64,000 nucleotides of DNA from Gammaproteobacteria bacterium (lineage in GTDB: Bacteria; Pseudomonadota; Gammaproteobacteria; Nitrosococcales; Methylophagaceae). The notes under the pieces were generated by a model. That model did no database searches, was not told the DNA's origin, and saw only the letters and a program-made list of their open reading frames with translations. This document shows, one piece after another, positions 1-64,000 of this stretch. The first letter of the stretch is position 1, and the number at the start of each line of letters is the position of its first letter. The stretch is from positions 62,001-126,000 of the forward strand of contig JAQWIT010000010.1 in NCBI GenBank assembly GCA_029248745.1, in the 5' to 3' direction. The position numbers were made by a program, and so were the translations under genes.

Positions 1-198
1 TTTCGTTTAAGACAATTGAAACAGGGTTTAGAAACTGCCTTTTCACAACAAATGACGGTGACAGATGAAGCCAGTGCTATTGAATTAATGGGTTTAAGCC
101 CGATGATGGTAGAGGGGCATAGTGATAATATTAAAATCACTGTGCCAGAAGATTTAGCTTTAGCCTCTTGGTTTTTACAACAGCAAGGAGAAGCCTAA
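1..198 (+). CDS. ispD: IspD C-terminal part (2-C-methyl-D-erythritol 4-phosphate cytidylyltransferase), cut by window edge
   Basis: The reading frame is open from base 1 and ends at TAA 196-198, so only about the last 65 residues are present. The tail contains the family's C-terminal features: a T-DEASAIE segment, the [11 protein letters not shown] stretch and a P-EDLALA helix, which form the end of the cytidylyltransferase fold. IspD joins CTP to MEP in the non-mevalonate isoprenoid pathway in the cytosol. Its stop codon overlaps the ispF start (TAATG), the usual coupled ispD-ispF arrangement in gammaproteobacteria, which supports the call. The catalytic N-terminal half lies outside the window and cannot be judged. 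Confidence 0.9.
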
Positions 199-674
199 TG
201 CGTATCGGACATGGTTATGATGTACATCGTTTTTGCGAAGGCGATAGCATTGTACTGGGTGGCGCTGAAATAGGGCATAGTCATGGCTTAGAGGCGCACT
301 CTGATGGGGATGTACTGATTCATGCCATCTGTGATGCTTTATTGGGTGCGGCGGGCTTATGGGATATTGGTCATCATTTCCCTGATACCGATGATGATTT
401 TAAAAATATCGATAGTCGCGTGTTGCTTCGGCGTGTCATTAAAGATCTCTACGCCCAAGGTTGGAAAGTAGCAAATATCGATAGCACAGTGATAGCACAA
501 GCACCTAAGTTGGCGCCTTTTATTCCTGATATGCGTGAGAATCTAGCATCAGATTGTGCGGTCTCTGTGTCAGCAGTGAACGTTAAGGCAACAACGACAG
601 AAACTTTAGGCTTTACAGGACGTAAAGAAGGTATTGCTGCCCATGCTGTTGCGTTATTGACTGCAGCAGACTAG
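198..674 (+). CDS. ispF: 2-C-methyl-D-erythritol 2,4-cyclodiphosphate synthase
   Basis: This 158-residue protein has the normal IspF length. I start it at ATG 198, where [12 protein letters not shown] matches the family N terminus; an in-frame start further upstream would overlap ispD by 30 bases. The zinc ligands D8, H10 and H42 are visible (GYDVH near the start, [12 protein letters not shown] later). The conserved DIGHHFPD and [11 protein letters not shown] segments of the CDP-ME2P pocket are also present. It cyclises CDP-ME 2-phosphate to MEcPP with release of CMP. The start overlaps the ispD stop by one base, so translation is probably coupled. truD follows after a 10-base gap, the common ispD-ispF-truD order. 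Confidence 0.97.
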
Positions 675-684
675 GGCCTGTTCC

Positions 685-1728
685 TTGTGTGACTTTGACT
701 TCTCGGCTTTAGCCCGACTCAATACTGTTGCGGTTGACTGTTCGGCTAATATTCGCGCCAATCCCAGCCATTTTCAAGTAGATGAGCAGCTGCCGTTCGA
801 ACCTTATGGTGAAGGCGGGCATGTATTACTGAAAATTCGTAAACGCGGTGCTAATACCGATTGGTTAGCATCACAGCTAGCAGAATTTGCACAAGTGCCT
901 AAACTGGATGTGGGTTATGCGGGTTTAAAAGATCGCCATGCCATCACCACACAGTGGTTCAGTGTCAAAGTCGAAGGGGCGCAAGAACCAAATTGGACAG
1001 ACTTTGATAATGATGACGTGCAAGTCATCGAAATAGGCCGTCATAAAAAGAAACTCAAGCGCGGTGTACTTTCAGGTAACCATTTTAAGCTGCGGTTAAC
1101 CACGGTGACAGGTGATCGAACGCTTTGGGAACATCAACTCGAGCACATTTCACAATATGGCGTCCCCAATTATTTTGCTGAGCAACGTTTCGGTCGCCAG
1201 GGAAATAATCTGCATAAAGCACAGCAGTGGTTTTCTGAGGGCAAAAAGCCAAAAAAACGCCAACAGAAAAGCCTGATTTTATCAGCGGCACGGTCATGGT
1301 TATTCAACTTAGTGTTAGCGCAACGCGTGCAACTGGGCAATTGGGATCAACTTTTGCAGGGTGATGTCATGTTACTGAGTGGAACCAAAGCCAGCTTATT
1401 TAATACAGAACTTGATGACAGTGCGTTGAACCAACGTTTACAAGCGATGGATATACATCCTACCGGCCCATTATGGGGTAGAGGGGCATTGAGAAGTCAA
1501 GATGATTGCGCCATTTTGGAGCGGTCGGTGTTGTCTGAGTGGCTAGATTGGTGCGAAGGTCTAGAGAGACAGGGGTTGACACAAGCTCGACGTTCGCTTC
1601 GCCTTTATCCAGCGTCTTTTGAATGGCAGTGGGTAGAGCACGATCTAGAACTACAATTCTATTTACCGGCGGGGTGTTATGCCACGGCTGTGTTGCGTGA
1701 ATTGGCGATGGTGACGGATATAAGTTGA
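685..1728 (+). CDS. truD: tRNA pseudouridine(13) synthase TruD
   Basis: The 347-residue protein matches TruD length (about 349 in E. coli). The N-terminal domain carries NPSHFQVDE-LPFEPYGEGGH and the catalytic motif GYAGLKDRHA with the nucleophilic aspartate at D83. A TruD insertion domain and the terminal YPASFEWQW and LPAGCYATAVLREL segments follow. It isomerises U13 of tRNA-Glu in the cytosol. The only start giving full length is TTG 685, 10 bases after ispF, so initiation is non-ATG. The family normally sits in ispD-ispF-truD-surE; here truD is followed by a broken cysG instead of surE. Confidence 0.95.
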   Translation: MCDFDFSALARLNTVAVDCSANIRANPSHFQVDEQLPFEPYGEGGHVLLKIRKRGANTDWLASQLAEFAQVPKLDVGYAGLKDRHAITTQWFSVKVEGAQEPNWTDFDNDDVQVIEIGRHKKKLKRGVLSGNHFKLRLTTVTGDRTLWEHQLEHISQYGVPNYFAEQRFGRQGNNLHKAQQWFSEGKKPKKRQQKSLILSAARSWLFNLVLAQRVQLGNWDQLLQGDVMLLSGTKASLFNTELDDSALNQRLQAMDIHPTGPLWGRGALRSQDDCAILERSVLSEWLDWCEGLERQGLTQARRSLRLYPASFEWQWVEHDLELQFYLPAGCYATAVLRELAMVTDIS

Positions 1729-1765
1729 GGGGTTGACCAGAGCCATCTCAACAGATGGCATTTGG

Positions 1766-3169
1766 ATGGATAATTTACCGATATTTTTAGATTTAAAAGA
1801 CAAATCTTGCCTTGTAGTTGGCGGAGGAGTAGTTGCAGCACGGAAAATGAGTTTACTCTGTCGTGTGAAGGCCAAAATTACGGTGGTTTCTCCTGCGTTA
1901 TCAGTAACGATGAGAATACGTGTGGGCGCAGGAGAGGTCAATTGGTTGGCCACATCGTTTTCAACTGAACTTGTGATGAACTTTGTCTTAGCCATTGCCG
2001 CTACCGGTGATGATGACGTGAATTATCAGGTTTATCAGCATGCTAAAGCCAACAATATCTTGGTTAATGTTACGGATAACCCACCGTTATGTGATTTTAT
2101 TTTGCCTTCTATTCTAGAACGTTCCCCAATCGTTGTAGCTGTATCGAGTGGTGGCGAGTCACCTATTCTCGCCAGACAACTTCGTGCATGCTTAGAAACC
2201 TTAATTCCGCCAAGCTATGGTCGCTTGGGTGCGCTGGTTGGACGATACCGTGATGCTGTCAAAACAAAATTTTCGACGCTTGGGATGCGACGTCGTTTTT
2301 GGGAATCGATTCTACAAGGACCTGTGGCTGATCATGTGTTGGCCGGGTGAGATGATTTAGGTGAACAGACATTGCAGGCTGCGATAGAGCAAAACGATCA
2401 TGAGGCATTGACGTCAGGCGAAGCATATTTAGTGGGAGCGGGTCCAGGCGACCCTGAGCTACTGACATTTAAAGTGTTACGTTTGATGTAGCAAGCCGAC
2501 ATTGTGTTTTATGATCGCTCAGTGAGCAAGGAAGTATTGGACTTGGAAGGCGCGAGGTCGATATGGTTTATGTCGGCAAGCAGCGTACTTGGCATGCTGT
2601 TAGGCAAGATGAAATTAATCAGCTATTGTTCAAAGAGGCCAAACAAGGCAAATGGATGTTACGTTTGAAAGGGAGCGATCCGTTTATCTTTGGCCGAGGC
2701 GGTAAAGAGATTGCGACTTTGGCAGCTGAGCAGGTTCCATTTCAAGTTATGCCGTACGTGACTGAGGCATCAGGGTGTGCCAGCTATGCCGGTATCCCAT
2801 TAATGTATCGTGATTATTCTCAGAGTTGTAAGTTTGTCACTGGGCAGTTGAAAGGTGGTGAGTTAGATTTGAATTGGGCGAGCTTTGTACAAACGAGACA
2901 AACGGTTGTGGTGTATATGGGCTTGGCAGGTTTACCTATGTTAAGTCAGCAATTACAAGCGCATGGCATGGCAGCAGATATGCCCGCGGCATTGATTCAA
3001 CAAGGGACTACTGGGAGACAAAGAGTATGGGTGAGTACCATTGCTGATTTACCTGCTTTAGCCGAGCGAAAAAAAGCTTGTAGCGCCGACCTTAGTCATT
3101 ATCGGTGATGTGGTGAAATTGCATGATTCTTTGGCGTGGTTTCATCCAGATTACGACAAACTAGCATAG
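1766..3169 (+). pseudogene. cysG: Broken siroheme synthase (precorrin-2 dehydrogenase/ferrochelatase plus uroporphyrinogen-III methyltransferase)
   Basis: Reading across frames recovers an almost full-length two-domain CysG of about 465 codons. ATG 1766 gives MDNLPIFLDLKDKSCLVVGGG, the family start. The N-terminal dehydrogenase domain runs to TGA 2348-2350, then continues in frame ([25 protein letters not shown]) to a TAG at about 2489. A frameshift near 2560 moves to the frame reading VYVGK and LRLKGSDPFIFGRGG, which are methyltransferase motifs. A second frameshift near 3075 leads to VAPTLVIIGDVVKLH and the stop at 3167-3169. Two nonsense codons and two shifts make the product dead. Some conserved residues are also altered (GGGVVA where GGGDVA is usual). 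In nitrate-assimilating relatives cysG commonly lies beside nirB, and a nirB remnant lies 1.9 kb away. Confidence 0.93.
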
Positions 3170-3185
3170 AGAAACATAGGTAGTC

Positions 3186-4028
3186 TTATTTAAAGCGCAT
3201 GGAGAGATCGATCGCTTTAATATCCTTGGTTAAGGCACCGATTGAAATACGATCCACGCCAGTTTCAGCAATGGCTCTGACCGTCGTCAGGTTCACATTA
3301 CCGGAGGCTTCTAATAGTGCTTGGCCTTGATTGCGTTCAACGGCTTGATTAAGCATGGCAATATCAAAATTATCGAGCAGGATAATATCAGCCTGTCCAG
3401 CTAGCGCTTGATCCATTTCTCCAAAGTTTTCGGCTTCAACTTCAATGGTAACGCCTGGGTGTAAGGCCCTGGCTTGAGTAATAGCAGCTGCGATAGAGCC
3501 TGCGGCATTGATATGATTTTCTTTGATTAAAATACCGTCATAAAGTCCAATACGGTGGTTATGACAGTCGCCACAACGAACGGCATATTTTTGAGCAAGA
3601 CGAAAACCGGGGATGGTTTTTCGCGTGTCTAGTACTTTGACCTCAATGCCTGCAACTTGAGCTGCATAAACGCTACTGAGTGTGGCAGTGGCAGATAACG
3701 TTTGTAGGTAATTCATTGCTGTACGTTCACCGGTTAATAACGAACGAGCTGGGCCGTTAAGGGTACAAATAAGATTATCAGCTTCTAGCTGATCACCATC
3801 GTTAAAGTGCCATGTAATGCTGATGATTGGGTCGACTTGCTTAAAGACTTCCATCACCCAGTCTTGCCCGCACAGGGTAGCAGGCTCACGGTTTAAAATC
3901 GTGGCGGTGGCAATGCTGTCAGCAGGAATAAGATCGGCGGTTAAATCTTGTTGACCGATGTCTTCTGCTAATGCTAATTTGACTTGTGAAGTAATATCGT
4001 CAGACGGAATGGTATTTCTCAAGGTCAT
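3186..4028 (-). CDS. nadC: Nicotinate-nucleotide pyrophosphorylase (quinolinate phosphoribosyltransferase)
   Basis: This 280-residue protein has typical NadC length. The N-terminal part has AEDIGQQDLTADLIP and GERTAMNYLQTLSATAT, and the barrel has VLDTRKTIPGFRLAQKYAVRCGDC with the substrate-binding Arg and Lys residues. IKENHI, IEVEAENF and ILLDNFD follow, and the end SGNVN-TTVRAIAETGVDRISIGALTK is canonical. It converts quinolinate and PRPP to nicotinate mononucleotide in de novo NAD synthesis. It is divergent from ampD, the usual gammaproteobacterial arrangement, with about 106 bases between the starts for both promoters. Nothing looks damaged, in contrast to cysG, which converges on it 16 bases away. 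Confidence 0.97.
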   Translation of the reverse strand: MTLRNTIPSDDITSQVKLALAEDIGQQDLTADLIPADSIATATILNREPATLCGQDWVMEVFKQVDPIISITWHFNDGDQLEADNLICTLNGPARSLLTGERTAMNYLQTLSATATLSSVYAAQVAGIEVKVLDTRKTIPGFRLAQKYAVRCGDCHNHRIGLYDGILIKENHINAAGSIAAAITQARALHPGVTIEVEAENFGEMDQALAGQADIILLDNFDIAMLNQAVERNQGQALLEASGNVNLTTVRAIAETGVDRISIGALTKDIKAIDLSMRFK

Positions 4029-4134
4029 GGCAACGTCGTTAGAATCAAAATAGAAAAGAGTACCGCTTGAACCGACAATTTTCTATCTTTTTTTATGACA
4101 AACCAGCATCAAGTTAGGGTGAGAGGACTCGTGC

Positions 4135-4686
4135 ATGCACATTGAGCAACAAACAGGCTTACTACAAGACGTGGTGTATCGCTGTTCACCTAATCAGGAC
4201 GCACGCCCGGATTTATCTGATATCACGGGTATCGTGATTCACAATATCAGCTTACCACCAGGTGAATTTGGGGGCGGTTGGATCGATGATTTGTTTATGA
4301 ATCAGCTTGACCCAACAGCGCATCCTTATTTTCAAACCATAGCGGACTTGACTGTTTCTGCTCATGTGTTGATTCGACGTAATGGTGAGGTGATGCAATA
4401 TGTGCCTTTTCATCAACGTGCTTGGCATGCCGGTGCCTCTAACTTGGATGGCAGAGAGCGCTGTAATGACTTCACGATTGGAATAGAGCTAGAAGGCTCT
4501 GATGACCAGTATTATGAGTTAGTGCAATATGAGAAATTGGCTGGGGTTGTGGCCAGTTTGTGTGAATGTTATCCCGAGTTAAATACCCAACAGATCAAAG
4601 GTCACTCTGATATTTCACCTGGTAGGAAAACAGATCCGGGTGCCTACTTTGATTGGGAAAAACTATATACTTTGCTTCGGGAATAA
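4135..4686 (+). CDS. ampD: 1,6-anhydro-N-acetylmuramyl-L-alanine amidase AmpD
   Basis: The 183-residue protein has the length of cytosolic AmpD and no signal peptide. The zinc ligands of the amidase_2 fold are visible: H36 in GIVIHNISLPP, then H157 and D167 in GHSDISPGRKTDPG. The substrate-side segment SAHVLIRRNGEVMQYVPF and RAWHAGASNLDGRERCND are typical. It cleaves the amide bond of anhydroMurNAc peptides during murein recycling, and so influences AmpR-type signalling where that exists. ATG 4135 is chosen for fit to the family N terminus and for the GAGAGG stretch just upstream. It is divergent from nadC. Confidence 0.96.
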   Translation: MHIEQQTGLLQDVVYRCSPNQDARPDLSDITGIVIHNISLPPGEFGGGWIDDLFMNQLDPTAHPYFQTIADLTVSAHVLIRRNGEVMQYVPFHQRAWHAGASNLDGRERCNDFTIGIELEGSDDQYYELVQYEKLAGVVASLCECYPELNTQQIKGHSDISPGRKTDPGAYFDWEKLYTLLRE

Positions 4687-5068
4687 GCTTCTTTCTGGTG
4701 AAATTTTCATTAAAAATGAAGCTCTAGTTAAGGTTTTTGAATAAAGTACGATGTAACAAGTTCTTTAAAAGGATAATAAAAACAGCTGTTTTTGTTCCTT
4801 CGCCACTTATTCTAACAGACTGTTTTTAGCTTCTTCATGAGACGTTACCCGAACAACTGCTTCTGGCACAAAGCAGTAAATTAGCTATCTATAAGTTAGT
4901 TTTTTAATTTTTGTCTGCACCAACATATTTTCTAACTGCACCCCCTTGGTTTTTTAAATTTCTCAATGCTTGATTATATATTTCAATAATCATTTAATTT
5001 CAGTGGTTTATAAAGTAGGCATGATGCCTGTAATAGCTTGCCTTATACGTTTTTGCAATAAGGCATGC
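4687..5068. other. Gene-free AT-rich stretch between ampD and the nirB remnant
   Basis: No reading frame here resembles a protein on either strand. What can be seen is a TTCATT/AATGAA hairpin at 4706-4720 without a following T run, a 14-base palindrome centred on CAGCTG near 4784, and a direct repeat of CTGCACC at roughly 4914 and 4937, upstream of the nirB remnant. I looked for a sigma-54 -24/-12 pair, as expected for a nitrogen-regulated nir operon, and did not find a convincing one. The stretch may be the decayed regulatory region of the former nir operon. Confidence 0.4.
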
Positions 5069-5432
5069 ATGAGTAAGAAAAAAACATTGGTCGTGATTGG
5101 TAATGGGATGGTGGGCCAGTACTTTTTTGCGACTTTGATGGATAGTCCATTAAAAGACAATTTTGAGGTGGTGACCTTTTGTGAGGAACGCATCGCTGTT
5201 TATGACCGTATTCATTTAAGTGAATATTTTTCTGGTAAGACGGCTGATGATTTATCGTTAGTTGAGGAAGTTTTTTTTCGAGAATAAGGCTATCACTATC
5301 CACATGGGTGGTAAGGCTACCTCGATTGATAATGAACTCAAGACGGTGACCTCTGAGAAAGGGGTAGTGGTGAGTTACGATAAGTTAGTGATAGCGACGG
5401 GTTGCAATGCCTTTGTACAGCCTATTACTGGT
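5069..5432 (+). pseudogene. nirB: Remnant of the assimilatory nitrite reductase large subunit (N-terminal FAD domain only)
   Basis: From ATG 5069 the frame reads MSKKKTLVVIGNGMVGQ, then YDRIHLSEYFSGKTADDLSL, the unmistakable start of NirB with its FAD-binding GNGMVG motif. An eight-T run near 5271-5278 has gained one base. Shifting frame there recovers ENKAITIHMGGKATSID, VSYDKLVIATGCNAF and PITG. NirB similarity stops at about base 5432, roughly residue 120 of a protein that normally has about 850. The siroheme/[4Fe-4S] half, nirD and any nitrate reductase are absent. The sequence then runs directly into an EAL-domain remnant on the same strand, so a deletion has joined the two. Confidence 0.88.
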
Positions 5433-6111
5433 CTTTCTAATTTTGAACGTACTTGGGATTTAGAGCAAGATGTTGTTAAATCAGACAAAAGTTTGATTTC
5501 ACGTGCTGCAACTAGTTCCAAAGGGAACGAATATTCTTAGGTATGGTTTCTCTCATTCATGAAACAGGGTGTTTGGTCATCATTGAATATGCCTAGACTA
5601 AAGCTGAGGCCCAGATAGCCATTGATATCGTGGCAGATATGGTGCAAGGGTTTTATTTTTCAAATCCCGAATCAGACATTAATTTTAACCCTGAATTAGA
5701 TACAATCTTAAGTAACCTTATATTGATACAGAGAGCAGAATCTAAAAAGCAGACAAGGCAATTAGATCATTACTTTTATCAGTTTAATGATGTGTATAAA
5801 GAGGCAATTGAAGCTTTCATCAATGGCGGAGATTTATCTCGATCGGCTGAGATAATCTTTTCAGAAGAGCGGGCGATAAGGTGTTTCTTATTGGATGAAG
5901 CAGGGTATCTAATAGGTAGTTCTATTCATGCTGCATCCTATAAATAAGAACTTGATATGCGAGTCTTACCCTTAATGTCTGGAAAAATGCTTCTTGGTCT
6001 CATAAATATTATCACTTGCGAGCTGTTAATCAGCCTGAGAAATCGCAAGTAACTAGACCTTATTTGTCCGTTGCGGGACTATATATGTACTACTGTGTCT
6101 ATAGCGATTGA
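5433..6111 (+). pseudogene. 3' remnant of an EAL-domain (c-di-GMP phosphodiesterase type) protein
   Basis: Pieces in several frames line up with the end of an EAL domain plus its C-terminal sensor-like domain. The frame joined to nirB gives WDLEQDVVKSDKSLIS, like the DxVKxDxSLI helix. From about 5516 another frame gives FLGMVSLIHETGCLVIIEYA, then TAG 5594-5596 where the Glu of the usual E-G-V-E-T type motif would stand. TKAEAQIAID and ADMVQGFYFSNP follow, the classic end of an EAL barrel. The frame 5630-5947 continues to FLLDEAGYLIGSS. A last shift gives NASWSHKYYHLRAV and TRPYLSVAGLYMY, ending at TGA 6109-6111. The 5' part, including the EAL signature itself, is missing. The left boundary is approximate. 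Confidence 0.75.
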
Positions 6112-6220
6112 AGTAAACAATAAGTTTTTTTTGTTTTGTTGTGATTTATATCGGCTTGACGATTGAAAATCTGGTGCTAGTCAGTCGAATATCGGGAAAA
6201 GATGATTAGGAATTAAACAA

Positions 6221-6254
6221 AAAAGCCATGGGGCATAGTGCACCATGGCTTTTT
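6221..6254 (-). terminator. Rho-independent terminator of the FKBP gene (works in both directions)
   Basis: A perfect 11-base stem, AAAAGCCATGG paired with CCATGGCTTTT around a 12-base loop, is followed on the minus strand by a T-rich run. It starts 15 bases after the stop codon of the FKBP-type isomerase. Confidence 0.85.
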
Positions 6255-6268
6255 GTCTGTATAGCGTT

Positions 6269-6943
6269 TTATTTAGAGATAGAGACTAATTCAATATCAA
6301 ACATCAATGTTTCGTTTGGCCCAATGACATTACCGATACCACGATCGCCATAAGCTAAATTAGCAGGGATGACGAGTTGCCATTTAGCACCTTCTTTCAT
6401 CATAGGTAGTGCTTCTTGCCAGCCTTTAATGACACCGGAAACAGGGAATGTGGCGGGTTCACCTCTATCATGAGAGCTATCGAAAACAGTACCGTCTAAT
6501 AATTTACCCGTGTAATGGGCGACGACTTTATCTTCAGAGGTGGGTGATTTGCCTTCACCAGCTTCAATGATTTTGTATTGTAGGCCTGTTGCTGTGACAA
6601 CGACACCGTCTTCTTTAGCATTCTTAGCTAAGAAGTCGTTGGCTTCTTGTTGTTTCTTAGCAGCAGTTTCGGCCATGGCAGATTGTTTTTCCTGCTGGTA
6701 ATCTTGCACTAGCTTTTGGGCTGTTGCTTGATCAATTTTAGGTTTATTGCCTTCCATCATATCTTTGATACCCGCTGTAAAAGCATCCATTTCAATTTCG
6801 ACACCTTCAGCCTTTAGACCTTGACCTACTTGTACACCAAAGATGTAACTCAGTTTTTGTTTGTCCGTATCCATATCTGCAGCACTGACAAGTACTGGGG
6901 CTGAAAAAAGTAATGGCAAAATCGCAAGCGTTTTAAGTTTCAT
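6269..6943 (-). CDS. Periplasmic FKBP-type peptidyl-prolyl cis-trans isomerase (FkpA/Mip-like)
   Basis: The 224-residue protein begins with a signal peptide (MKLKTLAILPLLF, cleavage after VSAA around residue 22). An N-terminal helical dimerisation region of the Mip/FkpA kind follows (QKLSYIFGVQVGQGLKAEG, then a long Gln/Lys/Glu-rich helix at about 75-105). The C-terminal FKBP domain (about 115-224) has VVAHYTGKLLDGTVFDSSHDRG, FPVSGVIKGWQEALPMMKEG and AYGDRGIGNVIGPNETLMFDIELV, containing the usual active-site aromatic and Asp residues. It catalyses proline isomerisation and acts as a chaperone for exported proteins. It has its own terminator and a SD-like GCCTCTC/GAGAG region upstream of ATG. 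FklB, FkpA and Mip cannot be separated by eye. Confidence 0.92.
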   Translation of the reverse strand: MKLKTLAILPLLFSAPVLVSAADMDTDKQKLSYIFGVQVGQGLKAEGVEIEMDAFTAGIKDMMEGNKPKIDQATAQKLVQDYQQEKQSAMAETAAKKQQEANDFLAKNAKEDGVVVTATGLQYKIIEAGEGKSPTSEDKVVAHYTGKLLDGTVFDSSHDRGEPATFPVSGVIKGWQEALPMMKEGAKWQLVIPANLAYGDRGIGNVIGPNETLMFDIELVSISK

Positions 6944-7060
6944 ATGAGAGGCTTCCCTAAATGTTGTGTAAGTTAAATGTTTAATAAAGAATGTGTTGCC
7001 TTAGTCAGGCCACACTGCGAATAGTTCACGGTGGTTATTCTCTCATAATCTGTGTGACAA

Positions 7061-7085
7061 ATAACCCTGTGACAAGCTTGGTTAT
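7061..7085. promoter_or_regulatory. Candidate IscR/Rrf2-type operator overlapping the suf promoter
   Basis: A 25-base inverted repeat reads ATAACC-N13-GGTTAT and overlaps the -35 element of the promoter in front of the Rrf2 regulator. Its AT-rich CC...GG layout resembles E. coli IscR type-2 sites. Autoregulation of suf operons by an Rrf2 protein is common in this group. Binding is inferred; only the repeat is seen. Confidence 0.45.
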
Positions 7086-7106
7086 TTGCTTAATTGGTAC
7101 TATAAT
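7078..7106 (+). promoter_or_regulatory. Sigma-70 promoter of the suf operon
   Basis: A -35 element TTGGTT (7078-7083) and a perfect -10 TATAAT (7101-7106) are separated by 17 bases. They lie 24 bases before ATG 7130, which also has a good AGGAGGG ribosome-binding site. Confidence 0.75.
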
Positions 7107-7129
7107 GGTCTTAATTAGGAGGGCGTGAC

Positions 7130-7624
7130 ATGTTACGCATGGGAAAATTGACAGATTATGGCATCGTTTTGATGAGTTATCTTGCTGAGAATACTGATTC
7201 ACAGCATAATGCGCAGATGTTGGCTGAAGCAGTTCGTGTGCCGCTACCAACGGTTAGAAAAGTGATGAAATTGTTATCACATGGTGGTTTGTTGAACTCT
7301 GAGCGTGGTGCACATGGCGGCTATACCCTAGCTAAAGCGGCCTGTGAAATTTCTATTGCTGAGGTGATTGCGGCAATTGAAGGGCCAATTGCATTAACTG
7401 AATGTGTAAGCAGTGAAAGTCATTGTGACCAAGAAGTACATTGTGTCGTACAGACTAATTGGGAACGTATTAATAGTGCTGTCTATCACGCATTAGATGA
7501 AGTGAAGTTGTCTGATATGTTAGTCCATAAGACCCATGTTAACGGTGTGAGCCCAATCCATTTTTATCGCTCTGTGCCTCAGAGTGACTTAGCAATAAAA
7601 CAGGGTGGTGAGATCCATGGCTGA
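7130..7624 (+). CDS. Rrf2/IscR-family regulator of the SUF operon
   Basis: The 164-residue protein has the Rrf2 winged helix at the N terminus ([43 protein letters not shown]). A three-cysteine Fe-S ligand patch follows at C92, C99 and C105, with the same spacing region as IscR C92/C98/C104. It is the first gene of the operon and overlaps sufB by 8 bases if sufB starts at 7617. By family analogy it senses Fe-S status and represses suf transcription when its cluster is loaded; this is inference from the cysteines and position. The C-terminal tail after about residue 135 is not conserved with IscR and resembles the suf-linked branch of the family. Confidence 0.93.
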
Positions 7625-9065
7625 ACAAAAACAGCAAATAGAAGAGTTTGTTCCGAATGAGTATTCGGCTGGTTTTGTTACGGATATTGAGTCGGAAAGT
7701 TTACCGGTAGGTTTAAGTGAAGATATTGTTCGTCAGATTTCAAAAATTAAGGGTGAACCTGAGTTTTTATTAGAGTGGCGTTTAGAAGCATATCGTCATT
7801 GGTTGACGTTAGAAACACCTGAATGGGCTCATGTCAATTATCCTGAAATTGATTATCAGGAAATTAGTTATTACTCTGCCCCGAAAGATAAAAAAGATGG
7901 ACCGAAGAGTTTGGATGAAGTCGATCCAGAGTTATTACGGACCTATGAGAAGCTGGGTGTACCACTTGAAGAACGGGCACGTTTGGCCGGTGTGGCAGTC
8001 GATGCGGTGTTTGACAGTGTCTCTGTTGCTAATACATTCCAAGACAAGCTCGCGGAAGAAGGCATTTTGTTTATGCCTTTTTCGAAAGCGGTGAAAGAGC
8101 ATCCTGAGCTGTTGAAAAAGTATCTTGGTAGCGTTGTGTCTTATCGTGATAATTACTATGCGGCACTCAATTCAGCGGTGTTCAGTGATGGTTCTTTTGT
8201 TTATATTCCAAAAGGTGTTCGCTGCCCGATGGAATTATCAACTTATTTCAGAATTAACGCTGCCAATACCGGTCAGTTTGAACGCACCTTAATCATTGCT
8301 GATGATGATGCTTATGTGAGTTACTTAGAAGGGTGTACCGCGCCGATGCGTGATGAAAATCAATTGCATGCTGCGGTGGTTGAGTTAGTTGCGATGGAAC
8401 GTGCTGAAATTAAGTACTCAACCGTTCAAAACTGGTATCCCGGCGATGAAAATGGCGTTGGTGGTATTTATAATTTTGTGACGAAACGCGCAGCTTGTCG
8501 TGGTGAAAGTTCTAAAGTGTCGTGGACACAGGTTGAAACGGGTTCTGCTATTACTTGGAAGTATCCGAGCGTGATTTTGCAGGGTGATAATTCGATTGGT
8601 GAGTTTTATTCAGTCGCAGTAACTAACAATCTGCAACAGGCTGATACTGGCACAAAAATGATCCACTTAGGCAAAAATACCAGTTCTACGATTATTTCGA
8701 AGGGTATTTCAGCTGGTCGATCATCGAATGCTTATCGTGGTTTGGTTCGGGTTGGTCCGAATGCTGAGAATGCACGTAATTACACAGAATGTGATTCCTT
8801 GTTGATGGGCGATACGTGTGCTGCACATACTTTCCCGTATATCGAAGTGAAAAATCCGTCTGCCCAAGTTGAGCATGAAGCCTCAACGTCGAAAATCAGT
8901 GAAGATCAGCTGTTTTATTGTAAACAGCGTGGCATGGATACTGAAGATGCTGTATCGATGATTGTGAATGGCTTCTGTAAGGAAGTAATTCATCAGTTGC
9001 CGATGGAATTTGCTGTTGAAGCACAGAATTTATTGGGCTTGTCATTAGAAGGCTCTGTTGGTTGA
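7617..9065 (+). CDS. sufB: Fe-S cluster assembly scaffold SufB
   Basis: The protein is 482 residues from ATG 7617; an in-frame GTG at 7605 would add four residues, but the ATG has a GGTGAG-type site and matches the family start. The N-terminal helical part has [19 protein letters not shown]. The beta-helix core has [44 protein letters not shown] and [18 protein letters not shown]. The C-terminal part has [22 protein letters not shown] and [21 protein letters not shown], including the conserved cysteine and the Glu/His interface used with SufD. It builds Fe-S clusters in the cytosol with SufC and SufD. It is second in the suf operon. Confidence 0.97.
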
Positions 9066-9129
9066 TTTGTTGCCGTTGGTTTACTAACGGATATAGCAAT
9101 AACCGAACTTTATTTTAAAGAGATTGAAG

Positions 9130-9894
9130 ATGTTAGAAATTAAAAACCTCCATGCCAGTGTAGACGGTAAAGATATTCTGAAAGGGATTAACTTGACGGT
9201 TAAACCGGGTCAAGTGCATGCGATTATGGGGCCAAATGGCGCGGGTAAAAGTACTTTATCTAATGTACTAGCAGGGCGAGATGGCTATGAAATCACGCAA
9301 GGTTCTGTTGTGTTTAAGGATGAAGACTTATTGGATTTAGAAGCAGAAGAACGTGCCCGTCGAGGCGTGTTCCTGGCTTTTCAATATCCGGTTGAGATCC
9401 ATGGTGTCAGTAATATCTACTTATTGAAAGCGGCTGTGAATGCGGTGCGTGAGCATCAAGGTTTGGATGAGTTGGATGCGATGGACTTTTTGACCTTGGT
9501 GAGAGAAAAGCTGCAACTGGTTAAAATGAATGAAGAATTTTTATACCGTGGTGTTAATGAAGGTTTCTCCGGTGGTGAGAAGAAGCGTAATGAAATCTTA
9601 CAAATGGCTCTGTTAGAACCTGCTTTAGCTATCTTGGATGAGACGGATTCAGGTTTAGATATCGATGCTTTAAAAACAGTTTCTGAAGGTGTGAACGCGC
9701 TACGCTCACAAGATCGTTCGATTGTGATGATTACCCATTATCAGCGTTTGCTAGATTATATCGTGCCTGATTTTGTTCATGTGTTGTCTGATGGACAAAT
9801 CGTGAAATCAGGTGATAAAGAGTTGGCGAAAGAGTTGGAAAGTAAAGGATATAGTTGGGTGACTGATGCACCAAAGGCGGGCCAAACAGCATGA
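9130..9894 (+). CDS. sufC: Fe-S assembly ATPase SufC
   Basis: The 254-residue ABC-type ATPase shows Walker [11 protein letters not shown], the signature region [15 protein letters not shown], Walker [13 protein letters not shown] and the switch histidine in ITHYQRLL. It powers the SufB2-C2-D2 type scaffold. I prefer ATG 9130 ([17 protein letters not shown]) over the in-frame TTG 9124. The gap from sufB is 64 bases, with no terminator in it. Its stop overlaps the sufD start (ATGA), so the two are probably translated together. Confidence 0.97.
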
Positions 9895-11195
9895 AACAGT
9901 TAAGAGAACTGGTGACACCTTTTGCCAGTGTCGCTGAGACGAGCGCGTTACCAGGTGGTGATCTGCCTTGGTTACAGACGTTACGTCAACAAGCTTTAAC
10001 GCAGTTTTCATCTGCAGGCTTACCGTCTAAAAAAGAGGAAGATTGGAAATATACCAGTCTTTGGGAACTGTCTCAGCAAGCTTTCACTCATGATGCGGTG
10101 AACACGACGATTGCGGCTGAACAGTGTGAAAAACTTGCATTGTTAGATGATGCGTATCGTATTGTGATTATCGATGGCGAGTACGTGGCTGATTTGTCTC
10201 AACTAGATGGCTTGCCTTCAGGGGTAACCGTTCAACCTTTTTCAACATCACTTGCCTTTGTTGAACAACAGTTGGGTCAGCAAGTTGCTTTGGATAAAGT
10301 CGGTTTGACGGCGCTAAATACCTTATTAATGAAAGAAGGTGTGATGGTACATGTTGCGACGGAAATCGTGCTTGATAAGCCTATTGGATTGCTGGTTATT
10401 AACAGTGGGGCGACGACAAATCTAGCAACGCATTTACGTAATATGATTGTGCTTGATGCAAACGCGCAGGCAACGGTTGTTGAACATTATGCTGGCGTAG
10501 GCGATGGGGTGTATTTCAACAATGTTGTGAGTGAAGTGGTTTTGGCTGAACAAGCTGAATTATTCCACTATAAGTTGCAGCAAGAGTCTCATCACGCTTT
10601 TCATGTTGCTACCATAGCTGCTAGACAAGCAGCGGGTAGTCAATGGCATACTCAAAATATTACTTTGGGTGGCAAATTGAGCCGTAATGATGTGCATAGT
10701 CGCTTAGAAGGTGAACAATCTCATACCACAATGGATGGCTTGTATTTACTTAATGATGAACAGCATGCGGATACGCACACTCGAATTGATCATTTGGTTC
10801 CCAATACCACGAGTAATGAGTTGTATAAAGGAGTGTTGGATGATCGTTGTCATGGCATCTTCAATGGCAAAGTGATAGTACATAAAGATGCTCAGAACAC
10901 AGACTCCAATCAATATAACCATAATTTATTGTTATCGCGTGGCTGTGCGATTGATACCAAGCCCGAGATGGAAATCTACGCGGATGATGTGAAATGTGGT
11001 CATGGTAGTACAGTGGGGCAGTTAGATATGGATCAATTATTTTTCCTCAGAGCACGTGGTCTAGATGAAGTTACTGCACGAAGTTTGTTAACCCATGCGT
11101 TTGCTGAAGATGTGTTAGAACGTATTCCTTCTGAGTCGATACGTCAGGCTTTATCAGCTGTGATTGAACAATGCTTACCACGTGGACACAAGTAA
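9891..11195 (+). CDS. sufD: Fe-S assembly protein SufD
   Basis: The 434-residue protein is a SufB paralogue with normal SufD length. The N-terminal helical part contains [12 protein letters not shown], a typical SufD segment. The beta-helix includes [47 protein letters not shown] and [22 protein letters not shown]. The terminal part has [30 protein letters not shown] with the histidine used at the SufB-SufD interface. It has no catalytic role alone but is needed for iron acquisition by the SufBCD complex. It overlaps sufC by 4 bases, and sufS begins 3 bases after its stop. Confidence 0.96.
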
Positions 11196-11197
11196 TA

Positions 11198-12421
11198 ATG
11201 ACTAAATTAAATATTCAAGCAATTAGGAGAGATTTTCCTACTCTTCATCAAGAGATCTATGGTTTCCCATTAGCTTATTTAGATAATGCTGCGACTAGCC
11301 AAAAACCGGTGCAAGTGATTGATGCCGTAGCGGATTTTTATCGTGAAGATAATGCCAATGTGCATCGAGGTGTTCACCAACTAAGTCAACGTGCAACAGA
11401 TTCCTATGAAGGCGCGCGGGCTAAAGTATGTCGTTTTTTGAACGCCGACTCTGACGAAGAAATTGTATTTGTCCGTGGTGCAACGGAAGCCATTAATTTA
11501 GTAGCACATAGTTTTGTTCGTCCTATGCTGAAAGCGGGTGATGAAGTCCTTATCAGTCATATTGAACATCATGCCAATATTGTGCCTTGGCAGATGTTAT
11601 GTGATCAGGTTGGGGCTAAGCTGGTAGTTATCCCAATGACAGAAAGTGGTGAACTCGATCTGTCTGGATTTGATGACCTGCTGACAAGCAAGACTAAAAT
11701 AATGGCAGTCGGGCAGGTATCGAATGCCTTAGGTACTGTCAATCCCGTTAAAATGATGACGGAAAAAGCCCATGCTAAGGGTATCCCTGTGTTGATTGAT
11801 GGTGCTCAAGCTGTGCCCCATATGCCAGCAGATGTAAAAGATTTAGATTGTGATTTTTATGTATTTTCAGGCCACAAAATGTTTGCGCCGACCGGCATCG
11901 GTGCTTTGTATGGTAAGCAAGCTTTATTAGACGAGATGGCACCATGGCAAGGCGGCGGCGATATGATTCTATCTGTGAGCTTCGAGAAGACGCAATATAA
12001 TGCGTTGCCGTATAAATTTGAAGCTGGAACGCCGAATATTTCAGGTGCGATAGGTTTGGGTGCTGCGATTGATTATATGCAATCAATTGGTATTGAGGCG
12101 ATAGCTTCTTATGAACATGAATTATTGTCTTATGCGACTGAACGGGTGAATAAGTTGGATGGCATTCGTGTCATTGGGACTGCAGAACACAAGGCGAGTG
12201 TATTGTCTTTCGTTATCGAAGGGGTTCACCCACATGACGTTGGGACGATTTTTGATCAACAAGGTGTGGCGATTCGAGCAGGTCATCACTGTGCCCAACC
12301 TGTGATGCAGTTCTTTGGTATTCCTGCGACGGCACGTGCTTCTTTCGCTTTTTATAATACGATGGAAGAGGTTGATGCTTTAGTGGACTCAATTAGTAAA
12401 GTACAGGAGCTGTTTGCATAA
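11198..12421 (+). CDS. sufS: Cysteine desulfurase SufS
   Basis: The 407-residue PLP enzyme starts at ATG 11198, right after the sufD stop; the in-frame ATG at 11171 lies inside sufD and is not needed. The PLP lysine is in YVFSGHKMFAPTGIG, and the catalytic loop cysteine is C365 in RAGHHCAQP, matching group II desulfurases (C364 in E. coli). PYLDNAATSQKP-type and NVHRGVHQLSQRAT segments mark the substrate pocket. It takes sulfur from L-cysteine and passes it as persulfide to SufU, encoded next with a TAATG overlap. Group II enzymes need such a partner for good activity. Confidence 0.97.
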   Translation: MTKLNIQAIRRDFPTLHQEIYGFPLAYLDNAATSQKPVQVIDAVADFYREDNANVHRGVHQLSQRATDSYEGARAKVCRFLNADSDEEIVFVRGATEAINLVAHSFVRPMLKAGDEVLISHIEHHANIVPWQMLCDQVGAKLVVIPMTESGELDLSGFDDLLTSKTKIMAVGQVSNALGTVNPVKMMTEKAHAKGIPVLIDGAQAVPHMPADVKDLDCDFYVFSGHKMFAPTGIGALYGKQALLDEMAPWQGGGDMILSVSFEKTQYNALPYKFEAGTPNISGAIGLGAAIDYMQSIGIEAIASYEHELLSYATERVNKLDGIRVIGTAEHKASVLSFVIEGVHPHDVGTIFDQQGVAIRAGHHCAQPVMQFFGIPATARASFAFYNTMEEVDALVDSISKVQELFA

Positions 12422-12876
12422 TGAGTAGTGCAGATTTAAGAGATCTATATCAACAAGTGATTATGGATCATAATAAAAAACCACGGAATTTCATTGATAT
12501 GGCAGATGCTAATCATCTTGCACATGGTAATAACCCACTATGCGGTGATGCACTGGTTGTTTATGTGAAGCTCGATGGTGATGTGATTCAAGATCTAAGT
12601 TTCCAAGGAAGTGGTTGTGCGATTTCGATGGCTTCAGCTTCCTTAATGACTGAAGCCTTGAAAGGTAAAACTTTGGCGGAAGCCGAAGTGATTTACCAAC
12701 AAGTGCATGATCAGTTGACTGGTGAGAGTGAGGTTGATGCGGCTGATTTAGGTAAGTTAGAAGTATTGGGTGGGGTTAAAGAATTTCCGGCCCGAGTGAA
12801 GTGTGCGACATTATCCTGGCATACAATGCATTCGGCATTGGAAAATGGTACTGACACTGAAGTGACAACTGAGTAG
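12421..12876 (+). CDS. sufU: SufU zinc-dependent sulfurtransferase
   Basis: The 151-residue protein has the SufU ligand set C41, D43, C66 and C128 (PLCGD, GSGCAIS, RVKCATLSW). The spacing, including the insertion before C128, distinguishes SufU from IscU. SufU accepts sulfur from SufS and delivers it to SufBCD. Enterobacterial suf operons use SufE for this step; a SufU is the Firmicutes and mycobacterial style, also seen in some marine gammaproteobacteria. It overlaps sufS by one base, and sufT follows after 6 bases. No SufE or SufA is seen in this operon. Confidence 0.93.
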   Translation: MSSADLRDLYQQVIMDHNKKPRNFIDMADANHLAHGNNPLCGDALVVYVKLDGDVIQDLSFQGSGCAISMASASLMTEALKGKTLAEAEVIYQQVHDQLTGESEVDAADLGKLEVLGGVKEFPARVKCATLSWHTMHSALENGTDTEVTTE

Positions 12877-12882
12877 GCAACG

Positions 12883-13215
12883 ATGAGTGAACAATTAATT
12901 AAGCCTAGTGTGGCCGAACTAAAAGAAGATGTTATCGACATGCTGAAGACGATTTATGACCCGGAAATTCCGGTGAATATTTATGAGTTGGGTTTGATCT
13001 ATGAAATTGACATCAGTGACGCATTTGTCGTTGATATAAAAATGACACTCACGGCGCCTGGCTGCCCTGTTGCTCAGTCCTTCCCAGGTGAGATTGAAGG
13101 AAAAGTTAGTTCTGTATCCGGTGTCGCTGAAGCCCATGTTGAGCTGGTTTGGGAGCCAATGTGGACTAAAGATATGATGTCAGAAGCTGCCCAACTGCAA
13201 TTGGGTTTCTTTTAA
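12883..13215 (+). CDS. sufT: SufT, MIP18/DUF59-family Fe-S maturation factor
   Basis: The 110-residue protein carries the DUF59 signature: IYDPEIPVNIYELGLIYEI near the start and MTLTAPGCPVAQSF with the conserved C61. The C-terminal VELVWEPMWTKDMMSEAAQLQLGF is the suf-linked version of the fold. The family is related to eukaryotic MIP18/CIAO2 and is implicated in maturing Fe-S proteins under high demand, though the chemistry is not settled. It is the last gene of the suf operon, 6 bases after sufU, and two hairpins follow its stop. Confidence 0.93.
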   Translation: MSEQLIKPSVAELKEDVIDMLKTIYDPEIPVNIYELGLIYEIDISDAFVVDIKMTLTAPGCPVAQSFPGEIEGKVSSVSGVAEAHVELVWEPMWTKDMMSEAAQLQLGFF

Positions 13216-13245
13216 ACAGTATGCTATCTTTTGATGTGTAGATAG

Positions 13246-13279
13246 GCGGTTTCTCAATTTGATTATTGACCGCATTTTT
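13246..13279 (+). terminator. Probable terminator of the suf operon
   Basis: GCGGT at 13246-13250 can pair with ACCGC at 13269-13273, with an inner CAAT/ATTG pairing, and ATTTTTA follows. It lies 30 bases after the sufT stop. The stem is modest. Confidence 0.5.
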
Positions 13280-13297
13280 ACCTGTATTTTATTGAAT

Positions 13298-13322
13298 TTA
13301 GCCAACATTAGATGTTGGCTAA
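13298..13322. terminator. Perfect 11-base hairpin before the malic enzyme gene
   Basis: TTAGCCAACAT and ATGTTGGCTAA are exact complements with a three-base loop, followed by TTTGTTTC. It may be a second terminator of suf or an operator for the malic enzyme gene, which starts 21 bases later. The T run is weak, so I leave both options open. Confidence 0.5.
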
Positions 13323-13343
13323 TTTGTTTCTAGAAGTGTGGTC

Positions 13344-15032
13344 ATGACTCAAAAAATAACCTCAAAAACCCCCGTTTTCTTGCCGTATTCTGGGCCAACC
13401 TTACTTAATATTCCCTTGCTTAATAAAGGCTGTGCTTTTTCACGAGAAGAACGGGAAACATTTGGCTTGTTAGGCTTGTTACCGCAGCGTTATGAGACGA
13501 TAGAGCAACAAGTTGAGCGTGCTTATCAGCAATACTCTAGTTTCGATGAAGCGATCAATAAGCATATTTATTTGCGTGCGACGCAGGATAGTAATGAGAC
13601 ATTATTTTACAGATTGGTGAATGAGCATATAGAAGAAATGATGCCCATTATTTATACGCCGACAGTGGGCGATGCTTGTGAACGGTTTTCTGAAATTTAC
13701 AGGCGGGCGCGTGGCTTGTTTATTTCTTATCCAGATCGATATGATTTAGATGCTATTTTGGCCAATGTGACTAAAAATAATGTGAAGGTGATTGTGGTCA
13801 CTGATGGTAGTCGTATTCTTGGCCTAGGAGATCAAGGGATTGGCGGTATGGGAATCCCGATTGGTAAACTTTCATTGTATACAGCATGTGGCGGTATTAG
13901 TCCTGCTTACACCTTACCAATTATGCTAGATGTTGGCACGAATAATCAGTTATTACTCGATGACCCTTTGTATATGGGCTGGCATCACCCACGAATTGAA
14001 CAAGCTGAGTATGATGAATTCTTAGATTTATTTATTCAAGCGGTGAAGAGTCGTTGGCCGGAAGTGTTATTACAATTTGAAGATTTTAATCAAACGAATG
14101 CTTTGCCGTTATTAAATCGTTATCGTGATGAACTTTGTTGTTTCAATGATGATATTCAAGGTACGGCTGTGGTGACAGTTGGAACACTATTAGCAGCATG
14201 TCGTCGGCGAAATGTTCCACTGAGCCGACAGACGATAGTGTTTGCTGGGGCGGGTTCAGCTGGCTGTGGTATTGCAGAACAGATTATCACTCAAATGTGT
14301 GCAGAAGGATTGTCAGAGTTACAGGCGCGAAGCCAGGTGTTTATGGTAGATCGAGCTGGTTTGTTAGTGTCGAATATGGCGTCAATATTAGATTTCCAAT
14401 TTTCTCTGTCAAAAGATGAAGGTCAAATTGCTGATTGGTCTTATGAGGGACAATATCCTTCATTGCTTGAGACAGTACGCTATGCAAAACCAACAATTTT
14501 GATTGGCGTGTCAGGCCAATCTGGCTTGTTTACGCAGACGATTGTTGAAACAATTCTAGCGGCTTGTGATTCGCCGATTATTCTGCCATTGAGTAACCCC
14601 TCAAAGCGGATTGAGGCGACACCAGAGCAATTACTGGTGTGGACAAAAGGTCGGGCTATTATTGCGACGGGAAGCCCCTATCAGCCAATCGAATATGAAG
14701 GCCAAAATTATAGTATTCCGCAATGTAATAATAGTTATATTTTCCCTGGCTTTGGTTTGGCCGTAGTTGCAGCTAAGATCCGTCATATCAGCGATGAGAT
14801 GTTGATGATTGCAAGTGAGGTGTTAGCTAAAGGCTCAACATCAGCCAGTGCGTCTTTGCTACCCAGACTGTCTGATATTGCCCAGTTAAGCAAGGAGATT
14901 GCCTTTGCTGTTAGTCAGGTGGCTTTTGAGCAAGGATTAGCTGAGCCGATGACGGACGAGGCGTTAAAGGCCTCGATCGACTCACAATTCTGGTTGCCTG
15001 AATATCGAGAATACGAGTTTATTTCAGAGTAG
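13344..15032 (+). CDS. maeA: NAD-dependent malic enzyme
   Basis: The 562-residue protein belongs to the large malic enzyme family (MaeA/SfcA, about 565 residues). The N-terminal domain has GLLGLLPQR and [16 protein letters not shown]. The catalytic part has [25 protein letters not shown] with the general acid Tyr/Lys region, FEDFNQTNA and [10 protein letters not shown] (metal-binding). The NAD fold is [10 protein letters not shown] and the end has [14 protein letters not shown] and [12 protein letters not shown]. It oxidatively decarboxylates malate to pyruvate. ATG 13344 is preferred to the in-frame GTG 13338. It appears monocistronic, with the suf hairpins upstream and a 145-base gap downstream. 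Cofactor preference is inferred from the family. Confidence 0.93.
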
Positions 15033-15177
15033 TTTGTCATCTGATTGCAATTTGCCTGTACAAAGTCAAAGTTACTAGGCAGGCAGCATCGCCTATATTA
15101 GAGTGATCTTACGTTTTGAACTTGAAGGGTTGCTTTTGGGTTGAATAAAAAATACGATAATTCAAAGAGAAAACGCT

Positions 15178-15528
15178 ATGGCTTTTACAGAAAAATTCCA
15201 GCAATTAGCTGATGAAGCATGCGCACGTGTTGAAGGTGTTAAGCCTACTAGTGTTGATGGATTATTAGATGACGGTGCTGTGGCTTTGGATATCCGTGAT
15301 AGTGAAGAACATAGTGCTGGCCATATCGCAGGCTCGCTGAATATAAGCAGGGGTAAACTCGAGATGCTAGTCGAGAGTGAAGTACTTGACTTGACGACGA
15401 CAATATTGTGTTACTGCAATGCTGTGAATAGAGGTGCTTTATCTGCCGATACCCTACGTAGTATGGGCTATGTCAATGCCAAGTATATAGATGGTGGTCT
15501 GATCGCTTATAACGCGCTATCGGATTAG
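15178..15528 (+). CDS. Small rhodanese-domain protein (intact copy)
   Basis: This 116-residue single-domain rhodanese has no signal peptide. An N-terminal helix (about 1-20) is followed by ALDIRDSEEHSAGHIAGSLNISRGKLEM. The active-site loop CNAVNRGA has the catalytic cysteine at C80 and the loop Arg at R85. MGYVNAKYIDGGLIAY is the terminal beta/alpha unit. The CNAxNR loop differs from the CRSGGRS loop of the rhodanese at 57.3 kb, which suggests a different acceptor. A decayed paralogue follows 285 bases downstream. A promoter-like TTGCTT-N17-TACGAT lies just upstream. Such proteins move sulfane sulfur; the substrate here is unknown. Confidence 0.88.
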   Translation: MAFTEKFQQLADEACARVEGVKPTSVDGLLDDGAVALDIRDSEEHSAGHIAGSLNISRGKLEMLVESEVLDLTTTILCYCNAVNRGALSADTLRSMGYVNAKYIDGGLIAYNALSD

Positions 15529-15545
15529 CATTTGTGAATACCTTC

Positions 15546-15580
15546 TATAGTCCCTTGTTCTTGAGCGACTATAAGTTTTT
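15546..15580 (+). terminator. Weak terminator after the rhodanese gene
   Basis: TATAGTC (15546-15552) pairs with GACTATA (15567-15573) and is followed by AGTTTTT. It lies 18 bases after the stop codon. The stem is short and AT-rich. Confidence 0.5.
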
Positions 15581-15812
15581 CTCAAAATTGTCTTATTTTT
15601 GTCATAATTGAAAAAAGATACCTACTTCTTTAGCTGTTTTTGTCTTTTTTATTAAAGTTATTCCACACTGTGTCAGTGCTTATTTTTCACCTCGAATTTG
15701 GGTGGGATTTAAGGTGTTGGCTTTGGTGATTTTTAAGTGAAACTTGATGATATGTGGAACAGCCTTGTTTAGGTGTTATCACTGACATTTATTGGAGAGA
15801 GACAAAGCAAAA

Positions 15813-16176
15813 ATGGCTTACACATAAAAATTTCAGAATATGGCTAATGCAGCACGTGCACGTGTTGAGGAAGTCTCACCTGAGCATGTCGATGCGTTAA
15901 TGGCCGAAGGCGCTGTTGCATTAGATATTCGTGATAAAGAGGAACATGATGTTGATCATATTTCAGGATCTTTGAGTATCAGTCGTGGCAAATTAGAAAT
16001 GATGGTCGAAGGAGAAAATCCTGATTCTGATACGCTCATTTTGTGTACTGCAATGCGATTAACCGCGATGCACTCGGAGCAGATAGTCCAAGAGCGATGG
16101 GATATGGCAACGCAAAACTATATTGGTTGGTCTCATTGCGTATCGTTCTTTAGGGTATGGGTTGCGAAGGAATTGA
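15813..16176 (+). pseudogene. Broken tandem paralogue of the small rhodanese
   Basis: ATG 15813 begins MAYT, then TAA at 15825-15827 where the intact copy has Glu; KFQNMANAARARVEEV then matches the intact KFQQLADEACARVEGV. The frame continues to ALDIRDKEEHDVDHISGSLSISRGKLEM and LILC near 16050. One base is lost there: the next frame restores YCNAINRDALGAD and AMGYGNAK. A further shift near 16120 restores GLIAYRSLGYG and a stop at 16174-16176. The nonsense codon and at least two shifts make it a pseudogene. Internal ATG 15840 cannot rescue it because the active-site loop is out of frame. It arose by tandem duplication of the 15.2-kb gene. Confidence 0.88.
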
Positions 16177-16226
16177 CGGTTTTCTTGTTATGAATTAATG
16201 GTTTAGTTAAACCATCTGGTCTATCT

Positions 16227-16259
16227 AAAAAGCGATGTATTTTTATACGTCGCTTTTTT
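16227..16259 (+). terminator. Rho-independent terminator after the rhodanese pseudogene
   Basis: AAAAGCGATGTAT pairs with ATACGTCGCTTTT (one G-T pair), and a T run follows. It is a strong stem that probably served the now broken gene. Confidence 0.8.
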
Positions 16260-16393
16260 GTTTATTTCTCATAGTGAGATGGCTTGATCTTAGTGCCACA
16301 ATCCAATAGTCTAGGCTCTGTTAGGTAATACTGACTAAAACAAACAAATTGAAAATTTCTACTATAAATGACACCTAAATGGGGGAAAACCGA

Positions 16394-16693
16394 ATGTACG
16401 ATATGTCGAACATCGATAAATTAGGGACTTTGAAAACACTTAAGCCAGAAGCGCTAGCTGCGTTTCAAGCACTTGATGCGGCTGCATTGGGTGATGGCGC
16501 AATTCCTAAAAAATATAAAGAGTTAATGGCGCTGGCTGTGGCCCTGACAACACAATGTCCTTACTGCCTAGAAATACATAAAGGTGAAGCTAAGAAGGCT
16601 GGCGCTACCGAGGAAGAGTTAGCAGAAACTGTCTTTATTGCGACTGCTCTCCGTGCAGGTGCTGCATTAACACACGGTACACACTTGCTGTAA
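16394..16693 (+). CDS. AhpD-like / carboxymuconolactone decarboxylase family protein
   Basis: The 99-residue protein is a one-domain CMD fold with the AhpD-type redox motif CPYCLEIH (C55, C58, H62). KYKELMALAVALTTQ precedes it, and helices GATEEELAETVFIATALRAGAAL and H-GTHLL follow. The Glu-Cys-x-x-Cys-His style motif points to a peroxidase or disulfide reductase role rather than true lactone decarboxylation. ATG 16394 is chosen because GGGGGA lies 9 bases upstream; ATG 16379 would include that site in the coding region. It is flanked by terminators, so it is monocistronic. The partner reductase is not in the window. Confidence 0.85.
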   Translation: MYDMSNIDKLGTLKTLKPEALAAFQALDAAALGDGAIPKKYKELMALAVALTTQCPYCLEIHKGEAKKAGATEEELAETVFIATALRAGAALTHGTHLL

Positions 16694-16745
16694 GTTTGTA
16701 TTAAACCTATGGCCGCGGTGACTTTCGGCTATTGGTGTTGAAGAC

Positions 16746-16775
16746 AAAAAAGCCTAACATTTGTTAGGCTTTTTT
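16746..16775. terminator. Bidirectional terminator between the AhpD-like gene and valS
   Basis: A-rich sequence and GCCTAAC pair with GTTAGGC and a T run around a four-base loop. It suits both converging genes. Confidence 0.85.
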
Positions 16776-16806
16776 ATTGATTCTAATTTAAGTTGAGAAT
16801 AAGCCT

Positions 16807-19560
16807 TTAATCGAGCGACTGTCGCTGTTGTTGTAATTGAGTTGAGGCTTGTTCCAGTTCGGCTAATTTTTCACGTTCTTTTTGAACAACCTCGGCTGGT
16901 GCTTTGGCAACATAATTTTCATTATTTAATTTACCTGATGATTGTTTAATTACTTTTTCTAATTTGATGATTTCTTTATCTAATCGAGTCAATTCAGCTT
17001 CTTTATCAATTAGGCCTTCTAGGGGAATCAAGATTTCCATTTTACCAACGAGTGCTGTTGCAGCTGCCGGTGCTTCACCTTCTAATAAGGTAATGCTATC
17101 TATGTTGGCCAACCGGCTTAAAAAGTCTTGATTAACTGTTAAACGATGTTGGTCAAGTTCGACAGTATCTTTTAGTAAAACAGGTAATTGTTTTTTCGGC
17201 GGAATATTCATTTGAGAACGAATAGAGCGGATACCGGTGATGAAGGACATCAACCATTCCATTTCTGATACGGCGTTTGAATCAACTTTATTATCATCTG
17301 CGACAGGGTAAGGCTGATTCATAATGCTATCACCCGATTGCCCGGCTAATGGTGCAATGGTTTGCCAGATTTCTTCGGTGATAAATGGCATGATCGGGTG
17401 TGTTAAACGAAGCACAGCTTCAAGAACTCGAACTAACGTTCTACGTGTACCACGTTTTTCTGCTTCGGATGCTGCATCATTAGTCAGTACAGGTTTAGAT
17501 AGTTCTAAATACCAATCACAATAATTATTCCAAATGAATTCGTAAATGGCTTGAGCTGCATGGTCAAAACGATAGCTGTCTAATGCGGCCGTGACTGTTT
17601 TTTCTGTCGTTTGTAACTGGGAAATAATCCAACGATCAGCGAGACTTAGAACAAGGTCATTATTGTCGATTCCGGTATCTTGACCTTTGGCATTCATCAG
17701 TACATAGCGTGCTGCATTCCATAATTTATTACAGAAATTTCGGTAACCGGTAATACGGTTCATATCAAAATTGATATCACGTCCAGTAGATGCTAAAGAT
17801 GCAAAAGTGAATCGTAAGGCATCGGTGCCATGGGCATTGATGCCTTCAGGAAATTCTTTACGGGTGGCTTTCTCAATTTTAGCAGCGTTAGCAGGTTGCA
17901 TCATGCCTGATGTGCGCTTTTTAACGAGTGTTTCTATGTCAATGCCATCAATAATATCAATCGGGTCTAGGACATTACCTTTTGACTTCGACATTTTATG
18001 ACCATGTGAATCACGTACGAGGCCATGGATATAGACTTCTTTAAAGGGCACGTCGTCCATAAAATGAAGTCCCATCATCATCATTCTAGCAACCCAGAAG
18101 AAGATAATGTCAAAGCCAGTTACTAATACATTGCCCGGATACCAGGTGTTTAAGGCTTCTGTTTTTTCCGGCCAGCCTAGTGTAGAAAACGGCCATAACG
18201 CGGATGAAAACCAGGTATCTAGGACATCGTCATCTTGTTTCAGTGCAATATCATTGGCAAGATTGTTTTCAGTACGGACACTAATTTCATCTTGACCAAC
18301 ATAAACGTTACCTTCTTGATCATACCAAGCAGGAATACGGTGTCCCCACCAGATTTGGCGAGAGATACACCAGTCCTGAATGCCATCCATCCAGTTATAG
18401 AAAGTTTTGTCCCAATTACCTGGTACAAACTTGATTTTACCTTCTTGTACCGCTTTGACGGCGGGTTCTGCTAAGACATCGGCTTTAACATACCACTGGT
18501 CGGTTAAGAAGGGTTCAATTACAGCACCACTACGGTCGCCACGTGGCACCATCAGTTTATGTTCTTTGATACTGTCTAATAAGCCTAAATCATCAAAGTC
18601 TTGTACGATGTCTTTACGGGCTTCATAGCGATCGAGGCCTTGGTATTTTTCTGGTGCATTATTGTTGATGGCCGCATCTATCGTGAGAATATTGATTTTC
18701 TCTAGGTCATGGCGTTGTCCCATTTCGGCATCGTTAAAATCATGCGCGGGGGTGATTTTTACACAACCCGTTCCAAACTCACGGTCAACATAATCATCAG
18801 CAATAATAGGAATTTCACGACCCACTAGCGGTAGGGTAATAGTTTGACCAATGAGGTGCTGGTAGCGTTCATCTTCTGGGTGAACTGCAACGGCTGTATC
18901 ACCTAACATGGTTTCAGGACGTGTTGTTGCGACTGTTAAATGTCCACTGCCATCTGTCAAGGGATAGTTGAAGTGCCAGAGATGGCCGGCTTCTTCTTCG
19001 GACAAAACTTCCAGGTCTGAAACGGCTGTGTGTAGGACAGGATCCCAATTAACGAGGCGTTTACCGCGATAGATTAGGCCTTCTTTATGAAGTTGAATGA
19101 AGACATGTTGAACGGCATCTGATAAGCCTTCGTCCATTGTGAAACGGTCACGAGACCAGTCAAGAGAGGATCCTAAACGACGTAGTTGGCGGGTGATGTT
19201 ATTGCCAGATTCTTGTTTCCAATCCCAAACTTTATCGATAAAAGCATCACGGCCTAAGTCGTGGCGGGTTTTGTCTTGTGCATTCAATTGGCGTTCGACG
19301 ACCATTTGCGTTGCGATACCAGCATGATCAGTACCGGGTTGCCATAAGGTATTATCATCCTTCATACGATGATAACGTGTGAGGGTATCCATGATGGTGT
19401 TATTAAAACCATGACCCATATGGAGGCTACCTGTTACGTTAGGTGGCGGTAGCATAATGGCATAAGGCGTGCCTTCACCGGAGGGTGAAAATGCACTGTT
19501 GTTTTCCCATTTTTGATACCAACTTTGTTCGATTTGGTCGGGGTCGTAGTTTTTTTCCAT
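16807..19560 (-). CDS. valS: Valyl-tRNA synthetase
   Basis: The 917-residue class I synthetase has the HIGH-type motif in [15 protein letters not shown] near the N terminus and [12 protein letters not shown] in the second half. The editing (CP1) domain is marked by [21 protein letters not shown] and [19 protein letters not shown]. The anticodon domain includes [12 protein letters not shown] and [18 protein letters not shown]-terminal coiled-coil arm at about 840-917 ([20 protein letters not shown], then Gln-rich) is typical of ValRS. It charges tRNA-Val. It is the last gene of the canonical pepA-holC-valS order on the minus strand, 86 bases after holC. Confidence 0.98.
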
Positions 19561-19646
19561 GTTTTGGTTGTCGTCAGATCAGTAAAAAGTTGCTTCTCAT
19601 TATACCGTGTTGTGAAGGCGGTAGACATGGCGAGTTGAGTTTGATT

Positions 19647-20072
19647 TTATATTTTATGGCTTTCGAGTTCGTAACCGCGTTGTTGATAAAATCGGTAGCG
19701 TTCACGGCCTTGTGTTTTGGTGTCGTTATCATCATTGATAAATTCTGCAACGCGTTCGAATTGGCTAAAAAAGGGGGGATGCTCTGGACTTAAATTTATC
19801 AATAAATTCATCAAGCGAGGTGGCTTGCTGTCATGACCGATCAATACAGGACAGTCTTCTTGTCCTGGTTCATGGGACATTTGATGTGGGACAAAGCTAT
19901 CAGCTCTATATGTCCATAGAAGCTCGTCGAGTTGTTCTGCTTCTCGGACATTGTTTGTGTGGACGTAGATATGGTGACCTTGGGTGTAGGCTTTTTCTAT
20001 CAACCGGCAAGCGAAGACTTGCCGATCATATTCTTGTTCACCTTTTAGGATATAAAAACTAATTCGTGTCAT
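19647..20072 (-). CDS. holC: DNA polymerase III chi subunit
   Basis: The 141-residue protein matches HolC length and pattern: TRISFYILKGEQEYDRQVFACRLIEKAYTQGHHIYVHT, LDELLWTYRADSFVPH, CPVLIGHD and a terminal RERYRFYQQRGYELESHKI. Chi links the clamp-loader complex to SSB at the replication fork. It lies 14 bases after pepA on the minus strand, and valS follows. The family is variable, but the sequence pattern together with pepA-holC-valS synteny makes the call secure. Confidence 0.94.
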   Translation of the reverse strand: MTRISFYILKGEQEYDRQVFACRLIEKAYTQGHHIYVHTNNVREAEQLDELLWTYRADSFVPHQMSHEPGQEDCPVLIGHDSKPPRLMNLLINLSPEHPPFFSQFERVAEFINDDNDTKTQGRERYRFYQQRGYELESHKI

Positions 20073-20086
20073 TAGTGTGATTACAG

Positions 20087-21577
20087 TTAGTTTTTGTTAG
20101 CAATCCGGTTGAGGAGGTATTGAACTAGCATAGGGACAGGACGACCTGTCGCGCCTTTAGCTTTACCTCCACTTTTCCATGCTGTGCCAGCAATGTCGAG
20201 GTGTGCCCAAGTATATTTTTCGGTGAAACGTGATAAGAAACAGGCGGCTGTCACACTGCCTGCTTCCTTACCACCAATATTGGCGATATCAGCAAAGTTG
20301 CTGTCTAGTTGTTCTTGGTATTCATCCCATAATGGCAATTGCCAAGCTTTATCATCGCTATCACGGCCAGCTTGTAATAAATCATCTGCCAGATCTTGGT
20401 CATTTGACATTAAGCCTGTTGTTTTACTGCCTAGGGCGACGATAATGGCCCCGGTCAGTGTGGCAATATCGATGACGACTTCTGGATTAAAGCGTTCACT
20501 GTAGGTGAGCGCATCACAGAGTATTAAGCGCCCTTCAGCATCTGTGTTGAGAATTTCAATGGTTTTACCTGCCATGCTGATGACAATATCCCCCGGTTTG
20601 TTCGCATCACCATCAGGCATGTTTTCTGAACTGGGCACGACACCGACGACATTGATGGGTAAATTGAGTTCTGCGATAGCTGAGATAGTACCAAAAACAC
20701 TGGCACTGCCACACATGTCATATTTCATTTCATCCATACCTGCGGCTGGCTTAAGGGAAATACCACCGGCATCGAAGGTGAGTCCTTTACCGACTAAAAC
20801 AACAGGTTTTGCGTCTCCAGCACCTTGGTAGTTCATTGTGATGAGCTTGGCCGGTTGGCGACTGCCTCGCGAAACTGATAGTAAGGAACCCATACCAAGC
20901 TCAGCCATTTTATCTTCATCAAGAATTGTGGTGGTGACAGCATCATATTGTTGGCCTAGTTTGATGGCTTGTTCTGCAAGGTAAGTCGGTGTGCAGACAT
21001 TGCCTGGTAAGTTACCTAGTTCCTTGGCGAGACTCATTCCATCGGCAATGGCTTTACCGTGGGCTATTGCTTGTGAAAGTTCATCTTTGCTCGCGGCATA
21101 GAAAGAGACTGATGCAATAGGATTACCTCTGGGTTTTGCTTCACTTTTTGTCGCGGTGTATTGATACAGACTTGCTTCAGCAGCCGTAACTGCCTGAGTG
21201 ACAAGCCATTGTGCTGAACGGTTATTTACGTTGATGTCTGTTAAATAGGCTGAGGCTCTGGTAGCGGCTGAATCATCAAGTGTTTTGATGATAGTGTTTA
21301 TTAGAGTATTGTAATCATTTTCTTTAATGCCTGTCTGATCACCTGCACCAACAAGTAAGACGCGAGGGCTTGCGATGTTATTTAAATCTTGTAGTAATAG
21401 CGTTTGACCGACTTTGCCTGTAATATCACCTCGGTCTATGTAGTGTTGTATTTGTCCGTTGCTGCTTTCATTGAGTTCATTGGCACTGGAGCTGAGTTGA
21501 CCTTGATTGAAAACGGCAACGACGACACAGTCTGTTTGTTCTGATGAGGCTGTGTTGGTTGTGACAAAATACTGCAT
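20087..21577 (-). CDS. pepA: Leucyl aminopeptidase (cytosol aminopeptidase)
   Basis: The 496-residue M17 metallopeptidase starts at ATG 21577, which has GGAG six bases upstream; an in-frame start at 21622 would add 15 residues and is not needed. The C-terminal catalytic domain has VLVGKGLTFDAGGISLKPA (metal Lys and Asp), MKYDMCGSASVFG, NTDAEGRLILCDALTY with the NTDAEGR signature, and VIDIATLTGA. The N-terminal domain is typical of PepA. It removes N-terminal residues from peptides, and in E. coli also acts as a DNA-binding protein in Xer recombination. It is divergent from lptF, the conserved arrangement. Confidence 0.97.
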   Translation of the reverse strand: MQYFVTTNTASSEQTDCVVVAVFNQGQLSSSANELNESSNGQIQHYIDRGDITGKVGQTLLLQDLNNIASPRVLLVGAGDQTGIKENDYNTLINTIIKTLDDSAATRASAYLTDINVNNRSAQWLVTQAVTAAEASLYQYTATKSEAKPRGNPIASVSFYAASKDELSQAIAHGKAIADGMSLAKELGNLPGNVCTPTYLAEQAIKLGQQYDAVTTTILDEDKMAELGMGSLLSVSRGSRQPAKLITMNYQGAGDAKPVVLVGKGLTFDAGGISLKPAAGMDEMKYDMCGSASVFGTISAIAELNLPINVVGVVPSSENMPDGDANKPGDIVISMAGKTIEILNTDAEGRLILCDALTYSERFNPEVVIDIATLTGAIIVALGSKTTGLMSNDQDLADDLLQAGRDSDDKAWQLPLWDEYQEQLDSNFADIANIGGKEAGSVTAACFLSRFTEKYTWAHLDIAGTAWKSGGKAKGATGRPVPMLVQYLLNRIANKN

Positions 21578-21726
21578 TGATTTCTCCTCTGTAGTAGATG
21601 GCGTAGATGATTTAGACTGCAAAGATACTTTGCACTATGACATCAACGTTTAACTAGATTTATGACTGTTAAAGCAATTCATTTGTTTTAATTTGGTATG
21701 ACTATTGTAACGAAGACAATTAAATA

Positions 21727-22860
21727 ATGCCTGTTAATCGTAAAATTATTCCAACTGTTTTTTCAGTTGTTGACCGCTATTTGCTACGTGAGTTTAGTTT
21801 GACCTTACTAGCTGTGATAGGAGTATTGTGGCTGATTTATATTACGACGCGGTTTGCACGTTACCTAGCCCAAGCGGCAGCCGGGAATTTACCCAGTGAC
21901 GTTATTTTCACATTACTGGGCTATAGCTCTTTAGGTGCATTGTCTTTGCTGTTACCAATTGGTGCTTTTCTGGCTGTGATGCTGGCTTTGGGGCGTATGA
22001 ATACGGATAACGAGCTGACTATCATGGCAGCTTGTGGTATTTCATGCCAACGACTGATGCGCAATATAGCTTTGTTTTCAGGCACGATTGCTGTGGTTGT
22101 GGCTTTACTGTCTTTGATTATCGTGCCTGATGTACTTTCAGGACGTTATGAGTTAGAACAAAAGGCGAAGATAGCAGCTGACACAACGGGTTTAGTGGCG
22201 GGTAGCTTTAAGGAAAGTCGTGATGGCAGCTGGACTTTTTATTCTCAAGGTTTAACGAATGATAAACAGAAAATGGAAAATGTGTTTATTGAGATCCATA
22301 AAGGTCAAAGGCCGCTGGTTTTTAGAGCAGAACAAGGCCGGTTTGACATTGACCCCGCAACGGGTAATAAATATTTGATTTTGGATAATGGCTATCGTTA
22401 TGAAGGGCAGGCAGGAGATAGAGATTATGTTATCGCTGAGTTTGTTAGTCATAGTCTACTGGTTGAAAAAGGAGGAGAGAAGCAAACGCGTGAGCGTCAT
22501 AAATCTTTGCCGACAGGTCAATTATGGGAACGCGGCCGTGACAAAGATTTAGCTGAGATCCAATGGCGTGTTGCGATGCCTATCATGGCTATAGTTTTAT
22601 GCTTTTATGCCATGGTATTTGCAGATGCGGGTCCAAGAAAAGGACGTTATGCAGGCCTATTGCCAGCGGTTCTGACCTATATTGTTTATAGTAATTTGTT
22701 GGGTGTAACCCGGGCTTGGATTGCTAAGGGTGTTTTGCCTGTTTGGTTGGGTAGTATTTGGGTCCATATTCTAATGAGTGTTGTATTGCTTCTGCTGTTT
22801 AATAAACAAAAGATCCAGCATGCTTGGCGTCAACGGCAGGTGATAGGCGTGTCTGCATGA
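21727..22860 (+). CDS. lptF: LPS export ABC transporter permease LptF
   Basis: The 377-residue inner-membrane protein has the YjgP/YjgQ pattern. Three N-terminal membrane helices (DRYLLREFSLTLLAVIGVLW, SLGALSLLLPIGAFLAVML, and the helix after CQRLMRNIALFSGTIAVVVA) are followed by a periplasmic beta-jellyroll domain (about 130-270) and three C-terminal helices. LGRMNTDNELTIMAACGIS is the coupling segment towards LptB. It extracts LPS from the inner membrane with LptG, LptB and LptC. Its stop overlaps the lptG start (ATGA). It is divergent from pepA. Confidence 0.96.
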   Translation: MPVNRKIIPTVFSVVDRYLLREFSLTLLAVIGVLWLIYITTRFARYLAQAAAGNLPSDVIFTLLGYSSLGALSLLLPIGAFLAVMLALGRMNTDNELTIMAACGISCQRLMRNIALFSGTIAVVVALLSLIIVPDVLSGRYELEQKAKIAADTTGLVAGSFKESRDGSWTFYSQGLTNDKQKMENVFIEIHKGQRPLVFRAEQGRFDIDPATGNKYLILDNGYRYEGQAGDRDYVIAEFVSHSLLVEKGGEKQTRERHKSLPTGQLWERGRDKDLAEIQWRVAMPIMAIVLCFYAMVFADAGPRKGRYAGLLPAVLTYIVYSNLLGVTRAWIAKGVLPVWLGSIWVHILMSVVLLLLFNKQKIQHAWRQRQVIGVSA

Positions 22861-23921
22861 CGATACTTCAGCGTTATATTGCTCAGGCTATTTTAACGAG
22901 TACGGGACTGGTCTTGCTAGTTCTGTTAGGTCTTTATACCTTCATGGATTTTATCGTCGAAATAGAAGATGTTGGTAAGGGACAATATCAATTGACTGAC
23001 GTATTGGCTTATTTAGCTTTGTCGATGCCAAAACGGATTTATGAATTACTACCGATAGCGGCTTTATTAGGGAGTGTGCTCGGCTTAGGAAATATGGCCA
23101 GTCAAAGTGAATTGGTCGTAATGCGTGCTGCTGGTATATCTATTGAGGGTATCAATAAAGCGGTGATGTTTGTCGCTATTGGTTTGATGCTGTTGGCCTT
23201 GTTTGTAGGTGAAGTGATTCGGCCTCCGGCAGAACAGTCTGCACGTGAACTGCAATCTATGGCGCAGACAGGTACGGTGGGTTCGCGTTCAGATAATGGT
23301 TTTTGGACACGCGATGGCACACACTTTAATCACATAGACCGGATATTGCCTGATGGTCGTTTCGCAGGTGTGTCTATCTATGTATTTGATGATCAAAATC
23401 GCCTTCGTGTTGTAACGAAAGCGAAAGAAGCAAGTTATGATGGTGAGCAATGGATTTTGTCGGGTGTTACTCAGAGTAATCTCGACAAAGAAGGGGTCTC
23501 AGTGAAGGCTGTTGAATATGCAAAATGGCGTTCTCAGCTCAACCCTGGATTACTGAATGTGGTCGTTGTACCACCTGAGTTTTTACCTGTTTGGTCTTTG
23601 ATTGAGTATATTCGTTACCTAAAAATCAATCATCAGTCAGTGGGGCAATATCAGATGGCTTTTTGGATGAAAGTCATGATGCCATTAAGTTCTGCTGTTA
23701 TGGTGTTTTTAGCCGTTCCTTTTGTTTTTGGTCCATTACGGTCAACGCCCATTGGTGCTCGTATTTTAGTGGGGGCTTTGGTTGGAATCGGTTTTCATCT
23801 ATTTAACCAGAGCTTTCAGCATATTGGATTGGTGTTTGGCGTATTGCCTTGGTTAGCTGCTTCACTACCCACATTCCTATTTGCTGTTGTAGGTTATTAT
23901 TGGATGAATAAGATTGAATAG
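22857..23921 (+). CDS. lptG: LPS export ABC transporter permease LptG
   Basis: The 354-residue protein starts at ATG 22857, overlapping the lptF stop by 4 bases; an upstream in-frame start at 22824 would lie inside lptF. It has the same six-helix plus periplasmic domain layout as LptF: LQRYIAQAILTSTGLVLLVLLGLYTFMDF, PKRIYELLPIAALLGSVLGLG, SQSELVVMRAAGIS (coupling helix), and VPFVFGPLRSTPIGARILVG in the C-terminal half. It partners LptF. A strong terminator follows 22 bases after the stop, closing the two-gene operon. Confidence 0.96.
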   Translation: MTILQRYIAQAILTSTGLVLLVLLGLYTFMDFIVEIEDVGKGQYQLTDVLAYLALSMPKRIYELLPIAALLGSVLGLGNMASQSELVVMRAAGISIEGINKAVMFVAIGLMLLALFVGEVIRPPAEQSARELQSMAQTGTVGSRSDNGFWTRDGTHFNHIDRILPDGRFAGVSIYVFDDQNRLRVVTKAKEASYDGEQWILSGVTQSNLDKEGVSVKAVEYAKWRSQLNPGLLNVVVVPPEFLPVWSLIEYIRYLKINHQSVGQYQMAFWMKVMMPLSSAVMVFLAVPFVFGPLRSTPIGARILVGALVGIGFHLFNQSFQHIGLVFGVLPWLAASLPTFLFAVVGYYWMNKIE

Positions 23922-23943
23922 AAAATTACAAGCTTAAGAAATG

Positions 23944-23981
23944 AAAAAAGGGTCAGTGAGTTTAGTCACTGACCCTTTTTT
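23944..23981. terminator. Bidirectional terminator between lptG and the tRNA-Ala/tRNA-Glu operon
   Basis: A 10-base stem GGGTCAGTGA/TCACTGACCC with A and T runs on either side ends lptFG on the plus strand and the tRNA transcript on the minus strand. Confidence 0.93.
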
Positions 23982-23984
23982 ATA

Positions 23985-24060
23985 TGGCGTCCCCAGGGGG
24001 GTTCGAACCCCCGTTACCGCCGTGAAAGGGCGGTGTCCTAGGCCTCTAGACGATGGGGAC
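23985..24060 (-). tRNA. tRNA-Glu(TTC)
   Basis: Read on the minus strand, the 76-base gene has a complete cloverleaf: acceptor GTCCCCA/TGGGGAC, anticodon loop CTTTCAC with anticodon TTC, T loop GGTTCGAACC, and an encoded CCA end. It follows tRNA-Ala in the same transcript. It is the substrate of TruD, encoded at the left of this window. Confidence 0.98.
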
Positions 24061-24081
24061 CTAAAACAGTGCTTTGTATAC

Positions 24082-24157
<76 letters not shown>

Positions 24158-24171
24158 GAAAGCAAGCGCAT

Positions 24172-24200
24172 ACTATAGGGATTTCAATTTGGGCTGTCAA
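24172..24200 (-). promoter_or_regulatory. Promoter of the tRNA-Ala/tRNA-Glu operon
   Basis: On the minus strand TTGACA (24195-24200) and TATAGT (24172-24177) are separated by exactly 17 bases. The GC-rich discriminator before the tRNA 5' end is typical of stringently controlled stable-RNA promoters. Confidence 0.85.
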
Positions 24201-24439
24201 CAAATAGTTTTAAAACATTTCCGGTTTTCTAAGCTAAACAACGGGCAAGGGTAGTAGTTGGTATTAAGTACTGTTTATAAAGTTTCTGTAAGTGGTTGAT
24301 ATTACTATTTCATCGAGTATAAGGAGCTCATATAGTTTTGCTAAATTTGCTGTCAGCGTCTTTCTATGAGATAAATTGTAATGTATTTATCATTTAGTTC
24401 TGCCTAATTTAGGGCAAGGAGTTTACCTTGAGGGGTGGC

Positions 24440-26704
24440 ATGCGCAAACTGATTGCTTTTTCGACGGTCACGTTATCTTGTTTTAGCGTGCCCGTTTTTG
24501 CTGAACTTAACGAGTGGCAGCATTGTGATCTAGCACGCGGTGTTACGTTTTTAACTTATGTTGCTCCAAGTGATAATGAGCTAGTCGATGTGCAAGCAGA
24601 TAGTGCGCAATTGGTTGGTGAAGGAACCTCTATTTTTAGTGGTAATGTGGTTGTGACACGCGGTGGCCGTGAGTTAACAGCAGAAAGAGCAACATATAAT
24701 CAAACATCTGGCACTGTTACAGCTCGAAATAAAATACGTTTGCGTGATAGTGAAATTGTGCTGGATGCGGAACAAGCTGAGTGGTCGATGTTAAGTGATG
24801 AAGGGGCATCGATCGGCGTAGAGTATCATTTGCGCCAGAACCATGCTCGTGGCAAAGCGAATTATGCTTCTAAACAAGCTGCTGCAGAGACTCACTTACA
24901 ACACGCGAGTTACACCACCTGTGCGAAAGGAGATAACTTTTGGGATTTGCAGGCGACGACAGTTAGCTTAGACCACGAGGAAGCTGTTGGTACGGCAAAA
25001 GATGTCTTAGTTCGAATAAAAGATGTGCCCGTTTTTTATACACCGTACATTACCTTCCCACTGAACGATGAACGTAAATCAGGTTTTCTAGTTCCTTCTA
25101 TGGGTAGCAGCACTGAGACAGGTTTTGATCTGCAAACCCCTTACTATTGGAATATTTCACCGGGTCGCGATGCGACGATTACACCTCGTTATATGGCTGA
25201 GCGTGGCATACAGCTTAATGGTGAATATCGATACCTTTATGAAAGTGGCCATGGTGAAGTTCAAGTCGGGTTTTTAAACAGTGATGATTTAAGGAATAAT
25301 GGTGATGATATAAATCCATTTTATGGAGAAGATCGGAAGCATTTTACCTTTAAACATACCAGTACGTTTGAATCACGTTGGTCGAATGAGATCGATTACA
25401 ATTATGTTTCTGATGATGCCTATTTAGAAGACTTTGGATCCAATTTAACTTTAGCGAGTACAACGCATCTCAATCGACGTTTCAATTTAAGATATGGCGG
25501 TGATAATTGGCGTTTCACAGGTCGTTTACAAGGCTACCAAACGATTACTGGTGCTCAAAAACACTACCAGCGGTTACCACAGTTGATTTTGGAAGGCAGT
25601 TATCCAGATCAGGCTTTGGGTTTGAGTTATGGTTTGCGAACAGAATATTCAGACTTCGACCATGATATAAGGGTTGATGGACAACGGTTTGATATAGAAC
25701 CTTCAGTCAGCTTACCTTTACAAACTGCGTCGACATTTTTTACACCTCGGGTTGCAGTTAAGTACACGCAATACCGCTTGGATGAAAATGATGACACGAT
25801 TACCAATGATTCACCCAGTAGGACGCTACCGTTTGTTAGCGTTGACAGTGGTGTGTTTTTTGAACGCGATATGACTCTTTCTGATACTAATTACATTCAG
25901 ACATTAGAGCCACGGGCTTTTTATCTATATATTCCAGAGCGGAATCAGGGTGATATCCCCATTTTTGATAGTAGTTTACGGACATTTAATTTCGGGCAGC
26001 TATTTTCACATGACCGTTTTTCCGGAACTGACCGTGTAGGTGATGCTAATCAATTATCGTTGGCTGTGACATCCCGGGTACTTGATGCACAAACAGGTCG
26101 TGAAAAATTCAGGGTGAGTTTGGGGCAAATTCAGTATTTTCGTGATCGTGATGTAGTGTTACCCAGAGGTACAGAAGGCACGAGATCGGGTTCTGATTTT
26201 GTAGCGGAAGTGGCTGCTGAGGTGGCAAAGAATTGGACTGCACGAGGTGAAATACAGTGGAGTGAGAACTGGGATGCGTCTAACTATTCAGCAGCTCAAG
26301 TGCGCTACCGGAGTGATGATGGCAAAATATTAAACTTGTCTCATCGTTATCGCCGTGATGATGAGTCGACACCAGAAGGACCTGAGGATGATGAGTTGAC
26401 ACCAAAAGGACTCGAGCAAGTTGATGTCTCTGGTCGTTTGCCTCTGAATAAACAATGGAGTGTGGTAGGGCGTTATTACCGTTCTATTCGCGATGGGAAA
26501 TTATTAGAAGGCTTGGCAGGTGTTGAATATCAGAGTTGTTGCTGGTCTACTCGCCTTGTTGTACGTGACTATATTAATGATGTGTCTGATGAAGATAGGA
26601 ACTTAGCTATTTTGTTACAGATAGAACTAAAAGGTTTGGGTAACTTTGGTCAAAAAACGGATTCATTATTAGAGAAGAGCATTTTAGGTTTTGACGCTGA
26701 TTAG
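24440..26704 (+). CDS. lptD: LPS-assembly outer-membrane protein LptD
   Basis: The 754-residue protein (E. coli 784) begins with a signal peptide MRKLIAFSTVTLSCFSVPVFA, then an N-terminal periplasmic OstA domain at about 45-170 (VQADSAQLVGEGTSIFSGNVVVTRG). A large beta-barrel starting near LNDERKSGFLVPSMGSS follows. Cysteines near the N terminus (HC in the first 35 residues), TTC at about 165 and the SCC pair near residue 700 are the disulfide set that LptD needs. ATG 24440 has AGGGGT upstream; an in-frame TTG lies 12 bases earlier. It inserts LPS into the outer leaflet together with LptE. surA, its folding chaperone, follows, the classical lptD-surA-pdxA-ksgA order. Confidence 0.97.
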   Translation: MRKLIAFSTVTLSCFSVPVFAELNEWQHCDLARGVTFLTYVAPSDNELVDVQADSAQLVGEGTSIFSGNVVVTRGGRELTAERATYNQTSGTVTARNKIRLRDSEIVLDAEQAEWSMLSDEGASIGVEYHLRQNHARGKANYASKQAAAETHLQHASYTTCAKGDNFWDLQATTVSLDHEEAVGTAKDVLVRIKDVPVFYTPYITFPLNDERKSGFLVPSMGSSTETGFDLQTPYYWNISPGRDATITPRYMAERGIQLNGEYRYLYESGHGEVQVGFLNSDDLRNNGDDINPFYGEDRKHFTFKHTSTFESRWSNEIDYNYVSDDAYLEDFGSNLTLASTTHLNRRFNLRYGGDNWRFTGRLQGYQTITGAQKHYQRLPQLILEGSYPDQALGLSYGLRTEYSDFDHDIRVDGQRFDIEPSVSLPLQTASTFFTPRVAVKYTQYRLDENDDTITNDSPSRTLPFVSVDSGVFFERDMTLSDTNYIQTLEPRAFYLYIPERNQGDIPIFDSSLRTFNFGQLFSHDRFSGTDRVGDANQLSLAVTSRVLDAQTGREKFRVSLGQIQYFRDRDVVLPRGTEGTRSGSDFVAEVAAEVAKNWTARGEIQWSENWDASNYSAAQVRYRSDDGKILNLSHRYRRDDESTPEGPEDDELTPKGLEQVDVSGRLPLNKQWSVVGRYYRSIRDGKLLEGLAGVEYQSCCWSTRLVVRDYINDVSDEDRNLAILLQIELKGLGNFGQKTDSLLEKSILGFDAD

Positions 26705-26826
26705 TTAGCGAATAGAGCAGCACTTAGTGTGCGATGATAGTGTCATTTTAGCAGTTAAGTGGTATCTGATGACGGACTGTTAATAGTAAGAAACGATACC
26801 ACACTTATATTTTATTAGGTTTTTCA

Positions 26827-28092
26827 ATGATTAGATTTTTATGTTTATCCTTATTGATGATGACATCAGTTTGGGCACAACCTATGGATCGTATTGTAGC
26901 GGTCGTAAACGATGAAGTTGTGTTAGAGAGTGAACTGATAGAGATGGCGCAGACTATCAGTCTACAGCTCCGAAAAAGGCAGGTGGCTATACCGCCACGT
27001 GATGTATTTATCTCACAGGTTCTTGAACGCTTGATTGTGAAGAAGTTACAAATACAGACAGCGATACGTATCGGCATTCGTCTGGGAGATGACGATTTGA
27101 ACACATCGATTCAACGAATTGCTAAAAATAATAGTATGACCTTGACTCAGTTTCGTGATGTTCTCGAACGAGATGGATACGACTACACTGCATTTCGAGA
27201 ATCTATTCGTGAAGATATGATTGTTAGCCGGCTTAATAAGGTTCAAGTAGGCGATAAAATCATCGTATCAGATAGAGAAATTGATAATTTCCTGGCTACA
27301 CAAGCCATGCAAGGTGGCAGTCAAGATGCTTATCGCTTATTACATATCTTAATCAGTGTTCCAGAGGCTGCGAGTCCTGAAGAAATACAGGTGGCAGAAG
27401 CGAAGCTAGCAAAAATACAATTATTACTTGAGAAAGGGGGCAATTTTTCTGATATTGCCTCGGGTTACTCAGATGCTCAAAATGCCTTAGAAGGAGGCGA
27501 GTTAGGTTGGCGTTTACAAGGCGAACTACCGAGTTTGTTTGCGACTGTAGTGCCGTCTTTAGCGGTCTCTGAGGTGAGTGATGTCATTCGTGGTGGTGGC
27601 GGTTTTCATTTGGTCAAACTAGCGGATAAGAAGAGTCAAGAAGAGCATATGGTTAAGCAAACCAGTGCGAGTCATATTTTAATCAAAACGAATGATATTG
27701 TCAGTGACGAAGATGCAGAAAGTAGACTAAACACATTGAGAGTGCGCGTTGAGAATGGTGAAGACTTTGCAGAGTTAGCACGAGCACACTCTGATGATAT
27801 GGTATCCGCACTTCGTGGAGGTGGTTTGGGCTGGGCAACCCCGGGTATGATGGTGCCTGAGTTCGAAAAGCAAATGAATGCACTGACTGATAATGAAATG
27901 AGTGACGTATTTAAAAGCCGCTTTGGCTGGCATCTTATATTGCTGCATGAGCGTCGTGAGCAAAATATGGCTGAAGAATATAAACGCAGTAAGGCGCGTG
28001 AACAAATTCATAGTCGTCGCATGGCTGAAGAATTAGAAGCTTGGACAAGACAGCTTCGTGATGAAGCTTATGTTGAGTATCGTAATCTTTGA
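26827..28092 (+). CDS. surA: Periplasmic chaperone and peptidyl-prolyl isomerase SurA
   Basis: The 421-residue protein has a signal peptide (MIRFLCLSLLMMTSVWAQ) and the SurA N-terminal domain (DRIVAVVNDEVVLESEL). Two parvulin domains follow, at about 165-270 (YRLLHILISVPE, GGELGWR) and 275-375 (SASHILIKT, ALRGGGLGWATPGMMVPEFE), and then a C-terminal helix. It escorts outer-membrane proteins such as LptD to the BAM machinery. The TTG start of pdxA overlaps its TGA stop, so the genes are coupled. The 122-base gap from lptD contains no clear terminator. Confidence 0.97.
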   Translation: MIRFLCLSLLMMTSVWAQPMDRIVAVVNDEVVLESELIEMAQTISLQLRKRQVAIPPRDVFISQVLERLIVKKLQIQTAIRIGIRLGDDDLNTSIQRIAKNNSMTLTQFRDVLERDGYDYTAFRESIREDMIVSRLNKVQVGDKIIVSDREIDNFLATQAMQGGSQDAYRLLHILISVPEAASPEEIQVAEAKLAKIQLLLEKGGNFSDIASGYSDAQNALEGGELGWRLQGELPSLFATVVPSLAVSEVSDVIRGGGGFHLVKLADKKSQEEHMVKQTSASHILIKTNDIVSDEDAESRLNTLRVRVENGEDFAELARAHSDDMVSALRGGGLGWATPGMMVPEFEKQMNALTDNEMSDVFKSRFGWHLILLHERREQNMAEEYKRSKAREQIHSRRMAEELEAWTRQLRDEAYVEYRNL

Positions 28093-29084
28093 GTGCTATT
28101 CCACGACTCGTTTTAACAGCTGGTGAGCCAGCAGGTATAGGACCGGATTTAGCAATAGAACTTGCTGAGCAGTATCAAGATTACGAGTTAATCGTGATTG
28201 CTGATCCGGCATTACTTTGGCAACGTGCCGAGCAATTGGGCAAAGTGATTGATTTTGAGTTGGTGGATCTCGATTTACCTCCAATAACGACAGCTGCTGG
28301 TGTGTTGCGATACCTTCCTGTTCAACTCGCTGAGCCGGTTGAACCGGGTGTATTGGATAAGCGTAATGCAGATTATGTGCTTCAGACAATATTGACGGCA
28401 CATCAGGGTTGTCAGTCTGGCCAATTTGATGCGATGGTGACCTGCCCCGTTCATAAAGGTGTCATAAATGACGCAGAAATTCCTTTTACTGGCCACACAG
28501 AGTTTTTAGCCGAACAATCGGGTGTTGAAAAAGTGGTGATGATGTTAGCTTGCGACTCATTGCGAGTAGCGTTGGCAACTACGCATTTACCTCTACGAGA
28601 GGTTAGCGATGCGATTACAACAACATCGCTGCATCAGATTCTTGATATTATCGAACAAGCGATGAAAACACAGTTTGGTATTGCAGAGCCAAATATTGCT
28701 GTATGTGGTTTGAATCCACATGCTGGAGAAGATGGACACTTAGGAAGTGAAGAAATAGATGTGATTGACCCCGTTATTGCATCTTTTCAAGAAAAAGGTT
28801 CAGCCGTCTCAGGTTCATGGCCTGCCGATACGATATTTTTGAAGGACCGACTTGAGAATATTGATGTCGTATTGGCAATGTATCATGATCAAGGTTTGCC
28901 GGTCTTAAAACATGCTGGCTTTTCAAGTGCAGTGAACATTACCTTGGGTCTGCCATATATTAGAACATCGGTTGACCATGGAACTGCACTTGATTTAGCC
29001 GCTTCTGGCTTAGCAAAATTGGGTAGTTTAGAGGCGGCACTCGCTATGGCACGGTCAATGATTGCTAGCCGAGGACGTGCGTAG
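28089..29084 (+). CDS. pdxA: 4-hydroxythreonine-4-phosphate dehydrogenase
   Basis: The 331-residue protein has the PdxA pattern LTAGEPAGIGPDLA at the N terminus, VTCPVHKGVINDA, FTGHTEFLA with a metal-binding histidine, CGLNPHAGEDGHLG and AMYHDQGLPVLKH with the other metal ligands, and TSVDHGTALDLA. It oxidises 4-phosphohydroxy-L-threonine in pyridoxal phosphate synthesis. The start is TTG 28089, overlapping the surA stop; no ATG near the N terminus preserves the family start MSAIPRLVLTAGEP. Its stop overlaps the ksgA GTG start (TAGTG). Confidence 0.96.
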   Translation: MSAIPRLVLTAGEPAGIGPDLAIELAEQYQDYELIVIADPALLWQRAEQLGKVIDFELVDLDLPPITTAAGVLRYLPVQLAEPVEPGVLDKRNADYVLQTILTAHQGCQSGQFDAMVTCPVHKGVINDAEIPFTGHTEFLAEQSGVEKVVMMLACDSLRVALATTHLPLREVSDAITTTSLHQILDIIEQAMKTQFGIAEPNIAVCGLNPHAGEDGHLGSEEIDVIDPVIASFQEKGSAVSGSWPADTIFLKDRLENIDVVLAMYHDQGLPVLKHAGFSSAVNITLGLPYIRTSVDHGTALDLAASGLAKLGSLEAALAMARSMIASRGRA

Positions 29085-29884
29085 TGGCTCAGAAAAAGCT
29101 CAAAGCGAGAAAACGCTTCGGTCAAAATTTTTTACAAGATGAGATGGTCATTGCCGATATTGTAGGGGCTATCGATCCCGCTGCCGATCAGCATTTGGTT
29201 GAAATTGGACCAGGCCATGGTGCGATTACACAATATTTATTGCCAGATTGTCAGCGCATCGATGTGATTGAGCTAGATCGTGACTTAGTGCCATTGTTAC
29301 AACAAAAGTTTGGTCATTATGATCAGTTAACAATCCATGAAGCAGATGCATTGGCATTTGATTATAGGACAATAGTAACAGCTGGCGTCCCGCTTAGAGT
29401 GATCGGTAACTTACCTTATAATATCACGACCCCATTATTGTTCCATTTATTAGCTCAATCAGAATGTATTGCAGATATGTGTTTTATGTTGCAGCTGGAA
29501 GTTGTTGAGCGAATTTGTGCGCAACCAGGCTCTAAAACCTATGGTCGGTTGAGCATTATGATGCAATATCAGTGTGAAGCTGTGCAGCTATTTACCGTTC
29601 CACCTGAAGCATTTGTACCCAGACCGAAAGTGGATTCAGCGATTGTTTATTTAAAGCCACTGTCGACATGGCAGGGGGGTGATATGCCAATAGAGGCATT
29701 GAATAGAGTGGTCACGCAAGCATTTTCACAGCGTCGAAAAACCATTTCTAACACCTTGAAAAGTATCATGTCTCTGTCTGTGTTAGAAACATTAAATATT
29801 GATTTCAAACAACGTCCAGAAACAATTTCTGTCGAGCAGTATGTGGCCATTGCAGAAGCGTGGTTAGCTGAACAAAAACGATAA
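29084..29884 (+). CDS. ksgA: 16S rRNA dimethyladenosine transferase KsgA
   Basis: The 266-residue methyltransferase has KKRFGQNFL-type start KARKRFGQNFLQDE, the SAM motif LVEIGPGHGAIT, acidic loop IELDRDL, EADALAFD, and the catalytic NLPYNITTPLL motif. The C-terminal VPPEAFVPRPKVDSAIV and QAFSQRRKTISNTLK are canonical. It dimethylates A1518 and A1519 of 16S rRNA. The start is GTG 29084, overlapping pdxA by one base. It closes the lptD-surA-pdxA-ksgA operon; I see no obvious terminator before the hupB promoter 80 bases on. Confidence 0.97.
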   Translation: MAQKKLKARKRFGQNFLQDEMVIADIVGAIDPAADQHLVEIGPGHGAITQYLLPDCQRIDVIELDRDLVPLLQQKFGHYDQLTIHEADALAFDYRTIVTAGVPLRVIGNLPYNITTPLLFHLLAQSECIADMCFMLQLEVVERICAQPGSKTYGRLSIMMQYQCEAVQLFTVPPEAFVPRPKVDSAIVYLKPLSTWQGGDMPIEALNRVVTQAFSQRRKTISNTLKSIMSLSVLETLNIDFKQRPETISVEQYVAIAEAWLAEQKR

Positions 29885-29965
29885 GAAACGTAAAGACAGT
29901 AAAGCAACTTATTCAATTGATTTAATATTGATTGATGATGAATACTTAAATGCCTCTAAAATGGC

Positions 29966-29994
29966 TTGACACTCTTATTTTGCTGTAGTTAGAT
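29966..29994 (+). promoter_or_regulatory. Promoter of hupB and the downstream tRNAs
   Basis: A consensus -35 TTGACA (29966-29971) is followed after 17 bases by TTAGAT (29989-29994), or TAGATA with 18. It lies about 80 bases before the hupB start. Confidence 0.65.
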
Positions 29995-30073
29995 ACATAG
30001 TGCCTGCGTATTGCGTGGGCTAGAGCGACGCTGTTGGACAATAATATTACTAACTATGATGAGGAACTAAGTT

Positions 30074-30346
30074 GTGAATAAATCTGAACTGATTGATGCA
30101 ATTGCAAGTGCTGCCGATATTTCTAAAGCAAAAGCGGCTTTGGCTGTTGATGGTATGACATCTGCTGTAACGACTGCTTTAAGTGAAGGTAATCAAGTCA
30201 CTTTAGTTGGCTTTGGAACATTCTCTGTTCGCGACCGTGCAGCCCGGACAGGCCGTAACCCTCGCACAGGTGAAGAGATTAAAATTGCAGCTGCTAAGAT
30301 ACCTGCTTTTAAAGCTGGTAAAGCCTTAAAGGATGCTGTAAACTAG
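30074..30346 (+). CDS. hupB: DNA-binding protein HU
   Basis: The 90-residue protein is a standard [23 protein letters not shown] at the N terminus, [25 protein letters not shown] forming the DNA-binding arms with the GRNPxTG motif, and a final [13 protein letters not shown]. It bends and compacts DNA. It starts at GTG 30074 with GAGGAA about 12 bases upstream. tRNA-Val begins only 15 bases after its stop with no terminator between, so HU mRNA and two tRNAs are probably one transcript. ppiD follows the tRNAs, as in other gammaproteobacteria. Confidence 0.96.
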
Positions 30347-30361
30347 CGTTTTTTTTCTGCA

Positions 30362-30437
30362 GGGTGCTTAGCTCAGCTGGGAGAGCATCGCCCTTACAAG
30401 GCGAGGGTCGGGGGTTCGATCCCCTCAGCACCCACCA
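30362..30437 (+). tRNA. tRNA-Val(TAC)
   Basis: The 76-base gene begins GGGTGCTTAGCTCAG, has anticodon loop CTTACAA (anticodon TAC), T loop GGTTCGATCC, acceptor GGGTGC/GCACCC and an encoded CCA. It sits 15 bases after hupB. Confidence 0.98.
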
Positions 30438-30445
30438 GAAAAATA

Positions 30446-30522
30446 GGAGCGGTAGTTCAGCTGGTTAGAATGCTGGCCTGTCACGCCGGAGGTCGCGGGT
30501 TCGAGTCCCGTCCGCTCCGCCA
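30446..30522 (+). tRNA. tRNA-Asp(GTC)
   Basis: The 77-base gene begins GGAGCGGTAGTTCAG, has anticodon loop CTGTCAC (anticodon GTC), T loop GGTTCGAGTC, acceptor GGAGCGG/CCGCTCC and an encoded CCA. It is 8 bases after tRNA-Val. Confidence 0.98.
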
Positions 30523-30532
30523 TCATGAATAG

Positions 30533-30562
30533 AAAGGCGCATAGAAATGCGCCTTTTTTTTT
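30533..30562 (+). terminator. Terminator of the hupB-tRNA transcript
   Basis: AAAGGCGCAT pairs with ATGCGCCTTT over a four-base loop, followed by a run of nine Ts. Confidence 0.92.
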
Positions 30563-30604
30563 GCTTTCAAGTAGCTAATGTAGGATTTTCTGTAGGTATA
30601 CCTT

Positions 30605-32494
30605 ATGTTACATTTCATTCGTGAACGAGCCCAAGGTTGGTTAGCATGGTTTATCGTTGGCTTGATTACTATTCCTTTTGCTTTATGGGGTGTTAATTCC
30701 TATATAACCGGGGCTTCTGATGTCGTTGTTGCGACGGTGAATGGTGAACGGATTAAACAGCGTGAGTTCCAACGTTCTTTGCAGCAATTCCGTGACAATA
30801 TACGCCAACAAATGGGGGATAGTTATGACCCGAGCTCATTTGACAATGCAGAAACAAAGCAATCTGTCCTAGATGGTTTAATCCAACAACGATTACTTTA
30901 CGCAGCAAATCAAGCAATGGGACAGCGAGTTACAGATACTGATATCAGTCTTGCTGTGCAGCAAACGGCGGCTTTTCAGGTTGATGGTCAATTCAATGTT
31001 GAACTTTATAAACAGTTACTGTCAAGAGCGGGCTATTCGCCAGCCAGTTACGAAGAACAATTACGGATGGATTTATTAGGTCGTGAACTAACGAATAATA
31101 TTCAGCGTACAGCGGTTGTCACTGAGTTTGAAATCGATAATTTGTTACAAATAGAAAAACAAAAGCGTGAATTAGCTTATGGTATCGTCGAATCAGCACC
31201 GTTGGCTGCTGATATTGAAATTAGCGATGCTGATGCAATGATGTTCTATGAAGTGAACCGTGGACGCTATACGACACCAGAACACTTGACTGTAGATTAT
31301 ATTGAATTGTCTGTTGCTGACTTAGCCGATAAAGTGGTTGTTGATGATACTTCATTGGCATCCTTTTATACTGATAATCAAAATCAATTTATGAGTCCTG
31401 AGCAGCGTAGGGCGAGTCATATCTTAATTGAAGGTGATACAGAAACGGCTTTAAAAGTATTGGCGGCTGCTGAGCATAGACTCAGTCAAGGTGAGGGCTT
31501 TGAAGTGGTTGCAAAAGAATTATCACAAGATACGGGGTCTGCAAGTGATGGTGGTGATCTCGGGTTTATGCAAGCTGGTGTGATGGGTGATGCTGCTTTC
31601 GACGATGCATTATTTGGCTTAGCGAATGTAGGTGATGTGAGCCAGATTGTTAAGACAGAGTATGGACATCATTTAATTAAATTGACTGATATCCAAGCGC
31701 CCGAAGGTAAAGCATTTGAAGAAGTAAAAGCTGATGTTGAGGCCAGTTATCGTCGACAACAAGCGGAACAATCCTTCTTTGAGGAGGCAGAATTGTTAGC
31801 CGAACTCAGTTATGAAAACCCTGATAGCCTCGATTTGGCGGCTGAAGAATTAGGGTTAGAGATTAAAACGTCAGATAGTTTTACACGTGAAGGCGGTAAA
31901 GGCATAGCACAGAATATTAAGCTTGTTAATATTGCATTTAGTGATGATGTGTTAATTGAAGATTTAAATAGTACAGTGATCGAGTTATTTGCTACGCATT
32001 TGGTCGTTGTACACAAGAAAAACCATCAATTATCGAGTCAACTGCCTTTTGAAACTGTTGCGACAGAGATAAAGGAACAATTGAAACTGGTACGTGCACA
32101 TGAAAAGGCCGGTGAAGTGGGCATAACTGTATTAAATCAGCTTGAAGAAGGCCAAGCCGCGGTCGATTTATTCAAAGCAGGACAATGGCATGAGGTGACT
32201 GTTGTTGGTCGTAGCCAAATGGCAATCGATCGTGAGGTGCTTGATGCGGCTTATGCGATGAAAAAGCCAGCTGAACAGCCTGTCTATCACGGTTTTAGTT
32301 TGAGTAATGGTGATTATGCCGTTGTGAAACTGAAGCGTGTTATTGAGGGTGATATTGATACTGCATCAGTTCAAGATCGTGCAGGTTTATCTGCTTACCT
32401 TGCCAGGAATGATGGCAACAGTGAATTAAAAGCATTTTTAGCGAGTTTAAAAGCAGAAGCGGATATTGAGATTTCCCCGGGCTTTTTAAAGTAA
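30605..32494 (+). CDS. ppiD: Membrane-anchored periplasmic folding factor PpiD
   Basis: The 629-residue protein has one N-terminal membrane anchor (RAQGWLAWFIVGLITIPFALWG at about 8-30), then a SurA-like chaperone region (VVATVNGERIKQREFQRSLQ). A parvulin domain at about 260-365 has RRASHILIEG, GGDLGFMQAGVMGDAAFDDALF and VKTEYGHHLIKLTDIQ. A long C-terminal chaperone part follows. It works at the Sec translocon on newly exported proteins. The order hupB-tRNAs-ppiD-fabI is conserved in gammaproteobacteria such as Pseudomonas. Terminators lie both before and after it, so it is transcribed alone. Confidence 0.95.
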   Translation: MLHFIRERAQGWLAWFIVGLITIPFALWGVNSYITGASDVVVATVNGERIKQREFQRSLQQFRDNIRQQMGDSYDPSSFDNAETKQSVLDGLIQQRLLYAANQAMGQRVTDTDISLAVQQTAAFQVDGQFNVELYKQLLSRAGYSPASYEEQLRMDLLGRELTNNIQRTAVVTEFEIDNLLQIEKQKRELAYGIVESAPLAADIEISDADAMMFYEVNRGRYTTPEHLTVDYIELSVADLADKVVVDDTSLASFYTDNQNQFMSPEQRRASHILIEGDTETALKVLAAAEHRLSQGEGFEVVAKELSQDTGSASDGGDLGFMQAGVMGDAAFDDALFGLANVGDVSQIVKTEYGHHLIKLTDIQAPEGKAFEEVKADVEASYRRQQAEQSFFEEAELLAELSYENPDSLDLAAEELGLEIKTSDSFTREGGKGIAQNIKLVNIAFSDDVLIEDLNSTVIELFATHLVVVHKKNHQLSSQLPFETVATEIKEQLKLVRAHEKAGEVGITVLNQLEEGQAAVDLFKAGQWHEVTVVGRSQMAIDREVLDAAYAMKKPAEQPVYHGFSLSNGDYAVVKLKRVIEGDIDTASVQDRAGLSAYLARNDGNSELKAFLASLKAEADIEISPGFLK

Positions 32495-32514
32495 TAACGC
32501 TATATGACAGATAC

Positions 32515-32543
32515 AAAAAAGGCGCTTATACAGCGCCTTTTTT
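32515..32543. terminator. Bidirectional terminator between ppiD and fabI
   Basis: GGCGCT/AGCGCC stem with a five-base loop, six As before and six Ts after, serves both converging genes. Confidence 0.9.
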
Positions 32544-32567
32544 ATTTGCGATTAGTTAACTATTTTT

Positions 32568-33356
32568 TTATTTGTCACCGATACCAATAATGTTATAGCC
32601 GGCATCGACATAAGTAATTTCACCCGTTACACCTGATGCTAAATCTGAACACAAGAAAGCAGCAACATTACCGACTTCTTCGATGGTGACGTTGCGGCGC
32701 AATGGTGAGTTTCGTTCGCCGTAAGCGAGCATTTTGCCAAAATCACCTATACCCGCAGCAGCGAGTGTTTTTATTGGGCCAGCCGAGATGGCATTAACAC
32801 GAATACCTTCCTCACCGAGTGAGTAGGCCATGTAGCGAACATTCGCTTCGAGCGCTGCTTTGGCTACGCCCATGACATTGTAATTCTCGATAGCGCGAAC
32901 GGCACCTAGGTAGCTCAATGTGAGTAATGAACCGTTACGGCCGGCCATCATGTTTTTACCTGCTTTAGCTAAAGCGGCAAAACTATACGCGCTGATATCA
33001 TGTGCTAATGCAAAACCATCACGGGTAACGCTATCGACATAACTGCCTTGTAGTTGCTCGCGGGGTGCAAAACCGACAGAATGGATGATTGTGTCTAAAC
33101 CATCCCATTTTTGTCCGAGTTGTTTAAAAACGGCATTGATTTGTTCATCGCTAGCGACATCACAAGGAAAGAGCAATGATGAATCAGTACCACATTGATC
33201 GGCTATTTTTTCAACACGAGACTTAAGTTTTTCCGTTTGATAAGTAAAGGCAATTTCTGCCCCTTCACGTGCCATCGCTAATGCGATACCAGCTGCGATT
33301 GAACGTGGGCTGGCAACACCAACAATTAATACCCGTTTGCCTTGTAAAAACCCCAT
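32568..33356 (-). CDS. fabI: Enoyl-[acyl-carrier-protein] reductase (NADH)
   Basis: The 262-residue short-chain reductase has [24 protein letters not shown] (NAD-binding with the FabI-type GxxxxxSxA), [12 protein letters not shown], and [11 protein letters not shown]. The catalytic pair is Tyr/Lys in [10 protein letters not shown]...[10 protein letters not shown] and the later [33 protein letters not shown] is the substrate loop, and it ends [16 protein letters not shown]. It reduces enoyl-ACP in fatty acid elongation and is the triclosan target type. It is divergent from the solute-binding protein gene. Confidence 0.97.
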
Positions 33357-33485
33357 GGGTTATCTCCTAAATTTGCGAATGAACGATTAAATTGGTCTAT
33401 TTTACCTGCTTATGGGTAAGGCAGTCACTTTCTGAACTGTTTATAATGATGACACTCTTAGAATTGGGCAAAATAGGTTGATACA

Positions 33486-35633
33486 ATGCGACGATTTTTA
33501 TCGTGCTTTAATGTGGTTATTTTTTGTTGTCTGACGGGTTGTCAGTGGGGTGCGATTAATTCACCTTACCCCGAACAGCAACTCAAAGAGAATATCTTAT
33601 ATAGTTCTTTTACTCTAAGGCCTAAACATCTTGATCCTGCACGTTCTTATAGTTCAAATGAAGTACAATTCACAGGGCAGATTTATGAGCCGCCGCTGCA
33701 ATATCATTATCTAAAGCGTCCTTATGAGTTGATGCCATTAACGGCAACAGCAATGCCAGTTGTCAGGTATTTGAATGAACTTGGTGAATTGGTTACGAAT
33801 GATAGCGGTGATGTGGCATATAGTGTTTATACAGTGTCTATCAAGGAAGGTATCCAGTTTCAGCCCCATCCTGCATTTGCAAGAGATGATGCCGGTGAAT
33901 TGCTTTATCATAATCTGACAGAAGAAGCAATAGAACCGATTCAAACATTATCAGACTTTGAGCACACCGGAAGCCGTGAATTAACGGCAGAAGATTATGT
34001 TTATCAAATAAAACGTTTAGCGAGCCCTAAGATACATTCACCTATCTTAGGTTTGATGAGTGAATATATAGTGGGATTGTCTGATTATGCGGCTAGTTTG
34101 AGAGAGCTCACCAAACAAGGACAAGCCATTGATTTGCGTGCGGGAGATATTTCAGGCGTCCGTGTGCTTGATCGTTATCGTTACGAAATCAAGGTATTTG
34201 GACAATACCCTCAATTGCGTTATTGGTTGGCGATGCCATTTTTTTCAGCTGTTCCGTGGGAAGCTGATGCTATGTATCGACAAGCTGGTTTGATCAAACG
34301 CAATATTACCATGGACTGGTTTCCTGTTGGGACAGGGCCTTTCCGTTTAACGGAAAATAACCCAAATAGCCGCATGATCTTAGAAAAGAACCCAAATTAT
34401 CGATCAGACACTTATCCAGAAGAGGGCGAGCCTGGTGATGAAAAAATGGGTTTATTAACGAATGCTGGTGAGTTAGTGCCGTTCGTTGATAAAGTCGTGT
34501 TTTTATTAGAGAAAGAGCAAACCTCTTATTGGAATAAATTCCTACAAGGTTATTACGATGTCAGTGGCATCAGCTCGGATAGTTTTGAGCAAGCGATTCA
34601 AGTGGGTAATGGCGGTGAATTTGGTTTGAGTGATGAGATGATTGCGCAAGGCGTTTCATTAAGAACGGCTATTGGCACATCTACTTATTATATGGGATTC
34701 AATATGCTGGACACTGTTGTTGGTGGTTTGTCCGATTCTGCAAAAAAACTAAGGCAGGCGATTTCTATTGCAATTGATTACGAAGAATATATTTCTATCT
34801 TTTTAAATGGTCGTGGTATCGCTGCACAAGGCCCAATACCGCCCGGTATTTTTGGCTATGAAGAAGGTGAGGCTGGTGTTAATCCTTATGTTTATGAATG
34901 GCAGGATGAACGTGTGCAACGTCAGTCGCTTGAGCGAGCCAAAGCTTTGCTGGTTGATGCGGGTTATCCAGATGGTCGTGATGCTAAAACAGGTGTACCG
35001 TTGACGCTTAATTTGGATGTGCCGGCTAGTGGACCAGCAGCCAGAGCCACGTTCGATTGGTTACGAAAACAGTTCCAAAAACTGGGTATTCAATTAGTGG
35101 TAAGAAGCACGGACTATAATCGTTTTCAAGACAAGATGCGAAATGGTCAGGCACAGTTATTTCAATGGGGATGGAATGCGGATTACCCTGATCCGGAAAA
35201 CTTCTTTTTTCTGCTTTATGGCCCGAATAGTAAAGCTGTTCATAGCGGTGAAAATGCAGCTAATTACGATAATCCGGAGTTTGATTATTTATTTGAACAA
35301 ATGAAGGTGATGCCGAATACGGCTTCACGGCGAACATTAATCGATCGCATGTTGGTGATTATTAGGGAAGATTCACCTTGGGTATGGGGATATCACCCTA
35401 AACAGTTTTCACTTTATCACTCGTGGAATCACAATGTGAAACCCAATTTGATGGCAAATAATACGATGAAATATCGGCGAATTGACGCAGAAAAACGTTT
35501 TGCCCTTCAGCAAGTCTGGAATCGGCCGATACTATGGCCGTTGTTGGTATTATTTTTGGCTATCATTTTGTTAATTTTGCCGGCTGGTTGGGTTTATTTT
35601 AGAAAAAAACATAAAAAATTGGTTTTGAAGTGA
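33486..35633 (+). CDS. Family 5 extracellular solute-binding (peptide-type) lipoprotein with C-terminal membrane segment
   Basis: The 715-residue protein has a lipobox LTGC with the modified cysteine at C19, then the SBP_bac_5 fold: LRPKHLDPARSYSSNEVQ near the start, the PVGTGPFRLTENNPNSRMILEKNPNY motif, QAISIAIDYEEYISIFLNGRG, GWNADYPDPENFFFLLYGPNS and a C-terminal lobe. Unlike ordinary members it ends with a hydrophobic helix at about 683-703 (ILWPLLVLFLAIILLILPAGW) followed by a basic tail. In Pseudomonas the region beside fabI encodes a complete peptide ABC transporter. Here only the binding protein is present and no permease or ATPase adjoins it; one lone permease is at 57.8 kb. The substrate is unknown; peptides are most likely from the family. 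Confidence 0.85.
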   Translation: MRRFLSCFNVVIFCCLTGCQWGAINSPYPEQQLKENILYSSFTLRPKHLDPARSYSSNEVQFTGQIYEPPLQYHYLKRPYELMPLTATAMPVVRYLNELGELVTNDSGDVAYSVYTVSIKEGIQFQPHPAFARDDAGELLYHNLTEEAIEPIQTLSDFEHTGSRELTAEDYVYQIKRLASPKIHSPILGLMSEYIVGLSDYAASLRELTKQGQAIDLRAGDISGVRVLDRYRYEIKVFGQYPQLRYWLAMPFFSAVPWEADAMYRQAGLIKRNITMDWFPVGTGPFRLTENNPNSRMILEKNPNYRSDTYPEEGEPGDEKMGLLTNAGELVPFVDKVVFLLEKEQTSYWNKFLQGYYDVSGISSDSFEQAIQVGNGGEFGLSDEMIAQGVSLRTAIGTSTYYMGFNMLDTVVGGLSDSAKKLRQAISIAIDYEEYISIFLNGRGIAAQGPIPPGIFGYEEGEAGVNPYVYEWQDERVQRQSLERAKALLVDAGYPDGRDAKTGVPLTLNLDVPASGPAARATFDWLRKQFQKLGIQLVVRSTDYNRFQDKMRNGQAQLFQWGWNADYPDPENFFFLLYGPNSKAVHSGENAANYDNPEFDYLFEQMKVMPNTASRRTLIDRMLVIIREDSPWVWGYHPKQFSLYHSWNHNVKPNLMANNTMKYRRIDAEKRFALQQVWNRPILWPLLVLFLAIILLILPAGWVYFRKKHKKLVLK

Positions 35634-35736
35634 TCCTAGTTCAATTTTTTAAATAGCCTTGGGTAAAATTGCCTCAACAAATAGCAGCCCAGTTTGGGCA
35701 AAATAATAATAATTTAGCGTAGATGAGGGTGATTGA

Positions 35737-36516
35737 GTGGATTTAGCTACGCTGATCTGAGCTGTTGCGGCTTGGGCGTTAATTATTACAACGATTGCAT
35801 TAGGTTCTTGTGCGTTGGTTTTTATCAATGCACCTTCGATAATGATAGTCCTTGGCGGTACTTTTGCTGTTGTGATGATGCGGTTCACTCTAAGCCAGTT
35901 CTTGGGTGCATTTAAAACCGCTGGTGAAGCGTTTTCACATAAAGGTGAATCAGCAGAAGAATTAATTGCTGCTGTTGTTGAATTAGCCACGGTTGCTCGT
36001 AATGAAGCTCTGTTAGCTCAAGAAGGTCGTGAGATTAATAATCCTGTTTTTGCGAACGGGTATCACCATGTTGGTCGATGATCATGAACCAAGCATTGTG
36101 CGTAAATCATTGACGGCTGAAATGAACGAGACAGTTGCACGTCATAGTATTGGACAGGCTATATTCAAACAAATCGGTGACGCGAGTCCTGCAATGGGCA
36201 TGATTGGAACGCTGGTTGGTCTAGTTCAAATGCTATCAAATATGTCTGACCCAAAATCGATTGGCCACGCTATGGCAGTGGCATTATTGACAACATTATA
36301 TGGTGCGATGTTAGCTAACATGTTTGCTTTGCCTTTTTTAGATAAATTAGCTCTGCGTAGTACTGAATAACAATTGAAAAAGAACGTTATTATTACCAGT
36401 GTATTAGGTGTCAGGAAGGCCAGAACCCCATAGTTTTAGAAGACATGCTTAAGAATTATCTACCTTCTTCTAAGCGTGATGCTGAGTTACCTGATGCGGG
36501 AGAAGCTGCGGAATAA
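35737..36516 (+). pseudogene. motA: Broken flagellar stator protein MotA/PomA
   Basis: GTG 35737 reads VDLATLI, then TGA 35758-35760. The frame continues with membrane segments and SIMIVLGGTFAVVMMRFTLSQFLGAFKTAGEAF, like PomA. A frameshift near 36040 moves to TGITMLVDDHEPSIVRKSL and DASPAMGMIGTLVGLVQMLSNM, then ALLTTLYGAMLANMFALP, the stator signature. TAA 36368-36370 interrupts where Glu is expected. A last shift near 36412 restores EGQNPIVLEDMLKNYLPSSKRDAELP and TAA at 36514-36516, overlapping the motB ATG. Two nonsense codons and two shifts leave no functional stator. It is transcriptionally downstream of the solute-binding gene. Confidence 0.93.
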
Positions 36517-37411
36517 TGGAAGACGGCGGACCAGAACATAAATGTCCTCCTGAGGGGTTTCCAGCCTATATGGGCACATTTGCAGACTTGATGCCTTTGC
36601 TGATGTGTTTCTTTGTTTTATTATTCTCTTTTGCTGAAATGGATGCATTAAAATACAAGATGGTGGTCAAGTCATTAGATAATGCCTTTGGTGTACAATG
36701 TGAAGCCGCGGCGAATGAAATTCCGAAAGCAACGAGTATTATTGCTCAAGAGTTTAGCCGGGGTGAACCAAGGCCAACGCCATTGAAAGAAGTTCGACAA
36801 TACACGATTGATGAGACAAGAGATGCGCTGAAAGTTAAAATTGATGCTGAAGCGTTTGCAAAACAAGAAGCAGAAGAATCAGCTGAAGAAGCAGAGAAAT
36901 TCAAAGAAGCTTTAGAGGTTGAAATCGCTGAAGGCCTTATTGACGTTGAGACACAGCTCCAACGTATTGTTATTCGTATCCGTGAAAAAGGCTCTTTTCC
37001 ATCAGGTTGTGCGCGGCTTAATCGGGACTTCGTTCCTTTCTTAGATAAAATTCATGATGTTTTATTGAATACTGATGGTAAAATTGGAGTCGCTGGTCAA
37101 ACGGACAATATTCCTATTAGTACACCACGTTACCGTTCTAATTGGGAATTATCGACGTCACGGGCGACTTCGGTTGTGCATGAGTTCCTAAAAACAGGTG
37201 AAATTCCTGCTGATCGTTTTGTATTAGAAGTTTATGCGGAACACAATCTTTAATGCCAAACGATACGTCGAAGCACCGTGCCAAAAACAGACAGGTCGAG
37301 ATTATCGTGTTGAAATCTTCTGTGAAAGCCGAATTGACACAATCGATTGAGCAGTTGAATGAGAATTATGAGTCAGTAGAGGGTAAAATCACTGACGCAC
37401 AGAAAGAATAA
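36516..37411 (+). pseudogene. motB: Frameshifted flagellar stator protein MotB/PomB
   Basis: From ATG 36516 the frame has AYMGTFADLMPLLMCFFVLLFSFAEMD, the single membrane helix with the essential ion-binding Asp still present. A periplasmic linker and the OmpA-like domain follow (GKIGVAGQTDNIPI, NWELSTSRATSVVHEFLKTG). At about 37236 one base is lost: the frame stops at 37251-37253, while the next frame carries GTQSLMPNDTSKHRAKNRQVEIIVLK, the end of the peptidoglycan-binding domain, to TAA 37409-37411. The truncated product lacks the last strand and the Arg-rich motif of the domain. It is less damaged than motA, which suggests that motA failed first or that selection ended together. Confidence 0.88.
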
Positions 37412-37488
37412 ATTAGCCTATGCATTACTGTTCATTAACGTGTTTGCAGAGATGTTAGGCGTTATTGAATGAGAGAATATAGAAATTC

Positions 37489-38133
37489 ATGCAAGCATTT
37501 AATGTAGAACAAGGTGTTGTGATTCCATTAGATAGGCCTAATGTAGATACCGATGCGATCATCCCTAAGCAGTTTTTAAAATCCATTCGTCGTAGCGGCT
37601 TTGGTCACAATCTATTTGATGAGTGGCGTTATTTAGATCTGGGGCAGCCCGGTGAGTCTTGTGAAGGTCGTCCACTCAATATGGACTTTGTCCTCAACCA
37701 GCAGCGCTATCAAGGTGGTAATATTTTGTTAGCCCGTGAAAACTTTGGCTGTGGCTCTAGTCGAGAGCATGCAGTTTGGGCATTGGAAGATTTTGGTATC
37801 CGCGCTGTTATTGCCCCAAGCTTTGCAGATATATTTTTCAATAACACGAGTAAAAACGGAGTTTTAGCGATTGTCCTTGCCGAAGATATTATTGAGTGTT
37901 TATTTCAATCTGTGTTGGCAACAACGGGTTTTGAGTTAAAAATAGACTTGCCCCAGCAACAAGTTAATTTACCAGATGGTTCGACCATTTTCTTTGAAGT
38001 TGATGCTTTTAAGAAAGATTGTTTAGTGCGTGGATTAGATGATATTGGTCTGACCTTGCAGCATACAGATGAAATTAAAGCCTACGAACAACAACGTCAA
38101 CAAACTGCACCGTGGTTATTCCCGTCAGCTTAG
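37489..38133 (+). CDS. leuD: 3-isopropylmalate dehydratase small subunit
   Basis: The 214-residue protein has the LeuD swivel domain: [39 protein letters not shown] with the conserved GCGSSREHA, and [20 protein letters not shown]. With LeuC it isomerises 2-isopropylmalate to 3-isopropylmalate. The large subunit leuC, which almost always lies directly upstream, is not in the window: the dead motB ends 77 bases before. leuB follows after 45 bases. Confidence 0.96.
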
Positions 38134-38178
38134 TTGATTTTATATCCCCATTATTTTAGATAACAGTAAGAAGAGAAC

Positions 38179-39252
38179 ATGACAAAAAAGATAGCCGTTT
38201 TACCTGGTGATGGTATTGGACCAGAGATAGTTGTAGAAGCCGTGAAAGTATTAGAAGCATTAAAGTTACAAGGTTTAGATGTGGCCTTGGAGTATGGCCT
38301 GATAGGGGGTGCTGCTTATGATGAAGCAGGGACACCATTACCAGCAGAGACAGTGACTATTTCAAAGGATGCTGATGCGATCTTATTAGGTGCCGTTGGT
38401 GGTTATAAGTGGGAATCTTTGGATATCAGGGTTCGTCCAGAAAAGGGTCTATTAGGTATTCGAAGCGAATTGAATTTGTTTGCGAACTTACGCCCCGCTA
38501 TTTTGTATCCACAACTGGCCGATGCGTCGACATTGAAAGCAGAAGTAGTAGCTGGACTCGATTTGTTGATCGTTCGTGAATTAACGGGTGGCATTTATTT
38601 TGGCCAGCCTCGTGGCGTTAAAACGCTAGAGAATGGTGAACGAGAAGGGTTTAACACGCTGGTCTACCGCGAAAGCGAAGTGAATAGAATTGGTAAAGTG
38701 GCTTTTGATATTGCGCGTAAGCGTGATGGCCGCGTCTGTTCTGTTGATAAAGCGAACGTGCTGGAATGCACGGAAATGTGGCGTGAAACAATGACGGACT
38801 TGGCGACGAACTATGATGATGTCGAATTGAGTCATATGTATGTCGATAATGCAGCGATGCAACTGGTACGAGCACCTAAGCAGTTTGATGTGATGGTGAC
38901 AACGAATATGTTTGGCGATATTTTGTCTGATTGTGCGTCAATGTTAACGGGCTCAATTGGTATGTTGCCGTCAGCCTCATTAGATGAAAACAGTAAGGGT
39001 ATGTATGAGCCTATTCATGGCTCTGCGCCTGACATTGCCGGTCAGGATTTGGCTAACCCGTTGGCGACGATTTTATCAGTGGCGATGATGTTGCGTTACA
39101 GTTTAGATGAAGCAGGGATGGCAGATAAGGTTGAAGCAGCTGTGAGTACGGTACTTGATCAAGGCTTACGTACTGCAGATATTCATTCTGAGGGCATGTC
39201 GAAAGTCGGCACGGCTGAAATGGGTGACGCTGTTGTGGCAGCATTAAATTAA
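38179..39252 (+). CDS. leuB: 3-isopropylmalate dehydrogenase
   Basis: The 357-residue enzyme has [51 protein letters not shown] (substrate Arg residues), [15 protein letters not shown], the family motif with catalytic Tyr in [15 protein letters not shown], and [30 protein letters not shown] with metal-binding Asp residues, then [20 protein letters not shown]. It makes 2-oxoisocaproate in leucine synthesis. AAGAAGAGAA upstream of ATG is a good binding site. asd begins one base after its stop. Confidence 0.97.
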
Positions 39253-39253
39253 G

Positions 39254-40291
39254 ATGAGTGAGCAAAACGTGAGTAAAAAAGTAGATGTAGCCGTTGTTGG
39301 TGCAACCGGTGCAGTGGGTGAGGCAATGCTGGAAATATTGCATCAGAGACAATTCCAAGTGGGTAAAGTGTATGCTTTAGCCAGTGCGCGATCGGCAGGT
39401 ACAACCGTTGATTTCGGTAACCGTTCTCTAATGGTAGAAGATTTAGCCACGTTTGATTTTTCAAAAGTGCAAGTGGGTTTGTTTTCGCCAGGGGCGAGTG
39501 TATCGAAAGAATATGCCCCTATCGCTGCTGCAGCTGGGTGTGTGGTAATTGATAATACCTCGCAGTTCCGATATGACGATGATATTCCTTTGGTTGTCCC
39601 TGAAGTTAATCCAGATGCAATTGTTGAATATAAAAACAGGGGTATTATTGCCAATCCAAATTGTTCGACGATTCAAATGATGGTTGCGTTGAAACCTATC
39701 TATGATGCGGTTGGTATTGAGCGTATTAATGTTGCGACGTATCAAGCGGTATCCGGTACAGGTAAGCCCGCCATGGATGAGTTGGCGAGGCAAACAGCGG
39801 ATTTATTGAACGGTCGTTCTATTCAGAAGGCTGTCTATCCAAAACAAATTGCCTTTAATGTGTTGCCGCATATCGACGTGTTTGAAGAAAATGGCTACAC
39901 CAAAGAGGAGATGAAGATGGTCTGGGAAACGAAGAAGATTATGGGTGATGAGTCCATTGTTGTTAATCCAACGGCTGTTCGTGTACCTGTCTTTTATGGC
40001 CACTCTGAGGCGATTCATATTGAAACTCGGGATAAAATCACAGCTGAAGATGCGAAAAAGCTCTTTACTGATTTCGATGGTATTGAATTAATGGATAGCC
40101 ATGAAGATGGTGGTTATCCAACAGCGGTAAGCGATGCATCTGGTCAAGATCCTGTTTTTGTAGGTCGTGTTCGGGAGGATATTTCTCACCCACGTGGACT
40201 TAATTTATGGGTAGTTGCTGATAATGTGCGCAAGGGTGCGGCATTAAATAGTGTTCAAATTGCTGAAGTATTGGTTGAAAAATATTTATAG
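39254..40291 (+). CDS. asd: Aspartate-semialdehyde dehydrogenase
   Basis: The 345-residue protein has NADP motif AVVGATGAVGEAMLEIL, DNTSQFRYDDDIPLVVPEVN, the catalytic cysteine in IIANPNCSTIQM, and TYQAVSGTGKPAMDEL. VPVFYGHSEAIHIET and WVVADNVRKGAALNSVQIAE are the terminal catalytic histidine and cofactor segments. It makes aspartate semialdehyde for lysine, threonine, methionine and diaminopimelate. It starts one base after the leuB stop, so it is probably translated by coupling. The start ATG 39254 has little SD; GTG 39269 is an alternative. Confidence 0.96.
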   Translation: MSEQNVSKKVDVAVVGATGAVGEAMLEILHQRQFQVGKVYALASARSAGTTVDFGNRSLMVEDLATFDFSKVQVGLFSPGASVSKEYAPIAAAAGCVVIDNTSQFRYDDDIPLVVPEVNPDAIVEYKNRGIIANPNCSTIQMMVALKPIYDAVGIERINVATYQAVSGTGKPAMDELARQTADLLNGRSIQKAVYPKQIAFNVLPHIDVFEENGYTKEEMKMVWETKKIMGDESIVVNPTAVRVPVFYGHSEAIHIETRDKITAEDAKKLFTDFDGIELMDSHEDGGYPTAVSDASGQDPVFVGRVREDISHPRGLNLWVVADNVRKGAALNSVQIAEVLVEKYL

Positions 40292-40332
40292 TCCAGCATG
40301 ATGGGTTATGAGACTTAGGCAGAGGGACTGAG

Positions 40333-42366
40333 ATGAAAACGAGCATATACACGTGCATTGGTGTGATGGGTGCATTAGGGTTGTTAGCCGCTATACCAGC
40401 TTATGCCCTAGGACTAGGTAAGATTGAGCTATCATCAGCGTTAAATGAACCTTTTAAAGCGGAAATTTCAGTCAATGCTGTGAGTGGAGATGAAGCTGAA
40501 AGTTTGCAAGTTCGTCTGGCTCCGAATGATGAATTTGAGCGTGCTGGTTTAGTTAAAAATGCTGCGGTTACTCAGCTTAAGTTTCAAGTGACGGAAAAAG
40601 AAGGAAAAACCGTTATTGTTGTGAGCTCTAATAACCCCGTTAAAGAGCCTCTTTTAGACTTTTTATTATTGGCTAAAACTAGTAGTGGTCAGTTGATTCA
40701 GGAATATACCGTTTTGCTTGATCCACCAAAGCATGTTTTTAAAGATTCAAGGCGTGCAGCGAATGTTGTATCGTCTCCTAGTAATAGTCAGCCTCGGCAA
40801 GTTATCAGCCAATCTCGCCCAGCTCCGGTAAAAAACAATCAGCAGTCTAGTACGCCAAGCCTTGCGGGATCGGATCGTTATGGTAAAACAAGCAGAACCG
40901 ATACCTTATGGGGTATTGCTTTAAAAACGCGTCCTAGCCGTGATATCTCTGTTCATCAGATGATGTTGGCTTTGGTTAAAGAGAATGAAAGAGCCTTTAT
41001 TAAGCAAAATGTCAATGGTTTAAAGAGTGGCTATACTTTAACTATCCCATCAGAAAATGACATCACGCGATCAAATAAACAACAAGCGGTTGCCGCTGTT
41101 AAGCAACAAAATGTAGATTGGAAAAACCGCAATAACCCACAAAGAACTGCTTCAGTAGCTTCTGCTGACACGAAGGTAGACAATTTATCGTCAGATTTGA
41201 GTGAGGTGGATGTAGAAGAAACATCACATAACGTCGTCGTGCCAGAAGGTGAGGGTGAGCCTGTCGCACGCTTGCAGTTACTGGGTTCAAATGATGATAA
41301 GCCATTAAGTGAGAATGACTTGGCTGCCTTTGGTAATGAAAAAGTCAAAGAGTTGAGTGACCAGTTAACGATCGCACAAGAAGTGATTGAAAGTCAGCAA
41401 CAAGAAAATATCGATATCAAATCACGTATGGCTGCGATGGAAGAGCAGATACAGACTTTGCGGAAGTTAATCGCATTACAAGATCCAGATTTAGCGAAAA
41501 TACAAAGTAAATTAGACCGCGATGCAGCGGAAGCTGCACTGGAAATCATATCAGCTGAGGATTTAGCTGAGTCTACAAAATCTGAAATTAAAGATGATGT
41601 CGAGCAAGTTGATGATGAACTGGCAAATATTTTGGAAGCAGACTCAACAGTTGATGCGGTTGAAAAAGTTGAGGATAAGGCTACTGAAATAGCTGAAACA
41701 GACATCACCGAAGAGATTGTTGAAACAGCTGTTCAGGATGAACCTATAGTAATGAGTTGGTTTGAGAAGGTCCAAGCATTTTTAGTAAAATATAAATTAC
41801 AGACGCTTGTTGGGGTTTTAGGTTTATTACTGGGCTTGTTCTCTATGAGCCGTAAACGTGAAGAAGAAGAGGAAAAAATACCGTGGAACGAAGCGGTTGA
41901 TAATATTCGCGCTTCCCAACCAACGCCTGCTCCAGTTGCCGTGGCTGTGCCTGCCGCCATGGTCTTCGAAGAAATTGAGTCAGAACCTGGGCCGGCAGAA
42001 ACACCTGAAAATATGGAAATAACGAGTGACGAGCTTGAAGATATCAATATCGATACCACGTCAGATGATGCTGGTTTAGTTTTATCTCCATCCTCTCATG
42101 ATAGTGTAGAACTTGATGGTTTGGCGGCGATTACTGATGGTGATTTAGAGGCAGCGACTCAGGCTTTAACAGCTGATAATGAGTTGCCATTTGACCTCAG
42201 TGATTTTGATCATGTGGATGAAGCAGAGACAAAACTAGATTTGGCTTCAGCGTATATTGAGATGGGCGACCCTGATGGTGCGAAAAGTATTCTTGAAGAA
42301 ATTATGGCTGAAGGTGATGAGGAGCAGCAGTCACGTGCAAAAACCCTCCTCAATGATTTGTCATAA
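40333..42366 (+). CDS. fimV: FimV-like pilus assembly / polar-marker protein
   Basis: The 677-residue protein has a signal peptide (GVMGALGLLAAIPAYA), the FimV N-terminal domain (LGKIELSSALNEPFKAEISV) and a LysM-like peptidoglycan-binding region at about 195-235 (DTLWGIALKTRP, LKSGYTLTIPS). A coiled coil at about 335-390 is followed by one membrane helix at about 490-508 (LQTLVGVLGLLLGLF). The acidic cytoplasmic part ends in the conserved TPR-like motif KLDLASAYIEMGDPDGAKSILEEIM. It is thought to organise poles and type IV pili. The order asd-fimV-truA is standard. It is intact although the flagellar stator genes nearby are dead. Confidence 0.92.
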   Translation: MKTSIYTCIGVMGALGLLAAIPAYALGLGKIELSSALNEPFKAEISVNAVSGDEAESLQVRLAPNDEFERAGLVKNAAVTQLKFQVTEKEGKTVIVVSSNNPVKEPLLDFLLLAKTSSGQLIQEYTVLLDPPKHVFKDSRRAANVVSSPSNSQPRQVISQSRPAPVKNNQQSSTPSLAGSDRYGKTSRTDTLWGIALKTRPSRDISVHQMMLALVKENERAFIKQNVNGLKSGYTLTIPSENDITRSNKQQAVAAVKQQNVDWKNRNNPQRTASVASADTKVDNLSSDLSEVDVEETSHNVVVPEGEGEPVARLQLLGSNDDKPLSENDLAAFGNEKVKELSDQLTIAQEVIESQQQENIDIKSRMAAMEEQIQTLRKLIALQDPDLAKIQSKLDRDAAEAALEIISAEDLAESTKSEIKDDVEQVDDELANILEADSTVDAVEKVEDKATEIAETDITEEIVETAVQDEPIVMSWFEKVQAFLVKYKLQTLVGVLGLLLGLFSMSRKREEEEEKIPWNEAVDNIRASQPTPAPVAVAVPAAMVFEEIESEPGPAETPENMEITSDELEDINIDTTSDDAGLVLSPSSHDSVELDGLAAITDGDLEAATQALTADNELPFDLSDFDHVDEAETKLDLASAYIEMGDPDGAKSILEEIMAEGDEEQQSRAKTLLNDLS

Positions 42367-42378
42367 GTAGGGTTTTGT

Positions 42379-43161
42379 ATGGGGCGTATTGCTTTAGGTG
42401 TTGAATATGACGGCACCGACTTTGCTGGCTGGCAAATTCAACAAAACCAGAGAACGGTTCAGGGGTGTTTAACTGAGGCTATCAGTCTCGTTGCAAATCA
42501 ATCAGTGAAAACGGTTGCAGCAGGGCGTACTGATTCTGGTGTCCATGCTTTACAACAGGTTATCCATTTTGATGCCGATGCCGTGCGGGATGAGCGTAAC
42601 TGGATCTTAGGTTTGAATACCAACTTGCCAGCTGATATCAATGTAACTTGGGCTAAGGCAGTTGATGACACATTTAGTGCCCGTTTTTCTGCGACTAAGC
42701 GTGCTTATCGTTATATTATCTTGAACCGAGTCAGTCGTTCTGCTGTTCATGTAGACCGGGTGTGGTGGTATTTCCAGAAGCTTGATGTTGCGTTAATGCA
42801 AGCTGCGGCTGATTGTTTAGTTGGCGATCATGATTTTTCTGCATTTCGCGCTAAAGAGTGTCAGGCTAAAAGTCCATTTAAAACAATGGAATCTATCACC
42901 GTGTCACAACAAGGTGATTGTATTGCTATTGATGTGATAGGTCAGTCATTCTTGCATCATATGGTCCGTAATATCGTCGGTGTTTTGGTAGTGATTGGCG
43001 AAGGCAAGCGTTCTGTGTCCTGGGTACAAGAAGTTCTAGAAAGTCGCAATCGTGCACACGGTGGGATCACCTCACCGCCGGAAGGTTTATATTTTGTGAA
43101 TGTCGATTACCCAGAGGTATATGCACTTCCTACAGTGTCGACTTTCCCGGTGGTCTGGTAG
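42379..43161 (+). CDS. truA: tRNA pseudouridine(38-40) synthase TruA
   Basis: The 260-residue protein has the TruA pattern: LGVEYDGTDFAGWQIQQN-RTVQG, the catalytic AAGRTDSGVHALQQV with its Asp, ADINVTWAKAVDDTFSARFSATKRAYRYII and FLHHMVRNIVGVLVVIGEG. It modifies the anticodon arm of many tRNAs. It starts 12 bases after fimV, and trpF follows after 36 bases. The order fimV-truA-trpF is common in gammaproteobacteria. Confidence 0.97.
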   Translation: MGRIALGVEYDGTDFAGWQIQQNQRTVQGCLTEAISLVANQSVKTVAAGRTDSGVHALQQVIHFDADAVRDERNWILGLNTNLPADINVTWAKAVDDTFSARFSATKRAYRYIILNRVSRSAVHVDRVWWYFQKLDVALMQAAADCLVGDHDFSAFRAKECQAKSPFKTMESITVSQQGDCIAIDVIGQSFLHHMVRNIVGVLVVIGEGKRSVSWVQEVLESRNRAHGGITSPPEGLYFVNVDYPEVYALPTVSTFPVVW

Positions 43162-43197
43162 AGTAATCAGTCGAATGTAATTCTATAGACTAACTTA

Positions 43198-43812
43198 ATG
43201 AGAACTCGTGTAAAAATTTGTGGCATAACACAACGCCAAGATGCTGAATTTGCTGCTGAAATGGCAGCTGATGCTATTGGACTTGTGTTGTATCCTACGA
43301 GTCCTCGTGCTGTGAGTATTGCGCAAGCAAAACAAATTGTTGCGGGTTTACCGCCTCTTGTCAGTGTCGTGGCACTTTTTGTTGATGCGGGTGCCGCAGA
43401 GGTCAAAAAGTGTTTGAATGCATTACCTATTGATGTGTTGCAGTTTCATGGTGATGAAAGTCCAGATTATTGCGAACAGTTTGATAAGCCTTATTTAAAA
43501 GCCATTCGGATGCGTGAAGGTGTTGAGTTAACAGCATTAGCTGAAGAATATGCCAGTGCAAGTGCTTTGTTATTAGACAGTTATCAAGCAGGGGTGCCGG
43601 GGGGGACGGGAGAGGTGTTTGATTGGTCTATGATAGAAGCTATCGACAAGCCCATTATTTTGGCAGGTGGTTTGAATGTCGATAATGTGGCAAGGGCTAT
43701 ACAACAAGTAGCACCTTACGCTGTGGATGTAAGTGGTGGTGTTGAGATGAACAAGGGCATTAAAGATCAAGCAAAAATACGTGCTTTTATGCAAGAGGTG
43801 AACAATGGCTAA
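43198..43812 (+). CDS. trpF: Phosphoribosylanthranilate isomerase
   Basis: The 204-residue single-domain barrel has [32 protein letters not shown] with the catalytic cysteine near residue 7, [32 protein letters not shown] with the catalytic Asp, [11 protein letters not shown] and AVDVSGGVE. It is monofunctional rather than fused to trpC as in enterobacteria. It makes CdRP in tryptophan synthesis. Its end overlaps trpB by 8 bases. Confidence 0.96.
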
Positions 43813-45025
43813 GCAGATGGAAGATAATTACTACGATACTTATCCTGATGAAAAAGGGCATTTTGGGCCCTATGGGGGACGATTTGTTGGCGAAACATTG
43901 ATGTCTGCCATCTATGCATTAGAAGAAGCGTATAACCTGTATAAGAATGATCCCGAATTTCAAGCTGAAATGGATCGGGATTTAGCGGAATTCGTTGGTC
44001 GACCATCGCCGATTTATCTTGCCGAAAATTGGAGTAACAGCATTGGCGGCGCGAAAATATATCTAAAGCGCGAAGATTTAAATCATACGGGTGCTCACAA
44101 AATTAATAATACTATTGGCCAGGCATTATTGGCGAAGCGTATGGGTAAAAAGCGGGTTATTGCTGAAACGGGTGCAGGCCAACATGGTGTCGCTAGTGCA
44201 ACGGTTGCAGCACGTTTAGGAATGGAGTGTATTGTGTATATGGGCGCTGAGGATGTGAAGCGCCAGGCACAGAATGTCTACAGAATGAAGCTGCTCGGTG
44301 CAGAGGTTGTCCCTGTGGAATCTGGTTCTAGAACCTTGAAAGATGCTTTGAATGAAGCTTTGCGTGATTGGGTGACCAATGTTGATGAAACATTTTACAT
44401 TATTGGTACTGTCGCAGGCCCTCATCCATATCCCGCAATGGTGCGGGACTTCCAAGCGGTTATCGGCCGAGAATCCCGCCAACAAATGTTGGACAGCACA
44501 GGAAAACTACCTGAAGCCTTAGTCGCTTGTATTGGTGGAGGCTCTAACGCCATTGGTTTATTTCATCCATTCATTAATGATGAATCCGTGGCAATGTATG
44601 GTGTTGAAGGTGCGGGCCTTGGTATTGAAACTGGACAGCACTCTGCTGCGTTATGTGCTGGCACAGCAGGTGTACTACACGGTAATCGGACGTACTTAAT
44701 ACAAGATACTGAAGGGCAAATTACTGAAACGCACTCCATTTCAGCTGGATTAGATTATCCGGGCGTAGGTCCTGAGCATGCTTGGTTAAAGGATATTGGA
44801 CGTGCTAATTATGTCTCTGTTACCGATGATGAAGCGTTACAGGCATTCCATGATCTGACACGTTCAGAAGGGATTATTCCGGCGTTAGAAACTAGTCATG
44901 CGCTGGCTTATACGAGTAAATTAGCAGCGAAAATGTCGTCGGATCAAGCGATTTTGGTCAATTTGTCTGGGCGTGGCGATAAAGATATGCATACCGTTGC
45001 CTCATTTGCGGGTTTAAAAGTCTAA
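43805..45025 (+). CDS. trpB: Tryptophan synthase beta chain
   Basis: The 406-residue PLP enzyme has [41 protein letters not shown] with the PLP lysine, [31 protein letters not shown], the phosphate-binding [16 protein letters not shown], and [33 protein letters not shown] is the conserved end. It joins indole and serine. It overlaps trpF by 8 bases, and trpA starts 18 bases after its stop. Confidence 0.98.
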
Positions 45026-45043
45026 AGGTTGGGAATAGAAAAG

Positions 45044-45862
45044 ATGAGTCGTATTAATCAATGCTTTGAGCAGCTAAAGGCCGATGGACAAACTGCTTTA
45101 ATTCCATACATAGCAGCGGGCGACCCTGAACTGTGGGTGACTGTACCGATGTTGCATGCCATGGTTGAGGCAGGGGCAAACCTATTGGAGTTAGGTATTC
45201 CTTTTTCTGATCCGATGTCGGATGGGCCAGTTATTCAAAAAGCATGTGAAAGGGCATTGAAAAATGATATGTCATTGAGACATGTGATTGAGATGGTGGC
45301 GCAGTTCAGAGAGAAAGATAAGGAAACACCGATTATCTTAATGGGCTATGCCAACCCCTTAGAAGCAATGGGTTTTACTGAGTTTGCTCAAGCAGCCCAA
45401 AAAGCAGGTGTTGATGGTGTACTGACAGTTGATATGCCACCTGAGGAGTCAGATACCTTTATGCCGACGATGGAAGCTCATGGCATTGATACTATCTTCT
45501 TAGTTGCGCCTACAACGACACAAGAGAGAATGGCCAGAATTGCACAACATGCGAAAGGCTTTATTTATTATGTGTCATTAAAAGGCGTCACAGGAAGTGC
45601 AACCATTGATGTGTCACAGTTAGGTGATAAGTTAACGGAAATAAAGCAATTTACGGATTTACCATTGGGTGTTGGGTTTGGTATACGTGATGGACAATCT
45701 GCAGCTGCAGTGTCAGATGTAGCTGATGCAGTGGTGGTTGGCAGTACCTTGGTGAACTGTATTGCAGAGCATGAACAAAACCCAGAATCTCTGCCAGCAG
45801 CATTGGCAGGGTTGATTGCAGAAATGCGACATGCCATTAATGCCCGTGATATGGCAAAATAG
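45044..45862 (+). CDS. trpA: Tryptophan synthase alpha chain
   Basis: The 272-residue protein starts at ATG 45044 (MSRINQCFEQLKADGQTALIPYIAAGDP); the in-frame TTG 45029 would add five residues. LLELGIPFSDPMSDGPVIQKACERAL contains the catalytic Glu, GVLTVDMPPEESD the catalytic Asp, and IFLVAPTTTQERM, YYVSLKGVTGS and GVGFGIRDGQSA complete the barrel. It cleaves indole-glycerol phosphate and passes indole to TrpB. accD follows after 30 bases. Confidence 0.97.
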   Translation: MSRINQCFEQLKADGQTALIPYIAAGDPELWVTVPMLHAMVEAGANLLELGIPFSDPMSDGPVIQKACERALKNDMSLRHVIEMVAQFREKDKETPIILMGYANPLEAMGFTEFAQAAQKAGVDGVLTVDMPPEESDTFMPTMEAHGIDTIFLVAPTTTQERMARIAQHAKGFIYYVSLKGVTGSATIDVSQLGDKLTEIKQFTDLPLGVGFGIRDGQSAAAVSDVADAVVVGSTLVNCIAEHEQNPESLPAALAGLIAEMRHAINARDMAK

Positions 45863-45892
45863 TCAGATATAACATTTTATTAGGGCTACAGT

Positions 45893-46753
45893 ATGAGCTG
45901 GTTTGAGAAAATTTTACCTTCAAAGATTAGGACAACGGTTCGTAATCGTTCGGTACCGGAAGGCGTGTGGTGTAAATGTCAATCATGTGACAGCGTGTTG
46001 TATCGTGCAGAGTTTGAGCGTAATTTACATGTTTGTCCTAAGTGTGATCACCATCAGAGGATCACAGCGCGTGTACGTCTAGAAAATTTCTTGGATGAAA
46101 ACGATGATAGACAAGAAATCGCTACAGATGTGCAACCTGTCGACACATTAAAGTTCAAAGACAGTAAGAAATATAAAGATCGTATAACGCAAGCACAGAA
46201 AGCAACCGGAGAAAAAGATGCCTTATTGGCGATGGTGGGTACTGTTAATGGCTTACCGCTTGTAGCAGTCTCGTTTGATTTTAGTTTCATGGGTGGTTCC
46301 ATGGGATCAGTTGTAGGAGAGAAGTTTGTCCGTGCAGCTAAGATTGCTTTGGAACGTAAAGTTCCCTTAGTTTGTTTCTCTGCCAGTGGTGGTGCGCGTA
46401 TGCAGGAGGGTTTGTTTTCCTTAATGCAAATGGCAAAAACTAGTGCAGTCTTAGCGCAGTTAAGCAATGAAGGCCTCCCTTTTGTATCTGTGTTGACTGA
46501 TCCTACTATGGGCGGTGTTTCGGCGAGCTTAGCGATGTTAGGTGACATTAATGTGGCTGAACCAAAAGCATTGATAGGCTTTGCTGGCCCACGGGTTATC
46601 GAACAAACAGTTCGTGAAACCTTGCCTGAGGGCTTTCAACGAAGTGAATTTCTACTCGAACACGGTGCAGTTGATATGATTATTGACCGTCGTGATATGC
46701 GTGATCGTTTATCTAAGATCCTGTCTGTGCTTCAAAAGCGCGACGCGGCCTGA
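45893..46753 (+). CDS. accD: Acetyl-CoA carboxylase carboxyltransferase beta subunit
   Basis: The 286-residue protein begins [12 protein letters not shown] and has the N-terminal four-cysteine zinc finger ([13 protein letters not shown], then HVCPKCDHH). The carboxyltransferase domain follows: [61 protein letters not shown] and [29 protein letters not shown]. With AccA it transfers carboxyl from biotin to acetyl-CoA. It lies between trpA and folC, the usual gammaproteobacterial position. Confidence 0.98.
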
Positions 46754-46768
46754 TACGTACGGCAAAAA

Positions 46769-48040
46769 ATGCGATTTGATACCTTGCCAGAATGGCTGGC
46801 TTGGCAAGAAAATCTTCATTTCACAGAGGTTGATCCTGGACTGGATCGTATTGGTCTAGTTTGGCAACGTTTAGATTACGCCAAAACACTACCCTATAAA
46901 ATTGTCACAGTAGCAGGCACTAATGGTAAAGGTTCATCAGTGGCTATGCTTGATGCCATTATCCGTGCGGCTGACTACAAAGTCGGAACTTATACTTCTC
47001 CTCATTTATTAAACTATAACGAGCGGATTGTCATTGGAGGCCAAGCCTGTGACGATATGGCGATTTGCCGTGCTTTCGAACAAATTGATCAAGCTAGGGC
47101 TGACGTTTCACTGACTTATTTTGAATTTGCGACCTTAGCGGCGATTATTTTATTTCTTGAACAAGACGTTGATATTGCGCTGTTAGAAGTTGGTATGGGC
47201 GGCCGTTTGGATGCGGTTAATTTATTTGATGCCGACATTGCGTTAATTACCCCTATCAGTCTCGATCACACGCAATGGTTGGGTGAGGATAGGGAAACGA
47301 TTGCCTACGAAAAAGCGGGAGTTATCCGCGAAAATAAGCCTGTTGTTTGTTCGGAGTCGAAGGCTGCAACTTCATTGTTGGCTTATGCTGATAAGTTGAA
47401 TGCGCCTGTCTTTCGTTCCGGTCATCAATTTCGTTACCAGCTAGAGGGTAATAATTGGTCCTGGTCTAATGCTGAGTATGATTGGGCTGGACTTGTTTTA
47501 CCGGCTTTGGCGGGTGATTACCAAGTGCAAAATGCCGCCGCTGTACTGCAGGTAGTGAGTTTATTAATTGGACAAAATTTTAAAATTGAGCAAATTCACG
47601 TTCATCGTGGTTTGTCGACAGTTAGGTTAGCAGGCCGTTTTCAGGAAGTAACAGGCCCTTTGGTGAATCATTATCTTGATGTGACGCATAACGTACAGGG
47701 TGCTAAAAACCTCGAAAAATTACTATACTCCAAGGAATGTATGGGTAAGACGGTAGCTGTCTTAGGTATGTTGAAAGATAAAGATGCTGCAGCGGTTGCA
47801 GAGATACTCGGCCAACAGATTGATGTTTGGTATGTTGGTGGAATAATGGGTAACCGTGGATTGACAGGGGACAATTTAAGTTCAGAAATAGAACGGAGTG
47901 TTCTTACAAAACCTGTCTACGCACACGAAACAATTTCGATGGCCTACGAACAAGCCAACAAAGCCGTCAAGAAGGGCGATAGAATCATCGTTTTCGGCTC
48001 ATTCTATACTGTAGAAGTGGTGATGAGGTTATTGGGCTAA
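46769..48040 (+). CDS. folC: Bifunctional folylpolyglutamate synthase / dihydrofolate synthase
   Basis: The 423-residue Mur-ligase-like enzyme has P-loop VAGTNGKGSSVAML, YTSPHLLNYNERIVIGG, FEFATLAAIILF, LLEVGMGGRLDAVNLFD, ITPISLDHTQWLG and EKAGVIRENKPVV. The C-terminal domain has LAGRFQEV, DVTHNVQGAKNL (variant of the DGAHNP motif) and VFGSFYTVEVVM. It adds glutamates to folates and forms dihydrofolate. It starts 15 bases after accD. It converges with the acyl-CoA synthetase gene, with 21 bases between the stops. Confidence 0.95.
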   Translation: MRFDTLPEWLAWQENLHFTEVDPGLDRIGLVWQRLDYAKTLPYKIVTVAGTNGKGSSVAMLDAIIRAADYKVGTYTSPHLLNYNERIVIGGQACDDMAICRAFEQIDQARADVSLTYFEFATLAAIILFLEQDVDIALLEVGMGGRLDAVNLFDADIALITPISLDHTQWLGEDRETIAYEKAGVIRENKPVVCSESKAATSLLAYADKLNAPVFRSGHQFRYQLEGNNWSWSNAEYDWAGLVLPALAGDYQVQNAAAVLQVVSLLIGQNFKIEQIHVHRGLSTVRLAGRFQEVTGPLVNHYLDVTHNVQGAKNLEKLLYSKECMGKTVAVLGMLKDKDAAAVAEILGQQIDVWYVGGIMGNRGLTGDNLSSEIERSVLTKPVYAHETISMAYEQANKAVKKGDRIIVFGSFYTVEVVMRLLG

Positions 48041-48061
48041 ATCCAAAGGTGTTGTCGTTTT

Positions 48062-49858
48062 TCAGTCGTAAATATTAGCGATATCACTTCGATGATGCGT
48101 AATGATTTTTGTCCGTTTTAACTTCATTGTTGGTGTCATCATATCGTTATCGATTGACCATGGTTCGAGATAGACAGCAACTTGCCTAATTTTGGCATAA
48201 GCAGGAAAGCTAGACAGGGCTCGCCTCAGTTGTTTTGTAATATGGTTGTGTAATAGCTTGTCTTTTAAACTTGCCTGATCATTTTCATCAAGACCGAGTG
48301 TTTGAGCGAGTTCAGGCCATGTCTCAGCATTGAGTATGATGAGTGCTGAAAGAAAAGATTTTCCCTCTCCTATAACCAGCACTTGCTCAAACAAGGGGTT
48401 CATCAAGATGGCCGACTCGATATCAGCGGGCGGTACTTTTTCACCATTGCTCATAATGAGAATATCTTTGATACGACCCGTGATATAAACATGTCCTGTT
48501 TCGCTAATACGTGCTTGATCGCCAGTATGAAGCCAGCCTTGACAATCAATGGTCTGTGCTGTTGCCACTTCATTGTTCCAATAGCCGAGCATGACACCAC
48601 CGCCACTGGCAAGTAGCTCATCATTTTCACCAATTTTGACGTTAACACCGGGTATGACAGTACCAACGCTGTTTGGGAAATTATTTTCGGGTGTATTTAC
48701 ACTGATAACAGGACTGGTTTCGGTTAGGCCATAGCCTTGGATTAAACAGAAATCTAGGCTAATAAACAGTTTAGCAACGGTTTCAGGAAGCGCAGCGCCA
48801 CCGCTAAGAATAATACGCATATTACCGCCTAATCGTTGCTTCATTTTGGATGCGACTAATTTATCGTATAACGGCCAAAGTAAGAGTTTTGGATGCCAAG
48901 CTTGTCGTTTTTGCTGGTACTCAAAACGATATAATCCTGTTGAAACAGCTTGATGAAAGAGCTTTTGTGCAATCGGAGATTTCTCTTCCAATTGAGCATG
49001 CACGCGAGTGTAGATGCGCTCAAAAATGCGTGGGACAGCAATCAGTATGGAAGGTTTAATTGTCTGAAGATCGTCAGCAAGTTGTGGGATACCGCGTGCA
49101 TAGGCGACGGTCGAACCTGCCATCATAGGTAAATAATAACCACCTGTGCGTTCTAAAGTATGGGAAAGTGGTAAGAACGATAAAAATAAGTCACTCGGCA
49201 AGACGTCGATACATTTCAGTCCACCGTATGCGACAGAGAGCATATTTTGGTGGCTTAACATGACGCCTTTTGGACGGCCTGTTGTACCAGATGTATAAAT
49301 GATTGAAGCAAGTTCCTGCGGTTGCGCTGGCTGATTGGCTACTTCTAAATTATCGTCATCTGGTAACCAATCCCTTAAATAGCAAGTTGACCCGCCCAAA
49401 GCAGTGTCGTCTGAATTTCTGATTAAAACGCGTTTTAACTCGTGTTCTGGTGTCATTGAAGGTTTAAGCCGTTGCCATTGTTGACCATTTTGTAATAGCA
49501 GTACTTTTACATTGGCATCTTGTAGGATATAAGCGACATTGTCTGGTCGGTCATCAGGGTATAGAGGGACTAAAATTAATCCCAAGCCTAATGCGGCTTG
49601 ATCAAAGAAGACCCATTCAATGCAATTGCGTAGATTAATGGCGACTCTGTCACCGGGTTGTAACTCTTCCGTAGCTAATGCTGCTTGCCAACGGGCCACT
49701 TGCACCGCAACTTCATGCCAGGTGGTATCAAACCATTGTTTTGTTTCTGGATCATAGCTTCTATAAGCGCTATGGTTTGGACTACGTTGAAGTCGTTCTC
49801 TGAACAAGCCGTATAAGGTACCGGCTTGTTTGGCGGAAATCACATCTGTGGTGGTCAT
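48062..49858 (-). CDS. AMP-dependent long-chain acyl-CoA synthetase
   Basis: The 598-residue ANL-family enzyme has the P-loop-like IIYTSGTTGRPKGVMLSHQNM, LSFLPLSHTLERTGGYYLPMMAG, VPRIFERIYTRV, GGAALPETVAKLFISLD, the core motif QGYGLTETSPVISVN, GWLHTGDQARISETGHVYITGRIKDILIMSNGEKV and a C-terminal domain. It is of the FAA1/FadD15-like branch with the extra lid region, so long-chain fatty acids are the likely substrates. The neighbouring outer-membrane transporter fadL is broken, so its fatty acids may now be mostly internal, for example from membrane turnover. Confidence 0.9.
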   Translation of the reverse strand: MTTTDVISAKQAGTLYGLFRERLQRSPNHSAYRSYDPETKQWFDTTWHEVAVQVARWQAALATEELQPGDRVAINLRNCIEWVFFDQAALGLGLILVPLYPDDRPDNVAYILQDANVKVLLLQNGQQWQRLKPSMTPEHELKRVLIRNSDDTALGGSTCYLRDWLPDDDNLEVANQPAQPQELASIIYTSGTTGRPKGVMLSHQNMLSVAYGGLKCIDVLPSDLFLSFLPLSHTLERTGGYYLPMMAGSTVAYARGIPQLADDLQTIKPSILIAVPRIFERIYTRVHAQLEEKSPIAQKLFHQAVSTGLYRFEYQQKRQAWHPKLLLWPLYDKLVASKMKQRLGGNMRIILSGGAALPETVAKLFISLDFCLIQGYGLTETSPVISVNTPENNFPNSVGTVIPGVNVKIGENDELLASGGGVMLGYWNNEVATAQTIDCQGWLHTGDQARISETGHVYITGRIKDILIMSNGEKVPPADIESAILMNPLFEQVLVIGEGKSFLSALIILNAETWPELAQTLGLDENDQASLKDKLLHNHITKQLRRALSSFPAYAKIRQVAVYLEPWSIDNDMMTPTMKLKRTKIITHHRSDIANIYD

Positions 49859-49870
49859 CCTTATCGCCAG

Positions 49871-50808
49871 TTAGAACAAGTAGCGTACTTGAACACTCAA
49901 GATATCAACGCTGCCCTCATATTCTCCTGCCAAACGATGATTGAGGGCTAAATCGACATCACCAGAAATACGACCATCAACGAAATCAGCTAAAGTGGCG
50001 AGAGTTTCTGAATCAGTTGGGACTCGAAATTTTCCTTTACCGGTTAAGTGGTGTGAAATTTTTGAGCGATAGGCAAGGCCTAAACGTGTTGCTTCAGTTG
50101 CTTGGTAAGTCAATCCTAAATTATAGCCCCATCCCCAATCATCTGCAGTTAATTTAGCTTGTCCATCATTACCAGTAGTTACTGCTACACAACCACCTAA
50201 GCCACCCGCACCAGCATAAGCAGAGCCAAAGTCGACAGCTTGAGTTAATTCTAAGTCGATATATTGCACAGTAAAGCCCATTCCAATTGATAATTTTTCA
50301 TTGGGTTGAAATGCGAAGCTCGGATTAATATTGATTGTTTTAAATCGGAGCGAATAGCATGGTAACGGCCTTGCCATGTGTCTTTATATTCAGTGACTAA
50401 ACCGAAGGGGGCTGTAATACCGATACCAGCGACGAGTTTTTCATTAATTCTTTTAGCGTAAAATAAATTAGGCACAATAGCATCCTGACCTGGGTCACTA
50501 CCATCGTTACTAGGTTGAGGTGTTCCACCGAATGCTGTAGGTATCGAAGAGCCGCCATCGGTGAAGTCACTTTGTGGGAATATGTAGTGCAAGCCAAAGG
50601 CAAGCTTATCTTGAGAGAGATAACTTAAACGAGCAGGATTAAATAAGATTGTGCTGGTATCATCTGCAACGACAGCACTACCAGCAAATGCACGACCAAG
50701 ACCTGCGACGCTTTGTTCTTGAATCGCAAAGCCAGAAGCATAGCTAGAAGCACTGGCAAGTGTTGCTGTTAGTAGAAATGTAATTTTTGTTGTTTTTATT
50801 AGACTCAT
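49871..50808 (-). pseudogene. fadL: Broken outer-membrane fatty-acid transporter (FadL/OMPP1 family)
   Basis: From ATG 50808 the protein has a signal peptide and the FadL hatch start GFAIQEQSVAGLGRAFAGSAVVADDTSTI-FNPA. GIGITAPFGLVTEYKDTWQGRYHAIRSDLK follows, all typical. At about 50340 one A is missing from an A run. The next frame continues ININPSFAFQPNEKLSIGMGFTVQYID and GWGYNLGLTYQATEATRLGLAYRSKISH. The sequence then jumps from GRISGDVDLAL directly to HRLAGEYEGSVDILSVQVRYLF, the end of the barrel, so roughly 100 or more residues of strands are missing in frame. The pieces add up to about 312 residues against the usual 420-450. Frameshift plus internal deletion make it non-functional. Confidence 0.88.
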
Positions 50809-50881
50809 TCATGGCTACTCGCATTGTGATCAGTCTACAAAGTAACGTACCTAATCAATTGGTGCAAGTACTGAGTCTAAT

Positions 50882-51565
50882 CTATTGACGCTTATACAAT
50901 AAATCCCAAATACCGTGCCCTAATCTATGACCTCGTTGTTCAAACTTTGTAAGGGGACGATAGTCGGGGCGAGGAATATAATCTTGCTCAGCACAATTTT
51001 GGAAGTCACTGTTCTGTGATACGTCGGCTAACATTTGTTCAGCATAATGTTCCCAGTCTGTTGCCATATGAAGGTGGCCGCCCGATTTAATTTTCTTTGA
51101 AAGTAAAGCCACGAAATCGGGTTGAACAATCCGTCGTTTGTGGTGACGTTTTTTATGCCAAGGATCAGGGAAATAGATATGTAATCGTTCGAGGCTATTA
51201 TCAGCAATGCGATGTTCGAGTAATTCCAAGGCATCGGTGCATGCGACGCGTATATTGGTGAGTTGAAATTGCTCGATTAGATTAAGAAGTTGTCCGACAC
51301 CAGGACGATGGACTTCGATGCCAAGGAAATCATGTTCAGGCTGGTTTCTGGCCATTTCTGCTAATGAGGCACCATTGCCGAAGCCAATTTCTATCACCTT
51401 GGGAGCTTTTCTGTTGAAAAGTGTGTCTAATTCGAGAAGCGAATCAGCATTATTGATGGCATATTTCGACCAGAGTTGATCGATCGCGCGCTGCTGGCCT
51501 GGTGTGAGTCGGCCGCCGCGTCGTATGAAACTACGCACAGTGCGATGCTTTTTTTGTTGTGTCAT
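50882..51565 (-). CDS. trmB: tRNA (guanine-N7-)-methyltransferase
   Basis: The 227-residue protein has RTVRSFIRRGGRLTPGQQRAI, SAM motif VIEIGFGNGASLAEMA, DFLGIEVHRPGVGQLL, and the diagnostic IYFPDPWHKKRHHKRRIV. The end TKFEQRGHRLGHGIWDLLYKR matches TrmB. It makes m7G46 in tRNA. It is divergent from the permease gene with 90 bases between the starts. The gene is intact between a broken fadL and the permease. Confidence 0.97.
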   Translation of the reverse strand: MTQQKKHRTVRSFIRRGGRLTPGQQRAIDQLWSKYAINNADSLLELDTLFNRKAPKVIEIGFGNGASLAEMARNQPEHDFLGIEVHRPGVGQLLNLIEQFQLTNIRVACTDALELLEHRIADNSLERLHIYFPDPWHKKRHHKRRIVQPDFVALLSKKIKSGGHLHMATDWEHYAEQMLADVSQNSDFQNCAEQDYIPRPDYRPLTKFEQRGHRLGHGIWDLLYKRQ

Positions 51566-51655
51566 ACTTTTTATGAACTCTTAAATCTGAAATCAATGTT
51601 AATGTGTGGTCAACCACGTACAATAGATCATACATTATTATATCGAGCTGTTTTT

Positions 51656-52741
51656 ATGTCATCTTGTTGCCCACCGCCAGAACCAGCTGAACCTTCGGGT
51701 TGCTGTGGTACGGAAACCACTAAAAAGTCTCGACCAGATATTTTACTGTGGTCGACAATTGTTTTAGTGTCTATTGGTTACTTTGTCGACTTACTTTTAT
51801 CTAGTCAGTTAACCAGTTTATCTGTCGTAGCAGGGCAACTGTTCGCCGCTATTCGCGACATTATGGACAGCATGTGGATAGGCTTAGGTCTAGGCATGTT
51901 ATTTGTCGGTCTATTGGGTCGTGTTCCGAGGGAATTTGTCACATCACTGTTGGGTAAGGGCGATAGCTTTATTGGCATATTACGAGCGACATTTGCAGGT
52001 GTTTTACTCGATTTGTGTAGCCACGGTATTTTATTAGTCGCAATGCGTTTGTATCAACGCGGTGCAAGCCTTGGGCAAGTCATGGCTTTCTTAATTGCTA
52101 GCCCATGGAATTCATTGTCATTGACCGTTATTTTGATTGCTCTGATAGGCTGGCAGTTGACAATACTGTTTATTGCCGGTTCGATGGTGATAGGCATTGT
52201 CAGTGGCATGGTTTTTACTGTTTTGGTCAAGCAGGGAAAATTGCCCGAAAATCCAAATACGATTGAGCTTAATGAGTTTCATGCTTGGCCCGAGGCAAAA
52301 AAACAATTAAAAGCGGCTTCATTTGGTCTGGGGTGGTGGCAAACAATGTTATGGGAAGGCATTAAAGATTCAAGAATGATTGTACGCTGGTTGTTACTAG
52401 GTGTGCTGTTAGCCGCAGCAATCCGAACCTTTCTCCCTATAGAGGCTTTCCAAACTTATTTTGGCGCTACGATGATAGGGCTGGGTATGACAATTTTAGT
52501 CGCGACTGTTTTGGAAATCTGTTCTGAAGGTTCGACACCTATTGCTGCGGATTTAGTAACGCGTGCTAATGCACCAGGTAATGGTTTTGCTTTTTTAATG
52601 ACGGGTGTAGCTACAGACTATACTGAAATCATGTCCTTAAAAGAAACAACAGGCTCATGGAAAGTGGCTTTATTCTTACCTTTGATTACGGTTCCTCAAG
52701 TGGTGTTATTTGCATCGGTGATGAACTTGGCAAGTGGCTAG
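51656..52741 (+). CDS. Membrane permease of the ArsP/DUF318 type with a Cys-rich N terminus
   Basis: The 361-residue protein starts at ATG 51656; the longer in-frame extension runs through the trmB promoter and is rejected. The first 17 residues hold two cysteine pairs (C4-C5 and C16-C17) around a Pro/Glu spacer. About eight membrane helices follow, among them LLWSTIVLVSIGYFVDLLL, MWIGLGLGMLFVGLLG and RWLLLGVLLAAAIRTFL. Conserved polar segments lie in LLDLCSHGILLVAMRLYQRG, MAFLIASPWNSLSLT and LEICSEGSTPIAADLV-RA. The family includes organoarsenical exporters and uncharacterised permeases; the paired cysteines suggest a metal or metalloid ligand. No arsR or arsC is near. The substrate is unknown. 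Confidence 0.8.
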   Translation: MSSCCPPPEPAEPSGCCGTETTKKSRPDILLWSTIVLVSIGYFVDLLLSSQLTSLSVVAGQLFAAIRDIMDSMWIGLGLGMLFVGLLGRVPREFVTSLLGKGDSFIGILRATFAGVLLDLCSHGILLVAMRLYQRGASLGQVMAFLIASPWNSLSLTVILIALIGWQLTILFIAGSMVIGIVSGMVFTVLVKQGKLPENPNTIELNEFHAWPEAKKQLKAASFGLGWWQTMLWEGIKDSRMIVRWLLLGVLLAAAIRTFLPIEAFQTYFGATMIGLGMTILVATVLEICSEGSTPIAADLVTRANAPGNGFAFLMTGVATDYTEIMSLKETTGSWKVALFLPLITVPQVVLFASVMNLASG

Positions 52742-52979
52742 AGATAAATTACACCAAAATGGGACATTTATTTCCATGAAATGGCAGCCAAGTCGGTTCC
52801 AATACACTGATTTCTTTATAAAAGCCATGTGCAGGGGCACAGCACCGTGCGAAAAAGGCTTAGTCGCGCTATACTAACCGGCCGATTTATCAGAACGATA
52901 TTGCCTGTATCGTACTCAATTTCCTGAGTAAATGTTGGTGATAACGCCCTTAAAGTAAGAATAAGAGAGATACATAGAT

Positions 52980-54803
52980 ATGATTCATCCTGAATTGCAA
53001 GCAGTTACTAGCGATGTCATTGAACGCAGTAAAAAATCACGTGAAATCTATTTAACGCGTGTTAATGACGCTATGCTAGAAGGCAGACAACGTAGTGTGT
53101 TAGCTTGCGGTAACTTAGCTCATGGTTTTGCGGCTTGTACTGCAGACGATAAGGCTGATTTAACAGGCAATAAAAAAGATAATATTGCGATTGTATCGGC
53201 ATACAACGATATGCTGTCTGCTCATGAACCGTATCAGCATTTTCCAGAATTGATTAAACAAGCAGCCCGTGAAGCGGGTGGTGTTGCACAGTTTGCCGGT
53301 GGTGTGCCTGCTATGTGTGATGGTGTCACGCAAGGTCAGCCGGGCATGGAGCTGTCTTTATTTAGCCGTGATGTTATCGCTATGTCGACTGCCATTGCGT
53401 TAAGCCACAATATGTTTGATGGTGCGCTCTACTTAGGTGTCTGTGACAAAATCGTACCGGGCTTATTGATTGGTGCTTTAAGCTTTGGTCATCTACCTGC
53501 TGTGTTCGTACCAGCTGGTCCAATGCCGAGTGGTTTACCGAATAAAGAAAAAGTCAGGATCCGCCAACTTTATGCTGAAGGTAAAGTCGGTCGTGATGAA
53601 TTATTAAGAGCGGAATCTGAGTCTTATCATAGTTCGGGTACCTGTACTTTCTACGGTACTGCAAACAGTAACCAAATGATGGTTGAGATGATGGGGCTAC
53701 ATTTACCAGGTAGTTCATTCATTAATCCATACACACCATTACGTGATGAGTTAACCAAAGCTGCGACACGCCAAGTGCTTAAATTCACAGCACAAGGTGG
53801 TGACTTTAGACCAATAGGCCATATGATCGATGAAAAAGCGATTTTAAATGCCTTGGTTGGCTTGTTAGCCACTGGTGGTTCGACGAATCATACGATTCAC
53901 TTAATTGCAATCGCACGTGCGGCAGGTGTTGTCATTAACTGGGATGACTTTGACCGTTTATCTAAGATCGTACCTTCTATCACACGCGTTTATCCAAATG
54001 GTGAAGCTGATATCAATCACTTCCAAGCAGCGGGTGGTATGAGTGTATTGATAAAAGAGTTGAGTGAAAACGGTTTGATGCATCAAGACGTTCTTGCCGT
54101 GGGTGACGAGCGTGGCATGGCATCTTATACAGAAGAGCCGAAGATGGTAGATGATAAGCTAGTTTGGGAAGTTGGCCCTGAAAAAACCTTAGATCCTGGA
54201 GTGATTAGTTCGGTTAAAGCGCCATTTGCAAGCGGTGGTGGCTTGCATGTCATGAAAGGTAATTTGGGTCGTGGTATGAGTAAAATCTCAGCCGTTGATC
54301 CTAAGCATCGTGTAGTACAAGCACCGGCCATGGTCTTTGATTATCAAGATGATGTCGTTGCTGCCTTCAAACGCGGTGATCTGAATAAAGATGTCATCGT
54401 TGTCTTATGTTTCCAAGGCCCTAAATCAAACGGTATGCCTGAGCTGCATAAATTGACGCCACCTTTGGGTGTGCTGCAAGACAAAGGCTATAAAGTCGCC
54501 CTAGTAACAGATGGCCGTATGTCGGGTGCATCGGGTAAAGTTCCATCTGCTATTCATATGTGTCCAGAATGTGCTGATGATGGTCCGCTTACAAAAGTAC
54601 GTGACGGCGATATCATAAGCCTTAACACAGAAACCGGTGAGCTTAATGTGCTTGTTGATGATAAAGAGCTAGAAAAACGCGTTAGCTGTATGTTGGCGAA
54701 TACTGAGCATCATTACGGTATGGGACGTGAATTATTTGATAGCTTCCGCCGTGGTGTTTCCTCAGCTGAAACTGGTGCGATTAACTTATTTAACGTTGAA
54801 TAG
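52980..54803 (+). CDS. edd: 6-phosphogluconate dehydratase
   Basis: The 607-residue IlvD/Edd enzyme has [38 protein letters not shown] with a cluster cysteine, [15 protein letters not shown] with another, [49 protein letters not shown] with the third, [18 protein letters not shown] and [22 protein letters not shown]. It dehydrates 6-phosphogluconate to KDPG. eda follows after 50 bases with no terminator. In Methylophaga-type methylotrophs edd-eda is the cleavage branch of the ribulose monophosphate cycle; in other bacteria it is the Entner-Doudoroff path. Which applies depends on hps/phi genes not in this window. Confidence 0.97.
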
Positions 54804-54853
54804 AAAAGTGTTATCAAACACATTATTTTTAATATTTTGGAATTGAAAAACGA

Positions 54854-55486
54854 ATGAGTAAAACAGCTAAAGAAATCATGGCTATTTCGCCACTCATGCC
54901 AGTAATGGTCATTAACAATGCTGATAACGCCGTGCCTCTAGCGAAAGCATTGGTAGCTGGTGGTTTAAAAGTTTTAGAAATCACATTACGTACAGATGCG
55001 GCATTAGAATCTATTCGTCGCATCGTTGCAGAGGTACCAGAAGCAACTGTCGGTGCAGGTACTATCATCAATGAAGAAACATTAAATGCTGCAATTGATG
55101 CAGGCGCAGAGTTTATTATCAGCCCAGGTACCACTTCTTCATTAGCTGATGCTGCTTTAAAAACAGGTGTGCCATTTATCCCAGGTGTTGCGTCGCCGAG
55201 CGAAGCATTGGCTTTGTTTGAGAAAGGTATTACTGAAATGAAGTTCTTTCCTGCAGAAGCAGCGGGTGGTATCCCGATGTTGAAATCAATTGGTGCACCG
55301 ATTCCGCAAATTACATTCTGCCCAACAGGCGGTGTAAATCAGAAGAATGTTGCTGATTACTACAAACAGCCCAATGTGGGAGTTGTTGGTGGTTCTTGGA
55401 TGTGTACAGCGAATCTGGTTGATGCTGAAAACTGGGATGAAATTACCCGTTTATCTAAGGAAGCAATTGAGTTGGCAACAGCTTAG
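54854..55486 (+). CDS. eda: 2-keto-3-deoxy-6-phosphogluconate (KDPG) aldolase
   Basis: The 210-residue class I aldolase has LMPVMVINNADNAVPLAKALVAGGLKVLEITLRTDAAL with the catalytic Glu, VGAGTIINEETLNAAIDAGAEFIISPG, and the Schiff-base lysine in GITEMKFFPAEAAGG. TFCPTGGVNQKNVADY and VGGSWMCTANLV close the phosphate pocket. It splits KDPG to pyruvate and glyceraldehyde 3-phosphate. It is the second gene of the edd-eda operon and is followed by a strong terminator. Confidence 0.97.
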   Translation: MSKTAKEIMAISPLMPVMVINNADNAVPLAKALVAGGLKVLEITLRTDAALESIRRIVAEVPEATVGAGTIINEETLNAAIDAGAEFIISPGTTSSLADAALKTGVPFIPGVASPSEALALFEKGITEMKFFPAEAAGGIPMLKSIGAPIPQITFCPTGGVNQKNVADYYKQPNVGVVGGSWMCTANLVDAENWDEITRLSKEAIELATA

Positions 55487-55504
55487 AAAAAAAACACTGA
55501 AATT

Positions 55505-55540
55505 AAAAAAGGGCAGATGGTTTTCCATCAGCCCTTTTTT
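55505..55540. terminator. Bidirectional terminator between eda and the DUF2063 gene
   Basis: GGGC-GATGG pairs with CCATC-GCCC (one A-A mismatch) over a TTTT loop, with six As before and six Ts after. It suits both converging operons. Confidence 0.9.
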
Positions 55541-55554
55541 ATGGGCGTTGGGTT

Positions 55555-56364
55555 TTATACAGAGATTAAGATACTACGCTGAATCCAATCATGAATTAGC
55601 ACTTTAGCACCATCATAAACCACTTCTGGGTTCGGGTGCTGTAGTTCTTGTGCAATTTGCTCTGCTGCTTGTTGCCCTGTTTGACCTTCATTGAGTAGGT
55701 CAATCAATCTTGCACTAACGGGATTTAATTCTAAGAATAAAACATCATCATTAGGATCGCGATAGACAAGTAAGAAAACGGGATTTTCACTGGCTTGTTC
55801 AGGCTGAAAATCAGTGGAAATTTGGTGCACAGGAAAGGTGTAAGACAAGGGCCAGGCTAAAGTTGATGTGTTTAAACCTATAGCGAGATAATCTTGTTCA
55901 GGATCAAAGGAAATAGTTTTAGGCTCAGCTTCGGAAATACTCAGTGCTAACTCTACCCATTCATAATGACAAAGTGCCTGAATAAAAACAGGGTCATTTC
56001 TCAAATTCCGTTCATTATCGAGATAATATAAAAACTCGTGAGCAATCTCATTAAATAGAGGAGATTTCGATTTATGCTTGATCATGAAATCTCTGACCAT
56101 CGCGTGCCAGCTTTCTTCGGGAACCAATGATTTCAGCACAGGGAAGCAGGAGGAAATAAAGCCTTCTATATTGTTGTAGAACAGATCTCGGTAGACGTTT
56201 AGACGACGTTGTTCAATGCCCGCTGGTTTGTCATTATTCTCAGGATCACGGAGATATCCCGTGAACTGGTATTGCACATCTTTGAATGTGTTTGCTTTAG
56301 GCTGAGTGTGCAAGACGATCTTGTCCTTGAGCTGTTTGGTAGTGACGAATTTTTTCGACTTCAC
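55555..56364 (-). CDS. DUF2063 (BufC/HvfC-type) partner protein of an MNIO enzyme
   Basis: The 269-residue protein has the DUF2063 N-terminal pattern: FTGYLRDP, GIEQRRLNVYRDLFYNNIEGFISSCFPVLKSLVPEESWHAMVRDF and SPLFNEIAHEFLYYL-NER. A C-terminal part resembles a winged-helix or peptide-recognition module (LIDLLNEGQTGQQAAEQIAQEL). Members bind the leader or core of small precursor peptides and present them to the DUF692 enzyme. The gene overlaps the DUF692 gene by 68 bases, an unusually long overlap that strengthens their coupling. The first 30 residues (Lys-rich) could be an over-extended start; an internal start would reduce the overlap. No signal peptide is seen. Confidence 0.87.
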   Translation of the reverse strand: MKSKKFVTTKQLKDKIVLHTQPKANTFKDVQYQFTGYLRDPENNDKPAGIEQRRLNVYRDLFYNNIEGFISSCFPVLKSLVPEESWHAMVRDFMIKHKSKSPLFNEIAHEFLYYLDNERNLRNDPVFIQALCHYEWVELALSISEAEPKTISFDPEQDYLAIGLNTSTLAWPLSYTFPVHQISTDFQPEQASENPVFLLVYRDPNDDVLFLELNPVSARLIDLLNEGQTGQQAAEQIAQELQHPNPEVVYDGAKVLIHDWIQRSILISV

Positions 56365-57148
56365 TGTTTAGAATGGCTAATGATGGAATATTAAAATCAC
56401 GCTCTAATAAAGTCGGTAGTACACCATGATGTTGGTAGGTCTTTTCTAGCAATGACCAGACAGGCTCAATAACATCACTACCATGGGTATCAACTTTTAA
56501 ATCTTCAGCTTCATTGTAATGCCCTGCAATGTGGAGATATTCGATGCGTTCAGATGGCATCGCTTTCATATAGGCTTCAGGATCGTAGTTATGATTGATG
56601 CTGTTAACATATATATTGTTAACATCTAGTAATAAGCCACAATCTGCTTCATTCAAGACGGTATTTAAAAAATCGACTTCGGCCATTTCTTGGCCTGGTG
56701 CAGCATAGTAAGAGACATTTTCGATAATCAGCGGGCGTTCTATGATTTCCTGTACGCGTTTAATGCGTTTAGCGACGTGGCTAACCGCATCAGAGGTAAA
56801 CGGGACAGGCATTAGGTCATAGAGATGGCCATCATCGCTACAATAGCTTAAGTGTTCACTGTAGGCTCTGATATTGTGTTTATCTAAGAATTTTTTAACG
56901 CGAACGAGGAAATGTTCATCGAGTGGAGCAGGGCTACCAATCGATAATGACAAACCATGGCACATCATGGGGTAGCGTTCAGTGAAGTGGGCGAATTTCT
57001 TACCTAGGTTGCCACCGATTTCCATCCAGTTTTCTGGCGCGACTTCGAGGAAGTCAAAAGGCTGGTCATCTCGTTGTGCCAACTCGTCCATAAAATCACG
57101 ACGAAGGCCGAGCCCAGCACCAGATACAGGGTAAGATTTTGTATTCAT
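56297..57148 (-). CDS. DUF692 multinuclear non-heme iron oxidative enzyme (MNIO, BufB-like)
   Basis: The 283-residue TIM barrel has the family's start GAGLGLRRDFMDEL, FDFLEVAPENWMEIGG, CHGLSLSIGSP with H64, YSEHLSYCSDDGHLYDLMPVP, LIIENVSYYAAPG, the iron ligands in CGLLLDVNNIYVNSINH and the later YLHIAGHYNE and DTHGSDVIEPVW. MNIOs use two or three irons to rewrite cysteine or other residues in ribosomal peptides (methanobactin, bufferin, TglH types). The partner DUF2063 follows downstream. A precursor of the bufA type (short ORF with signal peptide and Cys-rich core) is expected just upstream but is not present in the 162 bases before the gene; a rhodanese lies there instead. Confidence 0.92.
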   Translation of the reverse strand: MNTKSYPVSGAGLGLRRDFMDELAQRDDQPFDFLEVAPENWMEIGGNLGKKFAHFTERYPMMCHGLSLSIGSPAPLDEHFLVRVKKFLDKHNIRAYSEHLSYCSDDGHLYDLMPVPFTSDAVSHVAKRIKRVQEIIERPLIIENVSYYAAPGQEMAEVDFLNTVLNEADCGLLLDVNNIYVNSINHNYDPEAYMKAMPSERIEYLHIAGHYNEAEDLKVDTHGSDVIEPVWSLLEKTYQHHGVLPTLLERDFNIPSLAILNSEVEKIRHYQTAQGQDRLAHSA

Positions 57149-57310
57149 CGCTTATTTCCCGTTATGTCTTGTTTTCATTATGACAAGTTGTCAGGAGGAA
57201 TGTTACAAAGATTGGCAGAGTTGGTCTACCTTGGCAGTCAATGCCGGGTTTTTTTTAGCAAAGAAAACGTGTTATGGGGGACACAGCACGCTTTTTACCA
57301 GTTATGTACT

Positions 57311-57655
57311 TTAGCTTTCGCTCCAGAGATCATAACCTCCATCCATGGAAGAGACACTCATATAACCCATTTGTTCTAAGACACGTGTAGCGAGTGCTGA
57401 ACGGCCTCCACTTCTACAGTAGATGACAATGGATTTGCTTTTATCAGTGAAGGCTTCATGGCCATCAATTTTAAACTCTAAGACGCCACGCGGAATGTGG
57501 ATTGCATTCGGGATATGGCCAGCTTCAAATTCAGCAGGTTCACGGATATCAAGTGCAATGCTGCCTTCTGCAATCATTGCGTTGGCTTCATCGATATTCA
57601 CTTCTTTAATTACTTTTTTTGCTGCTTGTACTAATTCTTTTGCTGACATCGCCAT
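57311..57655 (-). CDS. Cytosolic single-domain rhodanese
   Basis: The 114-residue protein has ALDIREPAEFEAGHIPNAIHIPRG, active-site loop CRSGGRSA with catalytic C80, and MGYMSVSSMDGGYDLW. There is no signal peptide. The long N-terminal helix (SAKELVQAAKKVIKEV) resembles that of the 15.2-kb rhodanese, but the active-site loop differs. ATG 57655 has GAGAGG 7 bases upstream; ATG 57649 is an alternative. It is the first gene on the minus strand before the DUF692-DUF2063 pair, 162 bases away with no clear terminator, so it may share their transcript. It could supply or handle sulfane sulfur. Confidence 0.92.
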   Translation of the reverse strand: MAMSAKELVQAAKKVIKEVNIDEANAMIAEGSIALDIREPAEFEAGHIPNAIHIPRGVLEFKIDGHEAFTDKSKSIVIYCRSGGRSALATRVLEQMGYMSVSSMDGGYDLWSES

Positions 57656-57678
57656 AAAAGAACCTCTCTATTAATTAT

Positions 57679-57727
57679 ATATTTATAAATATGAGTTATA
57701 TTGTATATCATTTTAATGATTAAACAA
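57679..57727 (-). promoter_or_regulatory. Candidate promoter with operator palindromes upstream of the rhodanese
   Basis: On the minus strand TTGTTT (57722-57727) and TACAAT (57700-57705) are 16 bases apart. A perfect 14-base palindrome ATATTTATAAATAT lies at 57679-57692, just downstream of the -10 where a repressor would act. A second dyad ATCAT-N4-ATGAT (57707-57720) fills the spacer. The regulator is unknown; an ArsR-type sulfide sensor is one possibility only. Confidence 0.4.
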
Positions 57728-57788
57728 AACACCCTGTGATCAGATTATAATGATTTCTTTTACTTTGGTACGTTAATTTCCCACTATT

Positions 57789-58772
57789 ATGTTTGCCTAT
57801 ATTGTCAGAAGAGTTTTATATGCATTTCCAATCTTGATTGGGGTTAATGCACTGACGTTTGCGCTCTTTTTTATGGTTAATACACCGGATGATATTGCCC
57901 GTATGCATTTGGGCAATAAACACATCACACAGTCTTCATTGGATTCATGGAAGGAAGCACGCGGCTATGACAAACCTTTACTATGGGCAAGTGAGCAAGA
58001 AGTGGTGGTTGATAAGGCAACAGAAACCATCTTCTTTCAAAAATCTCTGAGTTTATTCGTCTTTGATTTTGGTCAGGCCGACGATGGCCGCGATATTGTG
58101 CAAGATATTAAGACCCGAATGTGGCCCAGTTTGGCTATTGCGGTGCCGACCTTGATTATAGGATTAATGGTCAATATAACCTTTGCGTTGCTAATGGTGT
58201 TTTTTAGGGCGAGTTATGTCGACCTGGGTGGGGTGATCCTGTGTGTCATTATCATGTCGATATCGAGTCTTTTCTATATTATTGGTGGCCAACTTTTAGT
58301 GGGGAAAATGATGCAGCTGGTGCCAATATCCGGTTATGGGGAAGGACTGAGTGCGATTAGATTTGTTATTCTACCGGTGTTGATTGGTGTTGTTGCTGGT
58401 ATAGGTGGCGGGGCACGTTGGTACCGGACTTTGTTTTTAGAAGAAGCGTCGAAAGATTATGTTAGAACAGCCCGTGCAAAGGGCTTTTCAGAGTTACAAG
58501 TCTTATTCAAACATGTTTTAAAAAATGCCATGATCCCAATTTTAACGGGGGTGGTGGTGGTGTTACCTACGTTGTTTATGGGCAGTTTGATTATCGAATC
58601 CTTCTTCGGTATTCCTGGTTTAGGAAGTTACACAATTGATGCGATTCAAGCTCAGGACTTTGCTATTGTGCGGGCGATGGTATTTTTAGGCTCGGTACTT
58701 TATATCATTGGGTTGGTGTTAACTGATTTGTCTTATACCTTGGTTGACCCACGCGTCAGTATGGATAATTAA
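57789..58772 (+). CDS. Lone ABC-transporter permease (OppB/DppB type)
   Basis: The 327-residue protein has an N-terminal helix (IVRRVLYAFPILIGVNALTFALFFMV), the OppB-type periplasmic insertion, and further helices from about residue 115. The EAA-type coupling loop DYVRTARAKGFSELQVLFKHVLKNAMIP is well conserved, followed by SLIIESFFGIPGLGSYTIDAI and the terminal LSYTLVDPRVS. It should pair with a second permease, an ATPase and a binding protein; none is adjacent. The orphan family 5 binding protein at 33.5 kb is the only candidate partner in the window. Its stop overlaps the DUF455 start (TAATG), so the two are co-translated. Confidence 0.87.
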   Translation: MFAYIVRRVLYAFPILIGVNALTFALFFMVNTPDDIARMHLGNKHITQSSLDSWKEARGYDKPLLWASEQEVVVDKATETIFFQKSLSLFVFDFGQADDGRDIVQDIKTRMWPSLAIAVPTLIIGLMVNITFALLMVFFRASYVDLGGVILCVIIMSISSLFYIIGGQLLVGKMMQLVPISGYGEGLSAIRFVILPVLIGVVAGIGGGARWYRTLFLEEASKDYVRTARAKGFSELQVLFKHVLKNAMIPILTGVVVVLPTLFMGSLIIESFFGIPGLGSYTIDAIQAQDFAIVRAMVFLGSVLYIIGLVLTDLSYTLVDPRVSMDN

Positions 58773-59575
58773 TGACCGATAAGAATGATGTGAGGCAAGC
58801 TGCTTTAGCTTGCTTATTACTACGTGATCCCATTGAAAAAGTAGCTCAGACACAAGCGCTTTATCAACGTTGGCAATCTGGTGAACTCTCGATATCTCAA
58901 CTTGATTTCAATGTACCAGAATTACCGGGCCAACCTGATAAACCAGAGCTTGTTGCCCCACGTGATTTGCCGCGTCGACGTAACAATGCTGAGACAGGTG
59001 TCGCGACATTAATTCATGCTGTTAACCATATTGAATTTAATGCCATCAACTTGGCATTGGATGCGGTGGCGCGTTTTGCAGGCTTGCCTGATGATTATTA
59101 TGGTGATTGGGTGCGGGTGGCATTTGAAGAGTCTCAGCACTTTACTTTATTGCGTGAACACTTGATCTCACTCGGTTTCGAGTACGGCAGTTTTCCTGCT
59201 CATAATGGTATGTGGGAGATGGCACAAAAAACTCATCATGATCCCTTAATCAGAATGGCATTGGTACCACGAGTGCTAGAAGCACGTGGCTTAGATGTAA
59301 CGCCAAAAATGATGGAGAAATTACGTGGGACCGGTGACTTGCGAGCAGTAGAAATATTAGAAGTGATTTTACGCGAAGAAATTGGTCATGTTGCCATTGG
59401 TACGCGTTGGTTTAATTATCTGTGTGCACAACGTGACGTCGATTCTTTAAACACGTTTAAAGATTTGCTCGATAATTATTTTGACGGTGAGTTACGGGGG
59501 CCATTTCACACTGAAGCCCGTAAACAAGCGGGTTTTACGGATGCTGAAATGGCTTTGCTAGAAGGTCAGTCTTAA
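58772..59575 (+). CDS. DUF455 ferritin-like protein
   Basis: The 267-residue protein has the DUF455 pattern: a di-iron-type four-helix bundle with LIHAVNHIEFNAINLALDAVARF, WVRVAFEESQHFTLLREHLISLGFEYG, ALVPRVLEARGLDVTPKM and LEVILREEIGHVAIGTRWFNYLC. The Glu and His residues (HIE, EESQH, EEIGH) are placed like those of ferritin-like diiron carboxylates. The function of the family is not established. It overlaps the ABC permease by one base. Its TAA shares the TTAA tetranucleotide with the stop of the convergent rnfH. Confidence 0.9.
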   Translation: MTDKNDVRQAALACLLLRDPIEKVAQTQALYQRWQSGELSISQLDFNVPELPGQPDKPELVAPRDLPRRRNNAETGVATLIHAVNHIEFNAINLALDAVARFAGLPDDYYGDWVRVAFEESQHFTLLREHLISLGFEYGSFPAHNGMWEMAQKTHHDPLIRMALVPRVLEARGLDVTPKMMEKLRGTGDLRAVEILEVILREEIGHVAIGTRWFNYLCAQRDVDSLNTFKDLLDNYFDGELRGPFHTEARKQAGFTDAEMALLEGQS

Positions 59576-59928
59576 ACAGACTTAGCGTCTTTTTCTTTGG
59601 CACTGGCTGTATTGGCTTTTTGTACCTCTTGTGCCGCTTTTTTGCGTTCCATCTCGACTTTTTGACGGCGGGATTCTTTAGGATCAGCAATCAGCTTTCG
59701 GTAAATCTCAATACGATCTTTATTTCTCAAATTGGCGTTGAGTTTGCTGATCTTGCCAAAGATACCGACCTTATCGGTCTCTAAATCGATTTGAGGATAA
59801 GCTTCCAGTACGCCTGAGCGTTTAATCGCTTGTTCGACATCGCAATCTGCTGGGACTTCTAGCTCAAAAATACGTTGCTCTGTCGGTAGGGCATAAGCGA
59901 CTTCAATATGCAGCATGTCACTTGCCAT
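59572..59928 (-). CDS. rnfH: RnfH-family ubiquitin-like protein (UPF0125)
   Basis: The 118-residue protein starts at ATG 59928, inside the last codons of ratA; the longer frame from 59958 is unlikely, and ATG 59916 is an alternative. HIEVAYALPTEQRIFELEVPADCDVEQAI-RSGVL, VGIFGKISKLNANLRNKDRIEIYRKL and DPKESRR are the UPF0125 pattern, followed by a Lys/Glu-rich tail. The fold is ubiquitin-like and the function is unclear. The ratA-rnfH pair facing smpB is conserved in gammaproteobacteria. Confidence 0.92.
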   Translation of the reverse strand: MASDMLHIEVAYALPTEQRIFELEVPADCDVEQAIKRSGVLEAYPQIDLETDKVGIFGKISKLNANLRNKDRIEIYRKLIADPKESRRQKVEMERKKAAQEVQKANTASAKEKDAKSV

Positions 59929-60355
59929 AAATATCATCCGCTTGTTTGCAAAAGGCATCGACTAAAGAGCCAGATATTTGAGTGAAGACCGGGCCCAATG
60001 CCAGGCTAATTAGCCGGTTAGAAAACTCAAAGTCCATATCTAACTGCACACGACAACCTTGGTTATCACCGATCATGGCAAATTGCCAATGACCTTCCAA
60101 ATGTTGGAAGGGCCCATCAATGAGTTGTATATCAATAGCCTTTCCTGGCGATAGTTTATTTTGGGTAGAAAACACATGGTGAATACCTCCTTTAGCTAAG
60201 TCCAAGCTGGCAGAGATTTCTTTTTCGCTTTGGCTAATGATTTTACTGGCACGACACCAAGGTAAGAAGCTGGGATAAGCTTCAATATCATTGACGAGGT
60301 CATACATTTGCTCAGGCGTATACATCACGAGCGAATTTCGAGTAATGGTGGTCAT
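59918..60355 (-). CDS. ratA: RatA/Coq10-type START-like protein
   Basis: The 145-residue protein has RNSLVMYTPEQMYDLVNDIEAYPSFLPWC at the N terminus and the beta-sheet of the Coq10/RatA family (IDIQLIDGPFQHLEGHW, CRVQLDMDFEFSNRLISLALGPVFTQISGSLVDAF). Suggested roles are ubiquinone binding, and in E. coli interference with 50S subunit joining. It overlaps rnfH by 11 bases. It lies 14 bases downstream of the SNF transporter on the minus strand and may be on the same transcript. Confidence 0.93.
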   Translation of the reverse strand: MTTITRNSLVMYTPEQMYDLVNDIEAYPSFLPWCRASKIISQSEKEISASLDLAKGGIHHVFSTQNKLSPGKAIDIQLIDGPFQHLEGHWQFAMIGDNQGCRVQLDMDFEFSNRLISLALGPVFTQISGSLVDAFCKQADDIYGK

Positions 60356-60369
60356 TTACGGAGATTGCC

Positions 60370-61749
60370 TTAACTTGATGTGAGGTTGACCAAACCCACC
60401 ATGTTAAGGAAGATAATGACTACTGCTAGAGGCGATACATATTTAATTAAACCATGCCAGATAAGGTAGAAGAAAGTTGATTGAATATTTAGTTCTTCTT
60501 CACTTGAGCTTCTCTTCATTACCCAACCCGCAAAGATGGCGATAAGTAAACCACCCAATGGTAACATAATATTAGCGGTCAAGAAGTCGAGCAGATCAAA
60601 CGGTGTTTTACCGAATAAGGTCCAAGACTCACCAATGTTGAATGAAAATACCGTTAATAAACCGAGTAACCAGGTACCAAGGCCAATGATAACGGCTGCA
60701 CGGCGGCGGCTGACATCACGGTTTTCAACTAGCCATGCGACAGCGGGTTCAATGAGTGAAATGGCTGAACTCCAAGCGGCAAACACCAAGAGCATAAAGA
60801 ATAAGCCACCATAGAATGTACCGTTTGCCATGTGGCCAAAGGCAATCGGTAAAGTGTGGAAGATTAAGCCGGGTCCTGCAGCTGTGTCTAAGCCATTGGC
60901 AAAGACTAATGGGAAGATGGCCATACCCGCTAATAAAGCCACAGCAGTATCGGCAAAACCAATGGCAAAGGTCATTTTGACAATGGAGGCATCTTTAGGA
61001 AGGTAAGAACCATAAACCATAATAGCGCCCATGCCTAAGCTTAGCGTGAAGAAAGCATGGCCCATTGCAGTGAGTACCGCTTCATCAGATAACTTTGAAA
61101 AATTGGCTACGAATAAGAAATCGATACCTTGCTCGAAATAAGTACCCGTATTGGCAGCATAACCGACTAATAAAAATAGGATGAGTATTAGGGCCGGCAT
61201 TAGGAATTTAACGGCTTTTTCTAAGCCACCTTGTACACCGCGGGCCACCACAATGGTGGTAATGATCATAAAGATAGTATGCCAAGCCAACAGCCGTTCT
61301 GGATCACTGACTAGCGAGTTATAGATACTGGTGGCACCTTCAGCTGTAACGCCCTCAAACACGCCGGAGAAGGATCGGAAGACATAGGCTAATGCCTGAC
61401 CAGCAAACACGCTGTAGTAAGACATGATTAACACGCCAGCGACGATACCCATCCAACCGAGATATTGCCAACCGGTGTTTTTGCCTTCTTCTACAGCCAA
61501 ACTGTAGAGACCATTTGCCGGGTTTTGACGGCCACGGCGGCCGACCATGATTTCGGCCATCATCACAGGGAGGCCAATGACAACGAGACAAGCAAGATAA
61601 ACTAGAACAAACGCACCACCACCATATTCACCGGTAATATAAGGAAACTTCCAAATATTACCGAGGCCAACTGCTGAGCCAGTAGCAGCGAGGATAAAGG
61701 CCCAACGTGAAGACCACTGACCGTGGATAGATTGACTTGGTCTGCTCAT
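60370..61749 (-). CDS. Sodium-dependent transporter of the NSS/SNF family
   Basis: The 459-residue membrane protein has the LeuT-type start WSSRWAFILAATGSAVGLGNIWKFPYITGEYGGGAFVLVYL with the unwound first helix and sodium-site residues. GLPVMMAEIMVGRRG and about eleven to twelve membrane helices follow, including AHTFFTLSLGMGAI-type ALGHAFFTLSLGMGAIMVYGSY and FVFAAWSSAISLIEPAVAWL. Bacterial members carry amino acids; the substrate cannot be read from sequence. It sits between ratA and smpB, an insertion compared with the common smpB/ratA divergent pair. An inverted repeat lies upstream. Confidence 0.92.
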   Translation of the reverse strand: MSRPSQSIHGQWSSRWAFILAATGSAVGLGNIWKFPYITGEYGGGAFVLVYLACLVVIGLPVMMAEIMVGRRGRQNPANGLYSLAVEEGKNTGWQYLGWMGIVAGVLIMSYYSVFAGQALAYVFRSFSGVFEGVTAEGATSIYNSLVSDPERLLAWHTIFMIITTIVVARGVQGGLEKAVKFLMPALILILFLLVGYAANTGTYFEQGIDFLFVANFSKLSDEAVLTAMGHAFFTLSLGMGAIMVYGSYLPKDASIVKMTFAIGFADTAVALLAGMAIFPLVFANGLDTAAGPGLIFHTLPIAFGHMANGTFYGGLFFMLLVFAAWSSAISLIEPAVAWLVENRDVSRRRAAVIIGLGTWLLGLLTVFSFNIGESWTLFGKTPFDLLDFLTANIMLPLGGLLIAIFAGWVMKRSSSEEELNIQSTFFYLIWHGLIKYVSPLAVVIIFLNMVGLVNLTSS

Positions 61750-61873
61750 ATTAGCTCAACGTGTTCGTATAAGAAGTTTGATCTTGTGGTAATTGTATTA
61801 AATATTCAAGCCTCTGCGTGAATTTGTTCCGATTAAGTCAGGTTTCATGACATTCTGTTACCTAACAAGTTGA

Positions 61874-61899
61874 TTGAAACCTTATTGCTCAGGTTTCAA
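61874..61899. repeat. Inverted repeat upstream of the SNF transporter
   Basis: TTGAAACC (61874-61881) and GGTTTCAA (61892-61899) flank a 10-base spacer, and a direct copy CAGGTTTCA occurs at 61839-61847. It lies in the 218-base region between two divergent loci. It may be an operator or a short hairpin; there is no T run. Confidence 0.4.
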
Positions 61900-61967
61900 A
61901 GCTCGTTAATACTGGGTTCAGTTTATGTTAGGTATATCAGTGCTATTTTTACCAAGGGGAGAACAAT

Positions 61968-62501
61968 ATGGACTACTCAAAACAAGTAGATGTGACCGAG
62001 TACATTCCAGCTGCGATTACCTGAGGTTCCAATATCTTATTGGCGATTGCAATTTTGATTGCTGGTTTTTGGATTTCAGGTCGGGTGAGAAAAGTTGCCG
62101 TTAGGAACGGTCAGAGCAATGGCAATTCAGACGATACGCTATTCAAGTTTTTAGGCAGCATGGCACGTTATCTCATTCTTGCCTTTGTGTTTATTGCTGT
62201 TTTAAACCGGTTTGGCAGTACAAACTGCATTGATTATCGCCATGCTGGGTGCAGCGAGAGCAGCCATCGATAAAATCTTGGCAGAACACGACCATGTCCT
62301 GAATGATCCTGCTCCGTTTGTAGAAGTGGAAACACTGAAAGATAGCTCAGTTGATTTCCTTGTACGTCCATTCTGCAGAGGCGAGCACTATTTTTGCGTT
62401 TTGTATTCAGTACCTGAACTTATGAAAAAGGCTTTGATGAAGCGAATATAGAAATTCCATTCCCACACCGTAAAGTGATTGTGGTGAATGAAAACAGCTA
62501 G
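61968..62501 (+). pseudogene. Broken small mechanosensitive channel (MscS family)
   Basis: ATG 61968 with GGGGAGA upstream reads MDYSKQVDVTEYIPAAIT, then TGA 62022-62024. The frame continues NILLAIAILIAGFWISGRVRKVAV and MARYLILAFVFIAVLNRFG. A frameshift near 62216 leads to QTALIIAMLGAA, and the sequence then jumps to AIDKILAEHDHVLNDPAPFVEVETLKDSSVDFLVRPF. The pore helix and the beta domain in between, about 80 or more residues, are missing. A further shift near 62430 gives FDEANIEIPFPHRKVIVVNEN to TAG 62499-62501, the normal end of MscS. Nonsense codon, shifts and deletion make it clearly dead. smpB is 107 bases downstream. Confidence 0.9.
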
Positions 62502-62608
62502 ACTCGGTTAGGTCAACATAAAGAAAATGCAGTCAGAAATAGCTGCATTTTTAGTTTGGGAAAGAATAAGCTTAGAAGTCCTCGTCAATAGCCTTTATAA
62601 TAACCACC

Positions 62609-63094
62609 ATGGCAGGAAAGAATAAGAGAAAAAAGACATCGAGTAATACCATTGCTCAAAACCGTCGCGCACGACATGATTATTTTCTAGAAGATAATTT
62701 TGAAGCTGGATTGGTTTTAGAAGGCTGGGAAGTTAAAAGCCTGCGTGATGGACGAGGTCAAATCAACGAAAGCTATGTGCAATTGCATCAAGGAGAAGCT
62801 TGGCTGCATGGTTGTCATATTTCACCGATGTTGTCGGCATCTACGCATATTCACCCAGATGATATTCGCCGTCGTAAATTATTGTTGAATCGACTAGAGC
62901 TCAATCGCTTGATTGGTGCTGTCGATCGCAAAGGCTATACCATCGTGCCAGTGTCAATGTATTGGAAGAAAGGCCGAGCCAAGTTGGAGATAGCACTTGC
63001 CAAAGGTAAACAACATCACGATAAGCGTGCCACATCTAAAGACCGCGATTGGTCGCGTGAAAAGGCACGGGTTATGTCGAGCAAGCATAACTAA
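62609..63094 (+). CDS. smpB: SsrA-binding protein SmpB
   Basis: The 161-residue protein has [43 protein letters not shown], the RNA-binding barrel, and the basic C-terminal tail [25 protein letters not shown] that mimics a tRNA anticodon stem on the ribosome. It delivers tmRNA to stalled ribosomes. ssrA, its RNA partner, starts 81 bases after its stop, the conserved smpB-ssrA linkage. Confidence 0.98.
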
Positions 63095-63126
63095 GCCATT
63101 AAGCATGGCAGTCTAAATACACTCGA

Positions 63127-63158
63127 TTGAAACTATTTCGTTCAAATAGCTGTATAAT
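63127..63158 (+). promoter_or_regulatory. Probable ssrA promoter
   Basis: A perfect -10 TATAAT (63153-63158) lies 17 bases before the tmRNA 5' end. The best -35 candidate TTGAAA (63127-63132) is 20 bases upstream of it, longer than ideal. Confidence 0.55.
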
Positions 63159-63175
63159 TAGTATAGACACTTTAT

Positions 63176-63536
63176 GGGGACGACCTGGCTTCGACGTGGG
63201 GTACAAAACTTGAGGTGCATGCCGAGTATGTTAGTTCTCTCGTAAAAAAGACTGACAAATTTTAGTTGCAAACGATAACAACTACGCACTAGCAGCTTAA
63301 TAACCTGTAAATGCCGTCCGACCAATGCCGTGCTTATGCGATTGGTACCGGGCGTCGACTCTCATAAGCAAAGCCTGAAACGTGCTTGGCGTTGATGGAC
63401 TAAAATCTTATCAAGATCGTGATTTGTTTTCCCTGTTCATCGGGTAGCTTGTCGCTAAACTAATAGATGAAACAAGCATGTAGATCTGAAAGCGGAGGTC
63501 TTGCGGACGCGGGTTCGATTCCCGCCGTCTCCACCA
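63176..63536 (+). ncRNA. ssrA: tmRNA (transfer-messenger RNA)
   Basis: The 361-base gene starts GGGGACGACCTGGCTTCGACG and ends with the tRNA-like T arm GGGTTCGATTCCCGCC, acceptor GTCTCC and encoded ACCA. The tag reading frame starts at GCA 63268 and encodes ANDNNYALAA, ending at TAA 63298-63300; E. coli has ANDENYALAA, so the fourth residue differs. Pseudoknot segments follow the tag. It rescues stalled ribosomes with SmpB and marks the broken protein for degradation; the LAA end fits ClpXP recognition. The 3' end of ssrA is a frequent integration site for islands. Confidence 0.98.
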
Positions 63537-63545
63537 TATACAAAT

Positions 63546-63568
63546 GCCACCTAATGGGTGGCTTTTTT
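63546..63568 (+). terminator. Terminator of ssrA
   Basis: GCCACC pairs with GGTGGC over a five-base loop and is followed by six Ts. It begins 10 bases after the tmRNA 3' end. Confidence 0.88.
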
Positions 63569-64000
63569 ATTTGTGGCTATGTGTGGATGAGAACCCGCAA
63601 TACGAGTTCACAAAATTGTATGGAATAATTTTGGACATCCGGAGGATGGACCGTAGGCCGAAGCTAATAGATGAACTGAGCAATTCCCGCACAGATGCCT
63701 TCCAGGCTTTATGACTTGCATTACTGGTTTTTATGCCTAATCAAACACAGTTATTTCACCCATTCGGCATGCTAAATGCTCTTTTCTGAGACACCACTGT
63801 CCCTAACCAGCCTCGACAGTCTCCCCCTGGCTGCTTCTATCCCCAAGAGCTATGAACTTTAGCTTTTTTTATTAGTCTTGTTGAATATAAGCTACTGATA
63901 TCAAATAATAAGTAGATATACTTATACAAGAAAGCATATTTGTATAAGTACGTATTTTCAAGGGTTTGACGATGACATAAAGTGAGGTCGGTTGGAAACA
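63569..64000. other. Gene-free tract downstream of ssrA
   Basis: No coding frame is supported in these 432 bases on either strand. Visible structure: a GAACCCG/CGAGTTC imperfect hairpin at 63591-63609, a CATCC-GGA-GGATG hairpin at 63636-63648, a C-rich stretch near 63800-63850, and an 11-base inverted repeat at 63919-63950 (listed separately). I see no integrase start and no copy of the ssrA 3' end that would mark an attachment site inside the window. Confidence 0.5.
63919..63950. repeat. Perfect 11-base inverted repeat near the right edge
   Basis: TACTTATACAA (63919-63929) and TTGTATAAGTA (63940-63950) are exact complements with a 10-base AT-rich spacer. The layout suits an operator for a dimeric regulator of a gene beyond the window, or a cruciform. 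No T run follows. Confidence 0.5.

Follow-up and report, generated by a model that had tools for sequence, protein, structure and literature searches.

Among the closest described relatives of the system reported here is hvfABCX of Haemophilus influenzae, whose product, oxazolin, was revised to a 5-thiooxazole of the captophorin class; in the established chemistry, the thiooxazole product holds no sulfur beyond that of the cysteine. HvfBC and FonBC make the thiooxazole with a maturase and its partner protein, and the published reconstitution mentions neither a sulfurtransferase nor a rhodanese (PMC13419390, PMC13097082). In H. influenzae, RpoE2 controls the hvf DoxX/DUF692/DUF2063 operon together with msrAB (PMC7907618). 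In Caulobacter, the regulon of sigma-F (GTAACC-N16-CGAA) includes two DUF692-DUF2063 loci as well as DoxX and yedY (msrP), one ECF sigma factor thereby serving several unlinked loci with MNIO, partner, DoxX and MsrP genes (PMC3511200), and in S. meliloti TGTAAC promoters of RpoE7 lie before a DUF692-DUF2063 operon (PMC6180224). A survey (Antoine et al. 2025, PMC12452194) has already counted stand-alone Buf_EGKCG/bufferin precursors unlinked to an MNIO gene, as well as EGKCG clusters in which oxidored_molybd and ferric-reductase genes occur; its main text neither names Methylophaga nor assigns a stand-alone gene to a maturase.

We analysed a stretch of 64,000 nucleotides from a Methylophagaceae genome (hereafter, the window), in which a rhodanese gene, an MNIO gene and a DUF2063 gene follow one another on the minus strand:

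57311..57655, minus strand: rhodanese, single-domain, cytosolic, 114 aa, CRSGGR active loop
57149..57310: gap of 162 bases between rhodanese and hvfB
57182..57207, minus strand: ECF-type promoter of hvfBC, TGTAAC-N17-GTC, a motif conserved in family hvfB upstreams
56297..57148, minus strand: hvfB, MNIO (DUF692) RiPP maturase, 283 aa
55555..56364, minus strand: hvfC, DUF2063 + RRE-type partner protein, 269 aa counted from the first GTG

The preliminary description of this unit had given its coordinates and the 162-base gap exactly, and Pfam and NCBIfam searches confirmed the DUF692, DUF2063 and rhodanese assignments. The hvfB product matches PF05114 over its whole length (359 bits) and scores 447 bits against the NCBIfam equivalog NF003818 'HvfB family' (cut-off 360), with 278.5 bits against the BufB model, under the cut-off of 310. 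The hvfC product matches PF09836 and PF22106, that is, DUF2063 plus an RRE-type C-terminal domain, as well as NF050145 'HvfC family' (305 bits, cut-off 142). Judged by these curated models, the pair is an ordinary HvfB and HvfC. The HvfB blocks HGLSLS, HLS, IENVSYY (EN(V/T)SYY), DVNNIYVN, HIAGH, VDTHG and ERD align closely with the solved MNIO 3bww, and DVNN and DTH appear to be the equivalents of the essential N175, D242 and H244 (PMC13419390), an equivalence drawn at the level of motifs and not from a residue-level alignment to HvfB itself. hvfC comes directly after hvfB, with a 68-base overlap if the first GTG is used; its true start probably lies further inside. The rhodanese (PF00581, 80 bits) is an ordinary single-domain protein with an intact CRSGGR active-site loop.

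No conserved precursor ORF is present in the 162-base gap. The earlier statement that neither strand holds such an ORF was right as to the precursor; it had overlooked a non-conserved plus-strand ORF of 44 aa with three Cys (57180-57314), which overlaps the rhodanese end. We rejected this ORF as a precursor: it is oriented away from hvfB, has no family match, and is interrupted by stops in the relatives L003, L004 and L007. Between rhodanese and hvfB, the minus strand holds a weak terminator candidate at best, a question that mattered less because a conserved hvfB promoter was found in the gap. Opposite both genes, at 57230-57248 on the plus strand, the gap also contains a good intrinsic-terminator-like hairpin with eight T.

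One possibility put forward in the preliminary description, a precursor encoded elsewhere, proved correct. The window's genome (1.73 Mb, 20 contigs, 99.99% complete) contains exactly one DUF692 (MNIO) gene and, on another contig, an intact hvfA (G000:C4:7042-7380, minus strand, equal to L086:7042-7380); because the MNIO gene is single, this HvfA has no other maturase in the genome. The precursor search was directed at KCG-type and DUF2282 precursors, by the KCG pattern, the HvfA models and the DUF2282 model. A degenerate DNA pattern for GKCGEGKCG matched a single genomic place, four times, and this place is hvfA; the KCGEGKCG pattern finds HvfA with zero mismatches, and the HvfA models find it too. 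The protein has 112 aa, a signal-peptide-like start (called by eye), two KCGEGKCGEGKCG blocks and six KCG cysteines, and thus the signal peptide and repeated KCG(E/A)GKCG motifs of an HvfA. It scores 32 bits against NF050137 (cut-off 19.5) and 42 bits against the full-length equivalog NF050188, under the cut-off of 95; two HvfAs that adjoin hvfB also score under the latter cut-off.

The search for a DUF2282/BufA match in the window's genome was negative, the same search being positive in a Caulobacter control, and there is neither a second MNIO gene nor a bufA operon elsewhere in this genome, so that the intact bufA-DUF692-DUF2063 operon considered in the preliminary description is nowhere to be found. 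By the DUF2282 model, the system is not a bufferin (BufABC) system. Nor does it form an hvfABCX operon with the precursor directly upstream of the MNIO gene: on its own contig, hvfA is followed by a broken hvfX (doxX) and by msrP and msrQ, both intact, and a divergent ECF sigma gene, likewise broken, lies on its other side. The likeness to H. influenzae extends to the HvfB and HvfC families by curated models, to an HvfA with a signal peptide and six KCG cysteines, to the DoxX (HvfX) gene beside hvfA, and probably to control by an ECF sigma factor (PMC7907618). Unlike the H. influenzae system, this one has precursor and maturase at two chromosomal places, its hvfA travels with msrP-msrQ, and hvfX is broken in this genome. 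As a separate observation, the HvfA spacer (VGTQSDIDGKAAEYHEKMKAL) resembles the C terminus (HPVGTQEDINALHDQYHEKMKTHQ) of a putative lipoprotein, 68 aa long, that contig C18 encodes (L161:1498-1704, minus strand), as if the repeat protein had acquired that segment.

The split between hvfA and hvfBC is general in Methylophagaceae. The closest relatives belong to this family, several of the records being labelled Methylophaga or Piscirickettsiaceae, and the family HvfBs form one clade, beside HvfBs from outside the family. MNIO is present in 51 of the 57 family genomes and an HvfA-motif match in 46 of the 57, to which protein search added two (the window's own and G026); family genomes that have HvfB nearly all have HvfA. 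Across the family, 31 hvfA loci were read and hvfB is in none of them; wherever the contig extends, hvfX and msrP come after hvfA, and the sigma gene is divergent. Where large contigs carry both halves, the distance between hvfA and hvfB is about 49 kb in G033, 50 kb in G047 and 100 kb in G038. Among the nearest HvfBs from outside the family (62-68% identical), most lie directly behind hvfA. MNIO, HvfA and MsrP are jointly absent from G003 (1.1 Mb, 100% complete), and HvfB is present with no HvfA match in G018 and G029, which are 81-84% complete and may have retained HvfB without HvfA. In about a dozen family genomes there is also a second MNIO, more distant, with 35-39% identity to the window HvfB (L087-L096, L098, L099); several of these loci have TGTAAC-N17-GTC 458-1334 bases upstream.

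Both halves share a promoter motif. When the gap was aligned across the window's clade, a conserved block was observed just before hvfB, the remainder having drifted. Of 38 distinct family loci, 37 have TGTAAC-N17-GTC 46-62 bases ahead of hvfB, against a shuffle mean of 0.019; with identical spacing, the motif also precedes hvfA in 30 of 31 genomes, against an expected 0.03. These expectations come from mononucleotide shuffles of the upstreams and, the loci being related, are not probabilities. The spacer sequences have diverged widely and both elements are fixed. The motif was found in no family locus before the rhodanese (0/27), eda (0/28), edd (0/25), the ABC permease (0/29) or DUF455 (0/23), nor before EXP (0/27), an exported-protein gene described below. 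In six whole genomes, the tighter form TGTAACAW-N15-GTC gave 2-7 matches each, with hvfB matched in all six and hvfA in all except the window's genome; in the near-complete G033 it occurs exactly twice, at hvfA and hvfB. A reversed control pattern gave 1-6 matches per genome, so single extra matches mean little, and a genome-wide search with an 18-base spacer, which acts as a control, matched neither the hvfA nor the hvfB site. The -10 element varies, being mostly GTCTATG at hvfA and mostly GTCATAAT or GTCTTA at hvfB, and at the hvfA of the window's genome it reads GTA, not GTC.

From these upstream sequences, the precursor and maturase halves look wired together by regulation, and the shared promoter is most likely read by the ECF sigma factor whose divergent gene adjoins hvfA; in the window's genome, where the motif precedes hvfB, this sigma gene is broken. 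The -35 is of the GTAAC type, as in the Caulobacter sigma-F regulon with its DUF2282-DUF692-DUF2063-DoxX operons and yedY/msrP. However, the Caulobacter -10 is CGAA after a 16-base spacer and ours is GTC after 17 bases, and each Caulobacter MNIO has its own adjacent DUF2282 precursor, whereas the system described here has a KCG-repeat HvfA. In two relatives (L175, G027:C2:24835; L182, G015:C253:437), the ECF-type motif is also present 54-71 bases ahead of a membrane-anchored protein of ~480 aa; by eye, this protein looks like a relative of FMN-binding glutamate synthase, and it is a possible third regulon member.

We interpret these observations, with a probability of roughly 87%, as a split captophorin/oxazolin-type system with promoter-paired halves, in which the rhodanese is a syntenic neighbour. 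The window holds the maturase half (hvfB-hvfC) of what would be a copper-peptide system of this type, and the precursor half (hvfA with hvfX, msrP and msrQ) lies at another chromosomal place; through the motif borne by both, envelope or metal stress would induce precursor and maturase jointly. We infer that HvfBC modifies the HvfA of this genome, acting in trans on its Lys-Cys-Gly motifs before Sec export. By analogy with HvfBC and FonBC (PMC13419390, PMC13097082), HvfC would bind the precursor, a mixed-valent diiron site in HvfB would oxidise the Cys of the KCG motifs to 5-thiooxazole, and the exported peptide would bind copper.

The neighbours of hvfB offer two other readings. The commonest order in the family is rhodanese - EXP - hvfB - hvfC, where EXP is an exported protein of ~250 aa whose start resembles a signal peptide and whose CGC motif is invariant. 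Of 31 family loci (the window and 30 fetched ones), 21 have the rhodanese linked to the hvfB locus, and its linkage to DUF692 is thus not unique to one strain. The seven members of the window's clade lack EXP through a single loss, which placed the rhodanese beside hvfB with the 162-base gap, and no match shows EXP to have moved elsewhere in the window's genome. It had been proposed that the peptide was exchanged for a persulfide step fed by the rhodanese. A rhodanese working with HvfBC, for instance by supplying or removing persulfide sulfur, and replacing or extending the usual chemistry, would fit its position directly upstream on the same strand, its retention when EXP was lost, its intact active-site loop and the precedent, cited in PMC7907618, of a complex between a mycobacterial DoxX protein and the sulfurtransferase SseA. 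Yet the gap contains a separate promoter for hvfB, of a type that the rhodanese lacks; the M. thiooxydans group, L014 and L070 retain hvfBC with the promoter but have no rhodanese at that locus, and none of the MNIO loci fetched from outside the family has one; and the HvfBC/FonBC chemistry has been described with maturase and partner only. The whole neighbourhood is moreover syntenic (DUF455, ABC permease, eda, edd), so the adjacency of rhodanese and hvfB carries little weight. Since some relatives keep promoter and hvfBC without it, a sulfurtransferase-MNIO partnership is not supported, and since hvfA lies elsewhere with the same promoter type on both halves, the rhodanese is not needed to explain the missing precursor; we regard the proposal as very unlikely. 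It is also quite unlikely that EXP was the ancestral HvfBC substrate and that HvfBC, after its loss in the window's clade, now serves HvfA alone or another protein. The signal-peptide-like start, the invariant CGC and, in most family loci, a place immediately upstream of hvfB, the usual precursor position, would agree with such a role, but EXP has no ECF promoter, the stretches read around its relatives from other gammaproteobacterial families contain no HvfB relative, hvfBC persists with no EXP beside it in L014, L070 and the window's clade, and HvfA accompanies HvfB almost throughout the family. Some family members keep EXP and lack the rhodanese, and L014 and L070 lack both at the hvfBC locus; rhodanese and EXP are optional neighbours in a wider syntenic block. 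EXP itself (L008-L028, L060 and L080 between rhodanese and hvfB; L147-L155) has no Pfam or NCBIfam match and is a candidate metal-binding protein family; its AlphaFold model (pTM 0.59) is all-beta, with Foldseek matches at TM about 0.3 and nothing specific among them.

A further reading, that hvfBC is a relic of a pathway decaying in the window's lineage and that HvfBC is no longer used, draws on the state of the hvfA locus. In the window's genome, hvfX has two in-frame stops and one frameshift (L086:6362-6960, minus strand) and the ECF sigma gene two frameshifts (L086:7430-8087, plus strand), breaks that could be partly assembly errors; in G026, both genes are gone from the hvfA locus and HvfA is reduced to three KCG motifs. 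With its broken hvfX and sigma genes and its altered hvfA -10, the window's own species may have a pathway in decay, or one that is not fully active; in this lineage, either another ECF sigma factor reads the promoters or the pathway is running down. A relic is nevertheless unlikely: hvfA, hvfB and hvfC are all intact in the window's genome and the hvfB promoter is kept, G026 keeps both the hvfA and hvfB promoters with intact hvfA, hvfB and hvfC despite its lost sigma gene, and hvfBC is kept in seven species of the window's clade. Very improbable too, in our judgement, is that the rhodanese (with EXP in relatives) acts functionally in the HvfBC pathway, in sulfur handling or the repair of modified Cys, and has survived the loss of hvfX and sigma in this lineage. 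The loss or breakage of hvfX in two members that keep HvfABC suggests that HvfX is possibly dispensable.

The split captophorin (oxazolin-type) system favoured here is of a known kind, and we consider it a modest variation on known systems; a promoter-wired split in Methylophagaceae was not found described in the literature searched. In contrast to the survey of stand-alone precursors (PMC12452194), the shared promoter proposed here links such a precursor to its maturase. A 'missing precursor' beside an MNIO gene can thus be resolved, the precursor lying elsewhere under the same ECF-type promoter, and with the motif, stand-alone EGKCG precursors can be matched directly to their maturases. For the organisms themselves, the arrangement would tie copper-peptide production to MsrP-type methionine repair across a family of marine methylotrophs.
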